This document shows positions 1 to 64,000 of a DNA stretch of 64,000 bases, one piece after another (positions within the stretch are counted from its first letter, which is position 1; every line of letters starts with the position of its first letter). The translations under genes were made by a program, and so were the position numbers. Source of the stretch: Caryophanales bacterium (lineage in GTDB: Bacteria > Bacillota > Bacilli > JARBTR01); the NCBI GenBank assembly GCA_029240105.1, contig JARBTR010000002.1:1-64000 (forward strand), read 5' to 3'. The notes beneath the pieces were generated by a model that was given only the letters and a program-made list of their open reading frames with translations, was not told the origin of the DNA and ran no database searches.

Positions 1-69
1 GAGTTTTATGAAAAGCCAAGTGTGAGACGTAAGAAGAAGTCTGAAGCCGCTAGAAAGCGTAAGTTCTAA
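1..69 (+). CDS. rpsU: 30S ribosomal protein S21, C-terminal end (partial)
   Basis: The first 22 codons of the window read EFYEKPSVRRKKKS followed by a basic tail ending KRKF and a TAA stop. This is the Lys/Arg-rich C-terminus of small-subunit protein bS21. The 5' end lies outside the window. In Bacillales rpsU directly precedes yqeY, as here. A rho-independent terminator follows 18 bases after the stop. Confidence 0.9.
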   Translation, partial: EFYEKPSVRRKKKSEAARKRKF

Positions 70-86
70 TTAATAGAATCAACTAG

Positions 87-128
87 TCCCGTATTTATGT
101 ATTCATAGATACGGGATTTACATTTTTC
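87..128 (+). terminator. rho-independent terminator after rpsU
   Basis: An inverted repeat (TCCCGTAT...ATACGGGA, 87-116) with a short AT-rich stem extension and loop is followed by a broken T-rich run. It separates rpsU from yqeY. Confidence 0.7.
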
Positions 129-240
129 ATCTTGTTTTGGTTTAAAAATGTCATAGTATCCTTATTAATCTGAGCTTAACAAGCTTAGTACAAGAAGTGA
201 TATATAATGTAATATAATCATAAAGAAGGAGGAATTAAAT

Positions 241-687
241 ATGAGTTTGTTAGAAAGCCTCAATAAAGACATGGTTCAAGCTATGAAGAATAAAGATAAA
301 GAGCGATTAACTACCGTTCGTATGTTAAAAGCAGCTGTTCAAAATGAAGCCCTAAAGCTTCGAAAGCAGGATTTAACTCTAGAAGAGGAGATAACGGTAT
401 TGTCTCGAGAATTGAAGCAAAGAAAAGATTCTTATCATGAATTTTCGAAGGCTGGTAGAGAAGACTTGCTAGAGAAATTGAACATCGAAATTATGATTGT
501 TCAAGAATACATGCCCAAGCAAATGAGTGAGGAAGAAATAACAAAAGTTGTTCAAGAAACTATAGCTGAAACAGGTGCTGCTTCGAAAGCAGATTTCGGG
601 AAAGTTATGGGAGCATTAATGCCAAAAGTAAAAGGTAAGGCAGACGGTGCAATGGTAAACCAAATCGTTAAGAATCTTTTGCAGTAA
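241..687 (+). CDS. yqeY: GatB/YqeY domain protein
   Basis: 148-residue cytosolic protein of the YqeY family, which resembles the helical C-terminal domain of the GatB amidotransferase subunit and is thought to touch tRNA or help tRNA-dependent amidation. Family features are the N-terminal [11 protein letters not shown], the charged helix around [13 protein letters not shown] (26-38) and the C-terminal [17 protein letters not shown] segment (about 120-136). Full length. The start is set by a strong GGAGG ribosome site nine bases upstream. It sits after rpsU as in other Bacillales. Confidence 0.9.
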
Positions 688-709
688 AAATACATATAGA
701 ATAACCCTA

Positions 710-884
710 GAGGCTGGGACAAGACCCAAAATTTTATCCGCTTTTCCAAAGACTTGTGTTTACGAGGTGATTCCACCAGAATTGCACACGATGTATGAGA
801 AAATAAATCTCAAACGTGTTCGCTCGAAAATCCATCTAGAAAATCATGTGGATGATTGTATTTTGAAATTTGTCCCAGCCCTTT
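710..884 (+). repeat. GGCTGGGACA inverted-repeat element (MITE-like)
   Basis: The 10-base sequence GGCTGGGACA at 712-721 is exactly complementary to TGTCCCAGCC at 871-880, giving an element of about 170 bp with no coding content. A T-run follows the right end. Short repeats bounded by this sequence are scattered through Firmicute genomes. It may also terminate yqeY transcription. It fills most of the 335-bp gap to nfeD; nothing else is visible there except a possible -10 hexamer TATAAT at 988-993. Confidence 0.65.
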
Positions 885-1022
885 TTCTAAAGTTTTTAAA
901 ATACTTATAATTTTTGTAACCTTCCTCTAAAATGAACCGTATTATTCCAATCGGGAGTGATTAATGAAAAAAATTTCATAATTACGGTATAATGAGAAAA
1001 ATTAAAATTAAAGAAAGGAGAG

Positions 1023-1745
1023 ATGATCTTGAAAAGAGGAATGAAACTTTTACCAATCCTATTTTTGTTTTTAACAAATCCTGTTTTTGCAGCAAGTAAA
1101 GAAGTTGTTCAATACGAATCAATGGGGCAAAAAATAATGGTCGTTGCTCTCATTACGATAACCTTTTTATCCGTTGTGTATGAATTATTCTCAAAAAGAA
1201 TAGGTTTTGTGGGAGTCATTGGGTTTATCTCGCTAGGATATTTCTTTTTTATGCAACTTACAACTGGGTTTGCATCACCTGGGTCCTTGTTTATTTTTGT
1301 AATAGGAATTCTGCTAATAGTTATTGAGTGCTTTATTCCAGGTGCTATTGCAGGAATAATTGGATTTATAGCTGTTGTCATTGGTTTTGTTATGGCAGTT
1401 GGACATTCAATGTTAGCATTTATCGCTCTATTAACTGCAATGGTTTTATCAAGTATTCTGTTCTACATCATGCGTAAGGTGTTAAAAAAGGAAATTATGT
1501 TTTACGATGCTTTTGTTTTAAAAAGTGCGGCTTCTTCAGAACAGGGGTATGTAACTCATGTTAACCGCACTGATTTAATTGGAGCAAAGGGAAAAAGCAT
1601 TACCACACTCAGACCTTCTGGAACTGCAATTATTAATGAAGAACGATTAGATGTAGTTACAGTTGGAGACTTTATTGAGCAAGGAAAAGAAATTGAAGTT
1701 GTTCATGTTGAAGGTGTTAGAATTGTTGTAAAAGAAATAGTTTAA
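1023..1745 (+). CDS. yqeZ: NfeD-family membrane protein, short form
   Basis: 240 residues. An N-terminal signal-like segment (MKLLPILFLFLTNPVFAA, after a short basic stretch) is followed by about four membrane helices (roughly 38-150) and a C-terminal OB-fold NfeD domain (about 165-240, ending VEGVRIVVKEIV). NfeD proteins pair with flotillins, and floA follows directly. The B. subtilis protein YqeZ is much longer because it carries a ClpP-like serine protease domain before the membrane region; that domain is absent here, so no proteolytic role can be inferred. The ribosome site is AAAGGAGAG. Confidence 0.85.
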   Translation: MILKRGMKLLPILFLFLTNPVFAASKEVVQYESMGQKIMVVALITITFLSVVYELFSKRIGFVGVIGFISLGYFFFMQLTTGFASPGSLFIFVIGILLIVIECFIPGAIAGIIGFIAVVIGFVMAVGHSMLAFIALLTAMVLSSILFYIMRKVLKKEIMFYDAFVLKSAASSEQGYVTHVNRTDLIGAKGKSITTLRPSGTAIINEERLDVVTVGDFIEQGKEIEVVHVEGVRIVVKEIV

Positions 1746-1787
1746 TGATTTTTTTAATTATAAATAAAAATAAGGTAGGTTAACTTA

Positions 1788-2789
1788 ATGGAAAATTCAC
1801 TATCACCAGAAGTTGTAGGAATCATTATTGTAGTTATTGCTGCGTTTGTATTTTTATCGGTTCTTTTGTCATTTGTACCAATAATGCTTTGGATATCTGC
1901 TATGGCATCAGGAGCGCATGTAAGTATCGGTACGTTAATTGGAATGAGATTAAGACGAGTAATACCTAGTAGAGTAGTAAACCCGTTAATTAAAGCTGTT
2001 AAAGCTGGTTTAAATGTTAATATAAATCAACTTGAAAGTCATTATCTAGCAGGTGGTAATGTTGACCGAGTTGTAAATGCTTTAGTTGCAGCACATCGAG
2101 CAAATATTGAATTGTCATTCGAACGCTGTGCAGCAATTGACTTGGCAGGACGAGATGTTTTACAAGCAGTACAAATGAGTGTTAACCCTAAAGTCATTGA
2201 AACACCATTTATTCCTGGAGTAGCGTTAAATGGTATTGAAGTTAGAGCAAAAGCCCGTATTACAGTGCGTGCCAATATTGATCGCTTAGTTGGTGGTGCA
2301 GGTGAAGAAACAGTTGTTGCTCGTGTTGGTGAAGGTGTAGTTGCAACAATTGGTTCTTCTGAAACGCATTTTAAGGTACTAGAAAATCCAGACATTATCT
2401 CTAAAACAGTTTTAGGAAAAGGGTTGGATTCTGGTACTGCTTTCGAAATTCTTTCAATTGATATTGCAGACGTAGAAGTAGGTAAAAACATCGGGGCACA
2501 TCTACAAACTGAACAAGCTGAAGCAGACAAAAAGATTGCACAAGCAAAAGCTGAAGAAAAACGTGCAATGGCAGTTGCCTTAGAACAAGAAAATAGAGCA
2601 AAGGTACAAGAAATGAGAGCTAAGGTTGTAGAAGCTGAAGCAGAAGTCCCTCTTGCAATGGCGATTGCATTGAAAAACGGTAATATCGGGGTATTGGACT
2701 ACATGAACATTCAAAATATTTCTGCGGATACAGAAATGAGAGGTTCTATTGGGAAAACATCTCCAAAAGATAAAAAAGAAGAAAAATAA
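1788..2789 (+). CDS. floA: flotillin-like protein FloA
   Basis: 333 residues. Residues 9-45 form a hydrophobic hairpin ([17 protein letters not shown]...) that inserts in the inner leaflet. The middle is an SPFH/PHB domain, and residues 235-300 are an Ala/Glu/Lys-rich coiled coil with repeated EAEAE and AKAEEKRA segments. FloA organises functional membrane microdomains and affects sporulation and cell-wall synthesis in B. subtilis. It is 42 bases downstream of nfeD, so the two are probably co-transcribed. Confidence 0.93.
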
Positions 2790-2820
2790 TTAGGGAAACC
2801 CTATATAAGAGAGGTTTTCT

Positions 2821-3318
2821 ATGGAAAAATTAATTGAGATAATTTTTAGTAATATTTTTATTGTTATTATTGTTATAACTGGGATTTCTAAGCTCTTTAA
2901 AAAAGTTAATGACAATGATAATACTCCTGATTCTGATGGAAAAACCAATAACCCAAGAAAAGAATCTGGTAAGAAATTTAATATTTTTGATTTTGATTTT
3001 GAAAAATGGATTGAAGAGCAAGCAGGACAACAAAAAAATAATCAAAAAGGTCTGTCAACTAAGCACCAACCATCAAGTCAAATAAAAGTAAAGCCAAACA
3101 ATTCTCCTGAATTGGGATCATTTAAGCTACAATCCTCCAACTCATATGAAGGAAGTCAATTTAATACTGCATCCCATTTCATAAATAACTCATCTGCTCC
3201 TATTGAAGATGAAACAAGGAGATCTTTTGATATTGATACGACGGATATGCAAAAAGCCATTGTAATGGCTGAAATTTTAGGTCCTCCTCGGGCAAAAAGA
3301 AAATCTATTCGATATTGA
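2821..3318 (+). CDS. hypothetical single-pass membrane protein downstream of floA
   Basis: 165 residues. One hydrophobic N-terminal segment (about 5-24, IIFSNIFIVIIVITGISKLF) is followed by a hydrophilic low-complexity linker rich in Asn, Ser, Lys and Gln, and a short C-terminal motif DMQKAIVMAEILGPPRAKR near 140-160. The short EILGPP motif in a variable background suggests a membrane-tethered protein with a small docking peptide. GAGAGG lies upstream of the ATG and the gene is 31 bases from floA, so it may belong to the nfeD-floA operon. No function assigned. Confidence 0.7.
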   Translation: MEKLIEIIFSNIFIVIIVITGISKLFKKVNDNDNTPDSDGKTNNPRKESGKKFNIFDFDFEKWIEEQAGQQKNNQKGLSTKHQPSSQIKVKPNNSPELGSFKLQSSNSYEGSQFNTASHFINNSSAPIEDETRRSFDIDTTDMQKAIVMAEILGPPRAKRKSIRY

Positions 3319-3407
3319 GTTTAAAGGCTTAATAACGTATTGAAAAAGACAACTAGTCAATAAAATAAAAGTCTTAAACGGAATTGAACAAGTCATAAGT
3401 TATGAAA

Positions 3408-3446
3408 CCCCCTTTTCACACATAAATTGTGTGAGAGGGGGTTTTT
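3408..3446 (+). terminator. terminator-like hairpin overlapping the yqfC ribosome site
   Basis: CCCCCTTTTCACACA (3408-3422) pairs with TGTGTGAGAGGGGG (3428-3441) with one bulge, followed directly by TTTTT and the yqfC ATG at 3448. It has the form of an intrinsic terminator for the floA transcript. Its 3' arm contains the purine-rich GAGAGGGGG that is the only ribosome site for yqfC, so it can also hide that site. Confidence 0.7.
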
Positions 3447-3447
3447 C

Positions 3448-3747
3448 ATGTCAAAGAAAAATAATTGGTTAAAAAGAGCAAAACAGGTATTTGCATCAAG
3501 CTTTGATTTGCCACAAGATGTTGTGTTGGACTTGCCTCGAATAACGATGATTGGCCAAATACATATTTATATCGAAAATCATAAAGGGATTCTTACCTTT
3601 TCAAACGAAGAATTGAGATTGGCATTAAAACAAGGTTATTTACTAATTAAAGGAGTTAACTTTGTTCTTAAAACAATTCTTCCTGAGGAAATTTTATTAG
3701 AAGGAACTATTCATCAAGTTACATTTGTAGAGGAAGACAAGAACTAG
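3448..3747 (+). CDS. yqfC: sporulation protein YqfC
   Basis: 99 residues starting MSKKNNWLKRAKQVFAS. It has the YabP/YqfC fold with LPRITMIGQIHIYIENHKGILTFS near 30-55. In B. subtilis yqfC is mother-cell (sigma-E) expressed and precedes yqfD, as here. The longer reading frame opens at a UUG at 3427 inside a hairpin loop; the ATG at 3448 is chosen because GAGAGGGGG lies seven bases upstream. Confidence 0.85.
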   Translation: MSKKNNWLKRAKQVFASSFDLPQDVVLDLPRITMIGQIHIYIENHKGILTFSNEELRLALKQGYLLIKGVNFVLKTILPEEILLEGTIHQVTFVEEDKN

Positions 3748-3782
3748 CACAAATTTTTATTCTTTAAGGGGAAAATAACGGA

Positions 3783-4997
3783 ATGAAAAACTTTTGGCTC
3801 ACCTTTTTTGAAGGATTAGTAGAAGTTAAAATGAAAGGAATTGGTGCAGAACGATTTATAAATCGTCTATGCAAAGAAGGTGTTGCCGTTTTCCAATTCA
3901 AGAAATTGGATAAAGAAATAAGCACCTATCAAATAAGACTAAGCAATATACGAAGTTTAAGAAAAATCGCAAGGGGACAAGCATTTAAATTTTCATTTAC
4001 ACGAAGAAAAGGAATGCCGTTTTTTTTAAACAAACTAATGAAAAACAAAGGACTTGTGATCGGTATCCCTTTTTTTATCGCCATTGTTTTTGTGCTTTCT
4101 AATATTGTCTGGAGCATAAAAATTGATGGCGCTAGTATTGAGACTGAGCAAAAAATTCGTAAACAATTAAAACTAATGGATGTGAGAATCGGGAAATTTT
4201 CGTTTAATGAAGGTGATCCGAAGGCAATACAAAAAAGGTTAACAGATGAAATTCCAAATATTACTTGGATTGGCGTACAATCTCGTGGTGCAGTTTATCA
4301 TTTGAGAGTCGTTGAAAAACTTATTCCTAAGAAAGAAATTGACAAATCGTACCCCATGCTAGTTTCTACAAAGAAAGCTTATATTGTCCAAACTATGATT
4401 GAAACGGGACAAATTCTAGTGGTAAAAAAACAACTTGTGGAGAAAGGACAACCGCTGGTTGATGGGTATATTGGTTCTGGGGAAAATCCAAAGTATGTAG
4501 GAGCAAAGGGAATCGTGTTAGGAGAGACATGGTATCAAACGACTAGTGAAGTGCCTTTAAAAACCACTTTTCAGAAATTAACAGGAAATACTAAAACAAA
4601 ACATCAACTCAAGTTATTTAACATTACAATTCCAATTTGGGGATTTGGACATTCTAAATTTAAAGAGAAAACCATTGAAAGAGTACAAACAGATTTTCAT
4701 TTTTGGAAGTGGAAAATTCCTCTTTCAATTGTGAAAGTACAGTATAATGAAGCTGTAACTACTATAAGAATTTTAACTCAAGAAGAGGGAATGGAATTAG
4801 CTAAAGAAAATGCGTACAAAGATCTACTATTGTCCATTCCACCAGACGCAAAGGTATTAAAAAGAAATCTTTTGCAGAAAAAAATCAGCAGTGATAAAGT
4901 AATGGTTATGATGCATTATGAAGTTATTGAAGACATTGCAGCGGGATCAGGAGATGAAGATGAGTATCCAATTTCTGATTCAGATGAAATAGAGTAA
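3783..4997 (+). CDS. yqfD: sporulation membrane protein YqfD
   Basis: 404 residues. A cytosolic N-terminal part (1-88) and one clear membrane helix (about 90-110, LVIGIPFFIAIVFVLSNIVW) are followed by a large extracytoplasmic domain with the FtsQ-like start WSIKIDGASIETEQKIRKQL. The acidic tail ends GDEDEYPISDSDEIE. YqfD is a sigma-E dependent spore-stage protein encoded next to yqfC. The length is normal for the family. It is spaced to be read together with yqfC and with phoH, which starts 15 bases after its stop. Confidence 0.88.
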   Translation: MKNFWLTFFEGLVEVKMKGIGAERFINRLCKEGVAVFQFKKLDKEISTYQIRLSNIRSLRKIARGQAFKFSFTRRKGMPFFLNKLMKNKGLVIGIPFFIAIVFVLSNIVWSIKIDGASIETEQKIRKQLKLMDVRIGKFSFNEGDPKAIQKRLTDEIPNITWIGVQSRGAVYHLRVVEKLIPKKEIDKSYPMLVSTKKAYIVQTMIETGQILVVKKQLVEKGQPLVDGYIGSGENPKYVGAKGIVLGETWYQTTSEVPLKTTFQKLTGNTKTKHQLKLFNITIPIWGFGHSKFKEKTIERVQTDFHFWKWKIPLSIVKVQYNEAVTTIRILTQEEGMELAKENAYKDLLLSIPPDAKVLKRNLLQKKISSDKVMVMMHYEVIEDIAAGSGDEDEYPISDSDEIE

Positions 4998-5011
4998 CCG
5001 GAGGAACAAAA

Positions 5012-5980
5012 TTGACAAATTCTAAAATGCTGGACATCAAATTGCAAAATGCTGAGGAAGCTATTGAACTTTTTGGAATCCAAGATGTGAACCTAAAAAC
5101 TTTGGAAGACGAGTTAAATGTAAATGTTATTTCCAGAGGTGAAATTATTCATGTTTCTGGATCAATTGAAGATTTGCAAAAAGCAGAAGAAGTTTTACAA
5201 TCGTTACTAAACTTAATTCGAAAAGGAATTAAGATTGGTTCTCGAGAGATTATCTATTGCTTAAACTTACAAGAAAAAGGGACACTTCAACATTTTTCAG
5301 ATATGTACGAAGAGGAATTATATAAAAATGCTAAAGGAAAATCTATTCGACTAAAAACTTTGGGTCAGCAACAATATGTCCATGCCATACGTCAATCCGA
5401 TTTAGTTTTCGGTATTGGACCTGCTGGAACAGGAAAAACATATTTGGCTGTTCTTCTAGCAGTAATTGCGTTAAAAGCGAATTTGGTTAAACGGATTATT
5501 TTAACGCGCCCTGCAGTTGAAGCCGGTGAAAGTCTTGGTTTTTTACCAGGTGACCTTAAAGAGAAAGTAGATCCTTATTTACGTCCTCTTTATGATGCAC
5601 TTCATGATCTTCTTGGACTTGAATATACAGAGAAATTAATGGAGCGCGGAATCATTGAAATAGCACCATTAGCTTATATGCGAGGGCGCACACTTGAAGA
5701 TGCTTTTGTTATTTTAGATGAAGCTCAAAATACAACTCCTGCCCAGATGAAAATGTTTGTTACACGACTTGGGTTTGGATCAAAAATGGTAATTACAGGA
5801 GATAAAACACAAATTGACTTACCTAGAGGTGCTGAGTCAGGATTAAATGTTGTTGAGAAGATACTACAAGGTGTTCGTGGTGTTTCTTTTGTCTTCTTAG
5901 ATGAAACTGACGTTGTCCGTCATCCTCTAGTTTCCCGTATCATTCATGCTTATGACCAATATAATAAAAAAACAGAATAA
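5012..5980 (+). CDS. phoH: PhoH-like ATPase
   Basis: 322 residues. A KH-like N-terminal region precedes the P-loop GIGPAGTGKT (134-143) and the Walker B segment AFVILDEAQN (about 230-240), then TGDKTQIDLPRG. This is the PhoH/PhoL ATPase family, linked to ribosome and RNA quality control through its neighbour ybeY. The start is UUG at 5012 with GGAGG nine bases upstream. In B. subtilis a c-di-AMP phosphodiesterase gene (yqfF/pgpH) lies between phoH and ybeY. It is absent here, leaving only 140 bases. Confidence 0.93.
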   Translation: MTNSKMLDIKLQNAEEAIELFGIQDVNLKTLEDELNVNVISRGEIIHVSGSIEDLQKAEEVLQSLLNLIRKGIKIGSREIIYCLNLQEKGTLQHFSDMYEEELYKNAKGKSIRLKTLGQQQYVHAIRQSDLVFGIGPAGTGKTYLAVLLAVIALKANLVKRIILTRPAVEAGESLGFLPGDLKEKVDPYLRPLYDALHDLLGLEYTEKLMERGIIEIAPLAYMRGRTLEDAFVILDEAQNTTPAQMKMFVTRLGFGSKMVITGDKTQIDLPRGAESGLNVVEKILQGVRGVSFVFLDETDVVRHPLVSRIIHAYDQYNKKTE

Positions 5981-6013
5981 ACATACAAATAATTCCTTAA
6001 TTTTACATTTATG

Positions 6014-6042
6014 AAGCCAAGACATTTGTTTTGGCTTTTTTT
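6014..6042 (+). terminator. rho-independent terminator after phoH
   Basis: AAGCCAA (6014-6020) pairs with TTGGCTT (6031-6037), followed by TTTTT. It implies that ybeY has its own promoter. A TTGACG hexamer at 6041-6046 overlaps the T-run and is a possible -35. Confidence 0.75.
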
Positions 6043-6120
6043 GACGATTAAAAACTGTTATGATAGAAAACACAATTAAAAAGATTGTGTTACTTGGTTT
6101 AAAAGTATTAGAGGTGAATC

Positions 6121-7935
<1,815 letters not shown>

Positions 7936-8088
7936 TTTTTTTAAAATAAGAATGAGTATAGAAAGATAGTTATGAAATTTGATTTAGATGCTTTTCAATT
8001 CACTAAAAAAATCAAAAATCGTACCAATGAATTTTAAAAAGGGATTGGAGTTTCATAGGGGAAATGCATTTCAAAGGAAGGTTTTTTT

Positions 8089-8181
8089 ATGAAAGACATT
8101 ACTTGGAAATTATTTTGTGAAACTGGGAACATTGAGAGTTATTTACTATATAGAGAAATTTTAGAATCAGAAAAAGAATAA
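8089..8181 (+). CDS. yqzL: YqzL family small protein
   Basis: 30 residues beginning MKDITWKLFCETGNIESYLLYREI. The W-K-x-F-x-x-T-G-x-I-x-x-Y-L-L pattern matches the YqzL family, a conserved small protein encoded between era and recO in Bacillales. AAAGGAAGG lies upstream of the ATG. A terminator follows immediately. Function unknown. Confidence 0.8.
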   Translation: MKDITWKLFCETGNIESYLLYREILESEKE

Positions 8182-8187
8182 AATTTA

Positions 8188-8221
8188 AAAGCCAGTTTCA
8201 TTTATAAATGGACTGGCTTTT
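8188..8221 (+). terminator. rho-independent terminator after yqzL
   Basis: AAAGCCAGT pairs with ACTGGCTTT around a second stem (TTCATT/AATGGA, with one mismatch) and a TATA loop, ending in TTTT. It sits just ahead of recO. Confidence 0.75.
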
Positions 8222-8229
8222 ATTAAAAT

Positions 8230-9009
8230 GTGGTGTATGTTTTGATTGGTAAATGCGAAGGAATTGTTATAAGAAATGTTGATTATGGTGAGACATCAAA
8301 AATAGTGACTATTTATACGAAAGAATTAGGTAAAATTTCATTAATGGCTAGAGGTGCAAAGAAACCTGTCAGTAAATTATCTGGAATTACTCAGTTATTA
8401 CAACAAGGCTATTTTTTGTTTCATGCCGGAAATGGAATGGGTACTCTTCAACAAGGAGAATCAATTCGTGGTTTCCGTAATATTCTAGAGGATATCTACT
8501 TAACTTCCTATGCAACGTTTATGTCTGAACTTTTAGATCGAACAACAGAAGAGAAACAAAAAAATACTTTTTTGTTTGAACTATTTGAAAGGTTACTTGA
8601 ATATTTAAACGATGGCTATGATCCAGAAATCATTTTAAATATTTTTGAATTAAAAATTTTATCCCTTTTAGGAATTGCACCGGAGTTGAGTCGATGTGTT
8701 AATTGTGGACACATCGATGGAAACTTTATGTTTTCTACAAAAGAAGGGGGAATCATTTGCCACCGCTGTATTGATCAGGATCGCTATGCACTCCCTATTT
8801 CAGTAGGTGCTGCTAAAATAATGAGGATGTTGTATCTCATCGATGTCAACCGCTTGGGTAACATTTCTATCTCAGAACAAACGAAACATGAAATACGTGA
8901 ATTAATCGACCAATATTATGAAAAAAATTCAGGTTTATATTTAAAATCAAAGAAATTTCTAAAACAAATGGAAAGTATGAAATTAGTACTCCCAATGAAA
9001 AAGGATTAA
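8230..9009 (+). CDS. recO: DNA repair protein RecO
   Basis: 259 residues from the GUG at 8230. The N-terminal OB fold begins GKCEGIVIRNVDYGETSKIVT. A zinc-finger-like segment (CVNCGHIDGNF, then CHRC) lies near 155-185. RecO helps load RecA on SSB-coated single-stranded DNA in the RecFOR pathway. The start is uncertain: UUG at 8242 would give the usual family N-terminus and no strong ribosome site favours either. Confidence 0.92.
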   Translation: MVYVLIGKCEGIVIRNVDYGETSKIVTIYTKELGKISLMARGAKKPVSKLSGITQLLQQGYFLFHAGNGMGTLQQGESIRGFRNILEDIYLTSYATFMSELLDRTTEEKQKNTFLFELFERLLEYLNDGYDPEIILNIFELKILSLLGIAPELSRCVNCGHIDGNFMFSTKEGGIICHRCIDQDRYALPISVGAAKIMRMLYLIDVNRLGNISISEQTKHEIRELIDQYYEKNSGLYLKSKKFLKQMESMKLVLPMKKD

Positions 9010-9036
9010 AGTGAAAAATAATCACTTAATCCTTTT
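9001..9036 (+). terminator. terminator at the recO stop
   Basis: AAGGATTAA (9001-9009, overlapping the stop codon) pairs with TTAATCCTT, with GTG/CAC extending the stem. The following T-run is interrupted. It is probably used from both sides, since the DJ-1 gene ends nearby on the minus strand. Confidence 0.55.
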
Positions 9037-9040
9037 ATTT

Positions 9041-9580
9041 TTATTTGATTAGCATGACTTCTTTTAAATTCTTATATTCAAATCCTAAGAGTTCTAATAG
9101 CATAAATGTAAATTGGAAGGCCGTCCCGACTGCCCGACTTGTTATTACATTACCATCAACAACCACATCTTTTTCTTCGTAAACATATAAATCAGAGGGC
9201 TTTACACTTCCTGGGAAAGAAGTGATGTGTTTTCCGTTTACGACTCCAGCTGCCACAAGAACGATAGGGGCTGCACAAATTGCACCAATTATCTTTCCAT
9301 CTGCCATAGCAGTTTGAATACTTTCAATAACAGTGGAGCAGTCCTTTAAATTTGTAGAACCAGGCATTCCACCAGGTAAAACAAAGCAACTATACTCATC
9401 ATAGTTGTATTCATCAATCGTTTTATCAGCAAGTATCGTTATTGCATGAGTACTTACAACTTCTTTCGTATTTGTAATTGAAACTGTCTCAATATCAGCC
9501 CCGGCTCTTCGGAAGAAATCAACTACCGTAAGTGCCTCAATTTCCTCAAAACCTTCAGCTAAAAATACACATGTTTTCAT
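9041..9580 (-). CDS. DJ-1/PfpI family protein
   Basis: 179 residues with a flavodoxin-like fold. Conserved features are FEEIEALTVVDFFRRAG (11-27) with Glu15, LPGGMPG (68-74) and the nucleophile-elbow cysteine Cys102 in GAICAAPIVLVAAG. Relatives are annotated as ThiJ, YajL or protein deglycase and act on glyoxal adducts or as stress chaperones; the exact substrate is not visible. AAAGGAGAT precedes the ATG. It is the only minus-strand gene in the era-sigA stretch and is absent from this slot in B. subtilis, so it is probably an insertion. Confidence 0.85.
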   Translation of the reverse strand: MKTCVFLAEGFEEIEALTVVDFFRRAGADIETVSITNTKEVVSTHAITILADKTIDEYNYDEYSCFVLPGGMPGSTNLKDCSTVIESIQTAMADGKIIGAICAAPIVLVAAGVVNGKHITSFPGSVKPSDLYVYEEKDVVVDGNVITSRAVGTAFQFTFMLLELLGFEYKNLKEVMLIK

Positions 9581-9663
9581 CGATAATCTCCTTTAATATC
9601 TAAACAACACAACTTTAAATAAAATGTAACTGATTTGTTTATAAATTTCAAACCTGCCATCCC

Positions 9664-9692
9664 TTGACATTCATCTTCATTTTGCATATATT
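9664..9692 (+). promoter_or_regulatory. sigma-A promoter for the glyS T-box leader
   Basis: TTGACA (9664-9669), a 17-base spacer and TATATT (9687-9692). A consensus -35 and near-consensus -10 place the transcript start near 9699, just upstream of T-box stem I. Confidence 0.75.
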
Positions 9693-9711
9693 CTTTTTAA
9701 TTAGATATTTA

Positions 9712-9885
9712 CGATGATTGGAAAGAGTAATTGTTCTCAATGAAATAAGCGAATCTGGGATAGTGCAAGCCAGAGTTTCTAGAAACAATGAAGGAGTCCA
9801 TGAGTAAAACTTACAAAGTGGTTATGTGATGGTTTGTCATATAACAATTAGGGTGGAACCGCGGGTAAACTTAACACTCGTCCCT
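9712..9885 (+). promoter_or_regulatory. glycine T-box riboswitch (truncated at the terminator)
   Basis: Stem I is closed by ATTGGA/TCCAT. Its lower internal loop has AAGAGTAA on the 5' side and TGAAGGAG on the 3' side; the latter gives a GGA glycine codon at 9793-9795 as specifier. Stem III is TTATGTGA/TCATATAA (9822-9843, one mismatch). The T-box core AGGGTGGAACCGCGG is at 9850-9864, and the base after TGG is A, which pairs with the U discriminator of tRNA-Gly. ACTCGTCCCT (9876-9885) is the 5' arm of the usual terminator. Its 3' arm and T-run are missing, and coding sequence begins at once. Confidence 0.9.
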
Positions 9886-11208
9886 ATGCAAAAGATTTAC
9901 GGCGGATTGGCAAATGCTTGGGACTACGGTCCATTAGGCGTAGAACTAAAAAACAATGTAAAAAAAGCATGGTGGAAAAAATTTATACAAGAGTCACCTT
10001 ACAATGTGGGGTTAGATGCGGCGATTCTGATGAACCCGCGAGTTTGGGAAGCTTCTGGTCATATCGGAAACTTTAATGATCCTATGATTGATTGTAAAGA
10101 GTGTAAATCACGCCATCGAGCTGATAAATTAATCGAAAATGCTCTTAATGAAAAAGGGATTGAAGTATTTGTTGATGGAATGCCTTTCTCTAAAATGGAA
10201 GAGTTAATTTCAGTCCATAATATTGTTTGTCCTGATTGTGGGAAACGTAATTATACTGAAATTCGCCAGTTCAACTTAATGTTTAAAACATTCATTGGTA
10301 CTACTGAAAGCAACACGAACCAAGTTTATTTACGTCCAGAAACTGCGCAAGGAATTTTTGTAAATTTTAAAAATGTACAGAGAACGATGCGAAAGAAGTT
10401 ACCGTTTGGTATTGGACAGATCGGTAAAAGTTTCCGTAATGAGATCACTCCAGGAAACTTTATTTTCCGTACCCGTGAATTTGAACAAATGGAACTTGAA
10501 TTTTTCTGTAAACCTGGGGATGAACTAGAATGGTTTGCTCAGTGGAAAAAAACAGTAAATGAATTCTTACTGTCACTTGGTATGAAATCGGAGAATTTAC
10601 GCGCTCGTGATCATGATGAAGATGAACTATCACATTACAGTAATGCAACAGTGGATTTTGAATACAAGTTTCCATTTGGTTGGGGAGAACTTTGGGGTAT
10701 CGCTTCTCGTACGGATTATGATTTAAAGCAACATATGGCTTTTTCAGGTGAAGATTTCAATTACCAGGAACCTGAGTCAAATGTCAAATACATTCCGTAT
10801 TGCATCGAGCCATCTGTTGGTGTTGATCGTATGCTTTTGGCATATTTATGTGATGCTTATGATGAAGAGGAATTAGAAGATGGCACATCTCGTACAGTCA
10901 TGCGCTTCCATCCAGCATTAGCGCCTGTGAAAGCAGCTATTTTACCACTTTCAAAAAAATTAGCAGAAGGTGCAACAGAAGTGTTCTCAGGTTTATCGAA
11001 TCATTTTACAGTTGATTATGATGATGCGGGGTCAATCGGAAAACGTTACCGACGTCATGATGAAATCGGTACACCATACTGTGTCACTTACGACTTCGAC
11101 TCAGTAGAAGATAAAATGGTGACCGTTCGTGATAGAGATACAATGGAGCAAACGAGAGTTGCTATCGCTGACCTTGTTTCTTTCTTAGAAAATAAAATGA
11201 AATTCTAG
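9886..11208 (+). CDS. glyS: glycyl-tRNA synthetase, single-chain type, apparently missing its 5' end
   Basis: Class II synthetase of the alpha2 type found in Staphylococcus, Mycoplasma and archaea, unlike the glyQS pair of B. subtilis. From the AUG at 9886 the protein is 440 residues: [21 protein letters not shown] near the start, then [42 protein letters not shown] and the anticodon-binding tail [20 protein letters not shown]. Family members carry about 24 more residues (the RGFVFP segment) before IYGG; these are absent. The AUG has no ribosome site and lies in the T-box terminator arm. The frame stays open to a GUG at 9826, but that would translate the T-box itself. Either a real deletion, a pseudogene, or an assembly collapse. 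Confidence 0.85.
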
Positions 11209-11247
11209 TATGTAGTTTAAGTTTCTTGTAAAAATAAATAGTGGAAT

Positions 11248-11282
11248 AAACAAGTCGGGCAGGTGTGTTCGGCTTGTTTTTG
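11248..11282 (+). terminator. terminator after glyS
   Basis: AAACAAGTCG (11248-11257) pairs with CGGCTTGTTT with one wobble, followed by TT. Moderate strength. Confidence 0.55.
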
Positions 11283-11326
11283 TGGTAGAATAGTATGACA
11301 CATTTAAAACAAGGATATGAAATAGA

Positions 11327-11962
11327 ATGGCACTTAATCAAAGACAACAACATATTTTAGAAATTGTGAAAAAAGAAGGTCCTATTACTGGAGAGCATAT
11401 CGCTGAAAAGTTAAATCTAACAAGAGCAACTCTCCGTCCAGATTTGGCTATATTGACTATGAGTGGTTACCTAGATGCAAAACCACGCCTAGGGTATTTT
11501 TATAAAGAGCAAAATGTCCCTCAACCGGTTTTTGAATATCTACAGAAATGGCGTGTTAAGGATTTCATGTCTCATCCCATTGTAGTTAGAGATGACATTT
11601 CTGTTTATGATGCAATCTGCTCTATGTTCTTAGAGGATGTTGGAACGCTATTTGTTGTGGATGGGAATAAAAATTTAGTAGGTGCAATATCACGTAAAGA
11701 TTTATTACGGACAAGCATTGGAAATAGTGATTTACACCATGTACCAGTTAATATGATTATGACTCGTATGCCACACATCATTTTCTGTGAAAAGGATGAT
11801 ACGATGGTACACGTTGCTCAACGTATAATTGAAAAACAAATAGACTCAGTACCAGTAGTTCAACCATCTACTAATGGCTTTGAGGTAATAGGGCGAATAA
11901 CAAAAACAAATATTGCTAAAGTTTTCTTGCAAATTGCTACAGAAGATATAAGACAAAATTAA
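11327..11962 (+). CDS. ccpN: transcriptional repressor CcpN (HTH plus tandem CBS domains)
   Basis: 211 residues. An N-terminal winged HTH (about 1-60, VKKEGPITGEHIAEKLNLTR) and two CBS domains (about 78-205, MSHPIVVRDDISVYDAI and MTRMPHIIFCEKDDTMVHVA). In B. subtilis CcpN (YqzB) represses gapB and pckA during glycolytic growth and is encoded with yqfL, as here. CBS domains imply sensing of an adenylate-type ligand. Confidence 0.93.
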   Translation: MALNQRQQHILEIVKKEGPITGEHIAEKLNLTRATLRPDLAILTMSGYLDAKPRLGYFYKEQNVPQPVFEYLQKWRVKDFMSHPIVVRDDISVYDAICSMFLEDVGTLFVVDGNKNLVGAISRKDLLRTSIGNSDLHHVPVNMIMTRMPHIIFCEKDDTMVHVAQRIIEKQIDSVPVVQPSTNGFEVIGRITKTNIAKVFLQIATEDIRQN

Positions 11963-12061
11963 AGTTACAAAAAGCTGTATGAATTATGGAATGATTACAT
12001 GATTAACTTCTTAAACTAAATTAACATAGATAATAAATCCATAGATTTGGGGAAAATAAAG

Positions 12062-12865
12062 ATGGAATCTAAAATCTATATAGTTTCTGACTCAGTCGGT
12101 GACACAGCTGAAACCTTTGCAAAAGCATCTCTAATTCAGTTTCAAAACTATAATTTTTCAATTAACCGAATTTCTTTTGTTGATACACTTGAGAAAATAG
12201 ATCAAATTGTAGAAAATGCATCCAAAGATGACGCAATTATTGTTTATACTTTGATAAAACCTGAGATGCGTGCATACCTTGAAATTCAGGCTAAAGCAGC
12301 TGATTTGATCACTTATGATGTTTTTGGAAGTTTTATTGCTAAACTTGAGAAAAAGCTGAACACAAAGGCAGTGATGGAAACAGGTTTGACACATAAACTA
12401 GATGAGGCCTATTTTAAACGTATTGAGGCTATTGAATTTGCAGTTAAGTATGACGATGGTCGAGACCCTAAAGGTATTGAAATTGCTGATATAGTGTTAA
12501 TAGGCGTTTCAAGGACATCTAAAACACCATTATCTCAGCACCTTGCACATAAAGGATATAAAGTTGCGAATATACCTTTAGTTCCAGAGGTAGAACCGGC
12601 TGAAGAACTTTTTAAAATTGATTCAAATAAATGTATAGGTCTTGTAACATCTCCAGAAAAGTTGAATGAAATTCGAAAAGAACGACTGATACAACTAGGG
12701 TTACATGACAACGCATTTTATGCAAACATAGATCGTATTGAAACAGAATTAAACCATTTTAATAAGATAGTTGAACGCTTGCAATGTCCGGTTGTTGATG
12801 TATCGAATAAAGCCATAGAGGAAACAGCCAACGAAATTATTCAATTAATCAAAAATAATAAATAG
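12062..12865 (+). CDS. yqfL: pyruvate phosphate dikinase regulatory protein (kinase/phosphorylase)
   Basis: 267 residues from the AUG at 12062. DUF299 family. The P-loop-like GVSRTSKTPLSQHLAHKGYK (about 148-167) is the nucleotide-binding signature. Relatives phosphorylate and dephosphorylate PPDK or PEP synthase with ADP and Pi; in B. subtilis YqfL modulates CcpN activity, which fits the adjacent ccpN. An upstream UUG at 12047 is in frame but GGGGAAA sits correctly for the AUG. Confidence 0.92.
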   Translation: MESKIYIVSDSVGDTAETFAKASLIQFQNYNFSINRISFVDTLEKIDQIVENASKDDAIIVYTLIKPEMRAYLEIQAKAADLITYDVFGSFIAKLEKKLNTKAVMETGLTHKLDEAYFKRIEAIEFAVKYDDGRDPKGIEIADIVLIGVSRTSKTPLSQHLAHKGYKVANIPLVPEVEPAEELFKIDSNKCIGLVTSPEKLNEIRKERLIQLGLHDNAFYANIDRIETELNHFNKIVERLQCPVVDVSNKAIEETANEIIQLIKNNK

Positions 12866-12871
12866 AAAAAG

Positions 12872-12898
12872 GAATCTCAGTTATCTGAGATTTTTTTC
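12872..12898 (+). terminator. rho-independent terminator after the PPDK regulator gene
   Basis: ATCTCAG, TTAT loop, CTGAGAT, then seven T (12874-12898). Strong canonical form. Confidence 0.85.
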
Positions 12899-12925
12899 TT
12901 TCGAAATAATATAGTGAATATTTTT

Positions 12926-13072
12926 GACAGAGAGTATAGATAGACCAATAAAGAAAATAGAAAGATATAACAAAGAGTATACATAGACCAATGAAGAAAA
13001 TAGAAATGATATGACAGAGTGTAGACCATAATAGAAAAGAGAAATGTTATGAAAGAAAGTGTATATAGATCC
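12926..13072 (+). repeat. degenerate tandem repeat of about 43 bp running into yaiI
   Basis: Units begin near 12926, 12968 and 13013, with a partial unit from 13051. The first two share AGAGTATA, ATAGACCAAT and AAGAAAATAGAAA in the same order. The third is shortened, and its GAGAAATGTTATG forms the start region of the next gene. Purine-rich and coding nothing upstream of 13049. Confidence 0.7.
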
Positions 13073-13516
13073 AAGGTATATGTTGATGCAGACGCTTGCC
13101 CGGTAAAAGAAGAAATACTTGAGTTATGCCGGGAATTTGAAAATGAAGTATACTTTGTTGCGTCATTCCGAAATATGACTGATAAATACCCTCAAATACA
13201 ATGGATCTGGGTAGAGCCAGGTAGAGACTCAGCAGACATCTCTATAATGAATCATGTAAAAGGGTTAGACATCGTTATAACAGACGATATTGGCCTTTCT
13301 GCGGGTTGTCTCGGTAAAGGTGCGAGAGTTATAAACTCAAGGGGTGGAATTATTGATAATAATAATATTGATATTCTTCTTGCTACTCGTCATATTTCAG
13401 CTGTTGAAAGAAGGTCTGGCAATCGGACAAAGGGGCCAAAAAAATTACAAAAAGAGGATAAGATTAAATTTTCTATGAATTTAAAAAAATTTCTGTCGAA
13501 AAATGCAGGAGTTTAG
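13049..13516 (+). CDS. yqxD: YaiI/YqxD family (UPF0178, PIN-like) protein
   Basis: 155 residues. KVYVDADACPVKEEILELC (about 9-27) and ITDDIGLSAGCLGKGARVIN are the family signatures; the acidic residues resemble PIN-domain nuclease sites. Function unproven. It lies directly before dnaG, as in B. subtilis. Family proteins usually start a few residues before the VYVDADACPVK strand, so the first eight residues, encoded by the tandem repeat, may be extra. No strong ribosome site. Confidence 0.85.
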   Translation: MKESVYRSKVYVDADACPVKEEILELCREFENEVYFVASFRNMTDKYPQIQWIWVEPGRDSADISIMNHVKGLDIVITDDIGLSAGCLGKGARVINSRGGIIDNNNIDILLATRHISAVERRSGNRTKGPKKLQKEDKIKFSMNLKKFLSKNAGV

Positions 13517-13581
13517 GAAGTTTTATAGAATACCTATATAGGTAAGGAATTTTAATGTTTTACCAAACGAGGGTGTTGCTG

Positions 13582-15381
13582 ATGTCACAACGAATTCCAG
13601 AAGAAACTGTCCTGGAAATTAAGAATAAAAACGACATCGTTGACATTGTTGGTGAGTATGTCCAATTAAAAAAACAAGGGCGAAACTATTTTGGTCTTTG
13701 CCCATTTCACGGAGAGAAAACATCTTCTTTTAGCGTTGCTGCAGACAAGCAAATTTTTCATTGCTTTGGTTGCGGGGCAGGAGGAAATGTATTTTCTTTT
13801 TTAATGGATATAGAAGGAATCTCCTTTGTGGAAGCGGCTAAGAAATTAGCTGACCGGTCAGGTGTTCCCTTAGACGTCGATGTGTCATCGAATGGCGAAA
13901 AACAGCATTCAGCTCTAAACGATATGCTGGAGGCGCATGAATTTTTACGAGGGTTATATCACACTGTCCTTTTGAAAACAAAGCAAGGCGAAGAAGCCTT
14001 AAAATATTTGTTAAACAGAGGTTTTACAAAGGATTCCATTGAGAAATTCCAAATAGGTTATGCCATAGATTCTTGGAATTATACAACTGACCTTTTAAGT
14101 AAGAAAGGTTATTCGCTTGATAGAATGGAGCAAGCTGGTCTTTTGATCAAAAGAGAAACAGAAAACTCATATGTTGACCGTTTCCGTCATCGTATTATGT
14201 TTCCTATCCTTGATCGGCAAGGAAAAACAATCGCTTTTTCTGGTCGAGCACTAGCAAGTGATGAAAATAAATACCTAAATAGCCCTGAAACAGTATTGTT
14301 TAATAAAAGTAAAGTTCTATATAATTTTCAAAATGCTCGTGCTTCTATTCGAAAAAGGGACGCTGTTGTTCTTTTTGAAGGTTTTGCAGATGTAATTTCT
14401 GCTGACCGAGCAGGAGTTGATAATGGTATTGCTACTATGGGTACTGCATTCACAAATGAGCATTTACAAATTTTAAGTCGCACTACAAAGAATTTTATTG
14501 TTTGTTACGATGCTGATAATGCAGGTATAAATGCTGCTAATAAAGTAGCTGATTTGATTCATCACCATCGGCTAAATGTTCGAATTGCAGTAATGCCTGA
14601 AGGCTATGATCCAGATGAATTTATTAGATCCTTTGGTGCTGAAAAGTTTCAAAATGAAGTTATAAGTGCAGCTAATTCTTATATATCTTTTAAGATGTTT
14701 TATCACCGCAGGGGAAAGAATTTTACGAATGATTCTGAAAAAATGGTCTATATAGAAACCATTCTTGAAGAAATTGCAAAACTTTATAATGAAGTTGAAC
14801 GAGACTATTACTTACGATTAATTGCTGAAGAGTTTAATCTTTCGATAGATGCTTTATTACGCCAAAACAGAAAAATGGTGAAGCAAAATAATAAAGAACA
14901 CCAGAAGAAAGAAGAAAGAAATTTTTCAAATGACGTATTTGTCAAAAAGTCAAAATTGAAACCTGCTTATCAAGTAGCCGAAGAGAATTTAATTTCATTC
15001 ATGCTTCGGGATCGACTTTTAGCGGATAAGATTAATCAAAAACTAAATGGGGAAACAATGCTTGATGTGAGGCATCAGGCTATTATCATGTATTTGATTT
15101 CCTATTATAATGAGGGGCGACCAGCAGATACAAGTTTGTTTTTGAATTATTTACAAAACCAAGCTTTACGTATGGTTGTAACAGAGATTGAAATGAAGTC
15201 ACTGCATCTTGAACCTTCAGAAAAAGAAATCAATGACTGTATTAGTCAAATTGGCAAACAAAAACAGCTTGAGGTTTTACAACAAAAAGAGCATGAACAA
15301 AAAGAGGCTGAACGGAAAAAAGACTTTAATTTGGCGTCTCAATTAGCTCTTGAAATTATTGAAATAAAAAAATCACTATAA
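13582..15381 (+). CDS. dnaG: DNA primase
   Basis: 599 residues from the AUG at 13582. The CHC2 zinc finger has Cys40, His43, Cys61 and Cys64 (CPFH ... CFGCG). The Toprim core shows FEGFADVISADRAG and YDADNAG. A helical C-terminal region (about 440-599) binds the DnaB-type helicase. It makes RNA primers at the replication fork. An in-frame AUG at 13555 with AAGGA is possible, but family proteins begin at the MSxRIPEE segment encoded from 13582. It forms the dnaG-sigA macromolecular-synthesis unit. Confidence 0.95.
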   Translation: MSQRIPEETVLEIKNKNDIVDIVGEYVQLKKQGRNYFGLCPFHGEKTSSFSVAADKQIFHCFGCGAGGNVFSFLMDIEGISFVEAAKKLADRSGVPLDVDVSSNGEKQHSALNDMLEAHEFLRGLYHTVLLKTKQGEEALKYLLNRGFTKDSIEKFQIGYAIDSWNYTTDLLSKKGYSLDRMEQAGLLIKRETENSYVDRFRHRIMFPILDRQGKTIAFSGRALASDENKYLNSPETVLFNKSKVLYNFQNARASIRKRDAVVLFEGFADVISADRAGVDNGIATMGTAFTNEHLQILSRTTKNFIVCYDADNAGINAANKVADLIHHHRLNVRIAVMPEGYDPDEFIRSFGAEKFQNEVISAANSYISFKMFYHRRGKNFTNDSEKMVYIETILEEIAKLYNEVERDYYLRLIAEEFNLSIDALLRQNRKMVKQNNKEHQKKEERNFSNDVFVKKSKLKPAYQVAEENLISFMLRDRLLADKINQKLNGETMLDVRHQAIIMYLISYYNEGRPADTSLFLNYLQNQALRMVVTEIEMKSLHLEPSEKEINDCISQIGKQKQLEVLQQKEHEQKEAERKKDFNLASQLALEIIEIKKSL

Positions 15382-15412
15382 ATAGTAATAGAACAGCTAG
15401 GGAGAGGGAATA

Positions 15413-16549
15413 ATGGCTGAGACAACAAAAGATTATGTAGGAAAAGAGGCAGAAATGTCTGAATTAACTTTAGAATCGATGAAAGAATTCATCATAGAAA
15501 CAGGGAAACAGTCTCGTGGAATATTAAAAGAAGAGTGGGTACATTCTCAATTAGAGCAATTTGAGATTGATTCGAATGGATTTGATGATTTTATTGAGGA
15601 TCTCAAATCTAATGGAATTGAACTGGTAAGCTCTAATGTGGAATCGGAAGTGGGATTTAATCCAAAGGATGAAGAAAAGGAAGAATATGACTTAAATGAT
15701 CTTTCTGCACCATCGGGCACAAAAATTAATGATCCAGTTCGTATGTATTTAAAAGAGATAGGTAGAGTAGATCTACTAAAAGGTGATGACGAAATACAGT
15801 TAGCAATACTTGTAGAGCAAGGAGATGAAGAAGCAAAACGCCGATTGGCTGAAGCGAACCTTCGTTTAGTTGTAAGTATTGCTAAAAGATATGTCGGCCG
15901 TGGAATGCATTTCTTAGATTTGATCCAAGAAGGAAACATGGGTCTTATTAAAGCTGTAGAAAAATTTGACCATACTAAAGGATTTAAATTTTCTACTTAT
16001 GCAACTTGGTGGATTCGTCAAGCTATTACGCGTGCCATTGCAGACCAAGCTAGAACGATTCGTGTTCCAGTTCATATGGTTGAAACAATAAATAAAATGG
16101 TTCGTATCCAACGCCAATTATTGCAAGATTTAGGTCGAGAACCATCACCAGAAGAAGTTTCAGAGGAAATGGATATACCAGTTGAAAAGGTGCGAGAAAT
16201 ACAACGAGTAGCTCAAGAACCAGTTTCATTGGAAACTCCTATTGGTGAGGAAGATGATTCACATCTAGGGGATTTTATAGAAGATAAAGAGGCAACTTCT
16301 CCAGCTGATCATGCTGCTTACGAAATGTTAAAGGAGCAACTTGAAGAGGTTCTGGATACACTGACAGATCGTGAAGAGCATGTATTACGTCTTCGTTTTG
16401 GTTTAGATGATGGCCGTACTCGCACTCTAGAAGAGGTTGGACGAGTGTTTGGAGTTACTCGAGAACGTATTCGACAAATTGAAGCAAAAGCCATTCGTAA
16501 ATTACGTCACCCTTCAAGAAGTAAACGATTAAAGGACTTTTTAGAGTAG
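15413..16549 (+). CDS. sigA: RNA polymerase primary sigma factor SigA
   Basis: 378 residues. Region 1.1 (about 1-80) is acidic. Region 2 has [11 protein letters not shown] and [22 protein letters not shown]. Region 3 has [13 protein letters not shown]. Region 4 has [19 protein letters not shown] and the [24 protein letters not shown], ending LKDFLE. GGGAGAGGG precedes the ATG. It is 31 bases after dnaG. The transcript must run into the structured element at 16555, whose terminator lies at 16828. Confidence 0.97.
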
Positions 16550-16554
16550 AAACT

Positions 16555-16853
16555 TAAGCCGACGGGAGTCGAACCCATAGGGTTTAATCGTTATGATTTC
16601 AACGCTATTGTTGTTCTCCTCTGGCGACATATTAACGATATGGCTTCTTCGTTGGCCTAAATATCGTTGAAATCATTTAGATTAAACTCGAAGACCTTAT
16701 CTTGATTCTTTTGAAGCAAGACAAGGCAGATGTGACGAAGCGTATTGGACATACACTAGGAACATCTAACGCAGTATTGAAAAAAAGATTCAAGATAAGG
16801 CCTATGGGTTCGATTCCCGTCTGCTTAGCATTACGATTACGTAATGCTTTTTT
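16555..16853 (+). ncRNA. large three-way-junction structured element between sigA and trmK
   Basis: Outer stem: 16555-16581 pairs with 16801-16827 (27 positions, two mismatches). Arm A: 16582-16604 with 16665-16687 (8 bp, short internal loop, 12 bp). Arm B: 16695-16712 with 16783-16800 (one mismatch). Each arm has a 60-70-nt loop with smaller inverted repeats. The 3' outer strand carries GGGTTCGATTCCC, identical in form to a tRNA T-arm, but there is no D-arm or anticodon arm, so this is not a tRNA. A strong terminator begins where the outer stem ends. No ORF or ribosome site. Either a processed small RNA, a structured sigA 3' UTR or a foldback mobile element. Confidence 0.6.
16828..16853 (+). 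terminator. rho-independent terminator of the sigA/structured element unit
   Basis: GCATTACG, ATTA loop, CGTAATGC (8 bp perfect), then six T. Confidence 0.9.
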
Positions 16854-16911
16854 CTATGTAATGTGATTTTTGGTATAATGATTTAGATTTGTTTATAAAA
16901 GGTGGAAGTGT

Positions 16912-17604
16912 ATGAATGCTGAAAAACTATCAAAAAGACTCGAAAGAGTTTCTAAATACATAGTCCCAAATGGTACGCTATCTGATATTGGGTCGGATCA
17001 CGCGTATTTGCCATGTTATGCAATTGAGAGTGGATTAACATCAAAGGCAATTGCTGGGGAAGTCGTGGAAGGACCCTATCAATCTGCAAAATCAAATGTA
17101 GCAGAAAGAAATTTAGCATCAAAAATAGATGTTAGATTAGGCAGTGGACTTTCCGTACTTACTTTAGGAGAAGTTGATACAATAACAATTTGTGGTATGG
17201 GAGGAACGCTTATTTCACAAATTTTAGAAGAAGGTAAGGAAAAACTTAGCGGAAGAGAAAGATTAATTTTACAACCGAATATAAATGCCGAATCCATTCG
17301 AGCATGGTTACAAAATAACCAATGGAATTTGATTGCTGAAGAAATTCTTGAAGAGGATGAAAAAATATACGAAATAGTAGTTGCTGAAAAAACGGAAGTT
17401 GTAAATTTGTCTGAGGCAGAAATGTTAATGGGTCCGTTTCTAATAAAAGAAAAAAATCAGACCTTTATTCAAAAATGGTCTGGAGAATTAGAACATTATA
17501 AAAATATTATGAAACGGCTAGAAACCGCCCAACAGAATGAAAAAAATGAAGAAAAAAAGTCTGAGTTGGTACACAAAATCTCATTAATCCAATCCGTTCT
17601 GTAA
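16912..17604 (+). CDS. trmK: tRNA (adenine22-N1)-methyltransferase TrmK
   Basis: 230 residues. The Rossmann SAM-binding segment begins LSDIGSDHAYLPCYAI (about 23-38), with ITICGMGGTLISQIL (about 102-116) and LILQPNINAESIRAWLQ. A helical C-terminal coiled coil follows (QKWSGELEHYKNIMKRLE). TrmK makes m1A22 in tRNA. In B. subtilis it is followed by the Nif3-like yqfO, which is absent here. A TATAAT at 16873-16878 may be its -10. Confidence 0.92.
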   Translation: MNAEKLSKRLERVSKYIVPNGTLSDIGSDHAYLPCYAIESGLTSKAIAGEVVEGPYQSAKSNVAERNLASKIDVRLGSGLSVLTLGEVDTITICGMGGTLISQILEEGKEKLSGRERLILQPNINAESIRAWLQNNQWNLIAEEILEEDEKIYEIVVAEKTEVVNLSEAEMLMGPFLIKEKNQTFIQKWSGELEHYKNIMKRLETAQQNEKNEEKKSELVHKISLIQSVL

Positions 17605-17715
17605 ATTTAGTAAATTTATTGACGGAAAGGAGATGGGGCAAAAGTCTGTGAATCTCTTAAACTAACTGTTAATTTTCTTTAATGTTTCTGACTCCATCCT
17701 AAGGGATTGAAAACA

Positions 17716-17753
17716 ACTGGGAATCACTGCAATCAGTGGTTCCCAGTATTAGT
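17716..17753 (+). terminator. hairpin between trmK and ispH
   Basis: ACTGGGAA (17716-17723) and TTCCCAGT (17740-17747) enclose a second stem CACTG/CAGTG around CAAT. The stem is long but the T-run on either side is weak, so termination is likely rather than certain. The genes on each side converge. Confidence 0.55.
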
Positions 17754-17776
17754 TATAAAAATCATACTCTTAGGAA

Positions 17777-18742
17777 TTATTGAAAATATTCTTCTCTATC
17801 TTCTTTTGCTTTTACTTTTGGTAAAATCTTCGACCGTGGTACTTTTTTCTCTCGAACCCATGTTGTCTCATCGTCTGGATTAAAATGTTCAAGAAACTCA
17901 ATTACTTCTTTAGTAATTGGAGTAGGGGTTGAAGCGCCAGATGTGACTCCGACTTTTTTAGCATGAAGAATCCATTCAATTTCAAGTTCAGATATATCAG
18001 CAATACGGTATGCTTTTGTTCCAGCAATTTCTTCTGATACTTGAGCCAAGCGATTTGAATTATTACTTTTCGGGTCACCAACAACAATAACAACGTCTAA
18101 ATCTTTTGCCTGTTCTGCTACAGCTTCTTGGCGAACCTGAGTTGCCATACAAGTTTCTTGCTGTCTCTCAGCATGAGGGAATTTCTGTTTCACGTAATTC
18201 ATGAGTTCCACTACGTCCCATTGGCTCATCGTTGTTTGATTTGTCACAATAATTTTATCGGAATTGATTTTTAAAGCATCGATGTCTGATTTGTTTTCAA
18301 CTAGATGTACAATTGAAGGTGCGACACCAATTGCACCTTCTGGTTCTGGATGATTTCTTTTTCCAATGTAAATAAATTCGTACCCTTCATCCTTTTTTGT
18401 ACGGATTAGATCATGTGTAATCGTAACATCTGGGCATGTTGCGTCAACTGTAGTCAAACCCTTTTGACGTGCAATTTCTCTAATTTCTGGTGAAATACCA
18501 TGGGCTGTAAAAATGACAGTACCTTCGGTTACTTTGTCAATGATTTCCTTTCGGTCTTTTCCGTCCAAAGTAATGACACCTTCTTCAAGAAATGCGTCTG
18601 TTACATGCTGATTATGTACTATCATACCTAAAATATAAATTGGCCTTGGTAGACTCTTATCTAATACAGCATTTCGAGCAACAACCATAGCATCTACAAC
18701 GCCATAACAATACCCACGTGGTGAGATTTTAACTACTTCCAT
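17777..18742 (-). CDS. ispH: 4-hydroxy-3-methylbut-2-enyl diphosphate reductase IspH
   Basis: 321 residues. The three iron-sulfur ligands are present: Cys12 (SPRGYCYGV), Cys103 (DATCPDV) and Cys198 (QQETCMATQ). [12 protein letters not shown] and TSGASTPTP are the substrate-binding loops. It is the last step of the MEP pathway, giving IPP and DMAPP; ispG, dxs and ispA are elsewhere in this window. TAGGAGAT is upstream of the start. The acidic tail ends DREEYFQ. Confidence 0.95.
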
Positions 18743-18867
18743 AGAAAATTCTATCTCCTAAATTGTGTAATGTTTTTTTAAAATTAACAAATGTTCCTAC
18801 CAACAAATTCAAAAACATGATCAAACAAATGTATGATGTCATTATATCGAAAAAAAATCCTTAACAC

Positions 18868-18895
18868 AAAAAGAACCCGTATTAATTTCGGGTTC
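18868..18895 (-). terminator. terminator of yqfQ (minus strand)
   Basis: GAACCCG and CGGGTTC (18873-18895) with a run of T on the minus strand at 18868-18872. The hairpin overlaps the stop codon of yqfQ. Confidence 0.8.
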
Positions 18896-19376
18896 CAGGT
18901 GTAAAAAATTTGGGTAAAGATTTTTTTTCTTCTATTTTATTATTTTTGGTTTGTATTAAATCGAGATTCAAATCGTACTTTGGTTCGTGCGATTCGTCAC
19001 TATCTAATCTAACATTTTCAGATTTTTTTGACTCTTCTTCGTCAACTGAATCATCTGATGGTGTAGAATTGATTACTTTTAACATTTTATACATAGAGGG
19101 TAGATTTCTGATAAGAGGGCCGTATTGGCGAACTTGTTGTACAACAGGTGTTACTTTTTGAACTGTATCTATTGCTTTTTGAGTATTTGATATCATATCT
19201 TTAATTCCATCAAAACTTCCCTGAGTATCTGTTCTTCTACCAAAAATCCCATTGTTTTTTTGAGATTGCTGTCCGCCAAATAAAGAGAACAATCCTCTTG
19301 AACCTTCACCAAATAAACTTGCAAAAGGACTATATCTTTGATTTTTTCCAAAGTATGGACTTCTTCTTGGAGGCAT
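18882..19376 (-). CDS. yqfQ: YqfQ/VrrA-type small protein
   Basis: 164 residues from the AUG at 19376, which follows a perfect AAGGAGG; the upstream in-frame AUG at 19394 lacks one. Starts MPPRRSPYFGKNQRYSPFAS, with a Gly/Phe/Ser-rich patch (SLFGEGSRGLFSLFGGQQ) and a helical segment GIKDMISNTQKAIDTVQKVTPVVQQVRQYGP (positions about 57-87) then an acidic Ser-rich tail. The family is encoded beside ispH in Bacillales and is reported as sporulation-linked. No enzymatic motif. Confidence 0.7.
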   Translation of the reverse strand: MPPRRSPYFGKNQRYSPFASLFGEGSRGLFSLFGGQQSQKNNGIFGRRTDTQGSFDGIKDMISNTQKAIDTVQKVTPVVQQVRQYGPLIRNLPSMYKMLKVINSTPSDDSVDEEESKKSENVRLDSDESHEPKYDLNLDLIQTKNNKIEEKKSLPKFFTPGTRN

Positions 19377-19537
19377 TTTTTTACCTCCTTTCATAAAAAT
19401 TACTCCACTTTAATTTATGCATTTAAAAACAGGAAGGCTAGGCAATTGTATCTACACTTGTGAGAAAGCATTAAAACAAGTAAAATAGAATGATTCTCAT
19501 TTGAAAATATAAGGCAATTATAGAAAGAAGGAATATC

Positions 19538-20920
19538 ATGGCAGATTTTAAAAACTTAAAACTACCTACTCATATAACTGATTCTTTACTAAAAATTGGA
19601 TTTAAAAACCCAACAATTGTTCAGGAACGAGTTATCCCATCAATACTCAGTGGAAAGAGTATTATTGGGCAATCACAAACAGGAACAGGCAAGACTCATT
19701 CATTCTTGTTACCAATAATGGCAGAAATAGAAGTTGATAAGCCAGTAGTACAAGCAATTGTTTCTGCTCCTACGCGCGAATTAGCTACACAAATTTTCTT
19801 AGCAGCTACAAAATTAAATGATTTATTTCCTGAAGAAAATAAAATTCAAATCCGTAGCTATATTGGGGGCACTGATAAACAGCGTTCTATCGATAAATTA
19901 AAACAGCAACCACAACTTATAATTGGAACACCAGGCCGTATATATGATCTAATTGATTCCAATGCCTTAAATGTTTATACAGCTAAACAATTAGTTGTAG
20001 ATGAAGCTGATCTAATGATTGACTTAGGTTTTATGGAAGATGTTGATAAAATTGCATCACGCATGGCGAAGGTTCTTCAAATATTGGTTTTCTCAGCAAC
20101 GATTCCAGAAAAGCTACAACCATTCTTGAAGAAGTATATGGAAAATCCAAAGCATATCGAAGTGGATCCTAAACAAGTTTCTGCTAAAAAAATTGAACAT
20201 ATATTAGTTCCTTCCAAACACAGAAATAAAGCAGAATTAATCAAGAACATTTTAACTATCCATAATCCATATCTAGCTCTTATATTTGCAAATTCAAAGA
20301 AAAATGCAGATGAGCTTTATGCTGGACTTGCAGAACGCGGCTTAAAAGTCGGGTTGATGCATGGTGACTTGCCAGCTCGTGAGCGTAAACGTGTTATGAA
20401 GGAGATTAATGAATTAAAATACCAATATGTCGTAGCATCGGATTTAGCTGCACGTGGAATTGACATTGAAGGTGTAAGTCATGTTATAAACTCAGAAATC
20501 CCTCAAGATTTAGATTTTTACATCCATCGTTCAGGACGAACAGGTCGCGCGAGTCTAAGCGGTGTTGCAATCACAATTTACGAAGATCGTGATGAAGATG
20601 CAATTATCAAACTTGAAAAAATGGGAATTACTTTTACAAATAAGGATGTTGTAAAAGGGGAATGGGTTGACTTAAAGGACCGCAACAAGCGTAAGAAAAG
20701 AGTTGCACCAACCGTGGAGACAAAGTCTGGAAAAGCGATTGCACCTACAGGTGAAGCAAAGTCTGGTAAAGCAGTTGCGAAACCAAAGGCTGTAAAGCCG
20801 GGATATAAGAAAAAACACGCATTTGAAATGGCGAAGGTGAATGAAAAAGAACGTCGCGCACATAAAAAACAAGAAGTAAGAACTGCAAAAAAAGCTACTA
20901 AGGCGAAATATAGTAAATAA
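19538..20920 (+). CDS. cshB: DEAD-box RNA helicase (CshB/YqfR type)
   Basis: 460 residues. Motifs in order: Q-motif FKNPTIVQ, SQTGTGKT, PTRELA, TPGR, VVDEAD, SAT, then RGIDIEG and HRSGRTGR in the second RecA domain. Residues 385-460 are a Lys/Ala-rich basic tail with two near-identical GKAIAPTGEAKSGKA-like repeats, probably for RNA binding. CshB acts in cold-shock RNA unwinding. AAAGAAGG upstream of the ATG. nfo begins 25 bases downstream. Confidence 0.92.
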   Translation: MADFKNLKLPTHITDSLLKIGFKNPTIVQERVIPSILSGKSIIGQSQTGTGKTHSFLLPIMAEIEVDKPVVQAIVSAPTRELATQIFLAATKLNDLFPEENKIQIRSYIGGTDKQRSIDKLKQQPQLIIGTPGRIYDLIDSNALNVYTAKQLVVDEADLMIDLGFMEDVDKIASRMAKVLQILVFSATIPEKLQPFLKKYMENPKHIEVDPKQVSAKKIEHILVPSKHRNKAELIKNILTIHNPYLALIFANSKKNADELYAGLAERGLKVGLMHGDLPARERKRVMKEINELKYQYVVASDLAARGIDIEGVSHVINSEIPQDLDFYIHRSGRTGRASLSGVAITIYEDRDEDAIIKLEKMGITFTNKDVVKGEWVDLKDRNKRKKRVAPTVETKSGKAIAPTGEAKSGKAVAKPKAVKPGYKKKHAFEMAKVNEKERRAHKKQEVRTAKKATKAKYSK

Positions 20921-20945
20921 AAATGCAGCTTAAAGAGGTACAAAT

Positions 20946-21818
20946 ATGTTGAAAATTGGATCTCACGTGGGTATGAGTGGACCTAAAATGCTTCAAGCTT
21001 CAGTAGAAGAAGCACTATCCTATGGGGCAAATACCTTTATGATTTATACAGGGGCTCCTCAGAACACATTTCGAAAAAAAATTGAAGATCTAAATATTGA
21101 TGCAGGACAAGCACTTATGAAAGCTAATGGAATTGATGAGTTCATTGTTCATGCACCTTATATAATAAATATAGGTAATGCAGTAAAGTATGAAACTTTT
21201 CAATTGGGTATAGAGTTCTTAAGAAAAGAAATTGATCGAACAATAGCATTAGGTGCAAAGCAAATCGTGCTACATCCAGGCGCTCATGTCGGAGAAGGTT
21301 CAGAAGCAGGTATTTCAAAGATTATCGAGGGACTCAATGAAGTTTTAGAGGCTGATATGCCAGTCCAAATCGCTCTTGAGACAATGGCCGGTAAAGGGTC
21401 AGAATGTGGTCGTTCATTTGAAGAATTAGCAAAAATAATTGATGGTGTCGTGTTAAATGATAAGTTGTCTATTTGTTTAGATACTTGCCATATTCATGAT
21501 GCAGGATACGATGTTAAAAATGGTTTTGATGATGTACTCAATAAATTTGACAAAATCGTTGGTTTAGATCGAATTAAAGTTCTTCACATAAATGATAGTA
21601 AAAACGAACAAGGCGCAGCAAAAGATAGACACGCTAATATAGGACATGGTTATATTGGTTTTGATGCACTTCTTTACGTAGTTCACCATCCACAACTGAT
21701 GCACGTACCTAAAATTCTTGAAACGCCATATGTTGGAGATGGTAAAGCTAGAGCTCCATACAAAGAGGAAATCGAAATGCTTCGTTCAGGCATTTTCACA
21801 CCAGAATTAAATTCATAA
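20946..21818 (+). CDS. nfo: endonuclease IV (AP endonuclease)
   Basis: 290 residues, TIM-barrel zinc enzyme. IGSHVGMSG (4-12), [13 protein letters not shown] (about 62-74), LHPGAHVG (about 108-115), [13 protein letters not shown] (about 178-190) and [22 protein letters not shown] (about 214-235) carry the His/Asp/Glu zinc ligands. It repairs abasic sites and is a spore DNA-repair enzyme in B. subtilis (YqfS). AGAGGTACAAAT precedes the AUG. Confidence 0.95.
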
Positions 21819-21896
21819 TATTGGTACTATGCAAATAATCATATTCTTGTTATACTTTCAAAGTTAATTAAATAAGCTCAACTATTAGGTTGAGAA

Positions 21897-21933
21897 GAGG
21901 TTCATTCAGACCATCCCTCTATAAAAAACTAGG
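21897..21933 (+). promoter_or_regulatory. preQ1-I riboswitch aptamer
   Basis: AGAGGTTC at the 5' side, CCCTCT closing P1, then the A-rich tail TATAAAAAACTA that docks in the minor groove. This is the class I preQ1 pattern (AGAGGTTC...CCTCTATAAAAAACTA). Binding of the queuosine precursor is expected to favour the downstream terminator and lower queT expression. Confidence 0.92.
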
Positions 21934-21961
21934 CTATGTGATAAATTTTATCTAAAATTTT

Positions 21962-21988
21962 ACCGCACTAGGTTTAGTGCGGTTTTTT
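21962..21988 (+). terminator. expression-platform terminator of the preQ1 riboswitch
   Basis: ACCGCACTA, GGTT loop, TAGTGCGGT, then five T. It stands 28 bases after the aptamer. Confidence 0.88.
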
Positions 21989-21991
21989 ACG

Positions 21992-22285
21992 TTTTACTTC
22001 CTAAGTTCTGACGGAACTTAGGAGGACGACATTTTGTTCCTGAGTTAAAACTCAGACAAAATCAGCCTGCCTAATCATCGCTGAATCAAAGATTCAGATG
22101 ATTAGGGAGTAAAAGGTACGCACTATCCACGAGCATGAAAATCGCTGGCGATTTTGGAAATGGAGTAGAAAACATATATGTTTTCCAAAACAGTCTGAAC
22201 TTAAGTTCAGCAACTGTTTACGATACCGTCGAAGCGAAGCGAGAAAACGGATGCCTGCGAAGTTTTACTCTAAGTTCTAAAGGAC
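21992..22285 (+). repeat. cluster of seven or more hairpins between riboswitch terminator and queT
   Basis: TTTTACT (21992-21998) pairs with AGTAAAA (22108-22114) and encloses three hairpins: TCCTAAGTTC/GAACTTAGGA (21999-22023), ATTTTGT plus CTGAGT (22031-22062) and CCTAATCAT plus CTGAATC (22070-22106). Then AAAATCGC/GCGATTTT (22138-22155), an 18-base perfect palindrome at 22168-22185 with a further TTTTGG/CCAAAA closing stem, a 16-base palindrome CTGAACTTAAGTTCAG (22195-22210) with CAGT/ACTG, and TAAGTTC/GGACTTA (22271-22288). Several stems share a CTRA...TYAG pattern. The unit GTTTTACT-TAAGTTC appears at both ends as a direct repeat. Not coding by any evidence. Confidence 0.65.
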
Positions 22286-22342
22286 TTAAACCAAGATATA
22301 CAGGGGAAATTAATTAACGAAATAAAATAAGGGAGTTTTCAC

Positions 22343-22807
22343 ATGTATAAAAATTTTACTTTAAACGCAATGGTTGGTGCTTTATACGCAGTAACAACCG
22401 TTATGATTACACCATTTGCATATGGTGAGATTCAGTTTAGGTTTACTGAAATTTTAATTTTCTTTGCTTTTTTTAACAAAAAATTTATACCCGGATTAGT
22501 AGTTGGTTGTATGATTGCGAATTACTTCGGAACATTAGGAATGATTGACGTATTTGTTGGCGCGGCTGCTACTTTAATTGTTACTTTATTAATTAGTAAA
22601 GTGAAATCTATTTGGTTGGTACCTGTAATTGCTGCAGTAGTGAATGGGATTTTCGTTGGAGCTGAACTACACTATATGTTTGAGATTCCCCTTATCGCAA
22701 CAATGATGTATGTTGCAATTGGTGAATTATTCGCAGTGGCTGTTGGCATTCCAATTTTCAATTATTTGATGAAAAACAATTATTTGAAAAAGGTTATAAC
22801 AGAATAA
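22343..22807 (+). CDS. queT: queuosine precursor transporter QueT
   Basis: 154 residues, an ECF-type S component with about five membrane helices. It starts MYKNFTLNAMVGALYAVTTV and has the family segment FAYGEIQFRFTEILIFFAFF. It imports a queuosine precursor such as preQ1, in keeping with the preQ1 riboswitch upstream. AAGGGAG precedes the AUG. No ECF energising genes are adjacent, as is usual for group II ECF systems. Confidence 0.92.
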   Translation: MYKNFTLNAMVGALYAVTTVMITPFAYGEIQFRFTEILIFFAFFNKKFIPGLVVGCMIANYFGTLGMIDVFVGAAATLIVTLLISKVKSIWLVPVIAAVVNGIFVGAELHYMFEIPLIATMMYVAIGELFAVAVGIPIFNYLMKNNYLKKVITE

Positions 22808-22829
22808 ATTTAAGTTATCATATAAAATG

Positions 22830-22860
22830 AAGCCAAGCATTGTGTAAATGCTTGGCTTTT
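22830..22860 (+). terminator. bidirectional terminator between queT and the DUF2624 gene
   Basis: AAGCCAAGCATT, GTGTA loop, AATGCTTGGCTT, then TT; the minus strand reads TTCATTTTAT past the stem. The stem is 12 bp and perfect. Confidence 0.8.
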
Positions 22861-23126
22861 CACTCGACTTTTTTCGAAAGATAAAATTGAATAATTCTCT
22901 CAAATTCTGTTGCCACAAAGGAAGATGTGATCTTTGTTATCTGATCAAAAAGTGCCATACGCTCTTCTGTATTGAAGACATTTATATTTGAGCTGTTTAG
23001 CAATCGAGAGACTTTTGATGCTTCTTCCAAACTAATAAATACTCCATTACCTGGTGCTAAACTTACTACCTCATTTGGTGTTAATGTGCGAATACGCTGG
23101 TTAACAAATGACTGATAAAAATTCAT
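22860..23126 (-). CDS. DUF2624 (YqfT-like) protein, copy 1
   Basis: 88 residues, all helical: MNFYQSFVNQRIRTLTPNEVVSLAPGNG onward, with an NVFNTEERMALFDQITKITS centre. YqfT-type proteins lie near the nfo-zur locus in Bacillales; no function is known. It is clearly paralogous to the gene at 23442-23699 (same MNxYQSFVNQRxRTLTPNE start and VFN-TER core). GGAGAA is upstream of the AUG. Confidence 0.78.
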   Translation of the reverse strand: MNFYQSFVNQRIRTLTPNEVVSLAPGNGVFISLEEASKVSRLLNSSNINVFNTEERMALFDQITKITSSFVATEFERIIQFYLSKKVE

Positions 23127-23371
23127 GAAAAATTCTCCATTCCATTAAGTGTGACTTTCAGAAGAATTTTGCTGAAGATTAATCTATAATCATTAGCACA
23201 AATGGTTATGTAATTTTTAGGGCTAAAGAAATAGGATGTCTACTGCTTATTTAAAGATATGTACAAGTTCCAGATTTTAATCCAATTTTAATAATCATTT
23301 ATTTCATTGAGCTCTTATATATCCAAATAACACAAACTAGGCATAGGCTCAAATTAAATAACAAAAATAAT

Positions 23372-23410
23372 GGCTGAAAAAAACTCATTTCATTTGAGAA
23401 TTTTCCAGCC
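23372..23410 (-). terminator. terminator of DUF2624 copy 2 (minus strand)
   Basis: On the minus strand, GGCTG and TTCTCA pair with TGAG and CAGCC around AAATGAAA, followed by ATTATTTTTG. The rest of the 315-bp gap to copy 1 holds the copy 1 promoter region and nothing else visible. Confidence 0.6.
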
Positions 23411-23441
23411 CAGTATTTTTTGTATTCAACTAATTATCAAT

Positions 23442-23699
23442 TTACTTTGAAACAAAATATTGAAATAATTTTTCCACCTCATTCGCAATATGTGGAGAGG
23501 TGATTTGTGCAACCTCCTTAAGAAGTGCAAATCTTTCTGTGTCATTAAAAACATTTACATGTGAACTTTGTAATTTTTGAGAAATGAGTACTGCTTCGTT
23601 TTGATTTATTGATATACCGTTATTTCTTGCAAGTTCAACGATCTCGTTAGGCGTTAGAGTTCGTAAACGTTGATTCACAAATGATTGATATAAATTCAT
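23442..23699 (-). CDS. DUF2624 (YqfT-like) protein, copy 2
   Basis: 85 residues starting MNLYQSFVNQRLRTLTPNEI. Aligns along its full length with copy 1 downstream (identical QSFVNQR and RTLTPNE, similar VNVFNDTERFALLKEVAQITS). Upstream sequences also match (TTTTGCTGA, then ATAATCA), so the promoter was duplicated too. GGAG precedes the AUG. It diverges from the zinc operon. Confidence 0.78.
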   Translation of the reverse strand: MNLYQSFVNQRLRTLTPNEIVELARNNGISINQNEAVLISQKLQSSHVNVFNDTERFALLKEVAQITSPHIANEVEKLFQYFVSK

Positions 23700-23769
23700 A
23701 ACAATTCTCCGTTTCCAAAAAAATTTTGATTTTGCTGAGGAATAGTCATATAATCAGTAGCGTAAATCT

Positions 23770-23790
23770 AAATCGTAATGGTTCTGATTA
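23770..23790 (+). promoter_or_regulatory. candidate Zur box upstream of znuC
   Basis: AAATCGTAAT G GTTCTGATTA. The left half-site matches the Bacillus Zur consensus AAATCGTAAT exactly; the right half matches 6 of 10. It ends 12 bases before the GUG start of znuC and just upstream of its ribosome site, so repression by Zur, encoded as the third gene, would be autoregulatory. Confidence 0.6.
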
Positions 23791-23802
23791 GGGGTGATAA
23801 AT

Positions 23803-24555
23803 GTGACAAGTGAAATAGTGAAGATTAATAACCTATCTTATAGATATGAGCAAAATCCAGTCTTAAACCATTTAAATTTTACTCTCTATAAAAGTGATTA
23901 TCTTGGAATTGTTGGACCGAATGGTTCGGGAAAGTCTACAATCTTAAAACTTATTTTAAATCTACTTACGCTTCAAAAAGGTGAAATTCATTTGTTTGGG
24001 GAGTCAATTCAACGTTTTAATGATTGGGAGAAAATTGGTTATGTTTCTCAAAAGGCTGCTTCATTTAATTCTGGATTCCCAGCTACAGTTGAAGAAGTTG
24101 TTATAAGTGGACTTACAAAAAAAGTAGGGATGTTTAAAGCTTTTAATGATTCACATAGAAAAGAATGTATAAAAGCTTTAGAAAAAGTTGGGCTAAGTCA
24201 ATTTGCTAAAAGAAATATTGGAGAACTTTCTGGTGGACAGCAACAGCGTGTTTTTATTGCTCGTGCACTTATTAATAATCCAGAATTATTAATTTTGGAT
24301 GAACCTACTGTTGGAATTGATGAACAACATGTAAAAGAATTTTATGAATTATTAAATGAATTAAATCGAAAACATGCATTTACCATTTTATTGGTAACAC
24401 ATGATTCGGATTTTATTACAAAAAATGCGACTCGCATTATTCATATGGATAAAACAATTACTTTTGATGCTAGTGCCACAGAATTTAGTAAGTTGAAAAG
24501 TAAAGAAATGCATCAAATTTACGGTTGCACAGATGAGGGGAGGAAGGAAAATTGA
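23803..24555 (+). CDS. znuC: zinc ABC transporter ATP-binding protein
   Basis: 250 residues from a GUG at 23803 placed eight bases after AGGGG. Walker A GPNGSGKST, Q-loop, signature LSGGQQQR, Walker B LLILDEPT and a switch His in LLVTHDSD. It powers Zn uptake with the permease that overlaps its end by 4 bases. No zinc-binding lipoprotein gene (znuA) is here; B. subtilis also has this layout next to zur partly elsewhere, so the binding protein is presumably at another locus. Confidence 0.93.
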   Translation: MTSEIVKINNLSYRYEQNPVLNHLNFTLYKSDYLGIVGPNGSGKSTILKLILNLLTLQKGEIHLFGESIQRFNDWEKIGYVSQKAASFNSGFPATVEEVVISGLTKKVGMFKAFNDSHRKECIKALEKVGLSQFAKRNIGELSGGQQQRVFIARALINNPELLILDEPTVGIDEQHVKEFYELLNELNRKHAFTILLVTHDSDFITKNATRIIHMDKTITFDASATEFSKLKSKEMHQIYGCTDEGRKEN

Positions 24556-25412
24556 TTTATGATATCCTTCAATATGACTTTCTTCAATTTGCTTTTCTAA
24601 CCGGGTTAATGATTGGGATCATTGCTCCATTACTTGGTGTTTTTATCGTTGTTAGGCGGTTATCTCTAATAGCAGATGCACTTAGTCATGTGACTTTATC
24701 TGGTATAGCACTTAGTCTACTTCTAAGTAAAAACATAGGCTCTTTAGCAAACCTGAATCCATTATATATTGGGATGGGATTCTCTGTTGTAGGATCACTG
24801 TTTATTGAGCGACTTCGAGCAGTTTATAAACATTATCAAGAGTTAGCCATACCAATAATCCTATCTGCAGGAATTGGCCTTGGGGTTATATTTATTTCTT
24901 TAGCTAAGGGCTTTACAACGGATTTATTTAATTATTTGTTTGGTTCAGTGAGTGCAGTTAGTCAACAGGATTTACTTATTATTGCGATTATTACTGTAAT
25001 CGTGATAGGCACTGTATACTTACTTTATAAAGAGCTTTTTCTACTTTCTTTCGATGAGGAACATGCAAAAACATCTGGATTAAAAGTGAATGCTGTACAT
25101 TTTACATTCATTATTTTAGTCGCACTTGTAATTGCTGCTTCTATGCGTGTAGTTGGAATTTTGCTTGTTTCATCCTTAATGACGTTGCCCGTTGCTGCTG
25201 CCATGAAGATTGCTAAAAGTTTTAAGAAGCTTATTTTTATCTCCATAATGTTTGCGGAAATTGCAGTTGTTGGTGGTCTTATTATTTCTTATTATTTAGA
25301 TTTAGCACCTGGTGGAAGTATCGTTGTTTTGTCTATTTTACTATTATTAACAACCATTATATGTCGTAAAATTCAAGCAAAAACTGCATGGAAGGGAGAA
25401 GATGCTTCTTGA
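24552..25412 (+). CDS. znuB: zinc ABC transporter permease
   Basis: 286 residues with eight or so membrane helices. ABC-3 family: [27 protein letters not shown] (about 29-55) and [21 protein letters not shown] (about 197-217) are the coupling segments. Start is UUG at 24552 with AGGAAGG upstream, overlapping the znuC stop. Its 3' end overlaps the start of zur. Confidence 0.93.
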
Positions 25413-25819
25413 GATTAGCTGATGCCGTTCAACTTTTAAAAGAAAAAGGGTATAAACAAACAGATAAAAGGGAAGATCTCTTGCAGATTTTTGCAAGCAA
25501 TAAAAAGTATTTAACCGCAAAAGATGTTTTAGAAAATGTAAAAACAAAACATCCGAACCTGAGTTATGATACCATTTATCGAAATCTTTCTTTGTTTGCA
25601 GAAATGGGAATATTAGAATTTACAGAGCTTTCTGGTGAAAAGCATTTTCGCTTTTCTTGTGGACTTGAACACCATCATCACCATTTTATCTGTACGAAAT
25701 GCGGACGAACTAAAGAAATTAATGCCTGTCCAATGGATAGTATTGAAGAAAATATGGATGGTTATGTAATAACAGGGCATAAGTATGAAATCTATGGAAA
25801 TTGTCCGCAATGTATATAG
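25409..25819 (+). CDS. zur: zinc uptake regulator Zur (Fur family)
   Basis: 136 residues. Winged HTH with [17 protein letters not shown] (about 56-72), histidine cluster [14 protein letters not shown] and CPQC near the end for structural and regulatory zinc. Start set to the UUG at 25409 ([15 protein letters not shown]), which follows GGAAGGGAGAAG and matches the family N-terminus; the AUG at 25388 would add seven residues inside znuB. It represses Zn uptake genes when zinc is plentiful. Confidence 0.93.
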
Positions 25820-25827
25820 TTAAATTT

Positions 25828-25889
25828 AAAAAACTGACCAATGTGTTAGGTGCAGCATGGAATGCCCTAACACATTGGTCAGTTTTACT
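25828..25889 (+). terminator. bidirectional terminator between zur and yqfW
   Basis: AAACTGACCAATGTGTTAGG (25831-25850) is perfectly complementary to 25866-25885. The long stem carries T-rich tracts on both sides. Confidence 0.88.
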
Positions 25890-25894
25890 TTAGA

Positions 25895-26467
25895 TTATTG
25901 TTGTGCCATCCATTCATTTACCCATTCTAAAGCTTCTTTCCAATTGTAACAACGAATCACTGTTACGTCTTCTGGGATTGGTAGGCGATTATAGGGTGCA
26001 TCAAACAAAATACATGGTATACCACATTCCCTAGAAATATTAATGGCATTATCATGTCTATCTTCAAAAAATATTTGTATCTGATGCTTCTTAACGGAAT
26101 TTATTTTATCATGAGTTCCAATTAATTCTAGATGATTAAATGGAATTTCATTCTCTTTTAACCAATTACTTGTAATATTCAAAACATCATTTCCACGTGC
26201 ACTGATAAAATAAATTTCATTATTTTCAGCCCACTTAGTAATAATTTCTTTTGCGCCTTTCATAATAGGTGGATCCAAATACATTCTTTCCTCATTTTCA
26301 ATAAACCATTTACCAAATTCTTCAGGTGTCGTGTTTGTTACATGATTCAAATCATATTCAACAACTTCTTCCATTTGAACATTTAACCCAAAATGCTCAT
26401 TTACATAAGGCAGAAGCCAATCATTCGTTGTCGTTGTTCCATCAATATCAAAACCGAATCGAATCAT
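25895..26467 (-). CDS. yqfW: putative 5'(3')-deoxyribonucleotidase, HAD superfamily
   Basis: 190 residues. The HAD motif I DIDGTTT (7-13) follows the first strand; YFISARGNDV is motif II and FFEDRHDNA is motif IV. It matches the NT5C/YqfW family that dephosphorylates deoxynucleotides or a related substrate. It lies next to zur as in B. subtilis. TTGGAGGA precedes the AUG. Confidence 0.85.
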   Translation of the reverse strand: MIRFGFDIDGTTTTNDWLLPYVNEHFGLNVQMEEVVEYDLNHVTNTTPEEFGKWFIENEERMYLDPPIMKGAKEIITKWAENNEIYFISARGNDVLNITSNWLKENEIPFNHLELIGTHDKINSVKKHQIQIFFEDRHDNAINISRECGIPCILFDAPYNRLPIPEDVTVIRCYNWKEALEWVNEWMAQQ

Positions 26468-26639
26468 TATTATCCTCCAAAAAATTACATATCTTTCTAA
26501 TCAAATTTTAACATATAGAACTGAATTTAATGGAGCAATTAGAAAAAAGTTTAGGAATAAAAGCACATGAAATTGCAGAAATTAAGCTTGCTTCTAAAAA
26601 TAAGGTGTAAAACACCGATAAAGAAGTGGAGGTATAATC

Positions 26640-26975
26640 ATGGATAACAATCATGAATTTCATGATCGAGTTCAAAAGAGTAGATCCGAACGGTATAAAG
26701 AAGAGATGGGTGCTGAATTTGTTGAGCCAAGTGTCTATCATAGTGAACGGAATGACAGCGCAACAATGGGATCAGGTGCAACGTGGGCATTTGTCGGAAT
26801 TGTATTCGCGGTTCTTTCATTGTTTTGGATGCCAACAACTTTCGCTATCATTGGTATATTCTTAGGGATTGTTGGGTTTGCAAAACAATCTACTGGGCTT
26901 GGAATAACTGCAATCGTCATTGGTGTAGCATCATTAATAATGCAGTTTATCTGGACACCTTTTAACTGGATGTAG
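26640..26975 (+). CDS. yqfX: YqfX-like small membrane protein
   Basis: 111 residues. Hydrophilic N-terminus (1-47) and two or three hydrophobic helices (about 48-108: ATWAFVGIVFAVLSLFW, FAIIGIFLGIVGFA, TAIVIGVASLIMQF). YqfX is encoded beside ispG in B. subtilis; function unknown. GGAGGT precedes the AUG. Confidence 0.8.
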   Translation: MDNNHEFHDRVQKSRSERYKEEMGAEFVEPSVYHSERNDSATMGSGATWAFVGIVFAVLSLFWMPTTFAIIGIFLGIVGFAKQSTGLGITAIVIGVASLIMQFIWTPFNWM

Positions 26976-27002
26976 GATCTCGAAAATGCAAGTTAGAATA
27001 AA

Positions 27003-27050
27003 GTACCCAGTAAAACAACACATTAGTGCTTTTACTGGGTACATTATTTT
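27003..27050 (+). terminator. bidirectional terminator between yqfX and ispG
   Basis: GTACCCAGTAAAA (27003-27015) pairs with TTTTACTGGGTAC (27030-27042); a broken T-run follows on the plus strand. Confidence 0.82.
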
Positions 27051-28138
27051 TATTTTTGCTTTGCGAAATATTCTTCAGCCAAAATGTCAATTTCTTTCTT
27101 AAGTTCACTTACTAAATCTTTTTCTGGTACTTTGCGAACAATTTCACCATGTTTAAAAAGCAAACCTTCGCCACGTGCTCCAGCAATTCCTATATCTGCT
27201 TCACGTGCTTCTCCGGGTCCGTTTACTGCACATCCCAATACAGCTACTTTTATCGGCGCTTTAATTTTAGATATGTATTCATCAATTTCATTTGCAACTG
27301 AAATTAAATCAATTTCAATGCGACCGCATGTTGGGCAGGAGATTAGTGTAGCTGCATCAGATAAAAGTCCATATACCTTTAGCAAGTCACGAGCTACTTT
27401 AATTTCCTCAACTGGATCTGCACTAAGTGATATACGCATTGTATTTCCAATACCCATGTTTATAATTGCACCTAGTCCTGCACAACTCTTAACAGTTCCA
27501 GAGAACAGCGTTCCAGATTCTGTAATCCCCAAATGTAATGGGTAATCAAACGCCATAGAAGCTTTTTGATATGCTTCGATTGCTAAAGGAACATCTGATG
27601 CTTTCATCGAAACGATGATATCGTGAAAATCTAAATCCTCTAAAATTTGAATATGGTGAAGAGCACTTTCAACCATTGCATCAGCAGTAGGATAACCATA
27701 TTTATCAAGCAGGTGCTTTTCAAGTGATCCAGCATTTACACCAATACGAATAGGAATCCCTTTTGCTTTACAAGCTTTTACTACTTCTTCAACTTTTTCT
27801 CGTTTTCCAATATTCCCTGGGTTAATGCGAATTTTATCAGCTCCGCCTTCAATCGCGATTAAAGCCAATTTATAATTAAAATGAATATCAACAACTAAAG
27901 GGATGTTAATATGCTTTTTAATATCAGCAATTGCATATGCAGCTCTTTCATCAGGGCAAGCAACACGGACAACTTGGCAACCAGCTTCTTCTAGACGTTT
28001 AATTTGAGCAACGGTTGCTTCAACATCATGGGTTTTAGTTGTCGTCATACTCTGAATAATAATTTGATTCGCACCGCCTATAGTAAGGTTACCAACTCTA
28101 ACTTTTTTAGTTTTGGTACGATGTATCATTGATTTCAT
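27050..28138 (-). CDS. ispG: 4-hydroxy-3-methylbut-2-en-1-yl diphosphate synthase IspG
   Basis: 362 residues from the AUG at 28138, which follows AAGGAAAATT; the frame is open to 28186 but the extra 16 residues have no ribosome site. TIM barrel start [16 protein letters not shown] and iron-sulfur ligands in [12 protein letters not shown] and [12 protein letters not shown]. It performs the penultimate MEP step before IspH, which is encoded at 17.8-18.7 kb. Confidence 0.94.
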
Positions 28139-28470
28139 AATTTTCCTTCTTCCTACAAAGAATTTCACTATTATTTTATCAGTCAAACTAGGGTAGTGAC
28201 AAGAATCTGCACAAAACTACATGATTTCTGTCTTTTTTCTCGTATTAGTCTGTACATAAATTTGATGTGCACTATGATTTTGTGAAAAATTCTTTTTTAA
28301 GAACCTGATAACGATAATGTTGAATTTTTTCTTAAGGCTCTGTAAAAGTTCATTGTTGTTTTATAAATAAAATTTAAGAGAACCGTATTGGCTTCCCAAT
28401 ATATTATTTAACTCGTTACTTTAAATAGTTTTTGATTAATCACACAATAATTAAAAATAGTATTGAATAT
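28139..28470. other. intergenic stretch with a decayed repeat fragment
   Basis: No ORF with a ribosome site. The only feature noticed is GGCTCTGTAAAAG at 28336-28348, followed by TTGTTGTT, which resembles the left end of the repeat at 44919-45090 (GGCTCTGTTAAAG...GTTG). Confidence 0.4.
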
Positions 28471-28581
28471 TCAAGATATTCTAAAAAAATCTCCTATTAC
28501 CAAATAAATTATATAAAGGACAATTAAAATAATTGTAATAAATGTGAGTGTAATTGCGGCCACTTTATACTTTTTTTCCAT
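28471..28581 (-). CDS. small single-pass membrane protein
   Basis: 36 residues: MEKKYKVAAITLTFITIIL onward to the C-terminal DFFRIS. The middle (about 8-30) is one hydrophobic helix. AGGTG lies upstream of the AUG. It is in the minus-strand cluster with the LysM and DUF1189 genes. No family recognised; it may be an unannotated small membrane peptide. Confidence 0.5.
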   Translation of the reverse strand: MEKKYKVAAITLTFITIILIVLYIIYLVIGDFFRIS

Positions 28582-28756
28582 ACAACACCTAACTTTTTAA
28601 AATTATTTATTTCACTTTATTCCTTTACCTAAAAATATACAAAAATTAGCTATTGTCATGTATCTTGATTTCAATAAATTATATAGATATGTTGATTAAA
28701 AAACCAAAATGTATCATTAACAAACTTTAACAAAGCCTTTTTAAAAAGAAAACGAA

Positions 28757-29065
28757 TTAATGATAACGTTTAAATTTATATGTTAAACCAATTTTTATTT
28801 TTTCTGGTGAAAGGCCATCATTTAGGCTTTTAAAATCAATGATAATTTGTTCAATTGATGTCGGTAATGTTTCTTCGTTTTTTTCTATTATCCCAATAAC
28901 GGTGTCCCCAGGTTGAACTTGTTGAAGATAAAAACTAGTATCTTGAAAAACTTCCTTAGTTTCATTTTTAGGCGTATTGTTATGCGGTAATGAGCCCTTG
29001 GTCACATCATGGTATACAGCATATATTGAAATTAAGATAAAACAAAAAAGAAAAATTCTTCTCAT
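28757..29065 (-). CDS. yqfZ: YqfZ-like protein with LysM-type domain
   Basis: 102 residues. N-terminal membrane or signal helix (RRIFLFCFILISIYAVYH, 2-19), a short linker and a LysM-like domain: VQPGDTVIGIIEKNEETLPTSI then ISPEKIKIGLTYKF-type ending (LSPEKIKIGLTYKFKRYH). LysM binds peptidoglycan or chitin-like sugars; B. subtilis YqfZ lies in the same slot and is expressed in sporulation. AGGAG precedes the AUG. Confidence 0.75.
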   Translation of the reverse strand: MRRIFLFCFILISIYAVYHDVTKGSLPHNNTPKNETKEVFQDTSFYLQQVQPGDTVIGIIEKNEETLPTSIEQIIIDFKSLNDGLSPEKIKIGLTYKFKRYH

Positions 29066-29173
29066 GGTAGGACTCCTATTAATTGATTTAATAGAGTCTA
29101 TGCTAGATTTGAATTTAATAGACTACTTCCTTTTGATAGAAAAAAGAGAAGTGGCACCTTACTTAAAAAGTAA

Positions 29174-29202
29174 AAAAATAGGGCGAAACATTAGTTTCGC
29201 CC
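29174..29202 (-). terminator. terminator of the DUF1189 gene (minus strand)
   Basis: GGGCGAAAC and GTTTCGCCC (29181-29202) with seven T on the minus strand after the stem. Confidence 0.85.
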
Positions 29203-29219
29203 TCATTTGAACCTATCAT

Positions 29220-30047
29220 TTATTTATCTTCATCATCTTTTTCAAATTCATCTAGATCAAAATGTTCAGCATCGGTTTCATTTTCATCAATAACCTTGCT
29301 GCTTGGTATTGTTTTTAGAGACAAAAACAAGACTCCGACTGTAGCTATCCATTTAATCGCGAAACGAAATTCAACTTGGACACGAGCAAAATCCATTATA
29401 AAGAAGAATAGTACTGCAATAGTCATGGCATGTGCTGTCATCTTCCAAATCTGTTCAAAGGACAGTTTTTTGGACATAGTGCTCTTAATTGGCGTAGCAA
29501 CCAAGGAAATCATTGTTATGATAAATATGGTATAGATAGCTACAAAAATAAAGCTAATTACGCCAGAAATATAAACGGATGGCCAATAGTACATCTTGAT
29601 TAAATCAATAATTTGAGAACCACTAACATTTTTAAATCCTAGATCAGAATATTTAAATTCTTGTATAACCTCATTTTGATTAACAAAAAAGCGATCTCTT
29701 AAAAATCCAGACGTAACACCATGTTCTAATGCTGCATCTCTGCTTTCTAAATTTTTTGATGGATCAATAAGAATTGATTCATTACCAAAATAAAGAATTG
29801 AATTTTTAGTAGAGTCTGTTAACTCACCATTTTTTATTTCAAAATGATTACTTTTGTCCGATATAAAAGAAATCATTGAATTTTTAGCAGAATTCACGTC
29901 GATTAATGTATGGACAGCATTTGGAAGGTAAATGAAGAGTGACAAGAGTGTAATGTATAAAAAAGTATTGCTCAAATTTAAAAAACGATAAGTTGCTATA
30001 ATTTTTGGATCAGTAATTGATGAATACAATTGTTTTAAAATTTTCAT
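29220..30047 (-). CDS. yqgB: DUF1189 (YqgB-like) membrane protein
   Basis: 275 residues. Four membrane helices (about 27-47, 150-180, 200-222 and 228-248) with a large extracytoplasmic loop between the first two, and a very acidic C-terminus (ENETDAEHFDLDEFEKDDEDK). DUF1189 proteins resemble maltodextrin-utilisation protein YvdJ. It occupies the B. subtilis yqgB slot upstream of sodA. GAGGTG precedes the AUG. Function unknown. Confidence 0.8.
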   Translation of the reverse strand: MKILKQLYSSITDPKIIATYRFLNLSNTFLYITLLSLFIYLPNAVHTLIDVNSAKNSMISFISDKSNHFEIKNGELTDSTKNSILYFGNESILIDPSKNLESRDAALEHGVTSGFLRDRFFVNQNEVIQEFKYSDLGFKNVSGSQIIDLIKMYYWPSVYISGVISFIFVAIYTIFIITMISLVATPIKSTMSKKLSFEQIWKMTAHAMTIAVLFFFIMDFARVQVEFRFAIKWIATVGVLFLSLKTIPSSKVIDENETDAEHFDLDEFEKDDEDK

Positions 30048-30134
30048 TTTTACACCTCAATTAGGATTACATAAACATTATTGTAACGAATTCACTGAAA
30101 CTTAGAAAGTTTTTCTTTTTTATGCGCATATTAC

Positions 30135-30163
30135 TTGTAAGAAACGTATCTTGGTGGTAAGAT
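30135..30163 (+). promoter_or_regulatory. candidate sodA promoter
   Basis: TTGTAA (30135-30140), 17-base spacer, TAAGAT (30158-30163). Four of six bases match the -35 consensus and five of six the -10. Confidence 0.35.
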
Positions 30164-30240
30164 AAAATCAAGTTAGATTATAATAATTCTAAAGTAATAA
30201 ATAGTATAAATAAAATTTTAAAAGAAGGGAATTAACCATT

Positions 30241-30849
30241 ATGACTTATGTATTACCACAATTACCTTACGCATATGATGCCCTTGAGCCTTATATTGAT
30301 CAAGAAACAATGAAAATCCATCATACTAAACATCATCAAGCTTATATTAATAATTTAAATGCAGCCTTAGAGGGATATCCTGAGCTACAAAAAGAACAAG
30401 TTGAAGAACTAATTTCTAATATTCATCTAATACCTGAAAATATTCGAACTGCTGTACGGAATAATGGCGGAGGGCATGCTAACCATAGTTTGTTTTGGTT
30501 ATTACTGTCACCTAATGGTGGGGGACAACCAGTAGGCTCAATTTCAGAAGCAATCAATAAGAAATTTGGCAGTTTCGACAAATTTAAAGAAGAGTTTAAC
30601 AAGGCGGCAGCTACAAGATTCGGATCTGGCTGGGCTTGGTTAGTTTTGAACAACGGACAATTAGAAGTTTATAGTACACCTAATCAAGATTCTCCTCTTA
30701 TGGAAGGGAAATCTCCTATACTTGCCTTAGACGTTTGGGAACATGCTTATTATTTGCACTATCAAAATCGCCGACCAGAATACATTGATGCCTTCTGGAA
30801 CGTTGTAAATTGGAATCAAGTTGAAAAAAATTTTCAAGCTGCACTTTAA
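30241..30849 (+). CDS. sodA: superoxide dismutase, Mn/Fe type
   Basis: 202 residues. Metal ligands are His27 ([14 protein letters not shown]) , the His of [11 protein letters not shown] (about 82), and Asp and His in [18 protein letters not shown] (about 163-167). The GGG...WLL and DVWEHAYY signatures place it with manganese-preferring enzymes, though metal choice cannot be read from sequence alone. It detoxifies superoxide in the cytosol. AAGAAGGG precedes the AUG. Confidence 0.95.
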
Positions 30850-30871
30850 ATTTCAGTAAACTAAAAACAAC

Positions 30872-30908
30872 AAATTCCTTTCAAAATTTTGGAGGGAATT
30901 TTTTTTAT
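30872..30908 (+). terminator. rho-independent terminator after sodA
   Basis: AAATTCC plus CAAAA pair with TTTTG plus GGAATTT around a small internal loop, then a long T-run. Confidence 0.75.
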
Positions 30909-30978
30909 TTCTTTATTATTCCTTCACGATTGTATAAAATATAGTGATTAGTAATTTTCGTAAAAGTAGGTGATTTTT

Positions 30979-33063
30979 TTGAATAAGAAAAAGGGAAGTA
31001 ATAAAACATTAACCTTACCCATTAGAATTAACATAGTGTTTTTCGCTGTGTTTTTTATATTTGCTATATTGATTATCCAACTTGCACTTTTACAAATCGT
31101 TGATGGTAGAAAGTTCGCAATGGAATTAAGTAGAACAAACGAAGTAGTCGTTGAGAATTCTGTTCCAAGAGGTAAAATTTTCGATAGATTTGGAAAAAAC
31201 ATTGTTGATAACGAACCCGTTTACGCAATCACGTATACAAAACAGCAGAGAACAACGAACGAGGAAATGTTAAAAACAGCTAAAAAACTAGCTGATATTA
31301 TTGAGATGGACACTAGCAAAGTTCGTGAAAGAAATATAGAGGACTACTGGTTGGCTAAGTATCCAAAGAAAGCTGCAAAATTATTGACTAAGGAAGAATT
31401 AATAAAAATAGACGAAGATTTATTAACAAATCAACTTGCTGAGGCTTACCAAAGAGAAAGAATTCCAAAGTCTGAAATTGAAAAAATTAGATCAAATGAA
31501 CTTGAAATTTGTACAATTTTCAATGCCTTTAAAAATGGTTATGCACTGTCACCTCAAATTGTTAAAAATTCAGGTGTTACATTTGAAGAATTATCTATAG
31601 TAAATGAACATCTAGCAGAACTCCCTGGAATCAATACAACTACGGATTGGAATCGAGTTTATCCCTTCGATAAAACATTAAAATCTGTACTTGGTAAAGT
31701 AACGACTACCACTGAAGGTTTACCAAAGGAAAAAGCTGATTATTATCGTTCACTGGGTTATTCACGAAATGATCGGGTAGGAAAGTCATTCCTTGAGTTA
31801 CAATATGAAAATATTCTACGTGGTGAAAAAGAAAAAACAATAAATGTTACGGATAAGGCAGGAAATATCATTCAAACTCAGGAAACGATTCCTGGGAAAA
31901 GGGGTAAGGATCTTGTTTTAACAGTTGATGTTGAGCTTCAACAAGCGGTAGAACAAATTGTCACTGAAGAACTACTAAAACAAAAACAAAATCCAAAAAA
32001 TAGCTTGTTAGATCGTGCTTTTGTTGTTCTAATGAATCCAAATACGGGTGAAATTTTAACTTTAGCCGGTAAACAATATCAAATTAATCCAGATACTAAA
32101 CAACCAGAAATTAATGATATGGCACTTGGCACATTTACAACATCTTACAACATGGGGTCAGCTGTTAAAGGTGCAACTGTTTTGACAGGATATGATACAG
32201 GTGCTATTGCCCCGAGACAACATCAATACGATACACCACTTTTTTTTAAGGGAACAGCAAAACCAAAAAAGTCCTGGGAAAGAATGGGTGACATTGATGA
32301 TTTGTATGCTTTAAAAAGATCATCAAACGTGTATATGTTCTTAACTGCGATTGCTATTGGCGGTGGGAAATATGTTGAAAATGGGCCTTTAGATATTAAT
32401 CCTGATGCTTTTCGTATCATGAGAAACCATTATAATCAATTTGGTTTAGGAGTAAGAACTGGTATTGATTTACCAGGTGAGCAAATTGGATATAAAGGTA
32501 TAGTTAATATGAAGGAACCTGGTACATTACTTGACCTTGCTATTGGGCAATTTGATACTTATACAACTTTACAACTTTGCCAATATATTTCAACTATTGG
32601 AAATGGTGGAAAACGAATACAGCCACACATCCTAAAGGAAATTCGAGAACCAGAGGCAAATGAAAAACTTGGACCACTTTTGACACAAGTAAAACCTACA
32701 GTGTTAAATAAAATTCATAATACGGATGAACAAATTGCACGTGTTCAGGAAGGTTTAAGACAAGTTACACAGGAACCACGAGGTACTGCTGTTGGTACAT
32801 TTGGTTCTGCTCCATATAAACCAGCTGGCAAAACGGGGACTGCTGAATCATTTTATGATGGTCCAAATAAGGAAATGAAAATGGAGCCTACTATGAATAT
32901 AACTTTCGCATCATATGCACCAAATGTGAATCCTGAAATTGCGATGTCAGTAGTTGTTCCTTGGGCCTATCAAGATGACAAAGGTCATCATATGAATTTA
33001 GAAATTGCAAAAAGAGTTTATGATACCTATTTTGCTTTAAAAGCACAACGAGGAATTCAATAG
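30979..33063 (+). CDS. pbpA: class B penicillin-binding protein 2 (transpeptidase)
   Basis: 694 residues from the UUG at 30979 (AGGTGA upstream). One N-terminal membrane anchor (about 14-35), a dimerisation domain, then the transpeptidase: SxxK at Ser394-Lys397 (NMGSAVKG), SSN at 448-450 and KTG at 618-620 (AGKTGTAE). It makes peptide cross-links; it sits just after sodA, where B. subtilis has pbpA, needed for outgrowing spores and rod shape. A GUG at 30970 is in frame but overlaps the ribosome site. Confidence 0.93.
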   Translation: MNKKKGSNKTLTLPIRINIVFFAVFFIFAILIIQLALLQIVDGRKFAMELSRTNEVVVENSVPRGKIFDRFGKNIVDNEPVYAITYTKQQRTTNEEMLKTAKKLADIIEMDTSKVRERNIEDYWLAKYPKKAAKLLTKEELIKIDEDLLTNQLAEAYQRERIPKSEIEKIRSNELEICTIFNAFKNGYALSPQIVKNSGVTFEELSIVNEHLAELPGINTTTDWNRVYPFDKTLKSVLGKVTTTTEGLPKEKADYYRSLGYSRNDRVGKSFLELQYENILRGEKEKTINVTDKAGNIIQTQETIPGKRGKDLVLTVDVELQQAVEQIVTEELLKQKQNPKNSLLDRAFVVLMNPNTGEILTLAGKQYQINPDTKQPEINDMALGTFTTSYNMGSAVKGATVLTGYDTGAIAPRQHQYDTPLFFKGTAKPKKSWERMGDIDDLYALKRSSNVYMFLTAIAIGGGKYVENGPLDINPDAFRIMRNHYNQFGLGVRTGIDLPGEQIGYKGIVNMKEPGTLLDLAIGQFDTYTTLQLCQYISTIGNGGKRIQPHILKEIREPEANEKLGPLLTQVKPTVLNKIHNTDEQIARVQEGLRQVTQEPRGTAVGTFGSAPYKPAGKTGTAESFYDGPNKEMKMEPTMNITFASYAPNVNPEIAMSVVVPWAYQDDKGHHMNLEIAKRVYDTYFALKAQRGIQ

Positions 33064-33162
33064 TTTTTATAAAAATACTATTAAAAAATACTAGATTTTC
33101 TATTTTGAATCTGTTAAGATAGAAAGGTCGTATAAAATTGGTTTCGAAGTGGAGGGAATAAA

Positions 33163-33312
33163 ATGCGCGTAAATATTACACTAGCTTGCACAGATTGTTC
33201 TGAGCGTAACTATATTAGTACAAAAAATAAACGTAACAATCCAGACCGTCTTGAGCTTAAGAAATACTGCCCAAGATGTAAGCAATCAACTGCACACCGT
33301 GAAACAAAATAA
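33163..33312 (+). CDS. rpmG: 50S ribosomal protein L33, zinc-binding form
   Basis: 49 residues. Two zinc pairs, Cys10-x2-Cys13 (ACTDC) and Cys36-x2-Cys39 (CPRC), make this the C+ form, as opposed to the zinc-free paralog made under zinc starvation. Starts [19 protein letters not shown], ends [14 protein letters not shown] precedes the AUG. Confidence 0.95.
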
Positions 33313-33314
33313 TT

Positions 33315-33344
33315 CAACAGGTCTAGTACCTGTTGTTTTTTTTT
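33315..33344 (+). terminator. rho-independent terminator after rpmG
   Basis: CAACAGGT, CTAGT loop, ACCTGTTG, then eight or more T. Confidence 0.9.
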
Positions 33345-33409
33345 GCTTTTTTTATTTTTACTTTTTATGTAAAATTTAAGGAAATATCTTTTGAAATGGT
33401 AGTGGGCAA

Positions 33410-33952
33410 ATGGAAAAGCAAGAAATTCGAAAATATGTACTAGAGAAACTTCAAAAAATGGAGCATAGTAGCGACAAGCAAGTAAAACAAATTCATCAAA
33501 ATCTATATTTCAATAAAATATGGTATAAATCCCTAGTAATAGGTATTACAATGTCTAAATCACCAGAAATTTCTACTAAAGAAATTATTACAGAAGCTTG
33601 GAGAATGGGAAAAAAGGTTGCTATTCCTAAATGTAATCCAACAGATAAATCGATGGAATTTTACATAATTAATAGTGTAGATCAAACAGAATTAAGTTTT
33701 TACGGGGTTTTAGAGCCCATACCTGACCTCTGTGAGAGGTTAAATCCCAATCAAATAGATTTACTCATAGTACCTGGACTTGCATTTAATAGAAATGGAT
33801 ATCGTATTGGATTTGGTGGTGGTTACTACGATCGTTTTCTTTCACGATATTACGGCCCAACTATAGCATTAGCTTACGAGTGGCAAACAGATTTAGACTT
33901 CTATGAAGAAATACATGACAAAAAGGTAGATTGTATCTTGACTGAGTTTTAA
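33410..33952 (+). CDS. yqgN: 5-formyltetrahydrofolate cyclo-ligase
   Basis: 180 residues. Substrate and ATP sites in PGLAFNRNGYRIGFGGGYYDRFLS (about 122-145) and MEFYIINS. It converts 5-formyl-THF to 5,10-methenyl-THF with ATP. Family length is normal. In the B. subtilis order it precedes the rhomboid gene, as here. Confidence 0.92.
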   Translation: MEKQEIRKYVLEKLQKMEHSSDKQVKQIHQNLYFNKIWYKSLVIGITMSKSPEISTKEIITEAWRMGKKVAIPKCNPTDKSMEFYIINSVDQTELSFYGVLEPIPDLCERLNPNQIDLLIVPGLAFNRNGYRIGFGGGYYDRFLSRYYGPTIALAYEWQTDLDFYEEIHDKKVDCILTEF

Positions 33953-34009
33953 GAATGAAGGGTATTCATACATAAATTAATTTTTATCATAGTACTGATT
34001 CCACATATC

Positions 34010-34033
34010 AGCCTCCTACATGGGAGGCTTTTT
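34010..34033 (+). terminator. rho-independent terminator after yqgN
   Basis: AGCCTCC, TACATG-type loop, GGGAGGCT, then five T. Confidence 0.82.
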
Positions 34034-34122
34034 ATTTGTTCTTAAGTGTTATTAAAACCTGCAAAAAGTGTTAGAATGGTAGTAATATCAATATTTTTAA
34101 GCACTTTAAAAGGGGTGATTGT

Positions 34123-35145
34123 TTGTATAATAAATATAATCTTAAAAAATACACTCGGTTTTTAGCTTATATTTTAATTGCAATAAATGTAGCTTTATTT
34201 TTAATTGTGGAGCTCACAGGGAGTTCAACAGATCACCTACATATGATAAACTTTGGAGCGAAATTTAACCCTCTTATCTTAAATGGAGAATGGTGGCGTT
34301 TTTTCACACCAATGTTTTTGCATTTTGGACTTACGCATCTAGTTATGAACATGATTTCGCTATATGTCCTTGGACCACTTGTAGAACGGCTTTTTGGTAG
34401 AATTCGCTTTTTGATAATCTATTTTATTTCTGGTATTTACGGAGTGCTTGCAAGTTTTGTATTTACAGATGGTGTTTCTGCAGGAGCGAGCGGTGCTATA
34501 TTTGGTTTGTTTGGCGCACTATTGTTTTTTGGATTAATTCAAAAGAGATTTAATGTACGCATTGATTTAAAACAAATCATCGTTCTTGTACTTTTTAACT
34601 TGGGATATGGTCTTTTAGTGCCTGGAATTGACAACTATGCTCATCTTGGTGGCTTAATAGGTGGTTTTTTAATTGCAGTGGCTGTTTATTTTCCAAGAAT
34701 CAAGAACCTATTTCAACAGACCGCAGCTATTATGGCTTTGCTCATTTCATCGTATGTGATTCTTCAATACGGCTATAATCAAGATGTTTCTCATGCAGAT
34801 TATGCTTTATCTATGAAATCAGCGGGAACAAATTTTGAAAATAAAAATTATAATGAAGCGAAAAAGTTTTTGGATTATTATATAGATAATGAAATTAATG
34901 CTCCCGAGGCAAACACTTTGGCAGGAATTATTGAGGTATATCAAAACAATCCATCTGTCGGTAAAAAACGTTTTGAAAAAGCTATTGAACAGGATGATAA
35001 TCTAGATATTGCTTATTATTATTTGGGGAAAATTTACTTTATTGAAAATGATCTTGTGACTTCAAATAAATTTATAAAAAAAGCAATTAAATTAAATCCA
35101 AGTAGTGAGGAATATAAAAATTTTTACGATAGACTAAACCGATAA
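34123..35145 (+). CDS. gluP: rhomboid family intramembrane serine protease (GluP-like)
   Basis: 340 residues. Six or seven helices with FLHFGLTHLVMNM, the catalytic Ser in AGASGAIFGLFG (about 128) and His in NYAHLGGLIGG (about 170). Tetratricopeptide-like repeats fill the C-terminus (about 225-340). B. subtilis GluP (YqgP, about 507 residues) has an extra N-terminal cytosolic domain that is absent here. Start is UUG at 34123 with AGGGGTG upstream. YqgP helps FtsH-dependent turnover of a Mg transporter under Mn stress; that role is only inferred here. Confidence 0.9.
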   Translation: MYNKYNLKKYTRFLAYILIAINVALFLIVELTGSSTDHLHMINFGAKFNPLILNGEWWRFFTPMFLHFGLTHLVMNMISLYVLGPLVERLFGRIRFLIIYFISGIYGVLASFVFTDGVSAGASGAIFGLFGALLFFGLIQKRFNVRIDLKQIIVLVLFNLGYGLLVPGIDNYAHLGGLIGGFLIAVAVYFPRIKNLFQQTAAIMALLISSYVILQYGYNQDVSHADYALSMKSAGTNFENKNYNEAKKFLDYYIDNEINAPEANTLAGIIEVYQNNPSVGKKRFEKAIEQDDNLDIAYYYLGKIYFIENDLVTSNKFIKKAIKLNPSSEEYKNFYDRLNR

Positions 35146-35191
35146 AAAATTTAGGGATGGAACAGATAAAAATATAGGGGATGAAGTAGAT

Positions 35192-35413
35192 TTGAAAAAC
35201 ATGTACGATGTGCAGCAGTTTTTAAAAAAATTTGGTACATATATTTATATAGGCGATCGTTTAGCAGATCTTGATTTAATGGAGGCAGAAATAAAAGAAC
35301 TTTTTATGTCCCAATTAATTGAAAGACAGGATCTTCAGATGGCTTTACAGGTTATTCGAACTGAAATTCAATTAGAAAAAGAAAAGAGAGAGGGGGTAAT
35401 AAAACATGACTAA
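35192..35413 (+). CDS. yqgQ: YqgQ family protein
   Basis: 73 residues, helical: MYDVQQFLKKFGTYIYIGDR onward, with DLMEAEIKELFMSQLI in the middle. Always found between the rhomboid gene and the glucokinase in Bacillales; it is a small nucleic-acid-binding-like three-helix bundle of unknown role. Start is UUG at 35192; its stop overlaps glcK by 8 bases. Confidence 0.9.
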   Translation: MKNMYDVQQFLKKFGTYIYIGDRLADLDLMEAEIKELFMSQLIERQDLQMALQVIRTEIQLEKEKREGVIKHD

Positions 35414-36362
35414 GAATTGGCTAATAGGTGTTGACTTAGGTGGAACTTTTGTTAAATTGGCCTTTTTTAATTATGAAGGGACTCTTCAACATAAATGGGA
35501 AGTGCCAACAGATCATTCTGATAATGGCATGAATATTGTAAAAGGAATTGCGAAAGCGATTGACGAAAAAATTACAGAATTGGGCATGTCAAAAAGTGAT
35601 TTTTTAGGTGTAGGTATGGGCGCGCCCGGACCTTTCAAAAAAGATGGAACTTGTATTATCGCAGTGAACCTTGGCTGGAAGGATTATCCACTAAAAGATG
35701 AATTATCAAACGCAGTTGGATTACCTGCTGTAGTTGATAACGATGCAAATATTGCTGCTTATGGTGAATTCTTTAAAGGCGCTGGTCGAGGAACGCAGGA
35801 CTTTGTAATGGTTACACTTGGAACAGGTGTTGGTGGTGGTGTTATCACGAATGGTCAAATTGTTCAGGGTTGTAATGGTGCAGGTGGAGAATTAGGCCAT
35901 ATGACAATTGTGCTAGAGGGCGGTCCGAAATGTGGTTGTGGTAAATATGGTTGTTTAGAAGCTTTAGTGTCAGCTACAGGTATCACAAGAATGGGTGAAT
36001 TCTTTGCAAAAGAAAACCCTCGTTCAAGAATGAATGATAGTGAAAACTTGTCTTCTAAAGAAATTTATAAACTTGCTGCAGAAGGCGATTTAGCTGCTAA
36101 AGATGTGGTGGACCGTGTAGGATACTATTTAGGTGCAGGGTTAGCGAACATAGGTAATATGTTAAACCCTGAAATCATTGCAGTTGGTGGTGGAGTTTCA
36201 AAAGCAGGTGATGCTGTGCTGAATCCAGCAATTGAATATTTTAATAAATTAACATTCTCCGCAGTAAAATCTTCTACAAAAATTGTCCTAGCAGAATTGG
36301 GTAATGATGCAGGAGTTTATGGTGCAGCAGGATTAATTAAGGATTCATTTCCAGTAAAATAA
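35406..36362 (+). CDS. glcK: glucokinase, ROK family
   Basis: 318 residues. ATP loop GVDLGGTFVKL (8-18), catalytic Asp in VDNDANIAA (about 109), and the ROK zinc motif CGCGKYGCLEA (about 178-188, with a His in GGELGHM). It phosphorylates glucose to glucose 6-phosphate with ATP. Overlap with yqgQ shows translational coupling. Confidence 0.95.
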   Translation: MTKNWLIGVDLGGTFVKLAFFNYEGTLQHKWEVPTDHSDNGMNIVKGIAKAIDEKITELGMSKSDFLGVGMGAPGPFKKDGTCIIAVNLGWKDYPLKDELSNAVGLPAVVDNDANIAAYGEFFKGAGRGTQDFVMVTLGTGVGGGVITNGQIVQGCNGAGGELGHMTIVLEGGPKCGCGKYGCLEALVSATGITRMGEFFAKENPRSRMNDSENLSSKEIYKLAAEGDLAAKDVVDRVGYYLGAGLANIGNMLNPEIIAVGGGVSKAGDAVLNPAIEYFNKLTFSAVKSSTKIVLAELGNDAGVYGAAGLIKDSFPVK

Positions 36363-36369
36363 AAAATTG

Positions 36370-36407
36370 AAACGGTCAGGGTAAATTTGGTTACCTTGAC
36401 CGTTTTC
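36370..36407 (+). terminator. bidirectional terminator between glcK and the SA1362-like gene
   Basis: AACGGTCAGGGTAA pairs with TTACCTTGACCGTT (one G-T) around ATTTGG, then TTT. It overlaps the stop of the convergent minus-strand gene. Confidence 0.82.
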
Positions 36408-36729
36408 CATTTATTACACTAAGTTTTGGAATCACATTTTGCTCATTACTTGAAGAAGTAGATGTTGAATGACTTGAATAAATGGTTAAGCCAAGTTTCT
36501 TAGCTCGTTTCATTAATTTACTATTTTTTCGTCTTGATTTTTTAGTTTTAGAAATACGAAATGATTCTGGCTTTAAAAATTGGAAAGTACGTCTAATTGC
36601 ACTATTACCAATGACCAAATACAACACAAATAGAAAGAGGCATACATATACAATTCCGTTTGAATACAATCCAAAGGAAATAAATGCTGCGAAAGCTATG
36701 ATACCTAGCAATCGAATCGCTTGTGCCAT
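36391..36729 (-). CDS. SA1362-like small membrane protein
   Basis: 112 residues. Two hydrophobic helices at the N-terminus (about 5-24, LGIIAFAAFISFGLYSNGIV, and 28-44), a basic cluster (KTKKSRRKNSKLMKRAKKLG, about 61-80), and a Ser/Thr-rich tail. It resembles the small SA1362-type proteins beside yqhQ in Firmicutes. GGAGA precedes the AUG. Function unknown. Confidence 0.6.
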   Translation of the reverse strand: MAQAIRLLGIIAFAAFISFGLYSNGIVYVCLFLFVLYLVIGNSAIRRTFQFLKPESFRISKTKKSRRKNSKLMKRAKKLGLTIYSSHSTSTSSSNEQNVIPKLSVINGKRSR

Positions 36730-36786
36730 TTTATAATCTCCATGTTAAGTTAATGAAAAATAATTTTATATTTGCAAATTAGACAA

Positions 36787-36819
36787 TAAAAAGGTCTATG
36801 CTTTTACAAGCATAGACAA
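36787..36819 (-). terminator. terminator of yqhQ (minus strand)
   Basis: GTCTATGCTT and AAGCATAGAC (36794-36817), with TTTTTATTG on the minus strand beyond the stem. Confidence 0.78.
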
Positions 36820-36830
36820 AATTTTCATCT

Positions 36831-37754
36831 TTATTCATTTTTTTCTAATAGGAGGCGTTCTTCTCGAAGCATTTCATCAAAGGAAGCAATCGCAACTTCA
36901 ATTTGATCATCCGTAGGTTCTTTTGTCGTTAAGAGTTGTAACCAAAGACCAGGGTATCCTAAAAATTTAAAATATTTGTTTTCCCTACAAGAATTTGTCC
37001 ATTTCAACACTTCATACGAAATACCTAATACAACTGGAATTAGGGCAATTCTTGAAGCCAAACGGACAACAAATGGATCTGTTGGAAAGAATAAATACAG
37101 GAATACACCGACGAATATGGTAAAAATCATGAAACTACTACCACAACGGTAATGAAGCCGAGAATACTTCTTTATATTTTCAACTGTTAATTCATCTCCG
37201 TGTTCGTAACAGTTAATCAATTTATGTTCTGCGCCGTGGTACTGGAAAAGCCGTTTTACAAGTGGTGTTAATGAAATAAAATAAATATAACCGAAAAGCA
37301 AAACGATTTTAAATAAGCCTTCTAATGCGATTTGTTGATACTTTCCAGAAATATAAAAACTTAGTGAATCCGCCAAAAACATTGGGACGAGCGTAAAAAC
37401 AAATTTGCTGAATAAGAAAGATAAAACACCAATTACAGCAACCCCAAAAATCATAGTCAATTTTCCTGGTTTGTTTTCTTCAATAATTGCGTCTTCTTCA
37501 GGATCAATTTCATAACGTTCAGCTGAAAAAGTTAAATGTTTTGAGCCCATTGCACTGGATTCAATAATTGCAGCAATCCCTCTAAGAAATGGGATTTTTT
37601 TTAATTTTTTTAAAATTTTATTTTCAGAAATCGGAACTGTATAGAATTCGATCTCGCTATTTGTTCTTCTAATAGCCGTAGTTTGAACGACTTTTCCGCC
37701 AAACATAACGCCTTCGATGACAGCTTGGCCACCATAAGCAGGTTTACTACTCAA
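36831..37754 (-). CDS. yqhQ: DUF1385 membrane protein YqhQ
   Basis: 307 residues, starting MSSKPAYGGQAVIEGVMFGG, the diagnostic DUF1385 N-terminus. Four or more membrane helices (about 100-170 and 205-245). HGAEHKLINCYEHGDELTVEN and LHYRCGSSFM are conserved. Family members are predicted metal-linked membrane enzymes; function unproven. UUG start at 37754. Confidence 0.88.
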   Translation of the reverse strand: MSSKPAYGGQAVIEGVMFGGKVVQTTAIRRTNSEIEFYTVPISENKILKKLKKIPFLRGIAAIIESSAMGSKHLTFSAERYEIDPEEDAIIEENKPGKLTMIFGVAVIGVLSFLFSKFVFTLVPMFLADSLSFYISGKYQQIALEGLFKIVLLFGYIYFISLTPLVKRLFQYHGAEHKLINCYEHGDELTVENIKKYSRLHYRCGSSFMIFTIFVGVFLYLFFPTDPFVVRLASRIALIPVVLGISYEVLKWTNSCRENKYFKFLGYPGLWLQLLTTKEPTDDQIEVAIASFDEMLREERLLLEKNE

Positions 37755-38064
37755 AAAATCACATCATTTCAAATAAGAATGTTTCCATTCTACTATTTTT
37801 TATAAAATTGTACCACTCAAAAAATTTCGGAACCCGAAAATTATTCTGGCATGAATTTTAATTGTTATGTTAAAATAATCACAGTTTTATGAAGCAATTA
37901 GCAGTGGTTAGAGTAACGTTTTGGGCAGTTTTAAATATGCTCATTTACAAGAAGTTGGAATATTATTTACTGAAAATATGGAAGAATACTTCCAGAATGA
38001 GAATTTTTTAAAATTGGTAAATAATTTGAAGGTTAGAAGTGTAAATATAGCGGAGGGTTGTAAT

Positions 38065-38508
38065 ATGAATAAAGTTCTTATTGTGAATGGCCCTAATTTA
38101 AATTTTCTAGGAAAAAGGGAACCTGAAGTCTATGGGTCAACCACACTTGCTGAATTGGAAGAATCTCTTAAAAAATTTGGCATCCAATGCAACTTTGAGA
38201 TTGAATGTTTTCAATCCAATGTAGAAGGAGAAATTATAAATCGAATCTACAAAGCACATGAAGACGGTGTGATCGGTATCATACTAAACCCAGGCGGATA
38301 TACGCATACGAGTGTGGCTATTCATGACTGCATTGCGGGTATTCCGATTCCGGTAATTGAAGTACATATATCAAATATTCACGCAAGAGAAGAATTCAGG
38401 CATAAATCAATCATCTCGGCAGTTACTGCTGGGCAGATCATAGGATTTGGAGTTTATGGATATGAATTGGCTTTAATTGCTTTAAAAAATAAAATAAAAG
38501 GAGTATAA
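38065..38508 (+). CDS. aroQ: 3-dehydroquinate dehydratase, type II
   Basis: 147 residues from the AUG at 38065 after GGAGGG. NGPNLNFLGKREPEVYGS (8-25) holds the catalytic Tyr, then NPGGYTHTSVAI (about 74-85) and EVHISNIHAREEFRHKS (about 96-112). Third step of the shikimate pathway. The frame is open upstream to 37921 but those 48 residues have no ribosome site or family match. yqhR, found upstream in B. subtilis, is missing. Confidence 0.94.
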   Translation: MNKVLIVNGPNLNFLGKREPEVYGSTTLAELEESLKKFGIQCNFEIECFQSNVEGEIINRIYKAHEDGVIGIILNPGGYTHTSVAIHDCIAGIPIPVIEVHISNIHAREEFRHKSIISAVTAGQIIGFGVYGYELALIALKNKIKGV

Positions 38509-38511
38509 GAC

Positions 38512-39573
38512 ATGACAAAATTAGAACAATTGCGCAATAAGTTTGATGAGTTACATGTTGATGGAATACTGATTACAAATGAATTTAACCGAAAATATAT
38601 TTCTGGTTTTACAGGTTCAACAGGTGTAGTTTTGATATCCAAGTCAGAGGCTAAGTTTATAACGGATTTCCGTTATATTGAGCAAGCAACAGCTCAATGT
38701 GTTGGTTTTGAAATAGTGAAACAAACCATTCCTTACAGTGAACTAGTAAATGACGAATGCAAAAAAATGGGCATTAAACGCCTTGCATTCGAACAAGATA
38801 ATCTTACATTTTCAACTTTTAAGGGTTACGAGTCCAAATTTGAAGGGGAATTAGTGCCTGTTTCTGGTGTGGTTGAAGAGCAACGTAAGGTGAAAACAGC
38901 TGATGAGATTGCAATTATACAAACAGCAGCAGAAATAGCAGATGCGACTTTTAAATATATTTTAGATTTTATAAAGCCTGGAATTACAGAGACAGATGTT
39001 TCGAATGAGATGGAATTTTTCATGCGTCGTGCAGGTGCAACGTCATCTTCATTTGATATTATTGTTGCTTCAGGATGGCGTTCCGCTTTACCTCATGGTA
39101 TCGCTTCAAACAAAGTGATTGAAAAAGGTGATATGGTTACACTAGATTTTGGAGCAGTATACAATCATTATGTTTCAGATATGACGCGTACAATTGCAGT
39201 TGGAGATCCAGGTGAAAAATTAAAGGAAATTTATGCAATTGTTTTAGAAGCCCAAGAGTATGCGAATACACATATTCGACCTGGTATAACTGGGATTGAA
39301 GCAGATGCATTAGCTAGAGATATAATCAAAGCAAAGGGCTACGGTGACTATTTTGGCCATGGACTTGGTCATAGTATCGGATTAGAAGTTCATGAGGGAC
39401 CAAATCTATCTTTCCGTTCATCCGAAATTTTAGTACCTGGTAATGTTGTTACAAACGAGCCTGGAATTTATATTCCTCATTTAGGTGGAGTAAGAATTGA
39501 GGATGACCTTGTAATAACAGAAAAAGGTAACTACCCGTTGACGATTTCAACAAAAGAACTTATTATTTTATAG
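38512..39573 (+). CDS. yqhT: Xaa-Pro aminopeptidase/dipeptidase (M24)
   Basis: 353 residues. N-terminal creatinase-like domain (1-130) and M24 pita-bread domain with metal ligands in VTLDFGAVYNHYVSDMTRT (about 210-228), FGHGLGHSIGLEVHEGP (about 280-296), TNEPGIYIP (about 315-323) and GGVRIEDDLVIT. It trims Xaa-Pro peptides in the cytosol. AAGGAG upstream; it begins four bases after the aroQ stop codon, so they are co-translated, and efp follows. Confidence 0.93.
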   Translation: MTKLEQLRNKFDELHVDGILITNEFNRKYISGFTGSTGVVLISKSEAKFITDFRYIEQATAQCVGFEIVKQTIPYSELVNDECKKMGIKRLAFEQDNLTFSTFKGYESKFEGELVPVSGVVEEQRKVKTADEIAIIQTAAEIADATFKYILDFIKPGITETDVSNEMEFFMRRAGATSSSFDIIVASGWRSALPHGIASNKVIEKGDMVTLDFGAVYNHYVSDMTRTIAVGDPGEKLKEIYAIVLEAQEYANTHIRPGITGIEADALARDIIKAKGYGDYFGHGLGHSIGLEVHEGPNLSFRSSEILVPGNVVTNEPGIYIPHLGGVRIEDDLVITEKGNYPLTISTKELIIL

Positions 39574-39643
39574 GAAAAAGGTGCAGAGTGAGTCGTTTAA
39601 CTTGCTCGAGTATAAGTGACAGTATAAGAAACGAGGATAACCA

Positions 39644-40201
39644 ATGATTTCAGTTAACGATTTTAAAACAGGCCTAACAATCGAAGTAGATAACTCCCTT
39701 TGGCAAGTTACAGACTTCCAACATGTAAAACCAGGTAAAGGTGCAGCATTTGTACGTTCTACTTTAAAAAACATGCGTACTGGAGCTATTCAAGAAAAAA
39801 CCTTCCGTGCTGGTGAAAAAGTTGCAAAAGCTCGTATCGAAAACCGTAAAATGCAATATTTATATGCTAATGGTGATCAACATATTTTTATGGATAATCT
39901 AACTTATGAACAGGTTGAACTACCTGAAAAGCAAATTGAACGTGAGTTAAAGTTCCTTCAAGAAAATATGGAAGTTTATATCATGACATTCGGACACGAA
40001 ATACTTGGCGTTGAATTACCAACAACAGTTATATTGGAAGTTGTTGCAACAGATCCTGGTATCAAAGGAAACACTGCACAAGGTGGTTCTAAGCCCGCAA
40101 CTATGAATACAGGACTTGTTGTTCAAGTACCATTATTTATAAATGAAGGCGATAAATTGATTATCCAAACTTCAGATGGTTCTTATAATTCAAGAGCTTA
40201 A
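39644..40201 (+). CDS. efp: elongation factor P
   Basis: 185 residues. Three beta-barrel domains. The tip loop carries Lys32 in VKPGKGAAF, the position modified in other bacteria (5-aminopentanol in B. subtilis). C-terminal signature [25 protein letters not shown] (about 153-177, positions only). EF-P relieves ribosome stalling at polyproline. The gene follows the M24 peptidase, which fits a proline theme. Confidence 0.96.
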
Positions 40202-40227
40202 TCAATAAAATAAGTTTTTATAAAATA

Positions 40228-40257
40228 AAGGATGGAGAATTTTTCTTCATCCTTTTT
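40228..40257 (+). terminator. rho-independent terminator after efp
   Basis: AAGGATG plus AGAA pair with TTCT plus CATCCTT with one mismatch, then TTT. Confidence 0.78.
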
Positions 40258-40386
40258 CTTTATGAATTTACAATAATTTGAGGCACTCTTACTACTAATT
40301 TCCAGCATTCAATATAACTATTAATAAAATAGATTTCCTCATTTAACAATGAGAAGTTAATTATTTTGTATAGCAGAGCTTGAAAA

Positions 40387-41271
40387 CTAATTTCCACGGA
40401 GTTGGATGTCGTGCCAGCTGCTAACATCACATTGGCCTTCAATATTTCTGCCTACAGCCAACACTGTGCCATCAGATTTAAGGCCGATAGTATGAGTGCA
40501 ACCCGCCGCTATTGCCACAATATCACGCCAACCTCCTGTATCACATTGTCCATAATTATCCAAACCCACAGCAATCACCGATCCATCTGTTTTAAGGCCA
40601 ATTGTATGGTTACTACCCGCCGATATTGCCTTAATATCGCACCAACTGCTAACTTCGCATTGTCCATGCTTATTCAACCCCACAGACACTACCGTTCCGT
40701 CTGCTTTTAGCCCGATGGTATGGAGGTAACCTGCCGCAACGGCTACTATGTCACGCCAGTCGCTACCATTACATTGGCCATACCGATTATTACCCACAAA
40801 CGTAACAGTACCATCTTCTTTTAGCCCGACGGTATGCCAATCGCCTGCCGTAACCGCAACAATATCACGCCAGTCACTTACATTGCATTGACCATCATTA
40901 TTTCGACCTACAGCCATCACTGTACCATCCGATTTAAGTCCGACAGTACGACGCCATCCCGCAACAACCGCAACAATGTCACTCCAGCTACTTACGTCGC
41001 ATTGGTCGTGTTTATTCCAGCCCACAGCCACCACTGTTCCGTCTGATTTAAGACCTATTGAATGAGAATTACCCGTATGAGAATTACCCGCCGCAACAGC
41101 TATAATATCGCTCCAACCACTTACATCACATTGTCCAAATTTATTATCACCTGTTGCTGTCACTGTTCCGTCTGCTCTAAGTCCGACGGTATGACGATAA
41201 CCTGCAGCTAAAATGTCTTTTGGCCAACGTTTCACTTTTAATGCCAATTCTTTTGTTGATTTGTTTACCAT
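40387..41271 (-). CDS. RCC1/alpha-tubulin-suppressor-like repeat protein
   Basis: 294 residues made of seven repeats of about 38-40 residues: (D)IVAVAAGxxHTVGLKxDGTVxAVGxNxxGQCDVSxW. Each repeat ends with a near-invariant GQC (one unit reads DQC), so seven cysteines are regularly spaced, suggesting a beta-propeller with ordered thiols. The second repeat holds a 5-residue tandem duplication (GNSHTGNSHS). No signal peptide or membrane helix. The coding strand is visibly more G+C-rich than its neighbours and sits alone and reversed between efp and spoIIIAA, where B. subtilis has no such gene, so recent transfer is likely. Binding partner unknown. Confidence 0.85.
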   Translation of the reverse strand: MVNKSTKELALKVKRWPKDILAAGYRHTVGLRADGTVTATGDNKFGQCDVSGWSDIIAVAAGNSHTGNSHSIGLKSDGTVVAVGWNKHDQCDVSSWSDIVAVVAGWRRTVGLKSDGTVMAVGRNNDGQCNVSDWRDIVAVTAGDWHTVGLKEDGTVTFVGNNRYGQCNGSDWRDIVAVAAGYLHTIGLKADGTVVSVGLNKHGQCEVSSWCDIKAISAGSNHTIGLKTDGSVIAVGLDNYGQCDTGGWRDIVAIAAGCTHTIGLKSDGTVLAVGRNIEGQCDVSSWHDIQLRGN

Positions 41272-41543
41272 TTTTTTCCTCGTTCATTGAATTCAATTTT
41301 TTTCTTAGGATTTTGAGTTTTATCCCCATATTCGTCTATGAACCAAATGTAACTACGATACATTTTTTCAATATCGGTAATTTTGGAATCCAACCTTTAC
41401 CTTACAATCTTTCCGATTATTTTAGCACATCATGCTTTAAGACAGTTCTACACTGTATTAATTTTGTATCGCTTAACAAGTGTAAATGTAGGGGATAGGT
41501 AGTGATAAAAATAGTGGTAAAACCAAAGAAATGGTTGCCTTTG

Positions 41544-41572
41544 GTCTATTCTTTCTCTTTAAATCATATTTT
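41544..41572 (+). promoter_or_regulatory. candidate sigma-E promoter of the spoIIIA operon
   Basis: GTCTATT (41544-41550), a 14-base spacer and CATATTTT (41565-41572). This resembles the mother-cell sigma-E consensus (KMATATT-14-CATACANT) and lies 28 bases before the spoIIIAA start. Confidence 0.4.
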
Positions 41573-41600
41573 TAAAATATTGAAAAAGATAGGTGAGCAC

Positions 41601-42530
41601 ATGAATGAAATTCTAAATCTGCTACCTGAAAATATGTTGAAATCACTATCAAAAATACTTGATCATCACTTTGACAAAGTTGAAGAGATACGTATTCGAG
41701 TCGGGCGCCCTATTGAATGTTTAACAAATTCAAAAATTATTTTTTCAAACGAATGTACAACCTTAGAGGATTCTGAGAGACTACTAAGCAAAATTACACA
41801 GTTCTCTTTTTATATGTTGGACGAGCAGTTGAAAAGGGGATACATTACGATTGCTGGTGGTCATCGTATTGGTTTAGCAGGTCGTGTTGTTCTCGAAAAT
41901 GGAGAAATAAAGGGTTTACGAGATATTAGTTCATATAATATTCGGGTTGCACGTGAAAAAATAGGAATTGCCAATCCATTAATTCCATATTTATTTGATA
42001 GGAAATGGTTGTCTACTCTCATAGTTGGACCACCGCAAAGTGGTAAAACGACTCTCATTCGTGATTTGGCCCGTTTAATTTCTACAGGTATAGAAAACCG
42101 AAATATCCCTGCAAATAAAGTTGGTATTGTTGATGAACGTTCAGAAATAGCTGGTTGTGTGAACGGTATCCCTCAAATGTCCTTTGGGAGAAGAATCGAT
42201 GTCTTAGATGGCTGCCCCAAAGCAGAAGGTATGATGATGCTCATTCGATCAATGAGTCCTGAAGTTATCTTTACAGATGAGATAGGGCGTTCAGAGGATA
42301 TGCGAGCTGTATCAGAGGCGATACATGCAGGTGTTAATTTAGTTACTACTGCTCATGGTGAAAATTTAACGGATATCTTACAGCGGCCAATAATGAAATC
42401 GATTATTGAGGAAATTGGATTCGATCGAATCATTGAGTTGAGACGAGGAAAAACGGTGGGTGAAATCGTTCGAATACTTGACAAAAACCAAAAAAATATA
42501 TTCATCGAACAGAGGAAATTCAATGGTTAA
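41601..42530 (+). CDS. spoIIIAA: stage III sporulation protein AA (ATPase)
   Basis: 309 residues from the AUG at 41601 after AGGTG. Walker A VGPPQSGKTTLIRDLAR (about 142-158) and Walker B-like VIFTDEIGR, a secretion-ATPase fold. It powers the mother cell-forespore channel. The open frame to 41502 is rejected as its first 33 residues have no ribosome site or family match. spoIIIAB overlaps its end by 8 bases. Confidence 0.93.
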   Translation: MNEILNLLPENMLKSLSKILDHHFDKVEEIRIRVGRPIECLTNSKIIFSNECTTLEDSERLLSKITQFSFYMLDEQLKRGYITIAGGHRIGLAGRVVLENGEIKGLRDISSYNIRVAREKIGIANPLIPYLFDRKWLSTLIVGPPQSGKTTLIRDLARLISTGIENRNIPANKVGIVDERSEIAGCVNGIPQMSFGRRIDVLDGCPKAEGMMMLIRSMSPEVIFTDEIGRSEDMRAVSEAIHAGVNLVTTAHGENLTDILQRPIMKSIIEEIGFDRIIELRRGKTVGEIVRILDKNQKNIFIEQRKFNG

Positions 42531-43038
42531 ATTGATTGGTATATGCTTGGTTTTAATCGCTACAACTTTCACAGGTTTTGAATTCGCGAATCGATTACGA
42601 AAACGAACGAAACAACTTCGTGACTTTCATGCAGCTTTATCCATTTTAGAGTCTGAAATCATGTTTGGTCAAACACCACTAGCCATTGCTAGCGAACGTA
42701 TTTCCAACCAAATTCCTGATCCAATTGCTGGATTCTTTCATGTTTTACATGAAAATTTAGTGGATGCGTCTGATACTATTTCCAATATTTTTAGTAATAC
42801 TCTAGATGCCTATATCCCAAATATGCAGTTAAAAGAACAGGAAATAGAAATTCTAAAGCAATTTGGGGAAACATTGGGTAAACATGATCGTTATATGCAA
42901 CAAAAGCAAATAGAGATAGCTTTGACTCATCTTACACGGCTTGAAAAGGAAGCGCACATCAATCAAACAAGCTACGAAGGTATGTTTAAAACTATTGGTG
43001 TGTTAGCTGGAATGCTCTTAGTTATTTTATTTATTTAA
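42523..43038 (+). CDS. spoIIIAB: stage III sporulation protein AB
   Basis: 171 residues. N-terminal membrane helix (about 2-20, VKLIGICLVLIATTFTGFEF), then a GspF-like helical cytosolic domain and a C-terminal membrane helix (GVLAGMLLVILFI). It is the platform-like component of the SpoIIIA channel. Its AUG overlaps the spoIIIAA stop. Confidence 0.92.
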   Translation: MVKLIGICLVLIATTFTGFEFANRLRKRTKQLRDFHAALSILESEIMFGQTPLAIASERISNQIPDPIAGFFHVLHENLVDASDTISNIFSNTLDAYIPNMQLKEQEIEILKQFGETLGKHDRYMQQKQIEIALTHLTRLEKEAHINQTSYEGMFKTIGVLAGMLLVILFI

Positions 43039-43083
43039 TTAAATACAGGTTTGAAATCAATTTGTTTTGTTAGAGGAGTACTT

Positions 43084-43287
43084 ATGCCAATTGATGTTGA
43101 TTTGATTTTTAAAATTGCTGGGGTTGGACTTATTGTCGCCTTTATAGTCACTATTTTAGATCAGGTGGGAAAGAAAGAGTATGCACAATGGGTCATACTT
43201 GTAAGTTTTATCTATATTTTATTCAATATTGCTTCCGTAGTGGGAGAATTAATGGATAAAATTCGAAGCGTGTTTTTATTCCAATAA
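43084..43287 (+). CDS. spoIIIAC: stage III sporulation protein AC
   Basis: 67 residues with two membrane helices (about 5-25 and 35-53): MPIDVDLIFKIAGVGLIVAF onward. GAGGAG is placed correctly for the AUG at 43084; the longer frame to 43051 is rejected. Membrane part of the channel complex. Confidence 0.92.
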   Translation: MPIDVDLIFKIAGVGLIVAFIVTILDQVGKKEYAQWVILVSFIYILFNIASVVGELMDKIRSVFLFQ

Positions 43288-43304
43288 TGGAGTGTTACTA
43301 AACC

Positions 43305-43694
43305 ATGGAAATGTTACAGGTAATTGGAATCTCGCTTATCGGGGCATTTTTTGCGATGGTTCTCAAAGAACAAAAGCCTAACTTATCTTTCTTGCTTGTC
43401 GTTTTTGTAGGTAGCTCTATTTTTCTTTTTTTGGTGGAGAAAATTACAGCCATTGTTCAAACTGTAGAAAGACTTGCAATTAGCTCAAATGTAAATATGC
43501 TTTACTTTGCAACAATATTAAAAATAATAGGGATCGCATATATTGCAGAATTTGCAGCTCAAATAACGAAGGATGCAGGACAAGCATCCATATCTACTAA
43601 AATTGAGTTCGCAGGTAAAATCATTATTCTCACTATGGCGATACCAATCTTAACAGCTATTATCGAAAGTGTTATTCAGCTCGTAGCGAGCTAA
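43305..43694 (+). CDS. spoIIIAD: stage III sporulation protein AD
   Basis: 129 residues with four membrane helices. Starts MEMLQVIGISLIGAFFAMVL; contains LKIIGIAYIAEFAAQITKDAG, the family core. Membrane part of the SpoIIIA-SpoIIQ channel. Confidence 0.92.
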   Translation: MEMLQVIGISLIGAFFAMVLKEQKPNLSFLLVVFVGSSIFLFLVEKITAIVQTVERLAISSNVNMLYFATILKIIGIAYIAEFAAQITKDAGQASISTKIEFAGKIIILTMAIPILTAIIESVIQLVAS

Positions 43695-43721
43695 AAAGTA
43701 ATTTGTAAAAAGGACTCTCAT

Positions 43722-44867
43722 GTGAAAAAACTAATTCTCTTAAGCGTACTGTTTACACTTCTCATTTATAAGCCGCATGTTAGTTTAGCAGCGCCATTAA
43801 GTCAGGCATCTGTTGATACGTCGCAGATTGAAAATTTTTGGAATCAAATTTCCTCAAATTACAATGAGTACCTGCCTGAAATTCAATCTGGAAATTTAAG
43901 TGATTATATTTCTGGAAAACAAATATTTTCACCTAAAGAACTAGGAGTAGGTTTATTACAATTTGCCTTTCAAGAACTCCTTGTTAATGGAAAATTATTA
44001 GGTATGTTGATCATGCTTGCTGTGTTTAGTTCATTTCTGCAAACACTCCAAGCTTCATTCGAAAAATCAACAGTTAGTAAGGTTGCAAACGCTATTGTTC
44101 TAATGGTTTTGCTATTGATAGCTGTATCTAGCTTTCGTACTTCCATGAATTATGTGGTTGATACCATATCAAATATGACTGATTTTCTAATGGCTATCAT
44201 ACCAATTTTACTAGCCTTACTAGCATCATCTGGAAGTCTTATATCTGCTGGTTTTTTTCATCCAGTTATCTTATTTTTGATGAATAGTTCAGTTACTATC
44301 ATCCAGTACTTTGTACTGCCGCTCATCCTTTTTTCTACAATATTATCAGTTATTAGCCATCTTTCAGATCAATTCAAAGCGACAGGATTAGCGAATATGC
44401 TAAGATCAGTCGCTATTTGGACTATTGGTATTTTTATGACTATTTTTTTGGCAGTACTCTCCATTCAAGGTGTCACTACAGCGGTTGCTGATGGAATTGG
44501 ACTTAGAACAGCCAAATTTGTATCCAGTAATTTTATACCTGTTGTTGGAAAATTGCTGACAGATGTGACAGACACTGCAGTTAACGCATCCGTATTACTT
44601 AAGAATTCTATAGGTACAGTAGGTTTGGTTATATTGCTTCTACTGATTGCCTTTCCAGCTATTAAGATCTTTTTAATTGCACTTTTATACAAAATAGCAT
44701 CCGTTATTTTACAACCTATTGGTGATAAAGTTGTCATTAAATGTTTAAGCGAAATCGGTAAAAATCTTCTTTATGTGTTGGCATCTTTTATGATTGTTGC
44801 TTTCATGTTTTTTCTCACCATTACCATTGTTATCTCTGCTGGCAACATTACACTTATGGTTCGATAA
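43722..44867 (+). CDS. spoIIIAE: stage III sporulation protein AE
   Basis: 381 residues from a GUG at 43722. Signal peptide (KKLILLSVLFTLLIYKPHVSLA, about 2-23) and about eight membrane helices in the second half, with HPVILFLMNSSVTIIQYFVLP and LASFMIVAFMFFLTITIVI. Channel-like polytopic subunit of the SpoIIIA complex. An inverted-repeat element lies between its stop and spoIIIAF. Confidence 0.93.
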   Translation: MKKLILLSVLFTLLIYKPHVSLAAPLSQASVDTSQIENFWNQISSNYNEYLPEIQSGNLSDYISGKQIFSPKELGVGLLQFAFQELLVNGKLLGMLIMLAVFSSFLQTLQASFEKSTVSKVANAIVLMVLLLIAVSSFRTSMNYVVDTISNMTDFLMAIIPILLALLASSGSLISAGFFHPVILFLMNSSVTIIQYFVLPLILFSTILSVISHLSDQFKATGLANMLRSVAIWTIGIFMTIFLAVLSIQGVTTAVADGIGLRTAKFVSSNFIPVVGKLLTDVTDTAVNASVLLKNSIGTVGLVILLLLIAFPAIKIFLIALLYKIASVILQPIGDKVVIKCLSEIGKNLLYVLASFMIVAFMFFLTITIVISAGNITLMVR

Positions 44868-44918
44868 CTACATATTTCTCATCCAAAATTTTTGGAGAGA
44901 AAACCTAAATAATTTTTG

Positions 44919-45090
44919 GCTCTGTTAAAGATAGGTGTTGATTTGTATATGTTGTTATTTGCTGAATCCACGAGACTCCTAGAGGATTAGCAAGCCAGGC
45001 GAGACCCTAGGCTCGCGGATTGCCTCAGGAAAGCGAGTGGAAAATTAGCAAATAACAACAATTTTTATCAGATCCTATCTTTAAAAAGCG
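44919..45090 (+). repeat. inverted-repeat element inside the spoIIIA operon
   Basis: TTAAAGATAGG (44925-44935) pairs with CCTATCTTTAA (45074-45084), and GTTGTTATTTGCT (44951-44963) pairs exactly with 45047-45059. The centre holds GACTCC, GGCGAGACCC and AAAGCGAG, typical of a dispersed Bacillaceae repeat. It occupies nearly the whole 263-bp gap between spoIIIAE and spoIIIAF and encodes nothing. A decayed relative is at 47170-47270. Confidence 0.8.
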
Positions 45091-45130
45091 CTTTGAATGT
45101 TTCAACGCTAAAGAATTTACTAGTTAGTGA

Positions 45131-45736
45131 GTGACGTGCATGCAATTATTAAAAGAATTTATTACCAACTTCGTTGTATTCATGTTAATAGCCATTATAT
45201 TAGACATGTTAGTACCCAGTTCTAGTTTTAAGAAATATACAAAACTGGTTATTGGTTTACTACTTATTTCACTAATGCTTACGCCTATTCTTCAAATTTT
45301 TAATACAGATTTTCAATCCCTATTGAGTCAAAAAATAGCTCTTTCTAATCATAAATTTGACAATACCCTTGCAACAAAAATAAAAGATAGTGAAAGAGAT
45401 ATAAATCTGGCAAATCGTGCATATATATTGGAGCAAATGGCTGTCCAACTAAAAAAAGATGCCGAAGGGGAGTTGATGAAGACATTCCACTATTCAATCA
45501 ATGATGTACAAATTGAAATGAAGAATGAAACTTGCAGTATGACGGCCGACAATATCAACGCAGTTCGCGTGTTTGTTCGTGAAGGTGGCCAAGATGTACA
45601 GCTGGTGGAACCAGTTGAGGTAAGCTTTGACGATAGCAAAGCGAACAAAGGGAAAATTGAGAAGGAAATTCACGATTTTCTTGAAAAAAAATGGGGTTTA
45701 AATAAAAATATTATTTTTGTATCTGAAGATACATAG
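45131..45736 (+). CDS. spoIIIAF: stage III sporulation protein AF
   Basis: 201 residues from a GUG at 45131 (an AUG follows at 45140). Two N-terminal membrane helices (about 10-29 and 36-56) and a ring-forming extracytoplasmic domain (about 70-190). The ribosome site is weak, so expression may rely on the sequence provided by the repeat upstream. Confidence 0.9.
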   Translation: MTCMQLLKEFITNFVVFMLIAIILDMLVPSSSFKKYTKLVIGLLLISLMLTPILQIFNTDFQSLLSQKIALSNHKFDNTLATKIKDSERDINLANRAYILEQMAVQLKKDAEGELMKTFHYSINDVQIEMKNETCSMTADNINAVRVFVREGGQDVQLVEPVEVSFDDSKANKGKIEKEIHDFLEKKWGLNKNIIFVSEDT

Positions 45737-45745
45737 GAGTATATT

Positions 45746-46369
45746 TTGAAAAACTTTTTTGAAGATCTATTTAAAAATAAAGATACGAAAACATTTAATC
45801 CGAAGTTAATCATTATATTACTCGTGGGAATTGCACTAATGCTTATTAGTAACTTTTACTCAGATAGGAATCAATCTGCTGAGACATTTGCTACCCAAAA
45901 GAACAACAAAAATAATTCTGAACAGGTCAGTTCAGATGAAATTACCACTTCGGATGATCAAATTAATTCAAGCAAATCTGCACTTGAAAGAAGTTACGAA
46001 AAAGAACTTCAGCAAGCACTTGAACAGATGTCAGGAGTCAATAATGTTACTGTAATTGTGAAGTTATCCTCAACTGAACGTAGCATTTATGAGAAGAAAT
46101 ATAAAACTCAAAAAAAAATGACTGACGAAACAGATAAAAATAATGGAAAGAGAAATATCGATGAAACATTGAATGAGAATGAAGTAATCATTATTAAAGA
46201 CGGAAATAAAGAAATTCCGCTTCTAATCGAAAAGGACATGCCAGAGGTAAGTGGTGTATTGATAGTTGCGGAAGGTGTAGGGAAAATTCAAGTAAAAGCC
46301 AAGGTAATTGAAGCGGTAACTCGTGTTTTTTCAGTAGAGAGTCATCGCGTAGCTGTAATGGAGAAATAA
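45746..46369 (+). CDS. spoIIIAG: stage III sporulation protein AG
   Basis: 207 residues, UUG start at 45746 after AGGAG. One membrane helix (about 18-37, PKLIIILLVGIALMLISNFY), a low-complexity linker and a ring-building domain with YEKELQQALEQMSGVNNVTVI (about 91-111, positions only). SpoIIIAG forms a large ring in the intermembrane space of the channel. Confidence 0.92.
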   Translation: MKNFFEDLFKNKDTKTFNPKLIIILLVGIALMLISNFYSDRNQSAETFATQKNNKNNSEQVSSDEITTSDDQINSSKSALERSYEKELQQALEQMSGVNNVTVIVKLSSTERSIYEKKYKTQKKMTDETDKNNGKRNIDETLNENEVIIIKDGNKEIPLLIEKDMPEVSGVLIVAEGVGKIQVKAKVIEAVTRVFSVESHRVAVMEK

Positions 46370-46522
46370 AAAATAACTAGTTTTATAAATGGGCTTGAAA
46401 GAAGACCTTTGTTTAATAAAACTCTAAAGTGTTTTATGGGTACGAGCAATCAGTTATTAGAGTTTTATTCCAATATTCAAAGAGAAATAACTTTTAATGC
46501 ACCAAAAGAAAGGAAGAGTAAT

Positions 46523-47041
46523 TTGCTTAGAAAACAGACTGTTTGGTTTATGACAATGTTAAGTTTAGTAGCGGTTTTAAGTGTATATTATCTAACAACA
46601 CCAAAAGAAGATATGTCTTCTTCAATCTTTGGTAATAATGTTTCAAAGACAAGTGAAAAGACAAAAACAGAAGATTCAAATATTGCTGATCCGGTTTTTG
46701 CTCAATTGAAACTTCAATTAAATGACAGTCGCAGCAAAATGAGAGAAGAGCTACAAACAGTTGTGGCTTCTACTAATATTTCTGAAGAAGAGCGTGTAAA
46801 GGCAAATGAACAAATGAAAGAATTAACAAAACTTTCTTCAACAGAATCACTTCTTGAAACGTTAATCATTGCGTCTGGTTATGATGATGCTCTTGTTCGA
46901 ATTGCAGATAATAACATTCGTGTGACAGTAAAAGCTAAGAAAAATTCACCACAAGCAGCAAATGAAATAATAAGAATGGTTACCAAAGAAGTCGGCAAGA
47001 GTGAACCTGTTTCAGTAGAGTTTCAAACAGCAAAAAAATAA
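46523..47041 (+). CDS. spoIIIAH: stage III sporulation protein AH
   Basis: 172 residues from the UUG at 46523 after AAAGGAAG, giving the family start LRKQTVWFMTMLSLVAVLSVYY (positions about 2-23), the single membrane helix. The C-terminal domain (about 80-172) is the YscJ-like ring domain that binds SpoIIQ of the forespore. The frame is open to 46409, but the extra 38 residues are not in the family. Confidence 0.9.
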   Translation: MLRKQTVWFMTMLSLVAVLSVYYLTTPKEDMSSSIFGNNVSKTSEKTKTEDSNIADPVFAQLKLQLNDSRSKMREELQTVVASTNISEEERVKANEQMKELTKLSSTESLLETLIIASGYDDALVRIADNNIRVTVKAKKNSPQAANEIIRMVTKEVGKSEPVSVEFQTAKK

Positions 47042-47064
47042 TTTTAATTTTAAAAAAACTTTTA

Positions 47065-47091
47065 AAAACCTGTGTATATCACAGGTTTTTT
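47065..47091 (+). terminator. rho-independent terminator of the spoIIIA operon
   Basis: AAAACCTGTG, TATAT loop, CACAGGTTTT, then TT. Confidence 0.88.
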
Positions 47092-47149
47092 GTAGGTTGT
47101 ATACAATATATAGTGATTGAGAGCTGACTGAACCAATTTCATAATGTTT

Positions 47150-47290
47150 CTAAAAAATATTCTGGATTATAGGAAAACTAGTGAGACTCCTGCATGTAAG
47201 CGAGAAAACTGAGACCTAAAGCTCAGCACCTCTTTGTAAAATCGATACTTAATCGATTTTACAAACTCAAAAGAAAGCACGCGTTTTTCA
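47150..47290 (+). repeat. decayed copy of the GAGACTCC-type repeat with a strong hairpin
   Basis: GTGAGACTCCTGC and GTAAGCGAGAAAAC followed by GAGACC recall the repeat at 44919-45090. At 47233-47265 TTTGTAAAATCGAT and its exact complement flank ACTTA (14 bp). It lies in the 413-bp gap where B. subtilis has accB and accC. The rest of the gap holds three TTTGATATA-type repeats (47353, 47373 and 47424), and no gene. Confidence 0.6.
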
Positions 47291-47454
47291 TTCTGAATAT
47301 ACTTGAATTCTAGTTCCAACAAAAACTTTACTCAATCGGAAGTCCTTAGCTTCTTGATATAAACAAAAGACATTTGATATACTGTTCAAAAGAAATAGTT
47401 GACATTTATGTTTTTTGAAACGTTTGATATATACAAAAAGGTGGGAAAATATCT

Positions 47455-47859
47455 ATGACAGATAATCAGGCATTAGAAATTAAAGATATGAATAGTGATT
47501 TAGGTCGAGTTGAAATTGCACCTGAAGTTATAGAAGTTATTGCAGGAATTGCAGCAACAGAGGTTGATGGTATCGCATCAATGAAGGGTAACTTTGCTGG
47601 CGGTCTTGCTGAAAAGTTAGGTAAAAAAAATCACGGAAAAGGAATCCGTGTCGAAATTAATGAAAATGGTATTAAAGTTGATGTGTATTGTGTTGTTAAA
47701 TTTGGAGTGGCAATTCCAACAGTAGCTGAAAAAGCACAAGAAAACATTCGTCACACTTTGTATACCATGACTGCTTTAGAAGCAAAAGAAGTCAACGTAC
47801 ATATTGTTGGAATTCAATTCGAACAAGCAAAAAATGATTTTGAAGCGGTTACTGAGTAA
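47455..47859 (+). CDS. yqhY: Asp23/Gls24 family protein (YqhY type)
   Basis: 134 residues. Asp23 signature GRVEIAPEVIEVIAGIAATEVDGIA (about 16-40, positions only) and GIRVEINENGIKVDVYCVVKFG. In B. subtilis YqhY is encoded with accBC and keeps acetyl-CoA carboxylase activity balanced; here accBC are not adjacent, so that link is broken. AAAGGTGGG upstream. Confidence 0.92.
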   Translation: MTDNQALEIKDMNSDLGRVEIAPEVIEVIAGIAATEVDGIASMKGNFAGGLAEKLGKKNHGKGIRVEINENGIKVDVYCVVKFGVAIPTVAEKAQENIRHTLYTMTALEAKEVNVHIVGIQFEQAKNDFEAVTE

Positions 47860-47972
47860 AAGGTAGAGATTGTTACTGGAGCTTGGGATCAAGATAAATA
47901 AGAAATTAGGCTTCTGGTCTCTCCATTAAAAACAAATATTTAATGTGAATGTAGAAATTTAGATTCGTTTTT

Positions 47973-48004
47973 AACCACCGATTTAAGACGGTGGTTTTTT
48001 TTTT
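47973..48004 (+). terminator. rho-independent terminator after yqhY
   Basis: AACCACCG, ATTTAAGA loop, CGGTGGTT, then about eight T. Confidence 0.9.
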
Positions 48005-48087
48005 ATGACAGATTTGTTACAATCATTAAAACAGAATCATAAATTTAGTAATAATCATTACTTGCTAATTAGAACAGAGGTAGTAAA

Positions 48088-48546
48088 TTGACTGAAACAA
48101 AGAAATCCCCAAAAAGAAGATTGTCCAGAGAAAAAGCGTTATGTGCTTTATTTCAGATTTTTTTAGGTAAAAGTGAACTAGAAAAAGCACTTTTTGCAGT
48201 TGAAAAATATGAGTTTCATGAAGAGGAACCTTTTGTATCAGATTCAGATGTAAATGAACCTGATGCATTCTTTACTTTATTAGTTAAAGGTGTATTAGAT
48301 CATCAAGAAGAAATTGATGAACTATTAAAGAGCAACATGGAAAAATGGTCTCTTGATCGAATCGGAAATGTAGAACTAAATGTCGCAAGAATTGCCGTTT
48401 TCGAACTTCTTTATCAGAAGGATGAAACTCCACAAAGAGTCATTCTAAACGAAGCGATAGATATCGTAAAAAAATATAGTGATGATAAATCCGGTAAATT
48501 TATTAATTCAATATTGCAAAAGGTAATAAGTTCTATAAATCAATAA
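48088..48546 (+). CDS. nusB: transcription antitermination factor NusB
   Basis: 152 residues, all helical. RRLSREKALCALFQIF (about 9-24) begins the RNA-binding half; NVARIAVFELLY and AIDIVKKYSDDKSGKFINSIL end it. It binds boxA RNA with NusE/S10 during rRNA transcription. UUG start at 48088. Confidence 0.94.
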   Translation: MTETKKSPKRRLSREKALCALFQIFLGKSELEKALFAVEKYEFHEEEPFVSDSDVNEPDAFFTLLVKGVLDHQEEIDELLKSNMEKWSLDRIGNVELNVARIAVFELLYQKDETPQRVILNEAIDIVKKYSDDKSGKFINSILQKVISSINQ

Positions 48547-48558
48547 GAGGTGAGTTCA

Positions 48559-49422
48559 TTGACAGCAAAAATTATTGATGGGAAAGTTGTTGCAGCTGAG
48601 ATAAGATCTGAAATCTCCATGAGAATTACTGAGTTAAAAAAATACGGAGTAACTCCTGGTTTAGCAGTAATTCTAGTAGGTGAAGATCCAGCATCGCAAC
48701 TTTACGTAAGTTTTAAAGAAAAAGCTTGCGAGGAACTTGGAATGTATTCTCGAAAAATGGTACTTCCAGATCATATTGCTCAAGATGAACTTATTCAATT
48801 GATTGAAAACTTAAATCACGACGATCAAATACATGGTATTCTCGTGCAACTACCATTACCAGATCATATAGACAATAATCAGGTAATTGAATCCATTTCT
48901 CCAGATAAAGATGTTGATGGATTTCATCCGATAGATTTGGGAAGAATGGTTACAAGACATGATGCATTTCTTTCTTGTACACCTTATGGAGTACTTAAAT
49001 TATTAAAGCATACTGGAATTGAACTAGAAGGCAAACATGCTGTTATTGTTGGAAGAAGCAATATCGTAGGAAAGCCAATGGGGCAGATTTTATTGAATGA
49101 AGATTGTACAGTAACATTTGTCCATTCAAAAACAAAAAATTTAAAAGAAATCACGCAATTAGCAGATATTTTAATTGTTGCTATTGGTAGCCCGAAATTC
49201 ATTGATGCTTCCTATGTGAAACCAGGAGCAGTAGTAATTGATGTGGGTATCAACAAGATTCTAGGCAAGACTGTTGGTGATGTTGATTTTGACCAAGTAA
49301 AGGAAGTTGCCTCTTACATTACTCCAGTTCCTGGTGGAGTAGGTCCGATGACCATTACAATGTTAATGCGAAACACGGTGAAAGCAGCAGAAGCATTAAA
49401 TCTTAAAAAGCAAATTCAATAA
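48559..49422 (+). CDS. folD: methylenetetrahydrofolate dehydrogenase/cyclohydrolase FolD
   Basis: 287 residues from the UUG at 48559, with AGAGGTGAG spaced correctly; a GUG at 48550 is in frame. Catalytic Lys in YVSFKEKACEELG (about 50-62), QLPLPDHI and the NADP site VIVGRSNIVGKPMGQIL (about 158-174), ending PGGVGPMTITMLMRNT. It interconverts one-carbon folate forms. It lies three genes ahead of ispA in the nusB-folD-xse operon. Confidence 0.94.
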   Translation: MTAKIIDGKVVAAEIRSEISMRITELKKYGVTPGLAVILVGEDPASQLYVSFKEKACEELGMYSRKMVLPDHIAQDELIQLIENLNHDDQIHGILVQLPLPDHIDNNQVIESISPDKDVDGFHPIDLGRMVTRHDAFLSCTPYGVLKLLKHTGIELEGKHAVIVGRSNIVGKPMGQILLNEDCTVTFVHSKTKNLKEITQLADILIVAIGSPKFIDASYVKPGAVVIDVGINKILGKTVGDVDFDQVKEVASYITPVPGGVGPMTITMLMRNTVKAAEALNLKKQIQ

Positions 49423-49511
49423 TGTTAAATACTACTAAAGTTGATATAATGTTCTTTAGTAGTTTTTTTATCTTAAAAAAACATTTTTGTCTTAAGAGGA
49501 GGCGACCGTTA

Positions 49512-50867
49512 ATGGAAAATCAACAGTATATTTCAGTTAGTACTTTGAATAAATACATTAAACGTAAATTTGATGCCGATCCTCATTTGGAAAATATCTT
49601 TGTCAAAGGAGAAATTTCCAACTTTAAGAAACATTCGAGTGGACATGTCTATTTTACTCTAAAAGACGAAGCTGCAATTATTAATGCTGTCATGTTTCGA
49701 CCGCAATTTCAAAAACTAAAATTTGAAATTGAGAATGGAATGAAGGTCCTTGTAGAAGGACAGGTAACCATTTATGAAAAATCTGGTGGAACTCAGATTT
49801 ATGTAAAAAACATGCAAGTTGATGGAATTGGTGATTTATTTGTAGCTTTTCAGCAAATGAAAGAACGATTAGAGTTAGAAGGGATATTTTCACCTAGACA
49901 CAAAAAAAAGATCCCCTTATTTCCGAAAAAAATTGGCATTGTAACTTCACAAACTGGAGCAGCCATTCGTGACATGGTTACGACTATAAAAAGACGATAT
50001 CCGATTGTGAGCATCATTTTATATCCAGCAATTGTTCAAGGAACACAAGGTGCAGATTCTATATCCAAAGCAATTGAAATGGCTAATGAGAATCCAAGTA
50101 TAGACGTTCTTATTGTTGGACGAGGTGGAGGTTCCATTGAAGACTTATGGAATTTTAACGAAGAAAAAGTAGCTAGAGCCATTTTTCAATCTAAAATTCC
50201 TATTATTTCTGCAGTTGGGCATGAAACGGATGTAACGATATCTGATTTTGTAGCAGACCTAAGGGCACCGACACCAACGGGAGCAGCTGAATTAGCAACC
50301 CCTGATGTAACGGATCTTCTTTTAAGAATACAAGCTTTACAAACGAAAATATTAAAATATGCGAAAGCAAATTTACATAACGAACGTAATCGATTAAGTG
50401 CACTTGAACGATCTTTTGTATTCCGTTCACCACAACAATTACTTCAACAAAGAACACAAGCTCTTGATTTATTTCAGGAGAGGCTAAATAATGGTTTGGA
50501 TAGACTCCTTATTTTTCATAAAAATCAATTGCACGTCCATTTTACTAAGCTAAATCATTTAAGTCCTGTAAAACGAATACAGTTAGGAATGCAAGATTTA
50601 TCCAAATTAAAAGAGCGACTCGTTCGCGAAACAACTGTATTTGTCTTTAGAAAGAGACAAGAATTTCAAGAACAAATTGCTGTTCTAAGGGCAGTTGACC
50701 CGCTTGCAATAATGGAGAGGGGTTATTCAGTGGCTTTTAATGAAAAGAAAGAAACAGTAAAAAGCATTGAACAGATTTCAACAAATGACAAAATAATAAT
50801 CAATGTAAGTGACGGATTTATTGATTGTCGAGTTGAGCATACAAGGAGAAAAGATAGCAATGATTAA
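49512..50867 (+). CDS. xseA: exodeoxyribonuclease VII large subunit
   Basis: 451 residues from the AUG at 49512 after AGGAGG; 30 upstream in-frame residues are rejected. N-terminal OB fold (about 1-100, ISVSTLNKYIKRKFDADPHL and VKGEISNFKKHSSGHVYFTL), then the catalytic core GIVTSQTGAAIRDMVTTIKRR and GRGGGSIEDLWNFNEE, and a coiled-coil tail. It degrades single-stranded DNA with XseB. Overlaps xseB by 8 bases. Confidence 0.94.
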   Translation: MENQQYISVSTLNKYIKRKFDADPHLENIFVKGEISNFKKHSSGHVYFTLKDEAAIINAVMFRPQFQKLKFEIENGMKVLVEGQVTIYEKSGGTQIYVKNMQVDGIGDLFVAFQQMKERLELEGIFSPRHKKKIPLFPKKIGIVTSQTGAAIRDMVTTIKRRYPIVSIILYPAIVQGTQGADSISKAIEMANENPSIDVLIVGRGGGSIEDLWNFNEEKVARAIFQSKIPIISAVGHETDVTISDFVADLRAPTPTGAAELATPDVTDLLLRIQALQTKILKYAKANLHNERNRLSALERSFVFRSPQQLLQQRTQALDLFQERLNNGLDRLLIFHKNQLHVHFTKLNHLSPVKRIQLGMQDLSKLKERLVRETTVFVFRKRQEFQEQIAVLRAVDPLAIMERGYSVAFNEKKETVKSIEQISTNDKIIINVSDGFIDCRVEHTRRKDSND

Positions 50868-51090
50868 TTTGGAAGAAATGACATTTGAAAAGGCTATGAG
50901 TGAACTTGAAAATATTGTATATAAGTTGGAAAATGGAGATGTAGCTCTTGATGATGCAATTAATCTTTATAAAGATGGCTTGGAATTATCAAAATGGTGT
51001 AATGCTAAGCTAAAACAAGCAGAAGAGCAAATAACTACGATAATGACAACGGAAGGTGAGAAACCTTTTGCAATTGAAGGCGAGGTATAA
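50860..51090 (+). CDS. xseB: exodeoxyribonuclease VII small subunit
   Basis: 76 residues: MTFEKAMSELENIVYKLENG onward, then ALDDAINLYKDGLELSKWCNAKL. AUG at 50860 overlaps the xseA stop and has AAGGAG upstream. Confidence 0.94.
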   Translation: MINLEEMTFEKAMSELENIVYKLENGDVALDDAINLYKDGLELSKWCNAKLKQAEEQITTIMTTEGEKPFAIEGEV

Positions 51091-51095
51091 GAGTC

Positions 51096-51974
51096 ATGGA
51101 CTTTAAGAAATTTTCTTTTCTACATGTCTCGACGTTTGAAACAACGCTCATTGAATATGTAAAAAGTCTAGATGCACCTCCCTCACTTAAAGAGTCCATG
51201 CTTTATTCTTTAAATGCTGGGGGAAAAAGAATTAGACCCATGCTTGTAATGGCTGTGTTAGATGCGTATGGCAAAGATCCTTTTCATGGATTAGGAGCTG
51301 CTTGCGCAGTTGAAATGATTCATACTTATTCCTTAATTCATGATGATCTTCCATGCATGGATAACGATGATATGCGTAGAGGTAAACCTACAAACCATAT
51401 AGTATTCGGCGAAGGGTTGGCAACACTCGCAGGGGATGCTTTGCAGCCAGCTGCATTTCATATAATAGCCGATAACCTTAATTACACTAATGAACAGAAA
51501 ATAGCACTAATTTCAGAATTAGCACAAGCTTCAGGTGCAACCGGTATGGTTGGCGGGCAGGTAGCCGATATTGAAGCAGAGGGTCAACAAGTCTCAGTGC
51601 GACTTTTAGAAAAAATTCATGAAATGAAAACAGGTAAATTGATAGAATTCAGTGTGGTTGCTGGAGCAATTCTTTCAGGGGCTTCACAAATAGATATTGC
51701 ATATTTAAGAACTTTCGCAAAACATTTAGGTATTTCATTTCAGATAAGAGATGATATATTAGATATAGAAGGCGATCAGGAACTAATTGGAAAACCTGTA
51801 GGCAGCGATCAAAAAAATCAAAAGAGTACGTATCCATCTCTTCTCACAATGAATGGCGCTAAAGAAATGCTTGCAGAGCAAGTTGCAAAAGCAAAAGATT
51901 CACTTGCATTTGTTAAATGTAAACCAGATATGTTAATTGAAATTATTGAAATGATTGCAAGCCGCAAGAACTAA
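51096..51974 (+). CDS. ispA: farnesyl diphosphate synthase (short-chain polyprenyl synthetase)
   Basis: 292 residues. First Asp-rich motif DDLPCMDNDDMRRGKPTNH (about 86-104) and second DDILDIEGD (about 223-231). SLNAGGKRIRPML binds IPP. It joins IPP and DMAPP to geranyl and farnesyl diphosphate and is followed by dxs, the first MEP enzyme. It starts 6 bases after xseB. Confidence 0.94.
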   Translation: MDFKKFSFLHVSTFETTLIEYVKSLDAPPSLKESMLYSLNAGGKRIRPMLVMAVLDAYGKDPFHGLGAACAVEMIHTYSLIHDDLPCMDNDDMRRGKPTNHIVFGEGLATLAGDALQPAAFHIIADNLNYTNEQKIALISELAQASGATGMVGGQVADIEAEGQQVSVRLLEKIHEMKTGKLIEFSVVAGAILSGASQIDIAYLRTFAKHLGISFQIRDDILDIEGDQELIGKPVGSDQKNQKSTYPSLLTMNGAKEMLAEQVAKAKDSLAFVKCKPDMLIEIIEMIASRKN

Positions 51975-52139
51975 TTTTATTATTTGTCTGTGTAAATGAG
52001 AAAAATAAAAGTAACTAAAAAATGGCTATTTATATTAATGGAATTTTCGCTAGAAATGAATGGCATCTTACTTCATTTCTTGAGGTGAAATAACGTAGAG
52101 TCAATATAAATGTCGGGCCATACTTAAGGAGAGAGACCT

Positions 52140-54032
52140 TTGGATTTACTTTCTATAAAGAATCCTAAATTTTTAAAAAACATGCAAACAGACGAGTTGG
52201 AGCAATTAGCTTCAGATATCCGTCATTTTTTGATAGAAAAATGTTCAGTAACGGGTGGTCATATCGGTCCTAACCTTGGTGTTGTAGAACTTACAATTGC
52301 TTTACATAGGGAATTCAATAGTCCAGAAGATAAATTACTTTGGGATGTAGGTCACCAAGCGTATGTTCATAAAATTTTAACTGGTAGAGCTAAAGATTTT
52401 AACACATTACGTCAATTTAAAGGGCTCAGTGGGTTTCCGAAAAGAGTGGAAAGTGAACATGACGTTTGGGAAACTGGGCATAGTTCTACTTCGATCTCTG
52501 GAGCGGCTGGCATGGCGATAGCCCGTGATTTAAAGGACGAGAAGTATCACATTGTCCCAATTATTGGTGACGGTGCCTTAACTGGTGGTATGGCTTTTGA
52601 AGCGCTAAATCATATTGGGCATGAGAAACGTAAAGTTATTGTTATTTTAAATGATAATGAAATGTCTATCGCTCCAAATGTGGGTGCCTTACATTCTGTA
52701 CTTGGTCGTTTGCGTTCTGCACGAAAATATACAGGAATGAAAGATGAGCTAGAAGGCTTATTAAACCTCATCCCTAAATTCGGGAAAAAAATTGCAGCAA
52801 CTGCCGATCGGGTTAAAGATAGCTTTAAATATTTGTTTGTACCAGGTATGTTTTTTGAAGAACTTGGATTTACCTATTTAGGTCAAGTGGATGGACATGA
52901 TTTTGAACAATTAAGTGAAAATCTAAAGTATGCGAAAAAGATTGATGGCCCTGTTATCGTACATGTCGTTACGAAAAAGGGAAGAGGATATGAGCCTGCT
53001 GAGAGTGATAAGATTGGTATTTGGCATGGTATCGGACCTTATAAAATGGAGACAGGAGAAGTAGTCAAATCAGAAAATGCAGCTCCTGCTTGGAGTTTCG
53101 TTATGAGTGACACTGTTCGAAAACTTGCTCAAAAGGACGACCGAATTGTCGCGATTACACCAGCAATGACTGTTGGCTCCAAATTGGAAGGTTTTCAAAA
53201 AGAATTTCCTGAGAGATTCATTGATGTCGGAATTGCTGAAGAGCATGCTACAACCCTTGCAGCTGGTTTAGCTGCTGATGGAATGAAACCGTATTTAGCT
53301 ATTTATTCTACATTCTTACAACGCGCATACGATCAAGTTTTGCATGATTTAGCAAGACAAGATTTAAATTGTGTTATTGGAATTGATCGATCAGGACTTG
53401 TAGGAGATGATGGGGAAACACATCAGGGTGTTTTTGATATTTCCTTCTTGCGACATATACCAAAAATGACGATTATGATGCCTAAGGATGAAAACGAAGG
53501 TCAACATATGATTTATTCAGCTTTTGAATATCAATGCGGCACAGTAGCTGTTCGATATCCGCGTGGTAATGGACTTGGTGTACAAATGGATAAAGAATTT
53601 AAAATGATTCCATATGGCACTTGGGAAGTTTTAAGAGAAGGTAAAGATGCAGTAATTTTGACTTTTGGAACAACAATCCCTATGGTTATGAAAGCTGCAG
53701 AAGAATTAGAGCAAAAAGGCATACATGTTGCGGTTGTAAATGCTAGATTTATTAAACCTTTTGATAAAAAAATGCTTCAATACATTCTAAATAGCAACAT
53801 CCCTATTCTTACGGTAGAAGAAGGAATGATCCAAGGTGGATTTGGAAGTTCTATTCTTGAATTTGCTCATTTAAATGGCTATCATAATCGTGTAATCCGC
53901 ATAATGGGTATTCCAGATGTGTTTGTAGAACAAGGAACTGTTAATTTGTTAATGAATGAACTTGGCCTTACAACACAAGGAGTAATTGATGAAATTTTAA
54001 AAGTTGTACCAACTGTACAATACAAAGGATAA
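52140..54032 (+). CDS. dxs: 1-deoxy-D-xylulose-5-phosphate synthase
   Basis: 630 residues. ThDP site [19 protein letters not shown] and LNDNEMSI (about 141-180). Central [21 protein letters not shown]-type region and [15 protein letters not shown] (about 365-379) form the Pyr domain. It condenses pyruvate and glyceraldehyde 3-phosphate, the entry step of the MEP pathway. UUG start with AAGGAGAGAG upstream. The 165-base gap from ispA holds a hairpin at 52051-52077 with no T-run. Confidence 0.95.
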
Positions 54033-54035
54033 ACC

Positions 54036-54866
54036 ATGAAAAAAGAACGAGTAGACATACTTTTATTTGAAAGAGGTCTCTCTGAAACACGTGAAAAGGC
54101 AAAGCGCGCCATAATGGCAGGCATTGTCTTTTCTAATGAGCAGAGAATTGATAAACCTGGTGAAAAAGTTCCTATTGATGTACCACTTGAAGTTAGAGGT
54201 AACGATATGCCTTATGTTTCCCGTGGTGGATATAAACTAGAAAAAGCATTAGAACTTTTTCAAATTGATGTCCAGAACAAACTTTTCATAGATATTGGCT
54301 CATCAACAGGTGGTTTTACTGACTGTGCCCTGCAAAAAGGTGCCAAAAAATCCTATGCAGTGGATGTTGGTACAAATCAACTTGCCTGGAAATTACGAAG
54401 TGATGAGCGTGTCATTGTAATGGAGAAAACAAATTTTCGCCATTCAAAGCCTGAGGATTTTACCGAAGGCTTACCTGAATTTGCAACGATTGATGTTTCA
54501 TTTATTTCACTAACCTTAATCCTTCCTGCATTAACAAAAATCCTTGTTCCAGGTGGAGATTGTATTGCACTTGTTAAACCTCAATTTGAGGCAGGTAAAG
54601 AACAAGTAGGTAAAAAAGGAATCATACGAGATAAGAAAATACATCTTGAGGTCCTCTATAAAATTCAATTATTTGCAGTTTCAATTGGTTTTGAACTAGT
54701 AAATGCGACCTTTAGCCCAATTACGGGTGGTGATGGGAATATAGAATTTCTTTTCCATCTAAAATGGACAGGCGATGAAACTAAAGGAGCTAATTTACTA
54801 TCTATATCGTTAGAGGACGTTGTTGAGCATGCACATCTAGAGCTCAGTAAACACATAAAGAACTGA
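54036..54866 (+). CDS. yqxC: TlyA-type rRNA methyltransferase/hemolysin-like protein
   Basis: 276 residues. N-terminal S4 RNA-binding domain (about 1-65) and an FtsJ/RrmJ-type SAM fold with IDIGSSTGGFTDCALQKGAK (about 86-105). TlyA homologs 2'-O-methylate rRNA. It starts four bases after dxs. argR (ahrC), which sits between this gene and recN in B. subtilis, is missing. Confidence 0.93.
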   Translation: MKKERVDILLFERGLSETREKAKRAIMAGIVFSNEQRIDKPGEKVPIDVPLEVRGNDMPYVSRGGYKLEKALELFQIDVQNKLFIDIGSSTGGFTDCALQKGAKKSYAVDVGTNQLAWKLRSDERVIVMEKTNFRHSKPEDFTEGLPEFATIDVSFISLTLILPALTKILVPGGDCIALVKPQFEAGKEQVGKKGIIRDKKIHLEVLYKIQLFAVSIGFELVNATFSPITGGDGNIEFLFHLKWTGDETKGANLLSISLEDVVEHAHLELSKHIKN

Positions 54867-54871
54867 ATCAA

Positions 54872-54908
54872 AACATCTGATAATTTAATTATTGGGTGTT
54901 TTCTTTTT
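54872..54908 (+). terminator. terminator after yqxC
   Basis: AACATC plus ATAAT pair with ATTAT plus GGTGTT (one wobble) around a short loop, then TTCTTTTT. Confidence 0.6.
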
Positions 54909-54975
54909 GGCAACTATACAACCCTAAAAAATTGAGATAAACTAGCACTAGTAATGATTTTAAGAGGTATTAGTC

Positions 54976-56667
54976 ATGTTATTGGAATTAACAATAAAGA
55001 ATTTTGCCATTATTGAAAAGCAAATCATTAATTTTGAAAATGGATTAACTGTTTTAACTGGTGAAACTGGTGCTGGTAAATCCATCATAATTGATGCTAT
55101 TGGTATTTTGGTTGGCGGTCGTAGTTCAACTGAATTTATACGCCATGGTAGTGATAAAGCAGAATTAGAAGGTTTCTTTTCATTTAATTCAACTAGTCAC
55201 CCAGCTATTTTAAAAGCAAGAGAATTAGACATTGATGTCGAAGAGGAAACGCTAGTTTTTCGACGCGAAATTTCTATTAATGGAAAAAGCACTTGTAAAA
55301 TTAATGGCAAGATGGTCACGCTTGCTACATTGAAAGAAATTGGTCGAAAAGTGATTGATATTCATGGACAGCATGAACATCAAGAATTGATGGATTCAGA
55401 ATTACATTTGACACTTTTAGATAAATTTGGGATTGATAAAATAAAACCTTTTTTTGATGCTTATCAAATGGCATTTAATCAATATACAAAAACAGTTTTA
55501 GAATTACGAAAATTAAATCAAAATGACCAACAACTTGCTCAGAGGTTAGATTTAATTCAATTCCAATTTGATGAAATTTCAAAAGCTAATGTAAATTCTG
55601 GCGAAGATGAACTTCTTCTTGAAGAAAAGTCAAAATTAAACAATTTTGAAAAAATCTTTAGCAAAATGCAAGGTGCTTACAATGCCCTTTCTGGTGAATC
55701 TTCTGGTTTAGAAGCAATCGGATTAGCAAGAAGAGAACTTGAATCAATTGAAGGTTATAGTGAAGAATATAAAAAAATATCTGAAACCATCTCGAACGCG
55801 TACTATGCACTTGAAGACGTAAGTTACTCGATCCATTCAGAATTAGAAAATTTCGAATTCGATGCTGAAAGACTAGAAGAAGTTGAAAACAGATTAGATG
55901 AAATAAATCATTTAAAGCGAAAATATGGTCAATCAATTGAGGAAATTCTAACCTATCGAAACAAAATTGAAACCGAAATTGATGAAATTAAAAACAAAGA
56001 GAGTCGTCTAGACCAATTAAATTCTCAGTTGAGTCAAGAAAATGAAGTTTTACACAAACATGCTACTGAGCTTACTGAGGTACGGAAACAGTGTGCACAA
56101 ACTCTAGAAAAATTAATTCATCAAGAATTGCAAGATCTCTACATGGAAAAAGCAAAATTTCAAGTTCATTTTGAAAAAATCGCTCCAAATAAAAATGGGT
56201 TTGATGAAATTGAATTTTATATTACAACCAATCCGGGCGAGCCACTTAAACCACTGTCAAAAACTGCTTCAGGTGGTGAGTTATCAAGAATTATGCTTGC
56301 AATCAAAAATATTTTTACGAAGCTTCAAGGGATTACAACCATCATTTTTGATGAAATAGACTCAGGAGTAAGTGGACGAGTTGCTCAAGCAATCGCTGAA
56401 AAAATGTTTTCTATTTCAATGGAATCGCAAGTACTTTGTATTTCCCATTTGCCTCATGTAGCTGCAATGGCTGATTCACAAATGTTTATTAGTAAAGTGC
56501 AAGAGGAAGAAACAACTCGTACAAGCGTAACCATTTTAAATGAAAAAGGACGAATTCAAGAAATCGCAAAAATGATTTCTGGAAATAATATTACAGCACA
56601 TACAAATGATCACATTAGAGAAATGCTAGAGCAGGCAAGACTTTTTAAGGAAACAAATAAAAAATAA
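54976..56667 (+). CDS. recN: DNA repair protein RecN
   Basis: 563 residues, SMC-like. Walker A LTGETGAGKSIIIDAIG (about 29-45), long coiled coils (about 160-360), ABC signature SGGELSRIMLAIKNIF (about 433-448), Walker B TIIFDEIDSGVSGRVAQ. It gathers double-strand break ends. Full length; GAGGT upstream. A terminator at 56682 separates it from spoIVB. Confidence 0.95.
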   Translation: MLLELTIKNFAIIEKQIINFENGLTVLTGETGAGKSIIIDAIGILVGGRSSTEFIRHGSDKAELEGFFSFNSTSHPAILKARELDIDVEEETLVFRREISINGKSTCKINGKMVTLATLKEIGRKVIDIHGQHEHQELMDSELHLTLLDKFGIDKIKPFFDAYQMAFNQYTKTVLELRKLNQNDQQLAQRLDLIQFQFDEISKANVNSGEDELLLEEKSKLNNFEKIFSKMQGAYNALSGESSGLEAIGLARRELESIEGYSEEYKKISETISNAYYALEDVSYSIHSELENFEFDAERLEEVENRLDEINHLKRKYGQSIEEILTYRNKIETEIDEIKNKESRLDQLNSQLSQENEVLHKHATELTEVRKQCAQTLEKLIHQELQDLYMEKAKFQVHFEKIAPNKNGFDEIEFYITTNPGEPLKPLSKTASGGELSRIMLAIKNIFTKLQGITTIIFDEIDSGVSGRVAQAIAEKMFSISMESQVLCISHLPHVAAMADSQMFISKVQEEETTRTSVTILNEKGRIQEIAKMISGNNITAHTNDHIREMLEQARLFKETNKK

Positions 56668-56681
56668 ACCATATTTTTCAG

Positions 56682-56711
56682 AAGCTGCCCACTTATTGGA
56701 CAGCTTTTTCA
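56682..56711 (+). terminator. rho-independent terminator after recN
   Basis: AAGCTGCC and GGACAGCTT with one mismatch around ACTTATT, then TTT. Confidence 0.7.
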
Positions 56712-56827
56712 TTTTTTCTAAGTTATAAAATCAAGGTAAAGAGGAAAAAATTATATCTGTAGCCTAAAAAAGAAAACAAATTTTCACGAAATAAATTGCA
56801 ACAAAACTTTAAAGGAGGGGAAAAGAT

Positions 56828-58111
56828 ATGAAAAACCGAAAGTTCTGTAAAAAATTTTTTGGAATAGCTCTCCTTATGATTGTTATTTTTTTATTCATTC
56901 CAGTGATACAAGTGCTTAAACTACCAAGCGTGATAGACGTATTCCAGGGTGATAGTATTCATGTGCTTAGCAATTCAAATGTAAATGCAAAGATTGATGA
57001 TGCCGTTCCAGTTTTTGCAGTTGAAAAAGGAATACATGGACTTTATATTGATGGTGAAAAGGTTGGAGAACAAAATGTTGTTTTTAACCTAGCTGGAATA
57101 CCTATAAAGAAATCAACTGTACGTGTTTTAAAAGAAATGAAAGTAATACCTGGTGGTCAATCCATCGGTGTACAATTAAATACACTTGGTGTTCTTGTAG
57201 TTGGGTATCATCAGATTAATAGCACTGAAGGTAAATTATCACCGGGAGAGGCCGCTGGAATTCGCGTTGGAGATATTATTTCCAAGATTAATGGAAATTC
57301 CATTACCAATATGAATGATTTAACACAATATTTAGAAAATGCTCAGAATAAAAATTCACCTTTAAAACTAACCATAATACGAAATAAAGAAACATTTGAA
57401 ACGGATTTAACACCTGCTCAAGATTCTTTAGATAAAAATTTCAAAATTGGATTGTATGTACGTGACTCTGCATCAGGCATTGGCACTTTAACATTTATTG
57501 ATCCGATATCAGGTAAATATGGAGCACTTGGACATGTGATATCTGATGCGGATACAAAAGCTCCCATAGTTGTAAAAGATGGTACTATTTATAATTCTAC
57601 AGTTACATCTATAGATAAAGGCACTGATGGAAACCCAGGGGAAAAACTAGCTCGTTTTTCAACTGGTAAGGAAAAAATAGGAACCATTAACTCAAACACT
57701 CCATTTGGGATTTTTGGTACGTTGTCTCAAAAAAATGATCTTGAAAAGAGTAATATTGCTCTTCCGATTGCACTTTCCTCTCAAGTGAAAAAGGGACCAG
57801 CTCAAATTTTAACAGTCGTGGATGGCAATAAGATAGAAAGATTTGATATAGAAATTGTAAATTCAGTTCCACAAAAAATTCCTGCAATTAAGGGGATCAT
57901 AATTAAAGTTACCGACAAACGTTTACTAGAAAAAACGGGTGGAATCGTACAAGGTATGAGTGGAAGTCCAATCATACAAGACGGTAAATTGGTTGGAGCC
58001 GTTACACATGTTTTTGTGAATGATCCAACTTCAGGGTATGGTGTTCATATTGAATGGATGCTTCGTGAAGCAGGAATCGACATTTATAAAGCCGAAAAGC
58101 AAGCAGGATAA
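56828..58111 (+). CDS. spoIVB: SpoIVB serine peptidase
   Basis: 427 residues. N-terminal membrane anchor (about 10-30), PDZ domain with [23 protein letters not shown] (about 138-160, positions only), and S55 peptidase domain with His236 (GALGHVISD) and Ser380 (GMSGSPIIQ). Made in the forespore, it signals across the inner membranes to activate pro-sigma-K processing. AAAGGAGGGG upstream. Position between recN and spo0A is standard. Confidence 0.94.
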
Positions 58112-58128
58112 TTTTCCTGCTTTTTTTG
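58101..58128 (+). terminator. rho-independent terminator at the spoIVB stop
   Basis: AAGCAGGA, TAATTT-type loop, TCCTGCTT, then several T; it overlaps the stop codon. Confidence 0.88.
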
Positions 58129-58164
58129 TTAAAACCAAAAAAATACATCATTTATGTATATCAT

Positions 58165-58193
58165 TTGACAATACAGTCTTTATTTCGCAATAA
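58165..58193 (+). promoter_or_regulatory. candidate vegetative promoter of spo0A
   Basis: TTGACA (58165-58170), a 17-base spacer, CAATAA (58188-58193). The -35 is perfect and the -10 poor, as expected for a promoter later boosted by Spo0A~P or sigma-H. TTTGACA also resembles a 0A box (TGTCGAA on the other strand) with one mismatch. Confidence 0.4.
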
Positions 58194-58259
58194 TGGGATT
58201 ATGACTGTTCAGGAAGGGGATATCCTGTACAACAAATTTTTTAAAACGGGGGAGAACAA

Positions 58260-59054
58260 ATGAACAAAATCAAAGTTTGTATGATTGACGATAATAGAGA
58301 ACTGATTACTCTTTTAAAAGAGTATTTATCGTTAAAAGAAGATATTGAGGTTGTTTTCACAGCTAATAATGGTGTTGATGGGTTGGTTCAGCTTGAGAGA
58401 CACGAAGTAGATGTTGTACTTTTAGATATCATAATGCCACATCTTGATGGTCTTGCTGTGTTAACCAGACTTCGTGAAATAAAAGCGTCAAATATGCCTA
58501 AAGTTATTATGTTAACTGCATTTGGTCAAGAGGATGTCATGAAAAAAGCTGCAGAACTTGGAGCGTCCTATTTTATGATGAAACCTTTTGATATGGAACA
58601 AGTTGTTTCTCAAATTCGTATTGGGACTGAACCGAATAGTACGTCTTATACTTCTAATGTAGTTTCTAATTCAAGTTCACCAGTCAAAGAAGTAAAAGGG
58701 AAAAATATAGACGTTTTAATTACAACAATAATCCATGAGGTAGGCGTACCTGCTCATATTAAAGGATATATTTATCTTCGTGAAGCAATAACCATGGTAT
58801 ACAATGATATCGAATTACTAGGCTCAATAACAAAAATTTTATATCCAGATATTGCGAAGAAATTTAAAACGACATCTAGCCGCGTTGAACGTGCAATACG
58901 CCATGCAATTGAAGTAGCTTGGAACCGTGGAAATGTCGATTCCCTTACAAGACTGTTTGGATACACCATTTCAATGTCGAAAGCAAAACCAACAAATTCA
59001 GAGTTTATAGCAATGATTGCAGATAAATTGAGACTCGAACAAAGAGTTGGATAG
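58260..59054 (+). CDS. spo0A: master sporulation regulator Spo0A
   Basis: 264 residues. Receiver domain with acid pocket Asp10/Asp11 and phosphoacceptor Asp56 ([13 protein letters not shown]), Lys in MMKPFD (about 106), then a Ser/Pro linker (about 125-140) and the sigma-A-contacting DNA-binding domain with [20 protein letters not shown] and [27 protein letters not shown] precedes the AUG. It decides entry into sporulation and implies an endospore former. A terminator follows at 59161. Confidence 0.97.
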
Positions 59055-59160
59055 GATAAGGGTTTCTGTTATTTTTCAGACCGATTGTTTTTCAGACCGA
59101 TCAATACATACGAAATCATACTAGATTAGAACATCTAAACCAATAAACTATTTTCTAAAC

Positions 59161-59194
59161 AACCAATGAAACTTTTGTGTTCATTGGTTTTTTT
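59161..59194 (+). terminator. rho-independent terminator after spo0A
   Basis: AACCAATGAA, ACTTTTGTG loop, TTCATTGGTT, then TTTT. Confidence 0.88.
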
Positions 59195-59305
59195 GTGTAT
59201 ATAAGAGAAATTAACTGTCATTAATTTTTTTAAAAATAGTGCATAAAAAAGTGGTTCAAGGCATAAAAAATGGTGAAATACAATTTAATGATAGGAGAAT
59301 TTTTT

Positions 59306-59590
59306 ATGAATTTAAGGGAGATTAAGGCGTTATCTACTGATGAATTAAGTAATGTTTTAAAGAAGAATAAAGTTTTAAATCGGTGGGTTGCGAATGATTA
59401 CAAAAAATTGATGGATTATTATGGATTAAAATTGACAGATGAAGAAATTGATAGTAAAGTTTTGCTTCATTTTAAAAGCATATTATTTGTATTTGAAGGG
59501 AAGTGCTGGGTAGATGAAGATTTTAAACTATGTAATAGAGATGGTACAGAATTCAATTGGGGTTTGTTAGATATAATTCAATTTATTTAA
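59306..59590 (+). CDS. hypothetical protein between spo0A and a hybrid kinase
   Basis: 94 residues from the AUG at 59306 with AGGAG upstream; the AUG at 59270 lacks a ribosome site. MNLREIKALSTDELSNVLKKN onward, then LMDYYGLKLTDEEIDSKVLLHFKSILFVFEG, and ends in Leu/Ile-rich DIIQFI. Small, soluble and probably helical with no recognised family. The high A/T and odd position fit a recent, lineage-specific gene. Confidence 0.55.
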   Translation: MNLREIKALSTDELSNVLKKNKVLNRWVANDYKKLMDYYGLKLTDEEIDSKVLLHFKSILFVFEGKCWVDEDFKLCNRDGTEFNWGLLDIIQFI

Positions 59591-59743
59591 ATTGAGTATA
59601 CCAATCAATGTATAGAGATAATGGTAATTACCAATAAAAAATGTTCTTTTATAAGTAGGGAGAAGTTGTTGTTTGACTTCTTCTTTTTGTTTTACGAAAA
59701 GCATAATTAACCAAAGTTGATCTAGATAGAAATACAGGGTTCA

Positions 59744-59798
59744 TTTTGACAAAAATTCCAAATTCATTGCACAATTTTGTCAAAAAAAATGATATAAT
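59744..59798 (+). promoter_or_regulatory. dyad and extended -10 promoter upstream of the hybrid kinase
   Basis: TTTTGACAAAAATT (59744-59757) and AATTTTGTCAAAA (59773-59785) are inverted copies with one unpaired A. TGATATAAT (59790-59798) is an extended -10. The dyad ends five bases before it, so a dimeric regulator would cover the -35 region. Confidence 0.5.
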
Positions 59799-59834
59799 GA
59801 CTCAGTTTATAAATTGTTTTTCGGGGGAAATTTT

Positions 59835-62018
59835 TTGAAAGAGTCAAAACTTTTGTACATGGTCATTCTAATTTCGTTGCTTTTGATTGCACAAAATTTA
59901 ATGATCTATAAAACCACGAATGAAATGGACGGAAATGCTCAATTAGTCAATTACGGAGATCTAGTTAAAGGTGAAACTCAACATCTTGTATTATTAGAAC
60001 TTGAACGTAAACCGAGTGATAAATTGATTCTTGATTTGAATGAATATATGGCCGTTTTAACGAACAATAAATACGAATTATATGTTGCTTATATGAACGA
60101 CCAAGAGTTTAAAACTTCTTCAAGAGAGTTAATTGAAATCTGGGCTAAATTGAAAAATGATATTTCTAACTTTCGCCGAGGAACAATTTCAGGACAGCAA
60201 TTATTAGAAACAAGCGAAAAACACTTTCTTATTGCTGATAAAATGATTGACGATGCGAAGAACTACACAGAAATGAAACTAGTTAGAACGAAAAATCTTC
60301 TAACTTTTGGAATTGCAGTAACTGTCATTACTTTGTTCATTGTCTCTTTCTTTATTTACATATTAAAACGAGGCGAGAGGAAGCAATTAGACATCCTCCA
60401 AGAAAAAAATAAACTATTAGAAAAAGCAAATCGTGAAGCTTCTGAGGCAAACAAAGCTAAAAGTAAGTTTTTATCAAATATGTCTCATGATATACGGACT
60501 CCATTAAACGGGATTATTGGAATGTCTACGATTGCTCGTTCAAATCTTAACAATGAACAAAAAATATTAGATTGCCTACGAATTATTGATAGTTCCTCTA
60601 AACATTTATTAAGTTTGGTAAATGATATTTTAGATTTATCCAAAATCGAAAGTGGTCAATTGGCATTAAACAATAGTGACTTTTTCTTACCAGAAATGAT
60701 GGATAATTTCATTAGTATTATTCATCAATTAGTTAAAGCAAAGAACCACCATTTAAACGTGGCTGTAAAAAATGTTACTCATGAATATTTAATTGGTGAT
60801 GTTTTGAGACTTAATCAATTACTGATCAACCTGGTCTCGAATTCTGTAAAGTTCACTGATTACGGCGGTCTTATTGGGATTAGCCTTGAAGAATTACCGA
60901 AAAGAAAACAAGGATTCGCACATTTGCAGATAAAAGTTTCTGACAATGGAATTGGTATGAGTGAAGAGTTTTTATCTCGACTATATGAGAGTTTCTCTAG
61001 AGAAAATGATAATTTTGTCGATAAAACCGAAGGTACCGGCCTAGGTATGGCCATTACAAAAAATGTTGTTGACATGATGCAAGGTGAGATACGAGTTGAA
61101 AGTAAAAAGGGAGTAGGTACCACTTTTACAATTGACTTAGATATAAAAATTCAAGAAACAGTTTCAAACGATACTTTTGTAAATGAACTATTAGGAAAAA
61201 GTATACTCTTTGTCGATGATGATATTAACGTTTGTGAAAATGCCTTATATGAACTTTACATTTTAGGTATGTCGCCAGATTGGGCAACAAATGGCTTGGA
61301 TGCAATTGAAAAAATTAAAAGGGCTAAATTAAAGGGCGAGAGTTATGATGTTTTCGTCATTGATTGGAAAATGCCAATGATGAATGGCTTGAAGTTAGCT
61401 GAAAAAATACGAAAAGACTTTAGAATCACTTCACCAATCATCATAAGCTCAGCATATGATTGGAATGAAATAGAAGCTGAAGCAACAGCAGCAGGAGTGT
61501 CAGGATTCGTTAGCAAACCTTTGTTTAGATCAACTTTATCAAAGACACTGTCAAGCACTCTAAGAGGTAACCCATTAAAGAGAGAATCAATTAGTCGTTT
61601 TAAAAAGGAATATAGTTTTACTGGGTTAAAATTATTACTAGTAGAAGACAACCTTATAAATATGGAAATTGCACATGAACTTCTTTCATCAATTGGATTT
61701 GAAATTACACATGCCCATGATGGTATCGAAGCAGTTGAAAAGTTTAAGAAGTCCGAAGAGTATTACTTTGACCTGATTTTGATGGATATTCAAATGCCAA
61801 AGATGAGTGGTTATGAAGCTTCCAAAATCATTCGATCATTAGAAGATAGACTAGATTCTAAAAAAATACCGATTGTTGCAATGACCGCAAACGCATTTGA
61901 TGAGGATATTCGAACAGCAAAGGAGATTGGAATGAACGGGCATATTGCAAAACCGTATCAATTTGAAAAGGTTAAAGCAACACTTCAGCATGTTTTATAC
62001 CAACAGCAAAATAAATAA
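59835..62018 (+). CDS. hybrid sensor histidine kinase with two receiver domains
   Basis: 727 residues from a UUG at 59835 after GGGGGAAA. Two membrane helices (about 6-23 and 158-180) flank an extracytoplasmic sensor of about 135 residues with no known fold seen. HisKA has His218 in NMSHDIRTPLNGI, then HATPase boxes LVSNSVKFTDYG, DNGIGM and GTGLGM. Receiver 1 has Asp510 (VFVIDWKMPMMNG) and receiver 2 has Asp651 (LILMDIQMPKMSG). No HPt domain is present, so a separate phosphotransfer protein is needed. It lies beside spo0A, but a pathway link is only inference. Confidence 0.9.
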   Translation: MKESKLLYMVILISLLLIAQNLMIYKTTNEMDGNAQLVNYGDLVKGETQHLVLLELERKPSDKLILDLNEYMAVLTNNKYELYVAYMNDQEFKTSSRELIEIWAKLKNDISNFRRGTISGQQLLETSEKHFLIADKMIDDAKNYTEMKLVRTKNLLTFGIAVTVITLFIVSFFIYILKRGERKQLDILQEKNKLLEKANREASEANKAKSKFLSNMSHDIRTPLNGIIGMSTIARSNLNNEQKILDCLRIIDSSSKHLLSLVNDILDLSKIESGQLALNNSDFFLPEMMDNFISIIHQLVKAKNHHLNVAVKNVTHEYLIGDVLRLNQLLINLVSNSVKFTDYGGLIGISLEELPKRKQGFAHLQIKVSDNGIGMSEEFLSRLYESFSRENDNFVDKTEGTGLGMAITKNVVDMMQGEIRVESKKGVGTTFTIDLDIKIQETVSNDTFVNELLGKSILFVDDDINVCENALYELYILGMSPDWATNGLDAIEKIKRAKLKGESYDVFVIDWKMPMMNGLKLAEKIRKDFRITSPIIISSAYDWNEIEAEATAAGVSGFVSKPLFRSTLSKTLSSTLRGNPLKRESISRFKKEYSFTGLKLLLVEDNLINMEIAHELLSSIGFEITHAHDGIEAVEKFKKSEEYYFDLILMDIQMPKMSGYEASKIIRSLEDRLDSKKIPIVAMTANAFDEDIRTAKEIGMNGHIAKPYQFEKVKATLQHVLYQQQNK

Positions 62019-62027
62019 TTATATTTT

Positions 62028-62060
62028 AAAACTCTAAAAAAATTCTTTTAGAGTTTTTTC
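62028..62060 (+). terminator. rho-independent terminator after the hybrid kinase
   Basis: AAACTCTAAAA and TTTTAGAGTTT with a short loop, followed by TTT. Confidence 0.85.
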
Positions 62061-62085
62061 TTTTTAAAGTTGATATAAATATAAA

Positions 62086-62135
62086 TGGCTTGGATTTTTA
62101 TCCTATGAAAAAAGGATAAAGTCCAAGCCAACTTT
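62086..62135. terminator. hairpin between the convergent kinase and pilin genes
   Basis: TGGCTTGGA (62086-62094) pairs with TCCAAGCCA (62122-62130); ATCC/GGAT extends the stem inside. T-rich on the plus strand (ACTTTTTG), weaker on the minus. Confidence 0.6.
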
Positions 62136-62157
62136 TTGTTAATAAAGAGTTTTGCTA

Positions 62158-62934
62158 TTATTTTGTAAAATTCAATTCTACCCAATTTCCATTTGGAGGA
62201 AAAGGTTTTTGGGTCTGATTGTCTTGTCCGCGATATAAGTATGTTTTTTCGCCTTCTTGATAAATAGAACCTTCGTTAAGTTGAACATTCCAAGTGTTGG
62301 TACTTTTGTCTACGTTTGAAGGGCCAAAAATAGGTCTATTCGGATCAAGGTATGTCATGAATTTAAAATCTGAAATATTGTTTACATATGTTTTAGCTTC
62401 ATTTGGATTTAGCGTTACTTTCTGACTAGCAACATATATTTTGTCCTCATACTCAACAAAACTACCTTCTTCAATTACTTCTTTTTCAGTAGTTGTAACC
62501 CTATTGCATATAGCTAACCAACTCTCAGAATTAACATTTGCTAGTAGTTCTCTAAGAGTTTTTTGGGGTTCTTCTATTCCGCCGCCATTCTCATTACCAA
62601 TACCATCATCATGCTTCGTACATTTGATCACACTATTCTCAATGTAAAATACGCCACCTGAGGGGCAAATATAGGTTTGTACATCTTGAGAAAATTGGCT
62701 TGAAAGAATATTTCCTTTAGAATCTATTACATCCTTTAAAGAGGGGCTATCTTCAAAAAGCACAGAATATTTCTTATAGTAATTATTAAGTGAAGTTCTA
62801 TTAATTTTACAAACTTTTTCTTTTGAATCATCAATGTATTTTAAATAGGCAGGAATACCAATACCAGCAAGGATGAAAAGTATAACCAGCACAACAATTA
62901 TTTCAACTAATGTAAATCCTTTTTTATTAAACAT
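62158..62934 (-). CDS. type IV pilin-like protein with C-terminal sugar-binding-like region
   Basis: 258 residues. Class III signal MFNKKGFTLVEIIVVLVIL: prepilin peptidase would cut after Gly6, leaving Phe1 and Glu5 of the mature helix. The mid region (about 40-115) is a pilin globular part. After an Asn/Gly-rich linker come two segments with Tyr/Trp spacing like family 5/12 carbohydrate-binding modules (YEDKIYVASQKVTLNPNEA, and IYQEGEKTYLYRGQDNQTQK with the end PNGNWVEL). Sugar binding is inference. Divergent from pilB by 251 bases. Confidence 0.8.
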   Translation of the reverse strand: MFNKKGFTLVEIIVVLVILFILAGIGIPAYLKYIDDSKEKVCKINRTSLNNYYKKYSVLFEDSPSLKDVIDSKGNILSSQFSQDVQTYICPSGGVFYIENSVIKCTKHDDGIGNENGGGIEEPQKTLRELLANVNSESWLAICNRVTTTEKEVIEEGSFVEYEDKIYVASQKVTLNPNEAKTYVNNISDFKFMTYLDPNRPIFGPSNVDKSTNTWNVQLNEGSIYQEGEKTYLYRGQDNQTQKPFPPNGNWVELNFTK

Positions 62935-63185
62935 TAGGGCGATATGCCTTTCATTAGGTAATAAACACTTAAGGATTATAACACAAATTTAAAAAACACT
63001 ATCTACCTATTGGTGGAATATAAATTTTATCGTTTATTGATTTTCTTGCTTTTTCATTATTTTAGATATCGACTCAGAACACTTCAAATGGTAATATTAG
63101 GGGATATAAAACCATTATTTGTTGAATTTTGCTGATAATTAGCAAAATATAGAATAATAATTCATTTATCGGAAGGAGTGAGATC

Positions 63186-64000
63186 ATGAAGCAACTAAGA
63201 CTCGGTGAAGTATTGGTATCTGAAGGATACATTACATTAGAAGAATTAAATAAGGCAATCGAAATTCAAAAAAATGATGTAAACAAACGAAGACTCGGTC
63301 AAATTATCATCGATAGCAATATGATTACCGAAGAACAAATGCTTACAGCTCTTTCAAAACGACTAGGCGTCAGCTATGTGAATTTAAATAACATTTATAT
63401 AGATATTAATGCAGTAGAAAAGATTCCAAAATCTATTGCTCAAAAACATAATGTCATTGCGGTTTCAATTGATGGGGATTCTTTAACTGTAGTAACGAGT
63501 GACCCACTTGATTTTTATGCTATTGAAGATGTTAAGTTGGTTGTTAATATACCAATTTCAATCAAACTTTCAAAAAAAGAAGATATTCAAAAATGCATAT
63601 CGTATTGGTATTCAGAAATTGATGCGAAGCATGCGGCGAAAACAGCTAATGAAACAGCGGCTGGAAATGAAACGATTGCTTTTGAGGACCTAAATGCAAC
63701 TGCTGATGATACGCCTGTTGTTACTCTAGTGAACTCGATTTTATATAAAGCTCATCTAGCTGGAGCAAGTGATATTCATATAGAGCCATTCGAGGGAAAA
63801 ACTTCTGTGCGGATTCGTGTTGACGGACAAATTGTTGACTACTTACAGTTGTCATCCTCTCTTCATAGTTCCATTGTTGCTCGTATTAAAATTATTTCAT
63901 CACTAGATATTGCAGAAAAACGATTACCACAAGACGGTTCTTTTAGAGCAAAACTAAAAAATATTGAGATTAACGTTCGTGTATCAGTATTACCTACAGT
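63186..64000 (+). CDS. pilB: type IV pilus/type II secretion assembly ATPase (PilB/GspE), partial
   Basis: Open from the AUG at 63186 to the end of the window (271 codons); the 3' end is outside. GGAAGGAG ribosome site. N-terminal MshEN-type domain (MKQLRLGEVLVSEGYITLEELNKAI, positions 1-25, then RLGQIIIDSNMITEEQML), then the conserved VTLVNSILYKAHLAGASDIHIEP (about 179-200) and RIRVDGQIVDYLQL of the ATPase. It would extrude the pilin encoded divergently next door. The N2 domain of GspE proteins is intact; Walker motifs lie beyond the window. Confidence 0.88.
   Translation, partial: MKQLRLGEVLVSEGYITLEELNKAIEIQKNDVNKRRLGQIIIDSNMITEEQMLTALSKRLGVSYVNLNNIYIDINAVEKIPKSIAQKHNVIAVSIDGDSLTVVTSDPLDFYAIEDVKLVVNIPISIKLSKKEDIQKCISYWYSEIDAKHAAKTANETAAGNETIAFEDLNATADDTPVVTLVNSILYKAHLAGASDIHIEPFEGKTSVRIRVDGQIVDYLQLSSSLHSSIVARIKIISSLDIAEKRLPQDGSFRAKLKNIEINVRVSVLPT

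Follow-up and report, generated by a model that had tools for sequence, protein, structure and literature searches.

Probable drop-out of a short segment between a glycine T-box leader and glyS in a draft Caryophanales genome

In the stretch of draft genome analysed here (the window, 64,000 nt; Caryophanales bacterium, contig JARBTR010000002.1), the first arm of the terminator hairpin of a glycine T-box leader directly abuts, in the assembled letters, the reading frame of glyS, the gene for a single-chain glycine--tRNA ligase (GlyRS). We consider it highly probable that this gap is an error of sequencing, amplification or gap joining, and that the locus consists of an ordinary T-box followed by an ordinary glyS. 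A drop-out is favoured because four other genes on the same contig (C8) have lost 65-85 nt, because glyS is otherwise perfect, and because no other GlyRS was found. The initial annotation of this DNA had left three options standing side by side, namely a pseudogene created by deletion, a translation start within the leader, and a collapse in assembly; of these, an assembly error is now favoured, while the other two are less well supported.

The leader itself is complete up to the break. It matches the T-box family RF00230 over model positions 1-219, scoring 92.8 bits where the gathering score is 93, and it is because of this 0.2-bit shortfall that a default scan leaves 9705-9888 without a T-box. 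Stem I with a GGA specifier (9793-9795), stem III, the core AGGGTGGAACCGCGG (9850-9864) and an antiterminator with a folding energy of -9.8 kcal/mol are all present, so that the initial description of a T-box with GGA specifier, stem III, core and first terminator arm holds. The competing intrinsic terminator and T-run expected of a transcriptional RF00230 T-box are missing; a genome-wide search allowing up to one mismatch gave no second site for GCATAGGGACGAG, the complement of the terminator arm CTCGTCCCTATGC. The locus shares its leader, with the type of specifier, the core and the first terminator arm, as well as its single-chain GlyRS, with the Bacillales arrangement of glycine T-box and glyS seen in Bacillus marasmi (NZ_LR656165.1) and Anoxybacillus mongoliensis, but both of these (L023 and L024, respectively) also carry the second terminator arm and its T-run, a ribosome site, an ATG and the N-terminal segment, all of which are missing from the locus in the window.

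The size of the gap follows from comparison with homologous glyS loci, which were collected from whole genomes and GTDB contigs. Where a T-box core can be recognised before glyS in a relative, it is followed in turn by the terminator, its T-run, a ribosome site, an ATG, some 21-30 codons and the residues IYGG. The distance from core to IYGG is 44 nt in the window versus 152-579 nt (median 177) in 50 T-box glyS relatives; therefore at least 108 nt are absent, most likely about 130, within a span of about 110-140. Conserved GlyRS coding resumes at 9895; gone at the junction are the 3' arm of the terminator with its T-run, the ribosome site, the start codon and a run of about 21-25 codons that ends in RGFxFPGSE, much as had been proposed from the letters alone (terminator arm, ribosome site and about 20 N-terminal codons gone). 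In B. marasmi the same arm is followed by its partner CTCGTCCCTATGCTTACAAGCATAGGG, so that in the window the sequence breaks off where the expected terminator hairpin would have its tip. Pattern and complement searches found neither the partner arm nor the segment coding for RGFxFPGSE elsewhere in the assembly. A misplaced copy of the segment was looked for and not found; the pattern RGFxFPG gave two one-mismatch matches, one in a tig/clpX-like region (contig C14) and the other reading SGFVLPG (contig C12).

Beyond the junction, glyS matches the GlyRS model NF003211 with 670.6 bits (cut-off 312, E 1.1e-201), and both PF00587 and PF03129 are found in its product, which has a catalytic core and an anticodon-binding domain. 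The NF003211 match begins only at profile position 16, and the complete N-terminus of a single-chain GlyRS is lacking. Every one of 94 homologues has the residues R, G, G and S in the RGFxFPGSE stretch, which are absent from the window GlyRS; in the remainder of that protein all 166 of 166 near-invariant positions are kept. With 440 codons open and every near-invariant position retained, the gene does not have the look of a decaying pseudogene. A second glyS or glyQS elsewhere, on which the pseudogene option leaned, did not come to light; the assembly (2.48 Mb in 15 contigs) holds one single-chain GlyRS, and neither GlyQ (PF02091) nor GlyS-beta (PF02092) was found in it, although this lack is not proof because the assembly is scored as only 84.9% complete.

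The whole of C8 (442 kb) and roughly 1.2 Mb of the relative G048 were read, and 116 conserved genes were compared. Besides glyS, four conserved genes each lack coding sequence amounting to about 65-85 nt, in two cases with a frameshift (Table 1), and these are similar losses elsewhere of the kind looked for as a sign of assembly or library drop-out. The breaks fall near C8 positions 134900 (YitT-type protein), 252500 (solute-binding protein), 317170 (permease) and 399400 (KtrB/TrkH). The residues lost from the solute-binding protein are present in 19 of 19 homologues read. The conserved loop lost from the KtrB/TrkH transporter is present at 17 of 19 homologous loci, the other two having been missed by the search expression, and this loss is probably another drop-out. 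Judged against relatives at 40-60% identity, the four losses could nevertheless include true deletions. No premature stops or small frameshifts were found among the 116 genes. A reverse control (102 own genes against the relative's DNA) gave three genes with gaps of 14-38 residues, located in poorly aligning stretches, and one place with extra sequence in the relative and a change of frame.

Table 1. Features of the glyS locus and the other genes on contig C8 with missing coding sequence (window positions unless marked C8; corresponding locus coordinates in brackets)
Feature	Position	Strand	Basis or remark
Glycine T-box leader	9705..9888	+	RF00230 full-length match, 92.8 bits, E 5e-21
Open frame reaching upstream from glyS into leader, with GTG 9826 and ATG 9829	9826..9885	+	ORF list
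5' arm of expected terminator hairpin, CTCGTCCCTATGC	9877-9889	+	3' partner arm and T-run absent
Deletion junction, terminator-hairpin loop joined to codon before IYGG	9889..9895	+	50 T-box glyS loci compared
glyS, single-chain glycine--tRNA ligase, 440 codons left, without N-terminal segment ending RGFxFPGSE	9886..11208	+	NF003211
YitT-type membrane protein	C8:134816-135476 (L172:10816-11476)	minus	22 residues (~80 nt) lost, frameshift
Family 5 solute-binding protein	C8:251534-253048 (L178:7534-9048)	minus	26 residues lost in frame
Nucleoside-type ABC permease	C8:316937-317802 (L181:12937-13802)	minus	23 residues (~67 nt) lost, frameshift
KtrB/TrkH potassium transporter	C8:398476-399738 (L185:14476-15738)		24 residues lost in frame, including conserved MFIGxxxGSTGGGIK loop

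Such drop-outs are not pervasive, since about 20 conserved genes of the window match curated models end to end, which rules out general damage to the window, and since the genes behind the 20 other T-boxes of the genome start normally. The latter, detected with the same model, belong to the same leader class as the T-box of glyS but, unlike it, have a normal spacer and a normal downstream gene start; by their reading frames the downstream genes were named trpS, tyrS, serS, valS, ileS, hisS, leuS, alaS, thrS, argS and others. Among these 20, a weak terminator 3' arm was seen only at argS (C8:205185-205374; L120:1657-1740), where the arm is short and the terminator very weak (-2.8 kcal/mol). We dropped this as a second lost terminator arm; the argS terminator of a relative (L144) is weak too, so the weakness may be natural. 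Repeats rich in hairpins and related to one another (AAGTTTGTCTGAGC..AGCTCAGGAACAAAC and the like) occur between T-box terminator and ribosome site in several aminoacyl-tRNA synthetase leaders (L108, L111, L118, L122, L123), and are perhaps small mobile repeats. Around 8200-8260 of the window, recO is without a strong ribosome site, and its start is probably a TTG or GTG just past the terminator that closes a small yqzL-like gene. The neighbourhood of glyS differs in the nearest compared genomes (G048 and G011), and gene order is uninformative.

If glyS is affected by a drop-out, about 110-140 nt, from the terminator 3' arm and T-run through the ribosome site and start codon to the first 21-25 or so codons, would have been lost from the draft as one of several such losses of 65-140 nt on C8, and the DNA of the cell itself would be intact at this point. 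A possible origin would be a small gap in coverage at the strong hairpin that was bridged where a few bases happened to match, a mechanism made plausible by the position of the break at the hairpin tip. The join resembles short-deletion or chimera artefacts of draft genomes, in which segments are joined with loss between them and few bases shared (PMC1855051). Chimeras from multiple-displacement amplification are inverted in 85% of cases, and direct joins of less than 10 kb are rare among them (11 of 475; PMC1855051); amplification alone is therefore not an obvious cause, and we do not claim it as the sole one.

The alternative that fares best, though we think it unlikely, is a true and recent deletion, by which this copy of glyS would be dead or dying, with a second GlyRS encoded in the roughly 15% of the genome that is not assembled, or which only part of the population would carry. 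The clean junction is compatible with such an event, a completeness of 84.9% could hide a second GlyRS gene, and the other losses on C8 could be real deletions in a decaying genome. However, a genome that decays by mutation is expected to accumulate stop codons and frameshifts of one or two bases, and none was seen in the 116 genes compared on C8; glyS is likewise undecayed apart from the missing segment, unlike what ordinary pseudogene formation would leave, and the assembly yielded no second GlyRS, GlyQ or GlyS-beta. What the contig shows is confined to clean losses of 65-140 nt, some shifting the frame and some not, and one of them falls in an essential single-copy gene without any other flaw; this pattern fits drop-out in sequencing, amplification or gap joining rather than mutational decay.

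Very improbable in our view is a working fusion, in which translation from GTG 9826, ATG 9829 or an ATG at 9886-9888 would yield a GlyRS whose N-terminus is replaced or shortened. The frame is indeed open from 9808 through the junction. According to the initial annotation, the only in-frame starts lie inside the T-box; this is true of the GTG and ATG in the leader, but it overlooked the ATG at 9886-9888, which sits exactly at the junction, inside the terminator arm. The absence of a ribosome site, also noted at that time, stands: ATG 9886 has no Shine-Dalgarno sequence, its best pairing to 16S rRNA being -0.6 kcal/mol versus about -6 to -12 for neighbouring genes, and the stretch AAAGTGG, upstream of GTG 9826 and ATG 9829, has a weak pairing to the 16S tail of -4.9 to -5.6 kcal/mol, while about one quarter of random positions reach -4.8 kcal/mol. 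In the alignment to RF00230, moreover, AAAGTGG is the conserved T-box stretch preceding stem III, and the upstream frame is probably unused as a start of glyS translation. The residues that it encodes are unlike the RGFxFPGSE segment, in which four positions are invariant, and at face value none of the three starts gives the conserved GlyRS N-terminus. The arrangement occurs in none of the 50 T-box glyS relatives, and a search of titles and abstracts in the literature found nothing relevant on T-box/coding fusions or N-terminal truncation of GlyRS.

Least probable of all is the strong form of this idea, a genuine fusion in which translation of a GlyRS with a remodelled N-terminus would begin at a start codon supplied by the antiterminator region, and tRNA binding by the leader would act directly on its initiation. 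As the letters stand, such a leader could form only the antiterminator, and termination control would therefore be lost. The suggestion, made when the junction was first noticed, that tRNA control and protein start are fused finds no support, given the lack of a ribosome site, of a second genome with the arrangement and of the invariant residues. Were it true, such a fusion would represent a new coupling of tRNA sensing to the synthetase, but nothing that we found supports it.

The arrangement of glyS in the window is thus most likely an artefact and not new biology. In the cell, the leader would be expected to terminate transcription when tRNA-Gly is charged, and to let transcription continue into a normal glyS when the tRNA is uncharged. 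The case also calls for caution, in that clean losses of 65-140 nt in a draft genome can mimic gene fusions or pseudogenes, and become visible only through a comparison of many conserved genes of the contig with their counterparts in relatives.

Follow-up and report, generated by a model that had tools for sequence, protein, structure and literature searches.

Several families of short dispersed repeats offer points of comparison for the sequence described here. RUP (repeat unit of pneumococcus) is 107 bp long, has ends of ~9 bp and is present in ~108 copies; its insertion target is TA, and IS630-Spn1 has been suggested to mobilize it in trans (PMC2229807, PMC3049150). The NEMIS/Correia repeats of Neisseria measure 107/155 bp, and NEMIS transcripts have been proposed as RNase III targets when co-transcribed (PMC2229807). 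In the Bacillus cereus group, bcr1-bcr18 are dispersed repeats of 100-400 bp whose mobility has been linked to TTTAT motifs (PMC6542083). For most bacterial repeats of the MITE kind, the partner is unknown (PMC2229807).

The locus considered here lies directly downstream of a predicted sigA gene in a window of 64,000 nucleotides (positions 1 to 64,000 of contig JARBTR010000002.1) from a Caryophanales bacterium. A preliminary description of this DNA had proposed an sRNA processed from the sigA mRNA, an attachment site derived from a tRNA T-arm or a nonautonomous foldback element. The last of these readings is the one our data favor: the sequence is very probably a MITE-like, nonautonomous foldback DNA element of ~270 bp that an IS630/Tc1-mariner-type transposase probably mobilizes in trans. 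It would be an ordinary kind of mobile element, belonging to a family that appears to be undescribed.

Results and discussion

A strongly folded sequence between sigA and its probable terminator

The near-perfect 27-position inverted repeat noted earlier, closing two long arms, is indeed present (Table 1). The terminal inverted repeat extends over 32 nt at 88% (16555-16586 with 16796-16827), with its outer 27 nt at 93% and TAAGGTGATGGGAGTCGAACCC-like ends, and the arm pairings observed join 16582-16609 to 16660-16687 and 16685-16712 to 16783-16810. When folded as RNA, positions 16555-16853 reach a minimum free energy of -126.3 kcal/mol compared with -66.4 (sd 4.8) for shuffled sequences (z -12.5), and 0 of 200 shuffles folded as well, so the structure itself is real and above chance. 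Measured against their own shuffles, the element's minus strand and its single-stranded DNA reach z -10.9 and z -11.0, respectively, close to the plus-strand RNA, so the fold by itself does not point to RNA. Coding capacity over the ~273 bp is limited to short chance open reading frames, with no transposase frame among them.

Table 1. Positions in the window of the folded element and its neighboring features.
Feature	Position	Strand	Remarks
sigA (predicted), 378 aa	15413..16549	+	Stop codon 16547-16549; identity suggested by the sequence and the preliminary description
TA, left copy of target duplication	16555..16556		
Left terminal inverted repeat	16555..16581	+	
Element proper, very probably MITE-like foldback	16557..16825	+	269 bp between both TAs; 273 bp (16555-16827) with TAs
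Left internal arm	16582..16689	+	Helix of 8 bp + 12 bp; copy L007 lacks this arm
Right internal arm	16690..16803	+	17/18 bp, then further hairpins
Right terminal inverted repeat	16801..16827	+	Contains T-arm-like GGGTTCGATTCCC
TA, right copy of target duplication	16826..16827		
Intrinsic terminator	16827..16853	+	GCATTACG-ATTA-CGTAATGC + T-run; most likely the original sigA terminator, displaced by the insert
trmK-like next gene, 230 aa	16912..17604	+	

A canonical terminator starting where the stem ends was likewise recovered by our scan (stem 16827-16848 plus T-run), but it does not hold up as part of the element, as it is seen at the sigA copy only and the other copies have no terminator there. 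Removing the element and one TA in silico yields AAACT-TA-GCATTACG, that is, the sigA stop, 5 nt, TA and the terminator, which leaves seven bases (AAACT-TA) between the sigA stop codon and the stem GCATTACG...CGTAATGC-TTTTTT. Most likely, then, this is the terminator of sigA, stranded beyond the insertion and no part of the element, which would account for its purposeful look. The TrmK-like protein encoded downstream has its nearest relatives among named genomes in Bacillaceae (up to 59% identity), and a quick search for the end of sigA in named relatives, run to compare sigA-trmK spacing, placed that end far upstream of trmK or missed it in most, so the spacing was uninformative.

The T-arm-like GGGTTCGATTCCC is present on the 3' strand as described. 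It fits the T-arm consensus and shares 16/16 identity with part of a tRNA-Asp, as would be expected had an attachment site derived from a tRNA T-arm become inverted here. We nonetheless consider such an origin extremely improbable: the best agreement with any of the 26 tRNA genes on the fetched loci is 21/34 and does not extend past the T-arm core, tRNA genes are absent both at the element copies and, by a tRNA gene search, from the window, inspection of the copies' neighbors revealed no integrase, and a TA duplication does not fit an attachment site. The resemblance probably reflects the universal T-loop consensus, and we regard it either as coincidence or as the trace of a remote origin that cannot be proved. 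As a separate observation, ARAGORN calls a selenocysteine tRNA (anticodon tca) at L035:1432-1528, near G000:C11:205704.

Copies of the element are dispersed across the genome

Whether copies lie elsewhere or only after sigA was resolved by searching the genome that contains the window at the nucleotide level, which recovered the ~273-bp sequence on four contigs: six copies are full-length, one (C10:10318) lacks the left arm, and two are fragments (C8:306369 and C11:197995). The full copies other than that in the window lie at C10:266875, C8:336485, C10:110958, C10:97755 and C5:24747. Identity between copies ranges from 74 to 98%, and every full copy retains the terminal inverted repeats. When up to three mismatches were allowed, a 19-mer from the terminal repeat matched 13 places in the genome, 12 of which are ends of known copies, while the remaining match (C8:253210, three mismatches) is no known copy end; the reversed 19-mer, used as a control, gave 0 matches in the genome.

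The element is not tied to sigA. Its copies sit between genes or at gene edges, in unrelated neighborhoods and in both orientations relative to genes, with neighbors that include, from translations read by eye, an SNF2-type helicase, a DEAD-box helicase, pnp with an M16 peptidase, dnaE with an nrnA-like gene, glutamate racemase with a MarR-type regulator, and two moeA-like genes. At L006 (open reading frames 2-1522 and 1658-2572), the element copy overlaps both frames, with the helicase-like frame ending inside it and the downstream frame appearing to start inside it.

Beyond this genome, blastn against plasmids and phages gave no match, an exact 22-nt pattern found no match in viral contigs or GTDB genome contigs, and 100 relatives plus 400 genomes of the class contained no convincing relative; these searches used single sequences and a consensus, which very diverged relatives could escape. 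Those genomes gave only matches of 22-29 nt within low-complexity stretches of the right arm, as well as one of 75% over 61 bp without resemblance beyond it; we took both kinds as chance. A search of the order returned only the window's own genome, suggesting sparse sampling of the lineage, to which the family may be restricted.

Insertion occurs at TA

Copies L003, L004 and L005 all interrupt a second dispersed repeat (repeat B) at one and the same position, and at least 12 other copies of repeat B cross that point uninterrupted, reading CCTGAGCCTAAGGTCTCAGG or a close variant. The empty site reads CCTGAGCC-TA-AGGTCTCAGG or a close variant, with a single TA, whereas the filled site reads CCTGAGCC-TA-AGGTG...CACCT-TA-AGGTCTCAGG or a close variant, with the TA doubled. 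Because the element ends resemble the target, the duplication at L003-L005 could strictly have any extent between TA and TAAGG, but L001, L002 and L006, which have other flanks, carry TA at both ends and have TA alone in common. Comparison of filled and empty sites establishes insertion at TA with doubling of the TA, although the inverted repeat itself includes TA and the duplication is directly visible only at the one site with empty counterparts. L003 and L004 are 97.8% identical, and L003-L005 may therefore represent one insertion that spread with repeat B.

Repeat B is itself palindromic, at least 185 bp long and present in about 16 or more copies, many 91-99% like the query (L053-L068 and others, e.g. 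G000:C4:53644-53828, C6:126267-126449 and C10:228420-228603). Its left end carries a terminator-like hairpin, ACCAGC-AAGCTGGT-CCTTTT.

Altogether, the element is short, lacks transposase coding, and shows terminal inverted repeats, dispersed copies and a target-site duplication relative to empty sites, as MITEs do, and TA duplication is a trait of elements mobilized by IS630/Tc1-mariner transposases. A transposase encoded elsewhere, most likely of this type, would recognize the ~27-bp terminal inverted repeats and insert the element at TA, duplicating it. At the window locus, insertion would have separated the stop codon of sigA from the sigA terminator, and the element is presumably co-transcribed with sigA as a long folded 3' UTR. 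We infer the transposase type, as we do any present activity of the family and any effect on the sigA mRNA. Against this reading, no IS630-type transposase (PF13358, NF033545) was found in the window's genome, although the assembly is about 85% complete, and the search with the terminal 19-mer revealed no longer element with the same ends.

Pairing is kept among subfamilies but decays in young copies

We imposed the L005 fold on a seven-copy alignment, using shuffles that ignore the relatedness of the copies. Pairing was retained in 91.3% of alignment cells compared with 88.3 +/- 0.5% in shuffles, 18 pairs had changed on both sides, where shuffles gave 8.3 +/- 2.1 and slid controls 2-5, and the covariation score was 0.124 against 0.075 +/- 0.009. 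RNAalifold also reported 18 two-sided pairs, with a slightly unfavorable overall covariation term (+3.99 kcal/mol). The excess of two-sided changes over shuffles indicates that pairing was kept while the subfamilies diverged. The younger copies L003 and L004 tell the opposite story, as all six of their private stem changes break pairs and none is compensated (L005, the source of the structure, was left out). The covariation anticipated for a functional structure is thus seen across subfamilies, but not in the young copies, which show pair-breaking only.

Compensatory change in the main helices is what a functional structured RNA, either an sRNA or a 3'-UTR element, would be expected to leave if it were kept by host selection and multi-copy by happenstance, and the sigA copy would be co-transcribed and precedes a terminator. 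Such an RNA is improbable given the unrelated gene neighbors and mixed orientation of the copies, the uncompensated changes in L003 and L004, the similar z-scores of both strands and of DNA, and an Rfam scan of the window that returned 0 matches above the gathering score. Selection on a plus-strand RNA should also favor G-U departures, whereas in mostly Watson-Crick columns we counted 10 G-U and 12 A-C cells, about equal numbers, though the counts are small. For the more specific proposal of an sRNA processed from the sigA mRNA, the lack of a tie to sigA, the occurrence in both orientations and the decay of two young copies speak against it.

Equal G-U and A-C departures are instead as expected for DNA, and it is conceivable, though unlikely, that the three-way-junction fold (extruded or single-stranded hairpin DNA), and not the inverted ends alone, is the mobility substrate. 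Both internal arms keep pairing across subfamilies in addition to the ends, three copies occupy the center of the palindromic repeat B, and the copy after sigA lies at the foot of the terminator hairpin. If this were so, the fold would be under selection, with sources keeping their arms paired while residents decay, and transposition in this family would proceed via an intermediate of folded DNA. On the other side, TA doubling together with inverted repeats is what ordinary cut-and-paste transposition leaves, L007 lacks the left arm (though it is possibly a dead copy), and homogenization of the arms by template switching could also produce two-sided changes. Under the favored reading of a MITE-like element moved in trans, the pattern probably reflects either constraint on the source element while moving or such homogenization, with resident copies decaying. 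The contrast between compensation in old subfamilies and pair-breaking in young copies offers a usable test of mobile-source against resident-RNA selection.

Comparison with described repeats

Our findings account for the conspicuous fold behind a housekeeping gene as the scar of a transposition event, and they add a TA-inserting foldback family, apparently undescribed so far, from a Bacilli-like lineage. By description, NEMIS/Correia repeats likewise have TA at their ends, inverted repeats of ~24 bp and long stem-loop transcripts (PMC2229807), but they are shorter and belong to an unrelated organism; by analogy with NEMIS, the sigA 3' UTR could be targeted by RNase III. The bcr1-bcr18 repeats resemble the element as dispersed repeats of Bacilli, although its target is TA rather than the TTTAT motifs linked to their mobility (PMC6542083). 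The element is longer than RUP (~273 bp), with longer ends (~27 bp), two internal arms and fewer occurrences (~9, fragments included), and while RUP has a putative partner in IS630-Spn1, no partner transposase was found for the element in the about 85%-complete assembly. By description, both are nevertheless short, noncoding and intergenic, with inverted ends, a TA target and a tight fold with paired ends, in low-GC Gram-positive hosts. RUP thus appears closest to the element in behavior, with an anatomy that resembles that of bacterial MITEs.
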